DNA of 32,784 bases, taken from NCBI GenBank assembly GCA_022826025.1, contig JAJDVR010000212.1, forward strand, positions 1 to 32,784. Direction: 5' to 3'. The stretch comes from Gemmatimonadota bacterium (GTDB taxonomy: Bacteria > Gemmatimonadota > Gemmatimonadetes > Longimicrobiales > Gaopeijiaceae). Position 1 is the first letter of the stretch. The number at the start of each line of letters is the position of its first letter. The notes under the pieces were generated by a model. It was not told the origin of the DNA, ran no database searches, and saw only the letters and a program-made list of their open reading frames with translations. Made by a program: the position numbers and the translations under genes. This document shows positions 1-32,784 of this stretch, piece by piece.

Positions 1-2613
1 ATCCCCGTCATCGCTTCCGTCCGCGTCCTGTCCCGAATCTCCATCCTCGGACCCATCGCCGTTCCCATTCCCCTCCTCCTCATCGTCCTCAGCCGCCATC
101 GGCACTTCCCACTCATCGCGCAGGTAATACCGGATCAGCGACCCGCGAGGCGGATTGGGCGCCTGGTATGTCGCCCCCTGGAAGGGCCAGTCGCCGCGCT
201 CCGCCCACATGATCGTGGGGCGCGCCTGCGGGAACACCCGGCCCGCCTCCGCGAGCATCGATTCCGACAGCTGCTCCAGCGGGGTCACGTCGGCCAGGAT
301 GTAGAACGAGCGGCCGTGGGTGCCCACCAGCAGGTCGTTGTCGCGCGGATGCACGAGGATGTCGTCCACCGGAACGGTCGGCAGATTGTTCTTGAGCTGG
401 ACCCACTCCCCGCCCCGGTCCACCGACACGAACACACCCGTCTCGTTGCCTACGAAGAGCAGGTTGGGGGCGCGGTGATGCTCGGTTACGACATTCACCG
501 ACCAGCCGTCGGGCAGCCCGTCGGTGATTCGGGACCAGTTCTGCCCGTAGTCCTCGCTCACGTACACGTAGGCGGCGTAGTCGGCGTTGCGGTGGCCGTC
601 GAAACTTGCATAGACGCGCCCCTCGACGTGGTGCGAAGGTTCGACCCGGCTCACGTAGGTGCGCTCGGGCAGCCCGGGAATCCGGTCGGCCACATTCGTC
701 CAGGTCGCGCCGTCGTCGCGGCTCACCTGCAGGTTGCCGTCGTCCGTGCCCACGTAGAGCAGCCCCTGCGCCAGCGTCGACTCGGCGAAGCTGGTGATGT
801 TGCCGTAGGTCGAGATGCCGTCGTTCACCGACATCTGCGGCTCGGAGCCGGCCACGCCCATGATCTCCAGCTCCTCGCGGTCGATCTGCTTGGTGAGGTC
901 CACGCCCCCGACTTCCTCCCACGACATGCCGTAGTCCCGCGAGCGCATCAGGAAGTTCGCGCCCAGGTACACCGTCGCCGGATCATGGGGCGAGAGCTGG
1001 AGCGGCGAGTTCCAGTTGTAGCGGTAGGTCTTGGCGGTGTCGCCGTTCTCGCGCGGGCCGGTGATGGGCCGCATGGGAATCTTCTCGCCGGTGTTGAGGT
1101 CGTACCGGTTCATGTTCCCGTGCTGCGACTCGGCGTAGACGATGGTCGAGTCCGTCGGGTCTACGATCGCGAAGAAGCCGTCCCCGTACGCCACCTCGTA
1201 CCAGTCCTGATGGCCGATCCCGTGGAACGAGCGGGTGTTGGAGGGCCCGCACCAGGCGTCGTTGTCCTGCAGCCCCCCGCACACGAAGTACGGATCGCGC
1301 ATGTCGTGGCCGATGGCGTAGAACTGGCCGAGCGGCAGGTTGTCGAACATGCGCCAGTGCCCGGTGCCGTCCCAGCTCGCGGCCACGCCGCCGTCGCTCC
1401 CGAGAATCAGGTGATCCGGGTCCGCAGGGTTGATCCAGAGCGCGTGGTGATCGACGTGCACCTGGGTGGCGCCGTCGCTGCGGAAGGTGCGCCCGCCGTC
1501 GTCGGAGACCATCAGAGCGCCCCCGAGCACGTAGATGCGGTCCGCGTTGGTGGGGTCGATGCGCACATGCGAGTAGTACATCGGGCGCGGGTTGGTGTCC
1601 GACATCTTCTCCCACGTGTTGCCACGGTCGAGCGAGCGGAAGAAGCCGCTGCGCGACGGGCCTCCGCCCCCTCCGAAGCCCTGGCCCGGGCTCCGCGGCT
1701 CGGCCTCGATCAGCGCGTACACGATGTTCCCGTCCCCGCGGAAGACCTCCACCCCGATGCGTCCCTTATCTCCATCGGGGAGTCCCTCGGTCAGTTCCGT
1801 CCAGGTGTCGCCTCCGTCCAGGGTGCGGTAGAGCCCGCTCCCCGGACCTCCCCCGTTGAAGCCCCAGCCGGTGCGCCGCCGCTGGTACATCCCCGCGAAG
1901 ATGGTGTTGGGATCGCGCGGGTCCATCGCCATGTCGATGGCGCCGGTGTCCTCGTCGATGTAGAGGACCTTCTCCCAGCTCTCCCCCCCGTCCTGCGTGC
2001 GGAAAACGCCCCGCTCCTCGTTGGGCCCCCAGAGGTCCCCGACCGCCGCCACGTATACGATATCGGGATCTCGCGGATGGATGAGGATGCGCCCGACGTG
2101 CTTGCTCTCTTCAAGCCCCATGTGCTGCCAGGTCTTCCCGCCGTCGACCGACTTGTAGACGCCGTTCCCCCAGCCCGACGACTGCCGGTTCTGCGGCTCC
2201 CCGGTTCCGACCCAGACCAGGTTCGGATTCGACTGGTCGAGCGTGACGTCGCCGATGGAACTCGTGGGCTGATCGTCGAAGAGCGGCGTCCACGAGGTGC
2301 CGTGGTTCTCCGTCTTCCAGACGCCCCCCGTGCCCGTGCCGATGTAGAAGATCTGCGGCTTGGACTCCACCACCGCGATGTCCGCGATGCGCCCGCCCAT
2401 GAGCGCGGGCCCGAGCTCCCGATACTGCAGATGCGAAATGGCCGTCTCGAGCGCGGACTGGGCGTGGATGTGCCCGGATGGGAACATCGCGGTCCCCGTG
2501 AAGAGGACGGCGAGGGCGGCCGCCGCGTGGAGGACACGCCGGCGTTTCGGGGCTGAGCTGCGCCGGGTCGAGCTGCGCCGCACCTTCAAGGTCGAGTTGC
2601 GCTGGGTCTTCAT
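1..2613 (-). CDS. Secreted VPS10/sortilin-like beta-propeller protein (3' end cut by window edge)
   Basis: The frame is open from the ATG at 2611-2613 to base 1 (871 codons) without a stop, so the C-terminus lies outside. Residues 1-52 look like a signal peptide: an Arg-rich n-region, a hydrophobic stretch (VLHAAAALAVLF) and a cut near HAQ. Repeated blades follow, starting with GGRIADIAVV and GTGTGGVWKT near residues 73-100. The family-typical segments DAWCGPSNTRSFHGIG (around 1213-1260) and NPPRGSLIRYYL (121-156) are present in the same frame. Proteins of this type are exported multi-blade propellers often annotated as glycosyl hydrolase BNR or sortilin-like; their substrate is unknown. After YYLRDEWEV the chain turns into an Asp/Glu/Gly-rich tract reaching the window edge. 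The 746-codon open frame on the other strand is a GC shadow. Divergent from the P450. Confidence 0.9.
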   Translation of the reverse strand, partial: MKTQRNSTLKVRRSSTRRSSAPKRRRVLHAAAALAVLFTGTAMFPSGHIHAQSALETAISHLQYRELGPALMGGRIADIAVVESKPQIFYIGTGTGGVWKTENHGTSWTPLFDDQPTSSIGDVTLDQSNPNLVWVGTGEPQNRQSSGWGNGVYKSVDGGKTWQHMGLEESKHVGRILIHPRDPDIVYVAAVGDLWGPNEERGVFRTQDGGESWEKVLYIDEDTGAIDMAMDPRDPNTIFAGMYQRRRTGWGFNGGGPGSGLYRTLDGGDTWTELTEGLPDGDKGRIGVEVFRGDGNIVYALIEAEPRSPGQGFGGGGGPSRSGFFRSLDRGNTWEKMSDTNPRPMYYSHVRIDPTNADRIYVLGGALMVSDDGGRTFRSDGATQVHVDHHALWINPADPDHLILGSDGGVAASWDGTGHWRMFDNLPLGQFYAIGHDMRDPYFVCGGLQDNDAWCGPSNTRSFHGIGHQDWYEVAYGDGFFAIVDPTDSTIVYAESQHGNMNRYDLNTGEKIPMRPITGPRENGDTAKTYRYNWNSPLQLSPHDPATVYLGANFLMRSRDYGMSWEEVGGVDLTKQIDREELEIMGVAGSEPQMSVNDGISTYGNITSFAESTLAQGLLYVGTDDGNLQVSRDDGATWTNVADRIPGLPERTYVSRVEPSHHVEGRVYASFDGHRNADYAAYVYVSEDYGQNWSRITDGLPDGWSVNVVTEHHRAPNLLFVGNETGVFVSVDRGGEWVQLKNNLPTVPVDDILVHPRDNDLLVGTHGRSFYILADVTPLEQLSESMLAEAGRVFPQARPTIMWAERGDWPFQGATYQAPNPPRGSLIRYYLRDEWEVPMAAEDDEEEGNGNGDGSEDGDSGQDADGSDDGD

Positions 2614-2705
2614 GGCTGGTATTCCGCTTCGGGAGAATCGACAACGCGCGTGCCGGCACGGCGCCGGCATGCAACCTGCACCCGGCTGGCAGCGTACTTG
2701 AATCC
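2614..2705. promoter_or_regulatory. Divergent intergenic region between VPS10-like gene and P450
   Basis: These 92 bases separate two divergent starts and must hold both promoters unless either transcript is leaderless. I see a short GC palindrome-like stretch (GTGCCGGCACGGCGCCGGCAT, 2650-2670) but no convincing -35/-10 pair. Confidence 0.3.
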
Positions 2706-4013
2706 ATGCCTGCGACGCCGCAGGCGAAGAGGACGGGAAAATACGGAATGGTTCCCAGGAACGCGATTGCAAGGGCCATCTGGGTCGCCTGGATGCGCGC
2801 CCGCCTGGTCGGAGAGTGGCTTCGGACCGGGGTCGCGTACCGGCCGCTGTCACCAGAGTTCGTCGCCGACCCCTATCCGCTGTACCGCAGGCTGCGCGAG
2901 CGCGACCCGATTCATCGCAGCATCTTCGCCAATCAGGTTGTTGTGTCCCGCTACGCCGACGTCGACCGCATCCTCCGGGACCACCGGACCTTCGGCAACG
3001 ACTTCCGCAGGGTGACCTCCTCGGAGGGCTCGCTGGCAACACGGAAGAACCTGACGCCGAGCATGCTCGCGCAGGACCCGCCCGACCACACCCGCCTGCG
3101 CAGTCTCGTGAACCGGGCATTCACGCCCCGCCAGGTTGGCAGGATGGAGGACTACATCCGCGCCACGGCGCACTCGCTCCTCGACCAGGTCGCGGAGGCC
3201 CGGGAATTCGATCTCATGAAGGCCTTCGCGGTGCCGCTTCCCACGATCGTGATCGCCCGGATGATCGGGGTCCCCGAGAGCGACCTCGACCGCTTCAAGG
3301 TCTGGTCCGACGATCTGGCGCGTGCTCTGGAGCCCTTCCTCTCCCCGGAAGAGGAAGAGAAGGTGTACCGTGCCGCTCGGCAGTTCGCGGCGTACTTCAC
3401 GGCCGTCATCGAGCAGCGCCGCCGCGAGCCCCGCGACGATCTCATCTCGCGGCTGGTCGAGGCCGAGGACGCAGGCGACAAGCTGACCGCCGAGGAAACG
3501 AGGGTCATGCTCCGCCTTCTCCTTACGGCCGGCAACGAGACCACCACCAATCTCATCGGCAATGGAGTCCGGGCCCTCCTGCGGCACCCCGACCAGCTCG
3601 CCCTGCTCAGGGAGCGGCCCGAACTGATCCCTTCGGCGGTGGAAGAACTGCTGCGCTACGACGCGCCGGTCCAGTTGAACATGCGCGTAACGCTTCGGGA
3701 CCTCGAGCTCGGCGGGCTGGCCGTCCGGGAAGGCACCCTGATCACCCTCCTGATCGGCTCCGCGAACCACGACCCCGAACGGTTCCCCGAGCCGGAGAGG
3801 CTGGACATCACCCGGTCGGGCCAGCCGAACATCTCGTTCGGCCGCGGCATCCATCACTGCCTCGGCGCGCCCCTCGCCCGGCTGGAGGGCCGGATCGCGC
3901 TCGAGGTGCTCCTGGAGCGCTTTGACCGGCTTGACTTCGGAACGCGCCCGGCAAAGCACCGGCCGAATATCGTGCTCAGGGGGCTGGAGCACTTCGACGT
4001 GCGGGTCGGCTGA
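2706..4013 (+). CDS. Cytochrome P450
   Basis: A soluble bacterial P450 of 435 residues, the usual length. It has the I-helix oxygen-activation motif A275-G-N-E-T-T280, the K-helix ExxR as E314-L-L-R317, and the heme loop F378-G-R-G-I-H-H-C385 with Cys385 as the axial thiolate. The N-terminal DPYPLYRRLRE and PPDHTRLRSLVNRAFTP stretches are typical of bacterial hydroxylases. Such enzymes need an electron-donor ferredoxin and reductase; none is adjacent. The substrate cannot be read from the sequence. The start is uncertain: ATG 2706 has no Shine-Dalgarno, while ATG 2748 follows purine-rich GAAGAGGACGGGA. Either leaves the catalytic core intact. It stands alone in its orientation until the regulator 448 bases downstream. 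Confidence 0.93.
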   Translation: MPATPQAKRTGKYGMVPRNAIARAIWVAWMRARLVGEWLRTGVAYRPLSPEFVADPYPLYRRLRERDPIHRSIFANQVVVSRYADVDRILRDHRTFGNDFRRVTSSEGSLATRKNLTPSMLAQDPPDHTRLRSLVNRAFTPRQVGRMEDYIRATAHSLLDQVAEAREFDLMKAFAVPLPTIVIARMIGVPESDLDRFKVWSDDLARALEPFLSPEEEEKVYRAARQFAAYFTAVIEQRRREPRDDLISRLVEAEDAGDKLTAEETRVMLRLLLTAGNETTTNLIGNGVRALLRHPDQLALLRERPELIPSAVEELLRYDAPVQLNMRVTLRDLELGGLAVREGTLITLLIGSANHDPERFPEPERLDITRSGQPNISFGRGIHHCLGAPLARLEGRIALEVLLERFDRLDFGTRPAKHRPNIVLRGLEHFDVRVG

Positions 4014-4047
4014 CGACCAGTTTCACGCGCGGATGCGGCTGGGACCA

Positions 4048-4076
4048 ACGTGAGCGGGAGAGTCACGTGAGCGGGA
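4048..4076. repeat. 12-base direct repeat after the P450
   Basis: ACGTGAGCGGGA occurs at 4048-4059 and again at 4065-4076, a 17-base period. It lies 35 bases after the P450 stop. No function is evident. Confidence 0.5.
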
Positions 4077-4277
4077 CGCCCAGTCACAACTCTGGCCAAC
4101 GTCCCGCATGTTCTTGTTCTGTTCCTGTATGATTCCTGTGTGATACATGTATGTTCTTGGCACTCTGCGCATGCGACAGCGCTGCCTCCCGATACCAGGA
4201 AGGGCGGCGATGAGAAGGTGTCGGGTTGGATGAGACCGGGCGCAGGTGAAGTATGGTCTATCTGACCCCTCCGTGGA

Positions 4278-4330
4278 GTGTTGCAAAACTCAAAATGCAA
4301 CAACATGTTGCTTTTCCGATTTTGCAACAC
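4278..4330. promoter_or_regulatory. Tandem palindromic operator-like element upstream of the XRE regulator
   Basis: Two copies of TGTTGC-N12-GCAACA lie side by side: 4279-4302 and 4306-4329, separated by ACA. The whole 53 bases also form one larger dyad centred on 4304: the outer arms GTGTTGCAAAA (4278-4288) and TTTTGCAACAC (4320-4330) are exact reverse complements, and the inner GCAACA/TGTTGC pair shares the same centre. The spacers are A/T-rich. It sits 132 bases before the start of the XRE gene. Two equal half-site pairs at 27-base spacing are what a dimeric HTH protein binding cooperatively would need, so autoregulation is the simplest reading. As RNA it could also fold into a long hairpin, and so could act as a terminator or leader structure. 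Confidence 0.6.
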
Positions 4331-4461
4331 GCTGCAGAGGGGCGCTCATCACATAGTAGCAGGCCACTGCAACGGGCCGTCCGCTCCCGGCTCCGGCTAC
4401 AACCGGCCCGGCTGCCACGGGCCCCGGCTGCCCGCACCGCTCACCATCCTCCTCCATCCGA

Positions 4462-5703
4462 ATGAGACCAACTTCCCGGATTGCCGGACTGACCGCCCGC
4501 ATTGCCGCTCGCCTGAGGGCGGCCCGTGAACGAGCCGGACTGACCCAGTACCAACTGGCCGGCGGCCTGGGCCTGAACCATCGCCAGATCGTCACCCGGA
4601 TCGAGAATGGGCAACGCTCCCTGACCGCGGAGGAGCTCATCCGGGCGATGGACCTTCTCGGGGTGGATCTGGACTACTTCACCGACCCGTTCCGCCTGGA
4701 AGGCGAAGGGGAATTCGCGTTCCGGACGGGCACGGATGTAGCGAGCGCGGCGGTCGACGAATTCGAGCGCAGAGCGGGGCGGTGGATCGCGATGTACCGG
4801 GAGTTGTGCCGGGAGCGGGAGCGGGAGCGGAGGCCTCGATGGCTGGAACTGAAGCTGTCGCTGACGCGTCACTCCTCCTTCGAGGATGCGCTGGACGCGG
4901 GTGAAGCGTTCGCCGAGCGCATGGAACTCGGAGATTGCCCCGCGGTGGCGCTGCGGTCGGCGCTGGAAGACCGTCTGGACATTCTGGTGCTCGACGTGGA
5001 TGCCCCACCCGGCATCGAGAGCGCCGCTGTCCGCGCTCGAGGACTCAAGTGCATTCTCGTCAACCGCCATGAGGACGAAGGGCATCGGAACTACGGCATG
5101 GCTCACGGACTGTTCCGCCTGTTGACCTGGGACGCAATCCCTCCCGACCGACTGGAACCCGTTCGCGTACCGCGCAGGGGGAGGGGATGGCTGGTGGCGC
5201 GCCTGGCGGAGAGCTTTGCCACCGCCCTCCTGATGCCCTGGGCCGTTGTGCGGCGAAATCTGGGACTCGGACAGGACCCGGAAGACATCTTGAGCCCGCC
5301 GGAACCGGAGGGCATCGTGAGCCTGGGCGAGCTGACTCGCATGAGCCCGGGGGAGTGGGCTCGCGTGAAGCGATCGGGCGATCTCCATGCCCGTTTGGTT
5401 GAGGGTGCCGAAGAGCTCCGGGTTTCGGTTGAGGCGTATGTGCGTCGCCTTCGCCGCCTCTACCTGCTGTCCCGGGAGGAGGCCGACGGGCTCGATGACC
5501 AGCACGTGGTCGCGAGCGATCCTGCGCTGCGCGGGAGCGCGGAGATTCCCGCGTTCAGTGCGGAATTCGTCCGGTGTGTCGCGCATGCCCTTGAGGCGGG
5601 GGGGCTTTCCACGAAGCGAGCTGCCTCTGTGCTCGACCTTTCGCTCCCGGAACTGGCATCGCTGCTCAGGAGCTACGGCCACAGGGCCGACTTCGAGGAA
5701 TAG
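4462..5703 (+). CDS. XRE-family regulator with degenerate ImmA/IrrE (DUF955) domain
   Basis: 413 residues. Residues about 10-66 are an XRE helix-turn-helix (RAARERAGLTQYQLA, then RIENGQRSLTAEEL). Residues about 140-262 align with the ImmA/IrrE zinc-peptidase fold (ILVNRHEDEG, MAHGLFRLLTWD, FATALLMP). The HExxH site reads H215-G-L-F-R219, and the downstream position that usually holds the glutamate ligand before the FAxxLLMP motif is A246. So the catalytic Glu and two of three expected ligands are gone; protease activity is unlikely. The C-terminal region ends in a second helical block (LSTKRAASVLDLSLPELASLL, about 375-395) common in this family. The layout resembles the ScfR/RamB-type XRE-DUF955 metabolic regulators. 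ATG 4462 has no clear ribosome site. A tandem palindrome lies upstream. Confidence 0.88.
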   Translation: MRPTSRIAGLTARIAARLRAARERAGLTQYQLAGGLGLNHRQIVTRIENGQRSLTAEELIRAMDLLGVDLDYFTDPFRLEGEGEFAFRTGTDVASAAVDEFERRAGRWIAMYRELCRERERERRPRWLELKLSLTRHSSFEDALDAGEAFAERMELGDCPAVALRSALEDRLDILVLDVDAPPGIESAAVRARGLKCILVNRHEDEGHRNYGMAHGLFRLLTWDAIPPDRLEPVRVPRRGRGWLVARLAESFATALLMPWAVVRRNLGLGQDPEDILSPPEPEGIVSLGELTRMSPGEWARVKRSGDLHARLVEGAEELRVSVEAYVRRLRRLYLLSREEADGLDDQHVVASDPALRGSAEIPAFSAEFVRCVAHALEAGGLSTKRAASVLDLSLPELASLLRSYGHRADFEE

Positions 5704-5822
5704 CGGTTCCGGCTTGCGATTCGTCGTGCCGCCTGCTGATTATGCTCCCCGTCGCAAACCCGCAGGGCGCCTGTGCGGCCAGCGTGCGGGCCAATCCCCC
5801 CGAACCGTGAGAGCAGCCCCCC

Positions 5823-7571
5823 ATGCCTCCCTCCCCGACGCGGCAGGACCTCCGCTACCAGGCTGACGAGACCCCGGCGTGGGGGGTCTCGTTCGGGCTC
5901 GCCTTTCAGTACGTCCTGCTCAACATCGCGGGCATCGTCATCACCGTGGCGATCGTGGTGCGGGCGGGCGGCGGGAGCGAGAGTTACCTGACCTGGGCGG
6001 CGTTCGCGACGCTGATCGTCTGCGGCATTTCGACGCTGCTCCAGGCAAAATCCCTGGGAAGGATCGGGGCCGGCTACATCCTGCTGATGGGCACCTCGGG
6101 GGTCTTCATCGCGGTGTCGGTGGCGGCGCTGCAGCTGGGCGGGCCCGCGCTGCTGGCCACCCTGATCGTGGTTTCGTCGCTCTTCCAGTTCCTGATCTCC
6201 TGGCGCCTCTCGCTGCTCCGGCGCTTCATCACCCCGACGGTGGCGGGCACGGTGATCATGCTGATCGCGGTCACCGTCATGCCCATCGGCTTCGACCTGC
6301 TGTTCGTGGCACCGGAGGGTGCCGCGCCGGCCGCCGCTCCCCTCACCGCCCTGACCACGATTGTGATCACCGTCGTCGTCATCCTCCGGGCCCGGGGGGC
6401 GCTCCGGCTGTGGGGATCGGTGATCGGAGCGGTGGGCGGCTGCCTGGTCGCCGCCGGGTTCGGCACCTACAACATGGGAATCGTGGGCGAGGCGCTCTGG
6501 ATCGGGCTGCCGACCGCGGGATGGCCGGGCTTCGACCTGAGCCTGAGCGCCGGCTTCTGGGCCATGCTTCCGGCGTTCATCTTCGTGACGCTGGTCGGCG
6601 CCATCGAGACCATCGGCGACGGCATGGCGATCCAGCGGGTGTCGTGGCGCGAGCGGCGGGCCACCGACTTCCGGGCGGTGCAGGGCGCGGTGGCGGCGGA
6701 TGGGGTCGGCAACCTCCTCTCGGGTCTGCTCGCCACGGTGCCCAACACCACCTACTCGAACAGCGTCTCGATCGTCGACATCACGGGGATCGCCGCGCGC
6801 CGGGTGGGCATGTGCATCGGGCTCATCTTCATCGCGCTGGCCTTCTTCCCCAAGGCCACCGCCGTGCTGCTGGCCATCCCGGACCCGGTCGTGGGCGCCT
6901 ACATCATCGTCCTCATCGCCATCCTGTTCGTGCTGGGCGTGGAGATGGTCACGCAGGACGGCATCGACTACCGCAAGGCCACCATCATCGGCGTCTCGTT
7001 CTGGATCGGGTCCGGCTTCCAGAGCGGCGCGATCCCCTCCGAGTACTTCGGCTGGGCGGGCTCGCTGCTGGAGAACGGGATGACCTCCGGCGGGCTGACC
7101 GCGATCCTGCTCTCGGTCTTCATGGAGCTGACCGGGCCGCGGCGCCGGCGCATCGAGAGCGGGCTCAACGTCGAGGCGCTGCCGAAGATCCAGGACTTCC
7201 TGGGGCGTTTCGCGTCCCGTGCCGGAGTGACGGAGGAGATGGCCAACCGGCTGGACCTCGCAGCCGAGGAGACGCTGCTGGTTCTCGTGGACCAGGCCAG
7301 CGACGACGACGAAGCGCTGGGCGAGCGGCGGTTGCGCGTGACGGCCCGGGCGGAGGCCGGCGGCGCCGAACTCGAGTTCCTCGCCGTGACCGGGGAAGGC
7401 AACATCGAGGACCGCCTGGCCCTGCTCGGGGGCCGCGCAGCGGAGGTCCCCGTGGAGCGCGACGTCTCGCTCAGGCTGCTGCGCCACATCGCCACGTCGG
7501 TGCATCACCAGAAGTACCACGACACGGACATCGTGACGGTGCGGGTGGACCCGGTGGGGGCGAAGGGCTGA
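5823..7571 (+). CDS. NCS2-family nucleobase permease fused to a C-terminal HATPase-like domain
   Basis: 582 residues. Residues 20-436 are a multi-pass NCS2 (uracil/xanthine permease) domain: FQYVLLNIAGI in TM1 (the usual QH is QY), GAGYILLMGTSG at 82-93, E262 in GAIETIGDG (TM8), and P307-NTTYSNSVSIVDITG (TM10 signature). It should move a purine or pyrimidine with H+ or Na+ across the inner membrane. Residues about 448-576 are cytoplasmic, not membrane-like, and resemble an RsbW-type HATPase: an N-box-like helix LDLAAEETLLVLVDQ, two beta strands, a weak G-box (VTGEGNIEDRL) and a terminal helix-strand (LRLLRHIATS...IVTVRV). Key N and D residues of active kinases are missing, so binding or kinase activity is uncertain. 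A cytosolic regulatory or sensing role is an inference. It may be cotranscribed with the lipoprotein 53 bases downstream. Confidence 0.87.
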   Translation: MPPSPTRQDLRYQADETPAWGVSFGLAFQYVLLNIAGIVITVAIVVRAGGGSESYLTWAAFATLIVCGISTLLQAKSLGRIGAGYILLMGTSGVFIAVSVAALQLGGPALLATLIVVSSLFQFLISWRLSLLRRFITPTVAGTVIMLIAVTVMPIGFDLLFVAPEGAAPAAAPLTALTTIVITVVVILRARGALRLWGSVIGAVGGCLVAAGFGTYNMGIVGEALWIGLPTAGWPGFDLSLSAGFWAMLPAFIFVTLVGAIETIGDGMAIQRVSWRERRATDFRAVQGAVAADGVGNLLSGLLATVPNTTYSNSVSIVDITGIAARRVGMCIGLIFIALAFFPKATAVLLAIPDPVVGAYIIVLIAILFVLGVEMVTQDGIDYRKATIIGVSFWIGSGFQSGAIPSEYFGWAGSLLENGMTSGGLTAILLSVFMELTGPRRRRIESGLNVEALPKIQDFLGRFASRAGVTEEMANRLDLAAEETLLVLVDQASDDDEALGERRLRVTARAEAGGAELEFLAVTGEGNIEDRLALLGGRAAEVPVERDVSLRLLRHIATSVHHQKYHDTDIVTVRVDPVGAKG

Positions 7572-7624
7572 GGGCTGATCGGGAGCCGGTGGCGTCCGCG
7601 CTCCGTCGGCCAGATTCCCACTAA

Positions 7625-8881
7625 ATGAACTCCATCACAGGGAAGCGTATCGTGAGAAACGTTCCTTGGGGATGCCTCGTGCTGTTCGCGGTGTCGGTCG
7701 TCGGCACTGCGACGGCCTGCGGCGGAGACAACGAACGCACCGCCGATGTCCAGATGCAGATCAGGGACAGCGCCGACGTGCGGATTGTCGAGTATGCAGG
7801 CGTGCCCGAGGTCGATCCGCACTTCGTCCTTGCCGAGGAGCCGGTGTACCGCCACGGAGCGAACCCGGGAGACTACGAGTTCCAGGGGATCAACGTCGGT
7901 CGGCTCTTCCCGGATGGAGGCGCGGTCGTTGCTGACCAGTGGAACAGCGACGTGGTCGTCTTGAGTCCGGACGGGACGACACACGAGGTCCTCGCCAGCC
8001 GTGGAGAGGGACCGGGCGAAGTCATCTACCCCTACTCCATGTTCGTCCTGGGTCAGGACAGCGTCCTCGTCCCTGATCGTCGTCTGTCTCGCCTCACTCT
8101 TTTCGTCGGCGATTCGGTCGCGCACATGGCGAGCCTCCCTCGGTCAGGCTACCTCGGTGTGGCAGGAATCGGCTCATCCGGCGAGCTGCTGCTAATGCAC
8201 CGAACCCCCTACCGTTCCTGGTTCGATATAGAGGAGGAGTGGCTCGCCGGGCACATGTACCGGTTCGAGACTGAAACCGGAGCCTTGGACACGGTCGCGT
8301 CGTACGACCACGTCCACCGAGAGCGGTCGGGGCAGCTCAGCCCGATCATCCGGCCCGTTGGTGAAGTCACGGTCGCCACCGGGCGGTTCGTCCAAACGAG
8401 GTCCGACAGGCCCGAGATCATCTGGCGTCTGCCGGACGGCACGGTAAGGCAGATCGTGCGCTGGCGGCCCGAGCCCACCCTGCTGACCGACGAACTCCTG
8501 GAGCCCGTCGAGGCATATGAGCGAATGATCGGCTGGTTGAATTACGGAGTATCCGAAGAACGGCTGGAGGAGATAGTTCAGGAAGACATGTCCCGGTATC
8601 GCGCCATGATCGGCCAGCCGCTGCCGCTCTTCGGTTCTCCCTTCGCCGACGCCGATGGCAACGTATGGCTGCCCTCCTACCGGCCGGCCTACCCGGAAGA
8701 GGGGTCGCCGTACACCGTCATTTCCCCGGTCGGGGCGTGGCTGGGACAGGTCGGGACTCCCCCCAGGTTCCGAATCCTCGATGTGACCGGAGGGCTGGTT
8801 CTTGGCGTGCTCAGGGACGAAATGGACGTGGAGAACGTCGTGGTGTACGAGTTGGCGGGAGGACCTTCGCGGGTGCGGTAA
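7625..8881 (+). CDS. Lipoprotein, predicted 6-bladed beta-propeller
   Basis: 418 residues. The N-terminus has a hydrophobic signal (CLVLFAVSVVGTATAC) with a plausible lipobox at C32, suggesting anchoring in the outer or inner membrane. The body carries GEGPGE at residues 127-132 and repeating 'gdsvLVpDrrlsRLtlF'-like strands, a pattern of 6-bladed propeller proteins frequent in Gemmatimonadota and Bacteroidota. No catalytic motif is visible and the ligand is unknown. An alternative GTG start at 7652 is preceded by AGGGAAG at good spacing and gives a shorter signal peptide (MRNVPWG...); this may be the true start. It converges with the deacylase gene. Confidence 0.75.
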   Translation: MNSITGKRIVRNVPWGCLVLFAVSVVGTATACGGDNERTADVQMQIRDSADVRIVEYAGVPEVDPHFVLAEEPVYRHGANPGDYEFQGINVGRLFPDGGAVVADQWNSDVVVLSPDGTTHEVLASRGEGPGEVIYPYSMFVLGQDSVLVPDRRLSRLTLFVGDSVAHMASLPRSGYLGVAGIGSSGELLLMHRTPYRSWFDIEEEWLAGHMYRFETETGALDTVASYDHVHRERSGQLSPIIRPVGEVTVATGRFVQTRSDRPEIIWRLPDGTVRQIVRWRPEPTLLTDELLEPVEAYERMIGWLNYGVSEERLEEIVQEDMSRYRAMIGQPLPLFGSPFADADGNVWLPSYRPAYPEEGSPYTVISPVGAWLGQVGTPPRFRILDVTGGLVLGVLRDEMDVENVVVYELAGGPSRVR

Positions 8882-8888
8882 GGCGGTC

Positions 8889-8901
8889 GCGGGAGTCCCG
8901 C
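8889..8901. terminator. Weak inverted repeat between convergent genes
   Basis: GCGGGA-G-TCCCGC in the 73-base gap between two convergent genes. It is short, with a tiny loop and no T-run, so it is only a tentative bidirectional terminator. Confidence 0.2.
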
Positions 8902-8954
8902 CATTCAGGTCCGGTTTTCCCGCTTTCGCGGCACGGTCCAGCAGGGTCCAGTGC

Positions 8955-10658
8955 CTACCCCGCGCGCCTGAGCAACCTTCCCGGCCGCGCATCGGTCATC
9001 TCCCCCTCGTCGATGACCAGGACGCCGTTCACGAACAGGTAGTCGACCCCCTCCGCGTAGCGCATCGCGCCTGAACCGAACTCGGCCATGTCGCGCAGCT
9101 CGGCCGGGTCGAAGACCACCAGGTCGGCGGCCATGCCGGGCGCCACGATGCCGCGGTCGTAGAGGCCGAGCCGATGGGCTGCCAGCGAGGTCATGCGGCG
9201 TATGGCCTCCTCCAGGGTGATCACCCCGTCCTCGCGCACATACTTGGCGATGACGCGCGGGAAGGCCCCGAAGGCGCGCGGATGCGAGCTGGCGGTGGAG
9301 GCCGGGTTCACCGGCGAGGCATCGGTGTCGATCATCACGAACGGCGCCCGGAACGCGGCCCACTTCTGCTCCTCGTTCATGCTGAGCGGGTTCACGCTCA
9401 CGCCGCCGGCCTGCACCAGGTCGAAGAAGGCGTTCCAGGGATCGGTGCCCAGCACTGCCGCGGCCTCGGTCACGGACCGGTTGATGACGTCCGGATCCAC
9501 CTCGTCCGAAGCGGCCACGATGAGGACGTTGTTCCAGTCCATCCCCACGTGCTGATACCAGTTCTCCCACTCGGAATCGGTCTCGACTTCGGTCCTCAGC
9601 TGCGCGCGCAGCTCCGGATCCGAGAGCGTCTCCAGGAAGGCCTGGGTGCCGCGCGCGTAGTGCCGCGGATGCAGGAACGACCCCAGCCCGATGCCGTTCC
9701 GGATGTACGGATATATGTCCGCGGTTACGTCCATCCCCGCGGTGCGCACGGAGTCGATGAGCGCGAGCGCCTCGTCCATCAGCGGCCAGTTGCGCTGGCC
9801 CGCCGCCTTCAGGTGGTAGATGTGCACCGGCACGCCCGCGCCCTCGCCGATGGTGATGGCCTCGCGCATGGCCTCGAGCACCGCGTGGCTCTCGTTGCGC
9901 ATGTGCGTGAAGTAGACGCCGCCGTACTCGCCCGCGACCGAGGTCAGCGCGACGAGCTCCTCCGTGCTCGCATAGATGGCGGGCGGATAGATGAGAGAAG
10001 TGGACACCCCCACGGCCCCGTCCTCCATCCCCTCGCGCACCAGCTCCCGCATCTCCTCGAGCTGTTCGGGCGTCGGGGCAACATCCTCATCGCCCAGCAC
10101 CACGCGCCGCACCTGGGTGAGGCCGACGTCGTGCACCACGTTGATGGGGATGCCGTAGCTCTCCATGATCGCGAAGTACTCCGAGTACCTGCGCCAGCGC
10201 AGCGTGTCGCCGTCGATGACGGGCGGGTTGCGCTGGGTTTCGGCGCTCTGGGGCGCGGCCGAGCCCCCCTCGCCGGAGAGGTACGTGGTGATGCCCTGGC
10301 GGAGCTTGCTTTCGGCGCTCGGCGGATCGGTGATGAGCACCAGGCTGCCCTGGCCCATCATGTCGACGAAGCCGGGGGTGACGACGCGATCGCCTGCGTC
10401 GATGGTCCGTGCGGCGGCGCGGCCCGAGAGGCGGCCCACGGCGGCGATGCGGTCCCCTCGCACCCCCACGTCCGCCCGGAACCAGGGGTTGCCGGCGCCG
10501 TCCACCACGCGCGCGTTGGTGATCAGGACATCGAAGGGAGCGTCGGTAGAGGAGAGCCCGTCCCCTGTTTGCATGCAGGCGCCCGCCGCGATGCAGAGAA
10601 GAACCGTGACAAGGGAGGCCCCGCAACGGGATGAAAAGCGTGGGCGGCGTTCTTTCAT
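8955..10658 (-). CDS. Lipoprotein N-acyl-D-amino-acid deacylase-like amidohydrolase
   Basis: 567 residues, amidohydrolase superfamily, D-aminoacylase branch. The start ATG has GGAGG seven bases upstream. The signal peptide ends at a lipobox-like AGAC with C28. FDVLITNARVVDGAGNPW (42-59) opens the N-terminal beta-sandwich. The usual strand-1 HxH is replaced by the M-G-Q region of PGFVDMMGQGS (95-105). Likely metal ligands are E130 (GEGG, where classic D-aminoacylase has Cys), H252 (FTHMRNES), H282 (HIYHLK) and catalytic D446 (IDTDAS). The C-terminal MAADLVVFDP closes the sandwich. Expected role: hydrolysis of N-acyl-D-amino acids or related amides outside the cytoplasm. Specificity is not readable. 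Confidence 0.88.
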   Translation of the reverse strand: MKERRPRFSSRCGASLVTVLLCIAAGACMQTGDGLSSTDAPFDVLITNARVVDGAGNPWFRADVGVRGDRIAAVGRLSGRAAARTIDAGDRVVTPGFVDMMGQGSLVLITDPPSAESKLRQGITTYLSGEGGSAAPQSAETQRNPPVIDGDTLRWRRYSEYFAIMESYGIPINVVHDVGLTQVRRVVLGDEDVAPTPEQLEEMRELVREGMEDGAVGVSTSLIYPPAIYASTEELVALTSVAGEYGGVYFTHMRNESHAVLEAMREAITIGEGAGVPVHIYHLKAAGQRNWPLMDEALALIDSVRTAGMDVTADIYPYIRNGIGLGSFLHPRHYARGTQAFLETLSDPELRAQLRTEVETDSEWENWYQHVGMDWNNVLIVAASDEVDPDVINRSVTEAAAVLGTDPWNAFFDLVQAGGVSVNPLSMNEEQKWAAFRAPFVMIDTDASPVNPASTASSHPRAFGAFPRVIAKYVREDGVITLEEAIRRMTSLAAHRLGLYDRGIVAPGMAADLVVFDPAELRDMAEFGSGAMRYAEGVDYLFVNGVLVIDEGEMTDARPGRLLRRAG

Positions 10659-10744
10659 GGGATGGCCTCCGGATCGATTGCGTTACCCGGACATCGTAGA
10701 GAACGGGCGCGGAGCCAGCCAGACCGGCATGCTGTACTGGAGGT

Positions 10745-10776
10745 GTAGTAGAGAAGGCGACGCCATGCGCTACTAC
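10745..10776. other. Inverted repeat in the divergent gap before the ECF operon
   Basis: GTAGTAG (10745-10751) and CTACTAC (10770-10776) are exact reverse complements around an 18-base loop. The 256-base gap (10659-10914) between the divergent deacylase and sigma genes otherwise shows only a tentative promoter. The repeat could be an operator or a leader hairpin; nothing decides between them. Confidence 0.35.
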
Positions 10777-10880
10777 TGCAGGAGTAGCCGGTGTTGCCGG
10801 GGCGAGCCGCCAGAGTTGCCCGGGCAGGCCGCGAGCCCGCTGGGCGAGCTGCTCCGGAAAGCTCCGACCAGCCGTTGTCC

Positions 10881-10914
10881 TTGACCAACCCAAGTCGACA
10901 CTATTCAACACTAG
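10881..10914 (+). promoter_or_regulatory. Tentative promoter of the ECF operon, possibly leaderless
   Basis: TTGACC (10881-10886) and TATTCA (10902-10907) are spaced 15 bases apart, a little short for a housekeeping promoter. The ATG of the sigma gene follows 7 bases after the -10-like box and has no Shine-Dalgarno, which would fit a leaderless transcript starting at the ATG. Confidence 0.3.
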
Positions 10915-11499
10915 ATGTCAGTTACGAACCCCAACCCGGATTCGGCGCAGCACGACGCCCTGACGTCGCTGATGGACGAGATCCGCGGGGGATCGGAGCC
11001 GGCCCTGGGCCAGCTGATGGACCTGTGCTGGCCCGAACTGGTGCGCTACGCGGCGAGTCAGCTGGGCGATGTCGACCTGGCGCGGGACGTCGCCCAGGAG
11101 GCCTTCATCCAGGTCTGGGAACGGCGGCGCGGATGGCGTCCGCGAGGCTCCGCGCGGGTCTACCTGTACCGCATCGTCCGTCATCTGGTCATCGACGAGA
11201 AACGCCGGCGGGCGGTGCGGCGGCGCTGGCAGGACCGGCAGGGGCGGGACGATGCGATGCGGGGCGGACAGGCCGCGACCCCGGCCGACGTGCTCGACGC
11301 CAGGCTGCTGGCCGACAGGCTCCGGGCCTCGGTCGCGTCGCTCCCCGACCGCCGGCGCGAGGTGTTCGAGCTTGTGTTCCAGCGGGGCCTTTCCCACGCG
11401 GAAGCGGCCGCCGTGATGAACGTTTCGGCGCAGACGGTGGCGAACCAGATGTCGGCCGCGCTCCGGACCGTTCGCCGGGCGGTGGCGGCCGATGGCTGA
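10915..11499 (+). CDS. ECF sigma-70 factor
   Basis: 194 residues, the normal ECF size. Region 2 spans about 31-98, with the core-binding helix DVAQEAFIQVWE (58-70) and VYLYRIVRHLVIDEKRR (82-98) for -10 recognition. Region 4 spans about 137-190: LPDRRREVFELVF, then the HTH LSHAEAAAVMNVSAQTVANQMSAALR in outline. There is no region 3 and no extra C-terminal domain. It is the first gene of the six-gene surface-signalling operon, with the FecR-type anti-sigma factor next. Its targets probably include its own operon. Confidence 0.95.
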   Translation: MSVTNPNPDSAQHDALTSLMDEIRGGSEPALGQLMDLCWPELVRYAASQLGDVDLARDVAQEAFIQVWERRRGWRPRGSARVYLYRIVRHLVIDEKRRRAVRRRWQDRQGRDDAMRGGQAATPADVLDARLLADRLRASVASLPDRRREVFELVFQRGLSHAEAAAVMNVSAQTVANQMSAALRTVRRAVAADG

Positions 11500-11601
11500 C
11501 CTGGCCCCGCGTCTCGTTCGCATGGTAGCCGGCGGCAGGCTGTGCGCTTGTCCGGTGTAGGGCACCGGTTCCCGGTCGGAACCACGGAGGGATCGAAAGA
11601 G

Positions 11602-12621
11602 ATGGACGAACTGTTGCTAAAGCATCTGCGCGGGCGGACGACCGACGACGAAAACCGGTCGGTCGAGGCATGGCTCCGCGAGAACCCGGACGCCGAAGAG
11701 GAGGTGAACGACCTCCGCCTGCTGGTCGAAGCCGCGCGCGCCGCCGATCTGGAGGTGGAGCCCGGCGCCCCGCCCGCCACCGACCTGGTGGTCCGCGGGG
11801 CCGAAGCCCGCAGGACCGCCGCCATCCGGCGCGCAAACGACCGGGCGCGCAGCCGACGCGCGCGCTCCCGTTTCGGCCTGTTCGCGGGCTGGGCCACCGC
11901 GGCCGCGTGCGCGGCGGCGGCCCTGGTCATCTGGAACGCCCGCGCCCCGGCCCCGAGCGCCCCGGCCGGGGGCAGCCTGGCGTCCCAGGAATTCATCACC
12001 GCGCCCGGCGAGACCGCGATGGTCCGCCTGGGCGACGGCAGCGTGATCCGCCTGGGTCCGGGCAGCCGGGTGCGCAACGTGGACGGATCCGCCCGGGCCG
12101 TCGTCCTCGAGGGCGAGGCGTTCTTCTCCATCGCCAGCAACCCGGCACAGCCGTTCCGGGTCACCACCGCGGCAGGCACCGCGCGCGTCCTCGGAACACG
12201 CTTTCATCTGGTCGCCCAGCTCGACGAACTGCGATTGGTCGTCGTCGAAGGAACGGTCGCGCTCGGCACCGCGACCGAGGAGGTCCAGGTCGGCGCCGGG
12301 CAGGCGGCGAGCATCATCGAAGGCCGGCCCGGACCCGTAACCGAGGCGCCCCCGATCGAGGAGGCGGCCGCCTGGCTGGAGGGCTTCGTCATCTTCCAGG
12401 ACACCCCTCTGGCTCTCGCCCTTCGGGAAGTCGAGCAACGGTACGGCGCGGAAGTTGCGGTCGAAGATGCCGTGCTGCTGGAGCGGACGCTGACCATGTG
12501 GTTCACGTCGAAATCCCTGGACGAGGTCATGACCGTGATCTGCAACGTCATCGACGCCCAGTGCAGCATCGGCGACGGACGGGTTCGGATGCGGCTGCGC
12601 AACGCGGACGAGGGTCGATGA
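11602..12621 (+). CDS. FecR-type transmembrane anti-sigma factor
   Basis: 339 residues from ATG 11602, which has GGAGG eleven bases upstream; an in-frame ATG at 11542 is less likely. Residues 1-60 are the cytoplasmic sigma-binding part, followed by an Arg-rich juxtamembrane stretch (70-90) and one membrane helix (FGLFAGWATAAACAAAALVIW, 91-111). The periplasmic FecR domain runs about 130-230 (ITAPGETAMVRLGDGSVIRL, VLEGEAFFSI, VLGTRFHLV, LVVVEGTVALG). The C-terminal part (255-335; FQDTPLALALREVEQRYG) is the STN-like domain that receives the receptor signal. The stop overlaps the receptor ATG by four bases (ATGA), so receptor and anti-sigma should be made in step. Confidence 0.94.
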   Translation: MDELLLKHLRGRTTDDENRSVEAWLRENPDAEEEVNDLRLLVEAARAADLEVEPGAPPATDLVVRGAEARRTAAIRRANDRARSRRARSRFGLFAGWATAAACAAAALVIWNARAPAPSAPAGGSLASQEFITAPGETAMVRLGDGSVIRLGPGSRVRNVDGSARAVVLEGEAFFSIASNPAQPFRVTTAAGTARVLGTRFHLVAQLDELRLVVVEGTVALGTATEEVQVGAGQAASIIEGRPGPVTEAPPIEEAAAWLEGFVIFQDTPLALALREVEQRYGAEVAVEDAVLLERTLTMWFTSKSLDEVMTVICNVIDAQCSIGDGRVRMRLRNADEGR

Positions 12622-15335
12622 TCCCGGAACGGAATCGCGGGATCCGCCGGATCACCTCCATGGTGGTCGCGGCCACACTCGTCCTCATCCCCTCCTCCCT
12701 CACCGCCCAGGACACCGAGCTGACCGCGCTCAGGGGCGAAATCGGGGTCGATCCCGAGCCCGGCACCCTGCTCGCAGCCGTCGCCCGCCTCTCCATCGAC
12801 CGGATGCCGCTCTCCGAAGCTCTGGTCCAGCTCGCCGCGCGTTCCCGGATCCAGATCGCCTTCAGCCCCAGCCTCCTCCCGTCGGACCGCGTCGTCGACT
12901 GCGACTGCGCGACGAGAAACGTTGCGCGCACGCTGGACGAGTTGCTGGCCGGCACCGACCTGGGCTACGTCGAGCTGGGTTCCCAGGTCATCATCGTGCC
13001 GCGCGCGCCGCGGGAAGCGTTGCCCATGGATGCGAGCGTGAGTGGCAGGGTGCGCTCCCGGATCGGGATCCCGGTGGCGGGCGCCACGGTCCGTCTCAGG
13101 CTGCTGGCGGACACCACCGTTCAGAGCGTGACCGGCACCGACGCCCTCGGGTTCTTCGCGTTCCGCGATCTCGTGGCCGGCCGGCATCGTCTGACGATCG
13201 GCCGCATCGGCTACGGGCTCCACGATCAGGAGATGGAGTTGACCGCGGACGCCGATCTCCAGGTCGAGATCTCCCTCGCGGAAGAGGCAATCGAGCTGGA
13301 TGCCGTGGTCGTCGAGGCCCGGAGGAGCCGCGAGCGGGCACGTTTCGAGGAATCCGCGGGAATCACGGTGCAGGAACTGAGCGTGGCGGAGCTCAGGAAC
13401 ATGCCGGGGTTCGCGGAACCGGATCCGATGCGGGCCGTGAGCGTTCTCCCGGGCGTGACCCGGGTGTCCGACTTCACCGCCGTCCTGAACGTGCGGGGCG
13501 GCTCGGGCGATCAGAACCTCATCCTGATGGACCGCCTGCCGCTGTTCCATCCCTACCACTTGCTGGGGATCTTTTCGGTGTTCAACCCGGACATGGTCGG
13601 GCGGGCCGAGCTCCGTTCCGGGGGCTTCCCGGCGGAGTACGGAGGCCGCGCGTCGTCCGTGCTGCTCGTGGAGTCCGACGTGGGAGACGGTACGCTGGGC
13701 GTCGATGCCGGGCTGGGTCTGATCTCCTCGCGCGTGGCGGTGCGAGGCGGTCTCGCGCCCGGGGTCCGGGACGGCCTGGGGCTCGGCGCCGCGCGCTGGA
13801 AGATCTCGGCACGCCGCAGCTACTGGGACCTGGTGACCAGGCTGACCGGCTCCACGTTCCCGTACAGCCTCGCGGACTTCCAGGCCATCTTCGAAGGTTG
13901 GACGAAGGGAGGCGACCGGGTGCGCATCAACGCGTATTCGGGGCGCGACAGGATCCAGCTTCGGGACCTCGAGTTCATGTTCACGAGCCTGGAGTCCGTT
14001 GTGGACGATGTTGCCGACAACCAGGACCCGGGCTGGGACGTCCGATGGCCCTGGGGCAACGACGCCGTCGGCGCATCCTGGACCCATCTCATGCCCGAGG
14101 GCGGGACGCTCGAGGTCCACGGCTCGTACTCCCGCTTCGGAGCGCGGTTCAACTTTACGGAGTACGAAGACACGCGTCTGGAGACGGAAATCGGCCAGTC
14201 TTCCCTCGGGGCCGACCTGGAGCTCCGTCCCACGTCGCGCACGCGATGGAAGTCGGGGTTCGCGGCCACCCACAGGGAAAGCCGCAACCTTTCCGAGGGC
14301 GTTCCGCCGAATTTCCAGAACAGCTTGAGCCGCGGCTGGGAGTCGGGCGCGTACACGCAGTTGGCCTGGACACCGAACCGGCAGTGGCTGCTCGAGGCCG
14401 GGCTGCGCTGGGACCACTGGCGACCGGGGGACGGCCGAACCACGGGCACGCTGTCGCCGCGCGTCGCCGTCAAGCGCTTCCTGGGCGACGGGCGCTGGGC
14501 GGTGCGCATGGCGGGCGGACGCCACACGCAGTTCCTGCACTCCCTGCGGGACGAGCGGATGCCGATCGGGCTGGATGCGTGGATCCTGTCGGGCGAGCAC
14601 GTGCCGGCGCTGATCTCCGATCAGGTCCAGGCGGGCGTGGAGGGCTTCTTCGGCGGAAACCGCGAGTGGTTCGCTTCGGCCGAAGGGTACTTCCGCACCT
14701 ACGATGGCGTGGTCGCGCAGAACTGGACCGACGATCCCGCTGATCCGGCGGACGATCTGCTGGCAGGCGAAGGACGCTCCTACGGGCTCGACGTCATGGT
14801 CCGAAAGGACGCGGGGACGACCAGGGGCTGGGTGTCCGCGTCTCTCCTGAAGGCCACGCGGACGTTTGAAGACACGGACGCGGGCCTGGTTCCGGCGCCC
14901 GTCATCGAGTTTCCACCGATCTTCGACCGGTTTCTGGAAATCGACGTGGCCATCCAGCGCGATCTGCCCTGGGACCTGGTGGCCGGCGTTCGCTGGAACC
15001 TGGGCACGGGCACGCCCTACACGCGTCAACTGGCGAGATTCCGGAAGTACGAGCAGCGGCTCAACGATCTGCGCTTCGACTACGCGGGCAGGATCTCGGT
15101 GCTCGGACCCAGAAACGGGGCCCGGCTGCCCGCCTACCACAGGCTGGACGTCAGCTTCCGCAAAACGCTGCGCAGGGGTTGGGGCAGCCTGTCGCCCTAC
15201 CTCGGTGTGATCAACGTCTACAATCGCAGCAACGTGCTGTGGCACCAGCGCCACTACAACGGCGGGAACCTCAGCAGGCTCGAGAACCGCATGCTCCCGA
15301 TCCTGCCCACCATTGGCCTGGACGTGTCGTTCTGA
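12618..15335 (+). CDS. TonB-dependent outer-membrane receptor with N-terminal STN signalling domain
   Basis: 905 residues from ATG 12618, which overlaps the fecR stop. Signal peptide 1-31 (cut after LTAQ). STN domain 40-139 (EALVQLAARSRIQIAF, TLDELLAGTDLGYVELGSQV). A carboxypeptidase-regulatory-like beta-sandwich follows at 140-233 (SGRV...VAGATV..., GRHRLTIGRIGY). The TonB box is probably within ELDAVVVEA. The plug starts about 245 (VSVLPGV, VLNVRGGSGDQNLILMDRLP, GGFPAEYGGRASSVLLV), and the 22-strand-type barrel ends with LPTIGLDVSF, a terminal Phe as expected for Bam recognition. It should import a ligand with TonB energy and signal through FecR. The ligand is unknown; Bacteroidota-style plug wording does not reveal it. 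Confidence 0.93.
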   Translation: MIPERNRGIRRITSMVVAATLVLIPSSLTAQDTELTALRGEIGVDPEPGTLLAAVARLSIDRMPLSEALVQLAARSRIQIAFSPSLLPSDRVVDCDCATRNVARTLDELLAGTDLGYVELGSQVIIVPRAPREALPMDASVSGRVRSRIGIPVAGATVRLRLLADTTVQSVTGTDALGFFAFRDLVAGRHRLTIGRIGYGLHDQEMELTADADLQVEISLAEEAIELDAVVVEARRSRERARFEESAGITVQELSVAELRNMPGFAEPDPMRAVSVLPGVTRVSDFTAVLNVRGGSGDQNLILMDRLPLFHPYHLLGIFSVFNPDMVGRAELRSGGFPAEYGGRASSVLLVESDVGDGTLGVDAGLGLISSRVAVRGGLAPGVRDGLGLGAARWKISARRSYWDLVTRLTGSTFPYSLADFQAIFEGWTKGGDRVRINAYSGRDRIQLRDLEFMFTSLESVVDDVADNQDPGWDVRWPWGNDAVGASWTHLMPEGGTLEVHGSYSRFGARFNFTEYEDTRLETEIGQSSLGADLELRPTSRTRWKSGFAATHRESRNLSEGVPPNFQNSLSRGWESGAYTQLAWTPNRQWLLEAGLRWDHWRPGDGRTTGTLSPRVAVKRFLGDGRWAVRMAGGRHTQFLHSLRDERMPIGLDAWILSGEHVPALISDQVQAGVEGFFGGNREWFASAEGYFRTYDGVVAQNWTDDPADPADDLLAGEGRSYGLDVMVRKDAGTTRGWVSASLLKATRTFEDTDAGLVPAPVIEFPPIFDRFLEIDVAIQRDLPWDLVAGVRWNLGTGTPYTRQLARFRKYEQRLNDLRFDYAGRISVLGPRNGARLPAYHRLDVSFRKTLRRGWGSLSPYLGVINVYNRSNVLWHQRHYNGGNLSRLENRMLPILPTIGLDVSF
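12735..13034 (+). repeat. STN module, copy A
   Basis: Codons 40-139 of the TonB receptor. It matches copy B (16459-16758) at 84 of 100 residues by hand count, with no gaps, and many codons are identical. Similarity stops at the domain ends, so this is a shuffled or converted module. Confidence 0.85.
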
Positions 15336-16321
15336 TGGGGGCCGGCGCGCGTTTCCTGCTGATGCTTCCGGCGATGGCGGTCGGTGCTGCCGGCTGCGAC
15401 CTGACCGATGTCCGGACAGGGTCCGGCCAGAAGATGCTCGTCGCCTCGGCCACGGTCGTGCTCACGGTCGACCCCGGCGAACCGTCGCGGATCAGCACCC
15501 GGGCGGTCGCGCTGGTCAGCGAGGCCTATCAGCAGGTGCTGTCGGAAGTCCCGGGCGCTTCCGTGCGCATCACCGGTGCGTCGGGACGCTCCGTGTCGCT
15601 GCTGGAGGAAGAAGATCCGCTGGGGGCGTGCACGGTGCTGCCCGAGGATCTGTACGGAACGGACGGGCCCCTGGGGCCGGTCGGCTCCTGCCACACCGCC
15701 ACCGCGGCCTCCAGCCTGTTCGCGCCCGGCGAAGAACTCACCCTCGCCGTGACGACGCCTGACGGAAGCGTGCTGGAGGGGACCAGCCGCATGCCCGACG
15801 CGTTCGCGCCGCAGGGTCTCTCGGTCGAGGGCGGCCGCTGCCGGGTGGAGCCCGGCACCGGCTATCGCTTCGTGTGGCCTCCCGTGGACGGCGCGTGGGC
15901 CCACGTAGGCGAGGCCGAGATCACCGGACTGAGCCCGGGCCTCTGGTCATCGTCCGATCCGCTCTACCTGCCCGTCACCGTGCTCGGCCGGGGACGCGAC
16001 GTGACCGACATGGTCTTCCCCGCGGATTTCCTGCTCGAGTTGCTGTCCGGCGTCGACAACGTGGAGCTGCATCGCACGCTGGACGCGGGGCTTCCCGGGG
16101 GAGCGCGCGCCGAGGTCACCATCGCGGCCCTGGACCGCAACTGGGCCAACTGGATCCGGGAGGGCCGGCTGAACATCAACGGGGAGACCGTGATTCCTTC
16201 GGTCTTCGGCGACGGCACCGGGATGTTCGGAACCGCGGTGCGCTGGAAGGTCTCGGTGGAGTCGCGCGCGGCGGAAGGAGCCGGGGACGTGCCGCTGTGC
16301 GGACCGGGGGCGGCGGGCTGA
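15335..16321 (+). CDS. DUF4249-like lipoprotein partner of the TonB receptor
   Basis: 328 residues. The ATG shares one base with the receptor stop (TGATG). The signal peptide ends in the lipobox AAGC with C21. Strand-rich content: VVLTVDPGEPSRIS, ALVSEAYQQVL, then a 'Ge..tLaVttPDGsvleGtsrmPdaf' segment (about 131-153), reminiscent of the DUF4249 lipoproteins that follow TonB receptors in Bacteroidota. By analogy it may sit on the outer membrane and help the receptor bind or cap its ligand. The family call is by motif wording only; it could be a different lipoprotein family with the same context. Confidence 0.6.
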   Translation: MGAGARFLLMLPAMAVGAAGCDLTDVRTGSGQKMLVASATVVLTVDPGEPSRISTRAVALVSEAYQQVLSEVPGASVRITGASGRSVSLLEEEDPLGACTVLPEDLYGTDGPLGPVGSCHTATAASSLFAPGEELTLAVTTPDGSVLEGTSRMPDAFAPQGLSVEGGRCRVEPGTGYRFVWPPVDGAWAHVGEAEITGLSPGLWSSSDPLYLPVTVLGRGRDVTDMVFPADFLLELLSGVDNVELHRTLDAGLPGGARAEVTIAALDRNWANWIREGRLNINGETVIPSVFGDGTGMFGTAVRWKVSVESRAAEGAGDVPLCGPGAAG

Positions 16322-19047
16322 TGCGGAGCGGGCTGACGCGGAATGGGCTGACGCGAAACGCGGCTCTGCTCGCCCCGATTCTGATCGCCGCATGGCTCGC
16401 GGGAGTCCCGTCGCCCGGGCTCGCCGTGCAGGAAAGCCAGGACGTGGCGCGCCTGACGGGCGAAATCGGCGTCGACCCCGAGCCCGGCAGCCTCCTCGCC
16501 ACCACCGCCCGGCTGTCGATCGAGCGGTTGCCGCTCGCCGAGGCTCTCGTCCGGCTCGCGGAGCGTTCACGGGTCCAGATCGCCTTCAGCCCCAGCCTCC
16601 TCCCCCGGGCCCGTGTAGTCGACTGCGACTGCGCAACGAAAAACGTTGCGCGCACGCTGGACGAGCTGCTCGCCCGCACCGAACTGGGCTACGTGGAGCT
16701 GGGATCCCAGGTCATCATCGTGCCCCGCGCGCCGCGCGAAGTGCTGCCCGCGGATGCTACTCTTGGAGGCCGAGGGGGTGCGGAGGTCGCGGTCGCGGCG
16801 GCGGATGCGCCTGTCGATGCCCAGGCCCCGGGCGAGGCAAACACCTCGGAGGCCTACCTCGACGAAACCGCCCGCCGCCTGGTCGTGGGTGCGCGCGCCG
16901 CCCGCGAGGCCGCCTTGTCGGACATCGAGTCGTACACGGCCATGATCAGGGAGCGCAATTCCGTAGAGTTCTCGATGCTGGTCCGCGGCCGGCCCTTCAT
17001 GCGGCAGGAATCGGCCACCCGTGTCCGCTGGTCGAGGAACGAACCCGCCGTTCTGCGGGTGTTGGGATCCCGCATGGAAGTCGGGGGGCAGCGCTTCAGG
17101 CCCGGCCGGCCCGAAGGGGTTGCGGCACGTTTTGCCGCCGATCCGCTCCGCGATCCGTTCAGCCTCTTCGTGGTTTCCGGCCTGGGTGCCCGCGTGAGAG
17201 AATCATGGTTTGTGCCTTCCGTAACCCCGCTCGACGAAGAGGCGGAGGCGTTCTACCAGTTCCGCTCGGGAGACACGATCTCCGTTCACTTCGCGGGAGG
17301 GTCCGTGCAGGCGGTGAGCGTCACCGCCCACCCCCGCGCCCAACACCTCGGGCTGGTCTTTGCCGTGCTGTGGATCGAGCCCGAGACCTTCGGCGTCGTG
17401 CGGACCTTCTATCGTCCCGCAAAGCCCATCGATTCGGAGTTCAGCCTTCGCAGAAGGAGCGGTTCCCTGGTGGGCCTGGAAGAGGTGTATCGGGCCAAGG
17501 CGCTGGGCGACGTCGAGGCCCCATCGCCACCGCGTCCCGGACTGTCGGGCCGCATATTGAACTACGCTCTCAATGCGGCAATGAACACCCGCATGGAAAT
17601 CGGCGTGCCCGTGGCCGTTGTCGACTACTCCATGTGGGACCTCCGCTACTGGCTTCCGAGGCGAGCGAGCTTTGGACACTACGCCATTACCGGGGACGAA
17701 TGGGACGCCCGGGAAGCCGAGAGAATCATGATGCAGGGGTTTCACGACTGGGACTTCGAGATCGAGCAGGTCTCGACAAGTGCCGCGGATCCACTGCATC
17801 CGGTGCCGGCGACCGAGGAGCTGGTCAAGTCATGGCGCGAGGAAGGTGACACGGTCGTGGTCATGGACGGCTCGCAGCCCGACTCCGGTACCGTGGTGAT
17901 CACGCCTCGCGACTGGCGGGCGCTCTCCGCGAGCGATCTTCTGCCTCCATCGATCTGGGAGGATCGCGAAAGCGGACTTTACGGGAGCATAGTCGACGAG
18001 GCCGGCGAAGTCCTGGACTCCATCGGCATCGCCCGCGGTCCCGACGACCTGGAACGCACGGAGACGGATCAGGACATCAGCCAGTGGCATTTCGAAGCGC
18101 CGGTACTGACCCCGAGGCTAATGCGCTACAACCCGATAGAGGGCCTGTCGGTGGGCAGCCGGCTGGTCCGCGATTTCCCGTGGGGACGGGGCGCGCTGAC
18201 GGTGCGGACGGGAACGCGGCGGACCGAACCCAGCATCGACCTCGCCACGGAGTATGGCCGGACCGGCCCCCGCGTGCGGTTCTCGATCTACCACTCGCTC
18301 CGGGAAGCGGGAGGAACCGTGACCACACAGCGTCCACCACGCTGGGCTTACGTAGCCGATCCGTCCGATTACTACGTCGTCCGCGGGGCCGCAATTCATC
18401 TCCTCCCTCCGAGGAGCGAACGATCCTGGACTTCGCTCAGCCTGTTCTCGGAGACGAACACCACGTTGAACGGCGACGCAAGGAGGCGTCACGGAGTCGA
18501 CCTGTTCTGGAGGCCCTGGTGGGGCGGCCTCACCGGACGCCGGGTGAACGGGGGCGCCGACATCTCGCTGCGGGGACTGGTCGGCGACTATCCCAACGTC
18601 CGCCTGTCGGTCACGGGCATGCTGGTCCTGCCCCTTCCGGCAGACCTGTCGATGGCGCTGGAAGCGGGTGGCGCACATGTCAGGGGAGACCCCGCTCCGG
18701 AAGAGCTCTGGAGGCTCGGGAGTTCCGGTGACTGGCTGCGCGGCTATCCCCAGACCGTGCTGAGCGGGAGACAGGTCTGGAGGAGCCGGATCGAGCTGCA
18801 GCGCAAGGTCAGCCTGGTCGCCCTCGCGGTCTTCCACGACTGGGCGAGGGTGGACGGCAGGAGCCTGCAATCCGCGGGGTTTGGCGTGTCCGCGTTCAAC
18901 GGGTTCGTGCGCGTCGACCTGGCAAGGCCGCTGGCGCCATGGTGGTACAGCGAAGGAACCCCGATCCCGGGGAAGCCGCGCGCGGGCATTGACTGGGCTC
19001 ATGAGCCCGGGTGGGAGTGGCATTTTCGTTTCCTGGCGCCATTCTGA
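16321..19047 (+). CDS. STN-domain outer-membrane protein without plug (DUF5686-like barrel suspected)
   Basis: 908 residues, overlapping the previous stop by one base (TGATG at 16319). Signal peptide about 1-36 (LLAPILIAAWLAGV). STN domain 47-146, nearly the same as the TonB receptor's. Then a Gly/Ala linker (about 147-178), a middle domain (DIESYTAMIRERNSVEF, about 201-217; VVDYSMWDLRYWLPRRASFG, about 433-452) and a C-terminal strand-rich region from about 595 (MRYNPIEGLSVGSRLV) ending in FRFLAPF with a terminal Phe, typical of outer-membrane barrels. I see no TonB box, plug or carboxypeptidase-like domain. The middle part resembles uncharacterised Gemmatimonadota outer-membrane proteins. 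It may feed a second signal, or a barrel-assembly state, to the same FecR. That role is inference. Confidence 0.72.
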   Translation: MRSGLTRNGLTRNAALLAPILIAAWLAGVPSPGLAVQESQDVARLTGEIGVDPEPGSLLATTARLSIERLPLAEALVRLAERSRVQIAFSPSLLPRARVVDCDCATKNVARTLDELLARTELGYVELGSQVIIVPRAPREVLPADATLGGRGGAEVAVAAADAPVDAQAPGEANTSEAYLDETARRLVVGARAAREAALSDIESYTAMIRERNSVEFSMLVRGRPFMRQESATRVRWSRNEPAVLRVLGSRMEVGGQRFRPGRPEGVAARFAADPLRDPFSLFVVSGLGARVRESWFVPSVTPLDEEAEAFYQFRSGDTISVHFAGGSVQAVSVTAHPRAQHLGLVFAVLWIEPETFGVVRTFYRPAKPIDSEFSLRRRSGSLVGLEEVYRAKALGDVEAPSPPRPGLSGRILNYALNAAMNTRMEIGVPVAVVDYSMWDLRYWLPRRASFGHYAITGDEWDAREAERIMMQGFHDWDFEIEQVSTSAADPLHPVPATEELVKSWREEGDTVVVMDGSQPDSGTVVITPRDWRALSASDLLPPSIWEDRESGLYGSIVDEAGEVLDSIGIARGPDDLERTETDQDISQWHFEAPVLTPRLMRYNPIEGLSVGSRLVRDFPWGRGALTVRTGTRRTEPSIDLATEYGRTGPRVRFSIYHSLREAGGTVTTQRPPRWAYVADPSDYYVVRGAAIHLLPPRSERSWTSLSLFSETNTTLNGDARRRHGVDLFWRPWWGGLTGRRVNGGADISLRGLVGDYPNVRLSVTGMLVLPLPADLSMALEAGGAHVRGDPAPEELWRLGSSGDWLRGYPQTVLSGRQVWRSRIELQRKVSLVALAVFHDWARVDGRSLQSAGFGVSAFNGFVRVDLARPLAPWWYSEGTPIPGKPRAGIDWAHEPGWEWHFRFLAPF
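16459..16758 (+). repeat. STN module, copy B
   Basis: Codons 47-146 of the second outer-membrane protein, the partner of copy A at 12735-13034. The two start and end at the same alignment points (GEIGVDPEPG to LP-x-DA). Confidence 0.85.
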
Positions 19048-19883
19048 TGCGCTTCGCATTCGAGGGCTCTATCCCGGTCAGGGCGGCGGTCCTGGTTGGG
19101 GTGTTGCTCATCTGCGGCTATGCCGTCGTGGAGCGGACAGTTCCCTTCAATGACGGTCCACGCGAGCCTGCGGGCGCTCTGCCTCCGCAGCAGGGGGCCG
19201 GCGACCTGCTCAACCGTGGGATCCTGATCGAAGGCGGTACATTCACCAGTGGCAGCGATGACTGGGACACGATAGTCGCCCCCGGCAGTCCGTATTCGAA
19301 GAGGGACGAGTATCCGCGCCGGCGGACGGTCCCGGGCTTCTGGATGCAGGAGCACGAGGTGACGAACGAGGAGTATCGGCGATTCGACGCGGGGCACGCG
19401 TTCCCTGCCGGGGAGGAGCGACACCCGGTCGTCAATGTCACCTGGCGGGAAGCCATGGCCTACGCGGTCTCCCTTGGTGGAAGTCTGCCGACCGAGGTGC
19501 AGTGGGAGTTCGCGGCGAGAGGCTCGGAGAGACGGAGGTACCCGTGGGGCAATTCGGAGCCGACGTGCGACCGCGTACACTACCGCTCCTGCAACCCGAG
19601 GGGGGCGATCGAGGTCATGGCCCGGCGGGAGGGCGCCACGCCGGAAGGCCTCTACGATCTGGCGGGCAACGTAGCGGAGTGGGTCACGCCCATCTGGTTC
19701 GATCCGGGGAGAACGCCCGTGAATGACGAATCGCGCAGGCTGCGGGGCGGCTCGTTTCTGTCCCCGCCGTTCGCCCTGCGAGCCGCGCACCGGGTCAACT
19801 ACCTGTACTCCGGCTTCGAGTCGGAGGATGTCGGGTTTCGCGTGGTGTGGCCGTTGGACGGCGGGCGGGACCGACCAGGCTGA
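19047..19883 (+). CDS. Membrane-anchored FGE/SUMF1-fold protein lacking the catalytic cysteines
   Basis: 278 residues; the ATG shares one base with the preceding stop. An N-terminal hydrophobic helix (RAAVLVGVLLICGYAVV, 12-28) acts as an anchor or signal. The formylglycine-generating-enzyme/sulfatase-modifying fold spans about 58-268: IEGGTFTSGS, EHEVTNEEYRRF, PVVNVTWREAMAYA, LPTEVQWEFAARG, YPWGN, LYDLAGNVAEW, RRLRGGSF, GFRVV. True FGE has a cysteine pair in the stretch after RGGSF; here it reads LSPPFALRAAHRVN with none, and the protein's only cysteines are C23, C174 and C182. So formylglycine formation is unlikely. The fold is also used by nonheme-iron oxidases and by binding or structural proteins. 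Last gene of the operon; role unknown. Confidence 0.88.
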   Translation: MRFAFEGSIPVRAAVLVGVLLICGYAVVERTVPFNDGPREPAGALPPQQGAGDLLNRGILIEGGTFTSGSDDWDTIVAPGSPYSKRDEYPRRRTVPGFWMQEHEVTNEEYRRFDAGHAFPAGEERHPVVNVTWREAMAYAVSLGGSLPTEVQWEFAARGSERRRYPWGNSEPTCDRVHYRSCNPRGAIEVMARREGATPEGLYDLAGNVAEWVTPIWFDPGRTPVNDESRRLRGGSFLSPPFALRAAHRVNYLYSGFESEDVGFRVVWPLDGGRDRPG

Positions 19884-19920
19884 CACCTGCCGGAGCGGCG
19901 TGCCCCGCGCACCGCGCAGA

Positions 19921-19948
19921 CGTCCACGGGCGCGCGGATGGGTGGACG
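19921..19948 (+). terminator. Possible terminator hairpin after the ECF operon
   Basis: CGTCCAC (19921-19927) and GTGGACG (19942-19948) pair exactly around a 14-base loop, 37 bases past the operon's last stop. No T-run follows. It lies in the 102-base gap before the next gene. Confidence 0.3.
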
Positions 19949-19985
19949 GGAACTCCGGACCTTGGCGATGCCGTCCCGGTGAAGC

Positions 19986-20966
19986 ATGTTGGAGCCCATG
20001 GACCAGACCACCACCGTCCGTCCGCCCGCCGAGGCCGCCGCCTACGGGGGGCCAAGCTGGCCCGCCCGTAAGGCCTCCCTCGCCGACGAACTGGGGTCGG
20101 TGTGGTCCCGGTGCGGCATCGACAGCGAATACGCAACCCTGCAGGCGGTGTTGCTGCACCGCCCGGGTGCCGAGCTCTTCGAGGTCGAGGACGCCGACGA
20201 GCACCTGATGCTGGAGGCCCCGGACGCCGCGCTGTGCGGCGCGCAGCACGACGCCATGGCGGATGCCTACCGGGCGAACGGGGTGCAGGTCGTGTACGTG
20301 GACCCGGGAAGTGCGCCCCCCAACCAGATGTTCTGCGCCGACCTGTTCGCGATGACGCCCTCGGGGGCCATCGTGGGGCGTCCGGCATCGACCGTGCGGG
20401 CGGGCGAAGAGCGCTGGATCGCGCGCCGGCTGGCGGACTGCGGGGTGCCGATCCTGCGCAGCGTGGGCGGCACGGGCACCTTCGAGGGAGCGGATCTGTG
20501 CTGGCTGGCGCCGGGCGCGGCGATGATCGGGCGGGGCCTGCGCACCAACAGCGAGGGCGCGGCGCAGGTGGCGGCGACCCTGGCCGAGATCGGGGTCGAG
20601 ACGCTGGTGGTGGACCTGCCGCACACCTCCATGCACCTGATGGGCGAGGTGCGCTTCGCCGACCGCGACCTGGCCTTCGGCCGCTCCGGCCGGATTCCGT
20701 GGACGGCGCTGGAGGCGCTCCGCAGGCACGGCTACGAGGTGCGCTTCTTCCCCGACGACCATGAGATGGTGCGCGGCTTCGGGCACAATTTCGTGACCTT
20801 GGGACCGCGGCGGGTACTGATGCCGGAGGGCTGCCCCATCCTGCAGGCGGCCTACAAGGATGCCGGAATCGAGTGCGTCACCGTGGAACTGGGAGAGATC
20901 CACAAGTGCGCCGGCGGGATTGGGTGTCTCAGCGGGGTGGTCACCCGGGAGCGGGTCGCGGGGTGA
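19986..20966 (+). CDS. Arginine deiminase / dimethylargininase-fold hydrolase
   Basis: 326 residues, guanidine-modifying (ADI/DDAH/amidinotransferase) superfamily. Visible landmarks: PPNQMFCADLFA (111-122, the substrate-pocket 'PN.mF..D' motif), IGRGLRTNSEG (181-191), FEGAD with E167 and D170, TSMHLMGEV with H217, and the terminal GGIGCLSG with C314 as the expected nucleophile. It should hydrolyse a guanidino compound (arginine, methylarginine or a derivative) to a ureido product plus ammonia or amine. An extra C308 (HKCAG) precedes the nucleophile. ATG 19986 is taken; ATG 19998 is possible. The stop overlaps the GTG start of the permease by four bases, so uptake and hydrolysis are probably linked. 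Confidence 0.87.
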   Translation: MLEPMDQTTTVRPPAEAAAYGGPSWPARKASLADELGSVWSRCGIDSEYATLQAVLLHRPGAELFEVEDADEHLMLEAPDAALCGAQHDAMADAYRANGVQVVYVDPGSAPPNQMFCADLFAMTPSGAIVGRPASTVRAGEERWIARRLADCGVPILRSVGGTGTFEGADLCWLAPGAAMIGRGLRTNSEGAAQVAATLAEIGVETLVVDLPHTSMHLMGEVRFADRDLAFGRSGRIPWTALEALRRHGYEVRFFPDDHEMVRGFGHNFVTLGPRRVLMPEGCPILQAAYKDAGIECVTVELGEIHKCAGGIGCLSGVVTRERVAG

Positions 20967-22300
20967 CGGACGGGTCCAGCCCCGACCAGCCGGCCGAGCG
21001 GGTCGAACTCAAGCGCCAGCTCGGGGTCTGGAGCGCGGGCGCGATCCTGGTCGGCGCCATCATCGGCAGCGGCATCTTCGGCGTTCCCGCCGAGATCGCC
21101 CGTGAAGCCGGCTCGGTAGGCGCGATCACGCTACTCTGGCTGCTTGGCTCGGCCATCACCGTCTGCGCGGCCCTCAGCATGTCCGAGCTGGCGGTCATGT
21201 TTCCCCGCTCCGGCGGCACTTACGTGTACCTGCGCGAGGCGTACGGTCCCATGCCGGCGTTCGTCTTCGGATGGACGCGGCTGCTGCTCATCCAGCCGGC
21301 GGTGCTGGGCGGCATCGCGCTCATCTTCGCGGCCTACGTGGACGCGCTCTTCCCGCTCACCGACGTGGGCGTGCGCGTGGTCGCCGCCATCGCGATCGTC
21401 GTGCTCGGCGCCACCAACGCCCGCTCGGTGCTCTGGGGCGCGGCCGTCCAGAACGTGACCACGTGGGCGAAGGTGCTCGCCATTGTGGGCCTGTCCCTCG
21501 CCATCTTCCTCTTCGGCGACGGAGGCACCGGCGCGCTCGCCGCCGCGCCCGCCTTCGCGCCCGCCTCATGGACCGGTGCGGGGGTCGCGCTCATCGCCGT
21601 GCTGTGGGCGTACGACGGGTGGGGCGAACTCCTCTACGCGGCAGGCGAGGTGAAGGACCCCGGACGCAACCTCCCGCGCGCGCTGATCGGCGGCTCGCTG
21701 GTGGTGGCGGCCGTCTACGTGCTGGTGAACGCCTCCTACCTGTGGGTCATGCCGGTCGCGGAGCTGGCGGTCTCGGAGCACGTCGCCTCGGACGCGGCCA
21801 TCCGCATATTCGGGCCGGTGGGGGCGTCCCTGGTGGCGGGACTCGTGGTGGTGTCCACCTTCGGGGCGCTCAACGCCACCCTGCTGGGCGGGCCGCGGGT
21901 GTTCTACGCGCTCGCCGAGGACGGGCTTTTCTTCCGGCCGGTCGGGCGCATCCATGCACGGTGGGGAACACCGGCGGCGGCCATCGCAATGGTGACGGTG
22001 CTGGGGGTGGGGTACGTCTCGGTAAGAACCTTCGCCGAGCTGGTCCAGGTCTTCATCCTGGGACTCTGGCCGTTCTACATCCTGGTGGTCTGGGGCGTCT
22101 TTCGCCTGCGGAAGCTCAAGCCCGATCATCCACGGCCCTACCGCACCTTCGGCTATCCCTGGGTCCCCTGGATCTTCCTCCTGGCCTCGACGGCGATGCT
22201 AGTCAGCGCCTTTATCGGCGCTCCCGGCTCGACACTCTTCAGCTTCGGGATCATCGCGGCGGGGGCCCCGGCGTACTACCTCTGGCGCCGCCGGACATGA
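20963..22300 (+). CDS. APC-superfamily amino-acid permease
   Basis: 445 residues from GTG 20963, inside the stop overlap GTGA; the open frame reaches further upstream but only through shadow sequence. The TM1 signature GAIIGSGIFG is at 31-40, followed by about twelve membrane segments (TLLWLLGSAITVCAAL, VAAIAIVVLGATNARS, AGVALIAVLWAYDGWGE, LVAGLVVVSTFGALNATLLG). GPRVFYALAEDGLFF is a typical loop. It should import an amino acid or related cation across the inner membrane, plausibly the substrate of the preceding hydrolase. The stop overlaps the next ATG (ATGA). Confidence 0.93.
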   Translation: MTDGSSPDQPAERVELKRQLGVWSAGAILVGAIIGSGIFGVPAEIAREAGSVGAITLLWLLGSAITVCAALSMSELAVMFPRSGGTYVYLREAYGPMPAFVFGWTRLLLIQPAVLGGIALIFAAYVDALFPLTDVGVRVVAAIAIVVLGATNARSVLWGAAVQNVTTWAKVLAIVGLSLAIFLFGDGGTGALAAAPAFAPASWTGAGVALIAVLWAYDGWGELLYAAGEVKDPGRNLPRALIGGSLVVAAVYVLVNASYLWVMPVAELAVSEHVASDAAIRIFGPVGASLVAGLVVVSTFGALNATLLGGPRVFYALAEDGLFFRPVGRIHARWGTPAAAIAMVTVLGVGYVSVRTFAELVQVFILGLWPFYILVVWGVFRLRKLKPDHPRPYRTFGYPWVPWIFLLASTAMLVSAFIGAPGSTLFSFGIIAAGAPAYYLWRRRT

Positions 22301-23325
22301 CCGACCCCGGGACACGTCGCTCGGACCAACTGCCTGAAGGGAAGATCCCGCCCCGCGTGCTCCGGCAGGTGCTGGACCGGCTCGGCGGTAGCGCCGATCT
22401 CGACCCGGGACCCGCGTCCGGCGAGGATGCCGCGGTTGCCGCCGCAGGGAGTGAGCCGCGAATCGTGCTGGCGGCCGATCCGATCACGTTTCCGAGTGCC
22501 GAGCCTGGCTGGCACGCGGTTGTGGTGAACGCGAACGACGTGGCTGCGACCGGGGGAGAACCGCGCTGGTTCCTGTCCTCGATTCTCGTACCCCCCGGGA
22601 CCGATGCGGCGCGGATCGTGGAGATCGCGGACGGCATTCGGGCCGGCTGCCGCGAAGTCGGCGCGGTCCCCGCCGGAGGCCACACCGAGATCACGTCGGC
22701 CGTGCGTCACGAGGTCGTCGCCGGGGCCATGATCGGGGTCGCCACCCCGGAGCGCGTGAAGCCGAGCGGCGGGGCTCGGGAAGGCGACCTGCTCGTGATG
22801 ACCAAGGGCATCGCGATCGAAGCCACCGCCATCATCGCGACCGAGTTCGCGGAAGACGTGAGCCGAAGCTTCGGCCCGGAGTTCCAGGAGCGATCGGCCC
22901 GCTTCCTGAAGGATCCCGGAATCAGCGTGGTGCCCGAAGCCCGCATCGCCGCCCGCGCGCCGGGCGTCCACGCGATGCACGACGTGACCGAAGGAGGCGT
23001 GGCGACGGCGATCCAGGAGATGGTCGAGGCGGCGGGGCTCGGGGCGATCGTCGAGGAGGCGAAGATTCCCCACTTCGGCGAATCAGCGCGACTGATGAAC
23101 CGCTACGGCCTCGGCATCCTCGGCGCCATCGGCTCCGGGGCGCTGCTGATCGCGTGCTCGGAGGCGGGAGCGGACGGGCTGCTGCGTCGCTTGAAGGAGG
23201 CCGGGATCGCCGGAGGCGTGATCGGACGGTTCGTCCCGCCCACGCTGGGGATCCTGCTGGACCGCGGGTCATCACGGCAGGATCTGCCGCGCTTCGAGGC
23301 CGACGAAATCACTCGCCTCCCCTGA
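22297..23325 (+). CDS. PurM/HypE-fold ATP-binding protein (AIR synthase-related)
   Basis: 342 residues from ATG 22297, overlapping the permease stop by four bases. AIRS landmarks: SGEDAAV (41-47), ADPITF (60-65), GWHAVVVNANDVAATGGEPRWF in outline (71-92), GGHTEIT (127-133), and HDVTEGGVATAIQEM (228-242) in the second domain. The family (PurM, PurL, SelD, ThiL, HypE) uses ATP to activate a carbonyl or acid oxygen as a phosphate. It is HypE-like in outline but ends ...DEITRLP, without HypE's C-terminal cysteine, and no hydrogenase genes are nearby, so it is not hydrogenase maturation. Coupling to a guanidine hydrolase and permease hints that it acts on the ureido or amino-acid product; that is a guess. 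Confidence 0.85.
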   Translation: MTDPGTRRSDQLPEGKIPPRVLRQVLDRLGGSADLDPGPASGEDAAVAAAGSEPRIVLAADPITFPSAEPGWHAVVVNANDVAATGGEPRWFLSSILVPPGTDAARIVEIADGIRAGCREVGAVPAGGHTEITSAVRHEVVAGAMIGVATPERVKPSGGAREGDLLVMTKGIAIEATAIIATEFAEDVSRSFGPEFQERSARFLKDPGISVVPEARIAARAPGVHAMHDVTEGGVATAIQEMVEAAGLGAIVEEAKIPHFGESARLMNRYGLGILGAIGSGALLIACSEAGADGLLRRLKEAGIAGGVIGRFVPPTLGILLDRGSSRQDLPRFEADEITRLP

Positions 23326-23330
23326 AGACC

Positions 23331-23359
23331 TCCCGGACGGCCTCGCGGCGCTTCCGGGA
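23331..23359. terminator. Possible bidirectional terminator hairpin
   Basis: TCCCGGA (23331-23337) and TCCGGGA (23353-23359) pair over seven bases with a 15-base loop, in the 65-base gap between convergent genes. No clear T-run. Confidence 0.3.
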
Positions 23360-23390
23360 ACTTCAAGGTCACCCTCGAGCTGGCTCGCCC

Positions 23391-25547
23391 CTACCCTCCC
23401 AGCACGTTGAACTGCCGGGTGAACTTGACGATGAACGACCGCGCCAGCGGACCGCTCTCGACGAAGTGACCGCCATTGGGGTTGAGCCCATCGTGGAAGT
23501 CGAAGCCCTGCACGTTGTTGTAGACGATGAAGAGCCCGGTTCCGGCCGTGTTCAGCCAGCCGAAGCGAAGGTTGGCGGACCACGCGTCTATCTGACTGGA
23601 GCGCTGGATCAGCGACTGCACGTAGATGCGCGGCGTGAAGAAGTAGCCGAGGTTCAGCCCCAGCAACACCGTCTCGAACTCGCCCTCGGGCAGATTGATG
23701 TCGAAGTAGTTGATGCGCGCGGAAGTGCTGAACGACGCGTTCGGCCGGAAGGTGACGGAGGCGTCCCCACCCGAGCGCGATCCGCTCAGGAAGCTGCCGA
23801 TGTTGGTGCTCGCTCTCATCGACAGCCGGGCGGCCGCGTTGGTGTTGAAGACCAGGTTGGTCTCCCAGCCGCGGTACGTTCCCTCGGGCACGACCACGTC
23901 CGTGCCGCGAATCCGGAACGGCTGGTAGAGCCCCTCCGTGACCAGATTCATGCCGGTGTTGATCTGCGCGCCCGAGGGCCACTCCCAGTGTACGTCGATG
24001 TGTAGAAAGCCCGATTCCTGGAAGCCCTTTTCGACCCCCGCCTTGCGGCTGTGGAAGGTGTTGTACAGGACGTGCGGCCGGACCTCGCGGAGCCACGTGG
24101 GCCGGATCTTGTACATGACGAAGCCCTGGTAGTACCGGAAGCCCCGGCGCGGCAGGAAGCCCACCTCCGGGTTGAACCCCTCGCCGATTTCCCTGACCGC
24201 GGCCGTGATCTCGAGGTCCCGGCTGGTCCAGCCCGTCGACAGGTCCCAGGCGTATTCGTCGCCGCCTGTCCCGGGCCCGTCGGTCCTGGACGTAAAGCTG
24301 CTGAGGGTAATGGCCTCCCCGATGCCCAGCGCGCCGTCCACCGCATAGGTGCGGTTGAAGTCGCCGTCCGCACCACCCCGGTTGATGAACAGGCCGCCGA
24401 CCCGCGAACGATTGGGCAGCTCCCTGGCAACGCGCGCTACCGAATACCCCTGCGGATCCTGCAGCCCGTCGGCTCCGTCGGTCTCGATGTGCAGCAGCCC
24501 GACGTTCATCCCGGCGGTCCGCCCGGAGAGCCGCGCGCCCCCCTTGATCGGCACCGGCTGACCGTCGGCGATGCCGATGGCGCGGCTGAAGAACAGGTCC
24601 GCGCCTCCTCCTCCGACGGTGAAGAACCCGGCATTCTCGAGGAAGAACGGCCGCTTCTCCGGGAAGTTGAGACGGAAGCGCGTCAGGTTGAGCTGCTGGT
24701 CGTCGACCTCGACCTGGGCGAAGTCGGTATTGTAGGTCACGTCCAGCGTGAGCCCCTGCGTGACCTGGAACTTGACGTCGCCGCCGACGTTGCCGTCCTG
24801 ACCGAAGCCGGTCTCGGTAGCGCTGGTGTAGTCCCGCGCCGTCGAGCCCAGCACGTAGGGAGTCATGGTGGCAAGGCGCTGGAACGGAGGCCGCAATCCC
24901 TCGAGATCCCCGGCGTAGTTCAGCCGATAGAGGTTGAATTCCCGCGGCACCGGGGTCCAGAACGACTCTTCGTTCAGGCGCCGGATGCGCCGGGCCACGT
25001 TGAAGCCCCAGGTCTCCGCGTCGTTCCCGTAGCGCAGCGTGTTGAAGGGGATGCGGAACTCGGCGTACCAGCCTTCCCCGTCGGTCGTGGTCGCGACCGT
25101 CCAACTGCCGTCCCAGTTCTTGTTGAAGCCCCCGCCGGAGCCCGACTGGAAGCGCTGGCGCGAGTTGAATCCGCCGCCTCCGAACCGGCCCCCGCCCCGC
25201 CCCTCGTTGGCGACCTGGCCATCGTACTCGATGCCGGTGGGGGTGGTGCCGAAGATGAAACCGTTCTGGTCGTCGTTGTACGTGTCCAGAACGAAGACGA
25301 TGGCATCGCTCTCCGTCACCTCGAAGTCGCGGATGCGCTCGCCGTAGGTGATGTTTTCGGGTTGGCTGTCGAACGCCCATACGCCGACGTAGAGGGCCTC
25401 GGCGTCGAATACGACCCGGACCTCGGTGCGCTCGCTGGCGGGCTGCCCGTCCATGGGCTCGCGCTGCGTGAAGCCGGTCATGACCTGGGCCTCCTGCCAG
25501 GAGGCCTCGTCAAGGCGGCCATCGATCGTCGGCGCCTCGGTGACCTC
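23391..25547 (-). repeat. Long direct repeat, copy 1 (DUF5916 body)
   Basis: Codons from EVTEAP to the stop. The other copy is at 27623-29773 in the same orientation, two codons shorter. The two proteins are near-identical over long stretches, for example [14 protein letters not shown] and [14 protein letters not shown]. Direct orientation means recombination could delete the 4.2 kb between equivalent points, including doxX, copC and copD. Confidence 0.85.
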
Positions 25548-25739
25548 CGCCGCGGTGGCGATCACCGGAAGCGGGACCCCCGAGCCGTCGTTGCCCGGAT
25601 CCATCTGCGCGTTCTGGGCCTGCAGAGGGCCGGCTGCAAGGAAGGCGGCAATGCCGAGTGGCATGGCGATGACCGAACGGCGGGCGACGAGTGTGGCTCG
25701 CCCGACCGTGCCCGACTCCGAGAGGTTCTGGGATAACAT
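23391..25739 (-). CDS. DUF5916-type outer-membrane protein with CBM9-like N-terminal domain, copy 1
   Basis: 782 residues; the ATG at 25737-25739 has GGAGG six bases upstream. Signal peptide about 1-42 (cut after LQAQ). Residues 65-260 are a CBM9/DOMON-like domain ([83 protein letters not shown]). The rest is a strand-rich barrel ([41 protein letters not shown]) ending in [11 protein letters not shown]. Such proteins are common in Bacteroidota and Gemmatimonadota and are thought to handle an oligomeric substrate at the outer membrane; none is characterised to my knowledge. Last gene of a minus-strand cluster with doxX, copD, copC and a near-copy at 27623-29908. Confidence 0.87.
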   Translation of the reverse strand: MLSQNLSESGTVGRATLVARRSVIAMPLGIAAFLAAGPLQAQNAQMDPGNDGSGVPLPVIATAAEVTEAPTIDGRLDEASWQEAQVMTGFTQREPMDGQPASERTEVRVVFDAEALYVGVWAFDSQPENITYGERIRDFEVTESDAIVFVLDTYNDDQNGFIFGTTPTGIEYDGQVANEGRGGGRFGGGGFNSRQRFQSGSGGGFNKNWDGSWTVATTTDGEGWYAEFRIPFNTLRYGNDAETWGFNVARRIRRLNEESFWTPVPREFNLYRLNYAGDLEGLRPPFQRLATMTPYVLGSTARDYTSATETGFGQDGNVGGDVKFQVTQGLTLDVTYNTDFAQVEVDDQQLNLTRFRLNFPEKRPFFLENAGFFTVGGGGADLFFSRAIGIADGQPVPIKGGARLSGRTAGMNVGLLHIETDGADGLQDPQGYSVARVARELPNRSRVGGLFINRGGADGDFNRTYAVDGALGIGEAITLSSFTSRTDGPGTGGDEYAWDLSTGWTSRDLEITAAVREIGEGFNPEVGFLPRRGFRYYQGFVMYKIRPTWLREVRPHVLYNTFHSRKAGVEKGFQESGFLHIDVHWEWPSGAQINTGMNLVTEGLYQPFRIRGTDVVVPEGTYRGWETNLVFNTNAAARLSMRASTNIGSFLSGSRSGGDASVTFRPNASFSTSARINYFDINLPEGEFETVLLGLNLGYFFTPRIYVQSLIQRSSQIDAWSANLRFGWLNTAGTGLFIVYNNVQGFDFHDGLNPNGGHFVESGPLARSFIVKFTRQFNVLGG

Positions 25740-25767
25740 GGATCCGCCTCCGTCCTCAGCCCTCTTC

Positions 25768-26169
25768 CTATCCGCTGCTTCTGCTCGCCCGCCACGCGTC
25801 CAGCGAGTACCTGCCCGGGCCGTTGGCGAAGAAGAAGAGCCACGTGAAGCAGTAGAACATCGCCAGCTCGCCCCGGTTCATGATCGGCCAGAACCCCTGC
25901 GGTATGTGGGCGATAAAGTAGGCAACCGCCATCTCGCCCGCGAGAACGAATGCCACCGGGCGGGTGAAGAGCCCCGCCGCCAGCAGAAGGCCTCCGCCAA
26001 ACTCGAGAATGCCGGCAAGACCGGGCTGGCTGATCAGCGACTCCACCTGGTTCCCGCCAAGCGCCCCGAACAGCTTCTGGACTCCGTGCTGCATGAACAG
26101 CAGCGCCGCTACGATCCGGAGGACGTTGAGGGTCAACTCGTTGAAGCCGCCGCGGTTGGTGTCGCTCAT
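25768..26169 (-). CDS. DoxX-family membrane protein
   Basis: 133 residues with four predicted membrane helices: LNVLRIVAALLFMQHGVQKLFG (14-35), LAGILEFGGGLLLAAGLF, PVAFVLAGEMAVAYFIAHI and LAMFYCFTWLFFFANGPG. The HGxxKLFG and GRYSLDAW motifs are DoxX hallmarks. DoxX-like proteins are small quinone-pool or redox-linked subunits of uncertain function. The ATG at 26169 has a weak AGAGG upstream. A 135-base gap (26170-26304) follows copD, and the next gene starts 28 bases after its stop. Confidence 0.9.
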   Translation of the reverse strand: MSDTNRGGFNELTLNVLRIVAALLFMQHGVQKLFGALGGNQVESLISQPGLAGILEFGGGLLLAAGLFTRPVAFVLAGEMAVAYFIAHIPQGFWPIMNRGELAMFYCFTWLFFFANGPGRYSLDAWRASRSSG

Positions 26170-26304
26170 GGCTTGCCTCTGGCGTCAAGGTGGATGCTGC
26201 CGCGGGAGAAGCTGGTCCCGCCTCCGGTCGAAGTCTGGCCTACCCTGAGACGACCCTTGACCTGGGCTTTTCGCTGATCCCGTGCGCTGACCCCGAGCCG
26301 GCTT

Positions 26305-27183
26305 TCAGCCCTCGAGTGGCGGCGTCCGCGCGAGCAACGCCGCGATCAGAATGACCACATGGGCGACGGTCAGCTCCCGGATTGCGTTGCGGCGCAGCGG
26401 CCTTGCTCCACCGACGCCCCAGAGTCGCGGAGTCAGCACTCTCCAGTTCACGGCTCCCAGGATCAGTACGACCACCACCAGCCCGACCTTGGTCAGCAGG
26501 ATGCGCCCGTAGCTCGTCGAGACCAGGGCGTCGAGTGACGCGACATGAAGCCAGGATGCCAGGACGCCCGTTCCGATCAACAGGGCGCCCGCGATGAGCG
26601 CGACCTGGGAGAAGAGCGGCAGGACTTCGGCCAGCAGGGCGTTGCCCCGACCGGTCTCTCGGCGTTCTCTGAGTTCGGCGATGAGCACGAAGAACAGGCC
26701 CCCGATCCAGCTTCCCGCGGCGAGGACGTGGAGGAAGTCCGCGGGAATCGAGAGCCAGCGCAGGCCTTCCGTGGCCGCCGCGTGACCCATAAAGGCGGGA
26801 AAGGCGCACATCGCCCCCGCAAGCGAACTCGCCACGATCCAGGCCGCGCGCCGGGCCTCCGACCCCCTGCCATCCGGCGCCGCGAAGACGAAGGCCGCGA
26901 CCGTCACCAGCGCCCCGACCGCCAACAGTCGCCAGCTCAGGCCCCAGTCCGTCGCCAGGAGCACCGAAGCGTCTTCCTGCCAGGGCACGAGCGGATCGCG
27001 AAAGTCGCGAAGCTGTCGCCAGAAGAGGAGCCCAACGCCCGCCACGAGCGCCGTCGAACCCACCAATCCCACGGTGCGGGCCGCCGCAATGACGGAGTGA
27101 CGCCGCCGACCCAGCACGCGGGGCGCAATGAGCCAGCGGCTGGACGCCGCCCCCCATGCGGTGATCAGCCCGGCAAGGAACAA
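26305..27183 (-). CDS. copD: CopD-family copper-resistance/transport membrane protein
   Basis: About 292 residues from TTG 27183, with eight likely membrane helices. CopD features: FPAFMGHAAATEG and IPADFLHVLAAGSWIGGLFFVLI (conserved His residues for copper), and RILLTKVGLVVVVLILGAVNW near the end. CopD moves copper across the inner membrane, with CopC as the periplasmic carrier. The start is odd: the frame stays open upstream through natural-looking sequence (RPIADALVGW) back into the 3' end of copC, but has no ATG, GTG or TTG there. So TTG 27183, which cuts into the first helix, or a non-standard start such as ATA near 27236, is used. Confidence 0.85.
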   Translation of the reverse strand: MFLAGLITAWGAASSRWLIAPRVLGRRRHSVIAAARTVGLVGSTALVAGVGLLFWRQLRDFRDPLVPWQEDASVLLATDWGLSWRLLAVGALVTVAAFVFAAPDGRGSEARRAAWIVASSLAGAMCAFPAFMGHAAATEGLRWLSIPADFLHVLAAGSWIGGLFFVLIAELRERRETGRGNALLAEVLPLFSQVALIAGALLIGTGVLASWLHVASLDALVSTSYGRILLTKVGLVVVVLILGAVNWRVLTPRLWGVGGARPLRRNAIRELTVAHVVILIAALLARTPPLEG

Positions 27184-27230
27184 CCAGCCGACGAGAGCAT
27201 CGGCGATGGGCCGGACATCGAGACCGGCGT

Positions 27231-27620
27231 CTATGGAAGCTGGACCATGAAAGGGATCTCGCCCCGCACGACATGGCCGTCCGCGGCCATCGCCCGCCAG
27301 GCGATCGTGTAGCCGCCCTCTTCAAGGGTCCGCCCGACCGCCACGCTGTATACCTTGTCGTCCTCGGAATCGGGGATCGCCGGGCCGGTCTCGACCACGG
27401 CATCGCCGGCCATCAACCGTACCGATATCGAGTTCTCCTGGGGAGCCTGCGTGAACCAGAGGCGCAACTCCTCGGGCGGGGATACCGTCGCCTCCGGGGC
27501 GGGCTCGGACCTGCTCAGCGAGAAGTGAACCGCGAGGTGATCCAGAGCGCCCGTGAGAAAGGGAACCAGCAGCAGCGCGCATCCCGCAAGGAATGCGGCA
27601 GCGGGCCGGCTGAATCTCAT
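27231..27620 (-). CDS. copC: CopC-domain periplasmic copper-binding protein
   Basis: 129 residues. The N-terminal hydrophobic stretch ([20 protein letters not shown]) is a signal or anchor. The CopC/YobA beta-barrel follows: H32[14 protein letters not shown] with the N-terminal His ligand, [19 protein letters not shown], and D114-G-H116-VVRGEIPF with the C-terminal ligands of the Cu(II) site. There is no Met-rich Cu(I) site. His32 is preceded by several residues after the hydrophobic part, so the mature N-terminus is unclear. The start lies two bases after the stop of the upstream DUF5916 gene, whose last codons supply a G-run (GGGGGG) as ribosome site, so the genes are coupled. Confidence 0.9.
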
Positions 27621-27622
27621 GC

Positions 27623-29773
27623 CTATCCCCCCAGCACGTTGAACTGCCGGGTGAACTTGATGATGAGGGAACGGGCCAGCGGCGCCCTGTCGTAGAACCG
27701 TCCGGCGCCGTCGTCGAGGAAATGGATCTCCTGGACGTCGTTGTAGACGATGAAGAGACCGGTCCCGGCCGTGTTCAGCCAGCCGAAGCGAAGGTTGGCG
27801 GACCAGCTGTCCACCTGGTTCGAGTACTGCACCAGCGACTGCAAATAGATGCGCGGGGTGAGGAAGTAGCCGAAGTTCATCCCCAGCAACACCGTCTCGA
27901 ATTGCCCTTCCGCCAGGCTCACGTCGTAGTAGGTCACGCGCCCCGAGGTGCTGAACGACGCACTGGGCCGCAAGGTGACGGAGCCGGTGCCGCCCCAGCG
28001 GCTGCCGCTGAGGAAGCTGCCGGCGAAGATGCGCGACGTCGCCGACAGCCGGGCGATCGGATTGCTGTTAAAAACCAGTTGCGTCTCCCAGCCGCGGTAG
28101 GTTCCCACGGGCACCGTCACGTCGGTGCCGCGGATCTGGAAGGGCTCGTAGATGCCTTCGGTGACGAGGTTGGCGCCCGTATGGATCTGCGCCCCCGAGT
28201 GCCACTCCCAGTGGGAGTCGATGTGCAGCCGGGCCGATTCCTGGAATCCCCTCTCGATCCCGCTCTTGCGGCTGTGGTAGGTGTAATAGGAAACGTGCGG
28301 CCGGATCTCGCGCAGCCACGTGGGACGGATCCTGTACATCACGTGGTACTGGTAGTACCGGTAGCCCCTGCGCGGCAGGAAGCCCACCTCCGGGTTGAAC
28401 CCCTCCCCGATCTCCCGGACCTGACCCGTAAGCGAAAAGCTCCGCATGTTGAGGTTGCCGGAGAAGTCCCAGGCGTACTCGTTGTTGCCGGCTTCCGGCC
28501 CGTCGGTTCTGGCGACGAAGGAGCCGAAGGACAGTGCCTCCCCCACGCCCACGGCGGCATCGACCGCCTGGGTGCGGTTGAACTCGCCCGCCGGTCCGCT
28601 CTTGTTGATGAACAGGCCTCCGACCCGCGAACGATTGGGCAGCTCCTTGGCGAGGCGTGCAACCGAGAACCCGTTGGCGTCCGCCCCGAGGTCGCTCACG
28701 CCGTCGGTCTCGATGTGCAGCAGCCCGACGTTCAGCCCTGCGGCCCGGCCCGAGAGCCGCGCGCCCCCCTTGATCGGCACCGGCTGGCCCTGGTGGATGC
28801 CTATGGCGCGGCTGAAGAAGAGGTCGGCGCCCCCGCCGCCCACGCTGAAGAAGCCCGCGTTCTCGAGGAAGAAGGGCCTCTTCTCGGGGAAATTGAGCGC
28901 GAAGCGGGTGAGGTTGAGCTGCTGGTCGTCGACCTCGACCTGGGCGAAGTCGGTGTTGTAGGTGAGATCGAGAGTAAGGCCCTGGGTGACCTGGAACTTG
29001 ACCTCGCCCCCCACGTTGCCTTCCTGGCCGAACCCCGTCTCGGTGGCGCTGGTGTAGTCGCGCGCGGTCGAGCCCAGCGCGTAAGGGGTTACCGTGGCCA
29101 GGCGCCGGAAGGGGGGCTGCAGCCCCTCGAGGTCTCCCGCGTAGTTGAGGCGATAGAGGTTGAACTCCCTTGGAACCGGGGTCCAGAACGACTCCTCGTT
29201 GAGACGCCGGATGCGGCGGGCCACGTTGAAGCCCCAGCTCCTGACGTCGTTGCCGTACCGCAGCGTGTTGAAGGGGATGCGGAACTCGGCGTACCAGCCC
29301 TGGTCGTCGGTGGTGGTCGCGACCGTCCAGCTGTCGTCCCAGTTCTTGTTGAAGCCGCCGCCGGAGCCCGACTGGAAACGCTGCCGGGTGTTGAAGCCGC
29401 CACCCTGGAAGCGGCCGCCGCCGCGGCCCTCGTTGGCGACCTGCCCGTCGTACTCGATGCCGGTCGGGGTGGTGCCGAAGACGAAGCCGTTCTGGTCGTC
29501 GTTGTAGGTGTCCAGCACGAACACGACGTTGTCGCTCTGGCGCACCTCGTAGTCCCGGATTCGCTCGCCATAGGTGATGTTGTCCGGCTGGCTGTCGAAC
29601 GCCCACACCCCCACGTAGAGCGCATCCGAGTCGAACACGACCCGGACCTCGGTCCGCTCGCTGGCGGGCTGCCCGTCACTGGGCTCGCGCTGCGTAAACC
29701 CGGTCATCACCGAAGCCTGCTGCCACACCGCCTCGTCGAGGTAGCCGTCAACGCTCGGGCTTTCCGTGACCTC
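27623..29773 (-). repeat. Long direct repeat, copy 2 (DUF5916 body)
   Basis: Partner of 23391-25547. The signal peptides and the linker before EVTE are not similar, so each copy has its own export signal. Confidence 0.85.
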
Positions 29774-29908
29774 CGTAGCGGTGGCGACCGTAGGAAGGGC
29801 CCCTCCCGGCGCTCCGTTCGCGGGCCCCGACTGGGAGTTCTGGGCGAGCAGCGGACTGGCGGCAAGGAGGGCCAGAATACATGCGGACAGAGCGGGACAG
29901 GAATTCAT
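27623..29908 (-). CDS. DUF5916-type outer-membrane protein with CBM9-like N-terminal domain, copy 2
   Basis: 761 residues from ATG 29908, which has AGGGAG five bases upstream and begins a clean signal peptide ([17 protein letters not shown], 7-23). A longer open frame to 30004 lacks these features. Domain layout as in copy 1: CBM9/DOMON-like about 46-240, then barrel, ending in the same [11 protein letters not shown]. Differences cluster in short loops (e.g. [27 protein letters not shown] near the end), plausibly surface-exposed. It heads the minus-strand cluster copy 2, copC, copD, doxX, copy 1, which suggests an outer-membrane partner of a copper or redox function, though the pairing could be incidental. 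Confidence 0.87.
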
Positions 29909-30020
29909 GAGGCTCCCTTGCCAATTGGTGGCTGCACAGTCCTGTAATTTCGCAGAAACGCCGGGCCTTCGCCAGAGAGCGCGGGCGGGTTGAGCGCGCG
30001 TCACCCTCTCGCAGGTTTCG

Positions 30021-31334
30021 TTACCGGGCAGCCCGACGCACTACACGGACAACCGGCGGGATGAGAATGCTTACCGCCGCGGTGCGGCCAACCAATGACG
30101 CGGCGGCCGCGGCCGTGACGCCGACCCATCCGAAGGCCTGCACCAGCAATGGGAAGCCCACGGCGATGCACACCACCTCGGTGGCGGTTGCGAGGGTCAC
30201 CGGCCGGGTGCGGCGGCCCTTGATGAGGATCCCGCGCTCCAGCGAGAGGAACGCCGACAGGAACGGCAGGGGGATGAAGAGGATGGTCGGCAGGATGGCG
30301 AACGCGGCCAGATCGGGGGTGAGGCCGGAAATGGTCTCGAACCAGACGCCGGAGAAGGGGGTGAGCCCGAAGACGGCGAGGCAGGCGGTGGTGGCGAGCC
30401 CCAGCGACACGGCGAACGCGCGCAGCGGGACAAGCTGCTCGTGCCGCTGGCCCAGCAGGGCGATGGTGACTTCCTGGTAGGCGAGGCACACCGCGCGGAA
30501 GATGAACGTGAGGGAGCCCACCACCGGAAAGACCGCCAGCGACTCGACCGGAGCGGGCGCCCGCCCCATGAAGAAGGTGAGCAGCGGATGGGCCGCGAAG
30601 CCGAGCAGCGAGGTGAGCGCGAGCGGGTAGTAGAAGCGGGAGATGACGCCGTAGTTGAGGGTCCCCGGACCGGCTGGCGACGTATGCGCGAGTACGCGCG
30701 CCACCGAGCCGCGGGCCATCCAGCGGCTTGCCGCGGCCTCGGTGCACACCCCCGCGGTCATCGCTCCGGCGGCAACGAGCGTGCCGGGGATGCCCAGCCG
30801 GGCGAGCACCAGCGCCGTCAGCGCGATGGCGGAGATGCGGGTCACCGTCCCCGCGGCGACCAGGCGCGGGCGCCCGTCGCGGATCAGCAGTCCCTGGTAG
30901 AAGCGCCGGTAGCCGATGGCCGCCGGCCACGGCACAAGCAGCCAGAGGGCATCCTCGACGAGCAGCGCCACCTCCCCGGGAAGCGCGAGCACCTGGAGGG
31001 CGATGAGGTCGAACACCGGCGGCAGGAGCACGAGCAGGAGCACCCCCGTGGTGCCCGCGTTCAGAAAGAGGGCGAAGCGCCTCAGCTTGCGGAAGCTGTG
31101 CGCGTCCTCGGCGAGAGCCGTGGAGGTAGTCATCAGCATCACCACCGGGGACTCCACCAGCATCGCGATGGCGAAGGCAACGCCGTAGGCCGCGAGGTTG
31201 ATCTTGGCCTCGGGAAGCCGGGCGATGACCGCGGCCAGGAAGGGCCCCTCCACCGCCATCATCAGCCATGTGGCGGCGAGAGGCGCCCAGAACAGCAGGA
31301 TGGACCGCTGGGACAGCGGCGCGGAAGCGCTCAA
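30021..31334 (-). CDS. MATE/MviN-like multi-pass membrane transporter
   Basis: 437 residues if TTG 31334 is the start, which overlaps the leuD stop as TTGA; upstream codons in this frame are a shadow of leuD. About twelve hydrophobic segments: LLFWAPLAATWLMMAVEGPF, LAAYGVAFAIAMLVESPVVML, TGVLLLVLLPPVFDLIAL, FYYPLALTSLLGFAAHPLLTFF, AFAILPTILFIPLPFLSAF and others. VEGPFLAAVIARLPEAKINLAA and ESPVVMLMTTSTAL are reminiscent of MATE-type (MOP superfamily) transporters, including ANK-like members. The substrate is unknown. Coupling to leuD may only mean shared transcription. Confidence 0.7.
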   Translation of the reverse strand: MSASAPLSQRSILLFWAPLAATWLMMAVEGPFLAAVIARLPEAKINLAAYGVAFAIAMLVESPVVMLMTTSTALAEDAHSFRKLRRFALFLNAGTTGVLLLVLLPPVFDLIALQVLALPGEVALLVEDALWLLVPWPAAIGYRRFYQGLLIRDGRPRLVAAGTVTRISAIALTALVLARLGIPGTLVAAGAMTAGVCTEAAASRWMARGSVARVLAHTSPAGPGTLNYGVISRFYYPLALTSLLGFAAHPLLTFFMGRAPAPVESLAVFPVVGSLTFIFRAVCLAYQEVTIALLGQRHEQLVPLRAFAVSLGLATTACLAVFGLTPFSGVWFETISGLTPDLAAFAILPTILFIPLPFLSAFLSLERGILIKGRRTRPVTLATATEVVCIAVGFPLLVQAFGWVGVTAAAAASLVGRTAAVSILIPPVVRVVRRAAR

Positions 31335-31933
31335 CGGGTCTCGAAGCGGGTGATCTCGCTTTCGTATTGCAGCGTGAGGCCGATGTCGTCGAGGCCCTCG
31401 AGCAGACACCGACGCCGGAAGTCGTCGATCTCGAAGCGGAGGCGCCATCCGGCGGAGTCGGCGACGGAGCAGGCCTCCAGGTCGACCGCCAGCGCGTAGC
31501 CCGGACGCTCGACGGCGCGCGCCAGCACCCCCGCGACCTCCTCCTCCGGCAGCGCCAGCGGCAGGATGCCGTTCTGGTAGCAGTTGGCCTGGAAGATGTC
31601 CGCGAAGCTGGGCGCGATCACCACCCGGAAGCCGTAGTCGGCGATCGACCAGGCCGCGTGCTCGCGCGAGGAGCCGCAGCCGAAGTTGCGGCCCGCGGCC
31701 AGGATGGCGGCCCCGGCGTATCCGGGCTGGTTGAGAACGAAGTCGGCGCGGGGCGAGCCGTCGGGGTGGAAGCGCCAGTCGTTGAAGAGGAACTGCCCGT
31801 AGCCGGCACGCTCCACCCGCTTCAGGAACTGCTTGGGGATGATCTGGTCGGTGTCCACGTCGGCGCGGTCGAGGGGGGCCACGATGCCCTCGACGCGGCG
31901 GAGCGGCTCGATGGCGTGGGTGGTGGCGCTCAC
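31331..31933 (-). CDS. leuD: 3-isopropylmalate dehydratase small subunit
   Basis: 200 residues from GTG 31933, which overlaps the leuC stop by four bases (GTGA). It has [14 protein letters not shown] (27-40), [15 protein letters not shown] (81-95) and [16 protein letters not shown], all typical of LeuD. With LeuC it interconverts 2- and 3-isopropylmalate in leucine synthesis in the cytoplasm. Length is normal. Confidence 0.96.
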
Positions 31934-32784
31934 GGCCGGCTCCTCACGTCGGTGAAGCGGCCCGCCACTGCGGCTGCCGCCGCCATCGCCGGGCTCACGA
32001 GGTGTGTGCGCGCTCCCCTGCCCTGCCGGCCCTCGAAGTTGCGGTTGGAGGTGGAGGCGCAGCGCTCGCCGGGCCCCGCGATGTCGTCGTTCATCCCCAG
32101 ACACATGGAACAGCCGGACTCGCGCCACTCGAAGCCGGCGTCGCGGAAGACGCGGTCGAGCCCCTCCGCTTCGGCGGCCGCCTTGACCGCGGTGGAGCCG
32201 GGCACCACCAGGGCGTGCACGCGCGGGCTCACCTTGTGTCCGCGCGCGACCCGCGCCGCCTCCCGCAGGTCCTCGATGCGCGAATTGGTGCACGAGCCGA
32301 TGAAGACGCGGTCCAGCTCGATGTCCTGCATGGGCGTGCCCGGCTCGAGCCCCATGTAGGAGAGCGCCCGCTCGGCTGTCGCCCGGCTGTCCGGATCGGC
32401 GAGGTCGGCCGGGTCGGGGACGCGGCCGGACACGGGTACCACCATGCCGGGGTTCGTTCCCCAGGTGACCTGCGGCTCCAGATCGGCCAGGTCGACCTCC
32501 ACCACCCGGTCGAAGCGCGCGCCCGGATCGGTGCCGAGGGTCGACCAGCGCGCCACCGCCTCGTCGAAGGCCTCGCCCGCGGGCGCGTGCGGCCGCCCGC
32601 GCAGGTAGGAAAAAGTAGTCTCGTCGGGCGCGATCATGCCGGCGCGCGCACCCGCCTCGATGGACATGTTGCACACGGTCATGCGGCCCTCCATGGAGAG
32701 CGCGCGGATCGCCTCGCCGCGGTACTCCACCACGTGCCCCGCCCCCCCCGCCACCCCGATGCGGCCGATGGTGTGGAGGATCAG
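31930..32784 (-). CDS. leuC: 3-isopropylmalate dehydratase large subunit (5' part cut by window edge)
   Basis: The last 285 codons of LeuC; the frame is open to the right edge, so the N-terminus lies outside. It begins in [14 protein letters not shown] and contains [19 protein letters not shown], the first iron-sulfur cysteine in FIGSCTNSR, and the other two in [10 protein letters not shown], all conserved 4Fe-4S ligands, then [12 protein letters not shown]. Enzyme partner of LeuD, translated from the same message. Confidence 0.96.

Follow-up and report, generated by a model that had tools for sequence, protein, structure and literature searches.

Cell-surface signalling is usually described with one receptor, one anti-sigma factor and one sigma factor. 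In systems of the FecIRA, PupIRB and FpvIRA type, an ECF sigma factor is combined with a FecR protein carrying an STN-like C-terminal domain and with a TonB-dependent receptor (TBDT) carrying an N-terminal STN domain. According to the accessible parts of two studies in Pseudomonas, the STN domain of PupB binds PupR in a 1:1 ratio (PMC7186176) and the STN domain of FoxA shields FoxR from proteolysis before the signal arrives (PMC11637429). The nearest described case that we found of an STN domain on a non-receptor protein is VreA of the PUMA3 system (VreA/VreI/VreR) of P. aeruginosa, encoded beside the genes of an ECF sigma factor and a regulator. In the accessible text of that report, VreA is a small protein lacking a barrel, has a TolA/TonB-like C-terminal domain and replaces the receptor (PMC2729926).

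The window analysed here is the whole stretch of 32,784 nucleotides, taken from a Gemmatimonadota genome that is 92.3% complete with 5.8% contamination. It holds a locus which resembles FecIRA, PupIRB and FpvIRA in its ECF sigma factor, its FecR and its TBDT. Unlike these systems, the operon adds a second STN protein of another class and a lipoprotein neighbour, and its receptor has a CarboxypepD_reg domain between the STN domain and the plug. With PUMA3 it shares an STN domain on a non-receptor protein beside sigma factor and regulator genes; unlike VreA, this protein has an Omp85-like barrel and accompanies a full receptor, which sets the locus apart from the VreA type. The second STN protein also resembles DUF5686/Omp85-superfamily proteins, having an Omp85-like barrel, an LRG[YH] motif and a body common to 38 ORFs devoid of an STN domain, but differs from them in carrying an STN domain between signal peptide and body and in belonging to a FecR operon. 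RseB guards an anti-sigma factor, and the middle domain of the second STN protein finds MucB, RseB and the LolA superfamily in Foldseek searches (TM-scores of about 0.2); unlike in RseB/MucB sensors, the domain is here fused to an STN domain and an Omp85-like barrel, and FecR takes the place of RseA as anti-sigma factor. In the open-access literature, we found no paper on an STN domain joined to an Omp85-type protein and none on DUF5686.

The six genes of the locus (positions 10915-19883) encode an ECF sigma factor, FecR, the TBDT, a lipoprotein, the STN-Omp85-like protein and an FGE-domain protein (Table 1). A sequence-only reading had proposed a six-gene ECF/FecR operon; every gene was recovered where that reading had placed it, and Pfam backs the sigma factor, FecR with FecR_C, the parts of the TBDT and the FGE-sulfatase domain. 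The overlaps of 1 or 4 bases that it had claimed for every junction from fecR on were found as well, fecR and the TBDT gene sharing 4 bases and the TBDT/lipoprotein, lipoprotein/STN-Omp85-like and STN-Omp85-like/FGE junctions 1 base each. Between the sigma factor gene and fecR lies a gap of about 100 bases if fecR is taken to start at ATG 11602; its frame is already open from GTG 11542 upstream. Adjacent sigma factor and fecR genes, a FecR_C domain and a TBDT with STN domain, plug and barrel in the same operon mark the locus, by its architecture, as FecR-type cell-surface signalling, and the FecR protein matches PupR in the PDB (6ovk_R, E 2.2e-5). The best NCBIfam match of the sigma factor is TIGR02985, under the cut-off of that model. 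A patterned pair was sought upstream of the sigma factor gene as ECF promoter motif in 7 genomes of the genus, and none was found; a short stretch immediately 5' of the sigma ATG is conserved in these genomes.

Table 1. Features of the sigma-fecR operon, given in positions of the window.
Feature	Position	Strand	Basis or remark
ECF sigma factor, 194 aa	10915..11499	+	Pfam Sigma70_r2, Sigma70_ECF, Sigma70_r4_2 above cut-off
FecR anti-sigma factor, 339 aa	11602..12621	+	Pfam FecR 6.8e-18, FecR_C 6.7e-9
TBDT, 905 aa	12618..15335	+	STN (residues ~41-136), CarboxypepD_reg, plug, barrel; Pfam
Receptor STN domain, 96 residues compared	12738..13025	+	
Lipoprotein, 328 aa	15335..16321	+	at most weakly DUF4249-like
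STN-Omp85-like protein, 908 aa	16321..19047	+	
STN domain of the Omp85-like protein, 96 residues compared	16462..16749	+	
STN-body linker, fast evolving	16750..16845	+	dN/dS 0.46-0.63; AF2 pLDDT <50 at residues 138-173
Middle domain, possibly LolA/RseB-like, and second beta-rich part	16846..18090	+	AF2, Foldseek
Predicted Omp85-like barrel, LRGY at residues 806-809	18091..19044	+	AF2, Foldseek
FGE-sulfatase-domain protein, 278 aa, N-terminal hydrophobic segment	19047..19883	+	Pfam FGE-sulfatase 4.7e-39

Pfam DUF4249 matches were obtained for 4 of the 15 members of the lipoprotein family (best E 0.0033), the window's own member being unmatched; the lipoprotein gene adjoins the receptor gene in the sister genus as well. 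Formylglycine-generating enzymes have a catalytic cysteine pair near the C terminus. In the translation of the FGE-domain protein, read by eye, the C-terminal RLRGGSF...R.A.R region contains no cysteine and hence no such pair; an NCBIfam match to GldK lies below the cut-off. Elsewhere in the window, two DUF5916 + CBM9_1 proteins are encoded on the minus strand (23394-25739 and 27626-30004), with a CopD-domain protein between them (26308-27183).

In the window genome, the STN domains of the receptor and of the Omp85-like protein are identical at 81 of 96 residues. The earlier hand count of 84 out of 100 holds good here, but the pair agrees at only 72-75 of 96 positions in seven other genomes of the genus. 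BLASTP aligned a longer stretch of both proteins (95/135, E 8e-51). All remaining BLASTP segments had an E of 0.50 or worse, in line with the earlier statement that the rest of the two proteins is unrelated. On the DNA level, the match comprises 266 of 310 bases (86% identity) and has sharp edges. Since it begins past the signal peptide region, leaving both signal peptides out, it is a domain-sized copy. Between the receptor copies (9 genomes) and the Omp85-like copies (8 genomes), 3 of the 96 STN columns have no letter in common. Both window STN domains score under the Pfam STN cut-off (E 0.00069 in the receptor, 0.11 in the Omp85-like protein), and the AF2 model of the Omp85-like protein has an STN-like order of strands and helices in that region. 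A PDB search with the STN alignment gave only two matches, PupA at E 0.68 and, at E 0.79, a viral protein that is unrelated; PupA was used for residue mapping and is not counted as evidence. Gene conversion between the two STN domains of the window genome was considered and is not claimed here. Of 34 sites at which receptor and Omp85-like copies of the other genomes differ, those in the first third are mainly of the receptor type in the window receptor and the later ones mainly of the Omp85 type, and ancestral retention accounts for much of this pattern because the Omp85-type base is the common sister-genus base at many sites. Both window STN domains contain a close cysteine pair (VDCDC; VDCAC in many receptor copies), and the FecR_C domain (12388-12618) has a cysteine pair of its own (CNVIDAQC or CNVIDARC); these pairs are retained in all genus genomes compared.

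The second STN protein is, by structure prediction, an Omp85-like (TamA/BamA) barrel protein. Its AF2 model, of intermediate confidence (mean pLDDT 70.9, pTM 0.65), has a C-terminal barrel, and the 50 matches listed in a Foldseek search against the PDB were all TamA, BamA/BAM, SAM or TOC complex entries (best E 1.6e-8). The TMq of only about 0.25 is due to the alignment covering the barrel alone. A hydrophobic residue followed by RG was found in 41/41 aligned relatives (LRGH in 25, LRGY in 12); we take (V/L/I/F)RG(F/Y/H) to be the loop-6 motif of Omp85 proteins. The earlier description of the protein as a plug-less putative barrel was right, Plug being unmatched and the barrel being placed as Omp85-like by AF2 and Foldseek. 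A degenerate TonB receptor was rejected as its identity on the same grounds and for the absence of Pfam TonB-barrel matches.

In a Pfam scan, the window protein itself matched no barrel family, neither DUF5686 nor Omp85. Among the 41 aligned relatives, 9 matched DUF5686 (PF18939) and 3 matched Omp85 at E up to 1, the best Omp85 match reaching 0.00022 and 21.3 bits against a cut-off of 24. Single scans of 20 relatives gave 8 DUF5686 matches, none above the cut-off (39.2 bits). The best of these was L063 (E 3.1e-8, 32.9 bits), which is 26% identical to the window protein, and 6 of the 8 hit one stretch of the model at about positions 114-186. When the genus was searched, 9 of 11 genomes had DUF5686 matches, all below the cut-off and all outside the sigma-fecR operon. 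Full DUF5686 membership was rejected, the matches being weak, sub-cut-off and confined to distant relatives; hence, we name the protein only Omp85-like and DUF5686-related. The reading in which FecR is shared does not depend on this membership. No POTRA family was matched ahead of the barrel in Pfam scans of the window protein and its relatives. The middle domain, modelled alone with AF2 (pLDDT 72.2), had apoB, MucB/RseB and the LolA superfamily at the top of the Foldseek results (E 4.5e-5 to 1e-3, at the low TM-scores given above), with MucB at E 5.3e-5 and the LolA superfamily at E 3.8e-4 in the PDB. This presumably periplasmic domain is possibly LolA/RseB-like, which we treat as a lead and not as a fold assignment. 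A PDB profile search with the alignment of the whole body of the Omp85-like family gave nothing meaningful.

Searching 395 genomes of the Gemmatimonadota phylum for the second protein (body or STN) gave matches in 201. Stop-to-stop reading of 45 different homologous ORFs gave 7 that match the STN profile (E 5e-24 or better), all of them copies of the operon gene; the best E among the other 38 was 0.11. In most of these 38, the body comes right after a signal peptide, as judged by eye and with some ORFs cut by contig ends. Within the genus, paralogues without an STN domain (L039-L042) are 62-64% identical to the body. The fusion was found in one genus only, in 10 of its 11 genomes, the eleventh (G395) being 67% complete. 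The search across Gemmatimonadota genomes that had been suggested as a check therefore did not leave the STN-Omp85-like gene confined to the window genome. Eight loci of the sister genus (g2; L064-L069, L108, L109) carry a divergent amidohydrolase gene followed by sigma factor, fecR, STN receptor and lipoprotein genes; the stretches read contain no Omp85-like gene and no FGE gene. Around the homologues devoid of an STN domain, neighbours varied in 8 loci inspected by eye, a search for FecR in L039-L063 gave no match, and a sigma factor match (27%, L056) and an FGE-domain match (27%, L053) each lie several kb from the homologue.

In a tree of STN domains, the receptor and Omp85-like copies of the genus form one group apart from the receptors of the sister genus and of g4 (support 96/99). 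The tree has 21 rows; G225 (a near copy), G280 (broken), the receptor STN domains of G086, G280 and G396 and the second STN domain of G396 were left out. The best tree does not unite the Omp85-like STN domains in one clade, as 40% of the bootstraps do, so the direction and time of copying are resolved no further than the genus stem. The simplest history, as far as the sequences tell, is that the Omp85-like and FGE genes joined the sigma-fecR-TBDT-lipoprotein set, and the STN domain was copied, in the stem of the genus. Eight named relatives are MAGs; four of their record titles read Gammaproteobacteria, the others Gemmatimonadetes or BD2-11 clade. These MAGs are presumably from marine sponges, as would fit the BD2-11 papers. 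The four records titled Gammaproteobacteria (L114, L116, L117, L119) carry the operon gene at 83-85% identity and are probably mislabelled Gemmatimonadota.

A search of the genus with the STN alignment showed that the same 10 genomes each have a single receptor copy and a single Omp85-like copy. In G280, the Omp85-like gene is split between two frames close to the end of a contig and gives two STN matches. All six genes stand in order on a single contig in the window genome, G099, G162, G045, G225 and G390, while in G086, G280 and G396 the genes lie on two contigs whose ends are compatible with this order. G086 (L036 2760-3797) and G078 (L037 6021-6986) have an extra small ORF between the Omp85-like and FGE genes, which by eye looks like an outer-membrane barrel. 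To describe selection, the Omp85-like proteins of 7 genomes were compared to that of the window; G225 (a near copy of G045) and the broken second gene of G280 were left out. The dN/dS ratio was 0.09-0.33 in the STN domain, 0.46-0.63 in the linker, 0.26-0.32 in the body and 0.15-0.28 in the barrel. For the receptor STN domain, the same comparison in 8 genomes gave 0.14-0.31. As judged from these ratios, both STN domains are kept by purifying selection since the genus stem.

In PupB, residues 60-80 form the surface that binds PupR, with L74 and H72 being most important (accessible parts of PMC7186176 and PMC11429574). This surface was mapped by hand onto the window STN domains via PupA in an ungapped alignment. 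The corresponding segments are LSEALVQLAARSRIQIAFSPS (receptor) and LAEALVRLAERSRVQIAFSPS (Omp85-like protein). This assignment may be one residue off, for it sets PupB L74 against a Gln of PupA where the accessible text of PMC11429574 gives a Leu. Within each of 8 genomes, the predicted FecR-facing segment is identical between the two STN domains at 16-19 of 21 positions, and none of the 3 fully differing STN columns falls in it. Hence, a second STN domain devoid of this surface, which the sequence-only reading had named as fatal to its model, was not what we found. Columns invariant in both STN sets make up 15/21 of the segment versus 41/75 elsewhere, an excess that is not significant (Fisher p 0.21). 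The PupB-PupR salt bridges have no like-for-like counterpart, Arg standing at the equivalent of PupB H72 and Lys or Arg at that of PupR E292. The mapped FecR-facing surface is thus present and alike in both STN domains, which is no proof of binding.

FecR (PF04773) has a single match in the window genome and one in each of 10 of the 11 genus genomes, with none in the incomplete G395. With one FecR per genome in these 10, both STN domains have one visible partner. The only further Pfam STN match of the window genome falls in a frame of 534 aa elsewhere, and a similar one is present in all 11 genomes. In 23 genomes of the sister genus, FecR and the same type of STN domain occur together (17/17) or are both absent (6/6), with a Fisher p of 1e-5 that overstates the independence of these related genomes; this co-occurrence suggests that the main partner of the STN domain is probably FecR. 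The 17 genomes have one FecR each and one (11 genomes), two (4), three (1) or five (1) STN matches. The earlier view of a single STN receptor for each FecR as the standard was therefore too strict for this family. A single FecR serving several STN proteins appears to be normal in the family, judging from such counts, and the unusual step here is that the extra STN domain sits on a predicted Omp85-like protein instead of a receptor.

Several loci illustrate the range of STN arrangements. In four sister-genus loci (L069, L092, L093, L094), one sigma-fecR pair is followed by two or three STN ORFs, mainly tandem duplicated receptors, which are 72-93% alike in the STN domain and 56-80% elsewhere. 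L100, L101, L103 and L104 have STN receptors without sigma factor or fecR genes in the stretch read, in genomes with a single FecR elsewhere, and may signal in trans. Short frames near sigma-fecR in L092 (14662-14961, 198 aa) and L095 (4080-4418, 258 aa) contain an STN domain with the receptor not continued in frame, being either a broken gene, an assembly error or a stand-alone STN protein. In L105, the sigma factor, receptor and lipoprotein genes of G017 match in separate pieces, as if degraded or mis-sequenced. A locus of another genus (L111) has two STN domains that are 40% alike; it does not enter the arguments made here.

We favour the reading that a single FecR is served by two outer-membrane proteins, the receptor and the Omp85-like protein, so that the output of the sigma factor would depend on both, and put its probability at about 0.6. 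One FecR with two STN partners, already offered by the sequence-only reading, is still the simplest account, given the fusion in 10 of 11 genomes, purifying selection, the 16-19 of 21 identical positions of the FecR-facing segment and a single FecR. The sequences directly support the architecture, the single FecR, the selection on the STN domain and the restriction of the fusion to one genus. Beyond this, we infer that the second STN domain binds FecR, that the two STN domains compete and that cargo is sensed. Both STN domains would bind the one FecR C-terminal domain. If the 1:1 binding of STN domain and anti-sigma factor and the protection by the STN domain described for Pseudomonas hold here, two STN domains would compete for one FecR site, and the sigma factor would be released only once neither of them protects FecR. 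Sigma activity would then depend jointly on the loading of the receptor and on the state of the Omp85-like protein, e.g. when engaged with a lipoprotein or with lipid cargo. Through its possible lipid- or lipoprotein-binding domain, the Omp85-like body would link the second input to outer-membrane assembly or export. In a more far-reaching form, which we regard as speculative and less likely than not, the STN copy would have tied an Omp85-like export or assembly station with a LolA/RseB-like domain to a sigma pathway that senses nutrients. The single FecR would act as a two-input gate that frees the sigma factor only when the receptor has its ligand and the station is in a given cargo state, coupling the induction of uptake to assembly capacity.

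Alternatively, the second STN domain may be a buffer or decoy that binds FecR constitutively, passes on no signal and raises the threshold for sigma release. The fast evolution and low AF2 confidence of the linker would fit such a role, and overproduced receptor STN domain blocks FoxR proteolysis and signalling in P. aeruginosa, according to the accessible text of PMC11637429. A decoy has no need of an intact barrel and middle domain, yet body and barrel are conserved in the 7 genomes compared, and we consider this explanation unlikely. It is quite improbable that the Omp85-like protein docks on the receptor STN domain and tethers the two proteins, with FecR not being a partner: mutual interaction of STN domains has been reported (accessible part of PMC11637429) and both STN domains have a common origin in the genus stem, but such pairing does not require the FecR-facing segment to be retained, and FecR and the same STN type track together in the sister genus. 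Least probable is a chance capture of the STN domain as a mere N-terminal spacer, which would suit a fusion known from one genus only and with a broken frame in G280, but not the far lower dN/dS of the STN domain than of the adjoining linker, the mere 3 of 96 columns that differ throughout from the receptor STN domain or the domain-sized DNA match.

The novelty of the locus is that an unrelated Omp85-like protein encoded in the same operon bears a signalling domain of the receptor type, while only one FecR is seen in each genome. Should both STN domains bind, ligand uptake would be integrated with outer-membrane assembly or lipid handling, and the operon would also be a natural domain-transplant experiment that may tell what an STN domain alone suffices to do. 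The one to five STN matches beside one FecR per genome in the sister genus suggest that the wiring of many STN domains to one FecR is tolerated, and make the general question testable.
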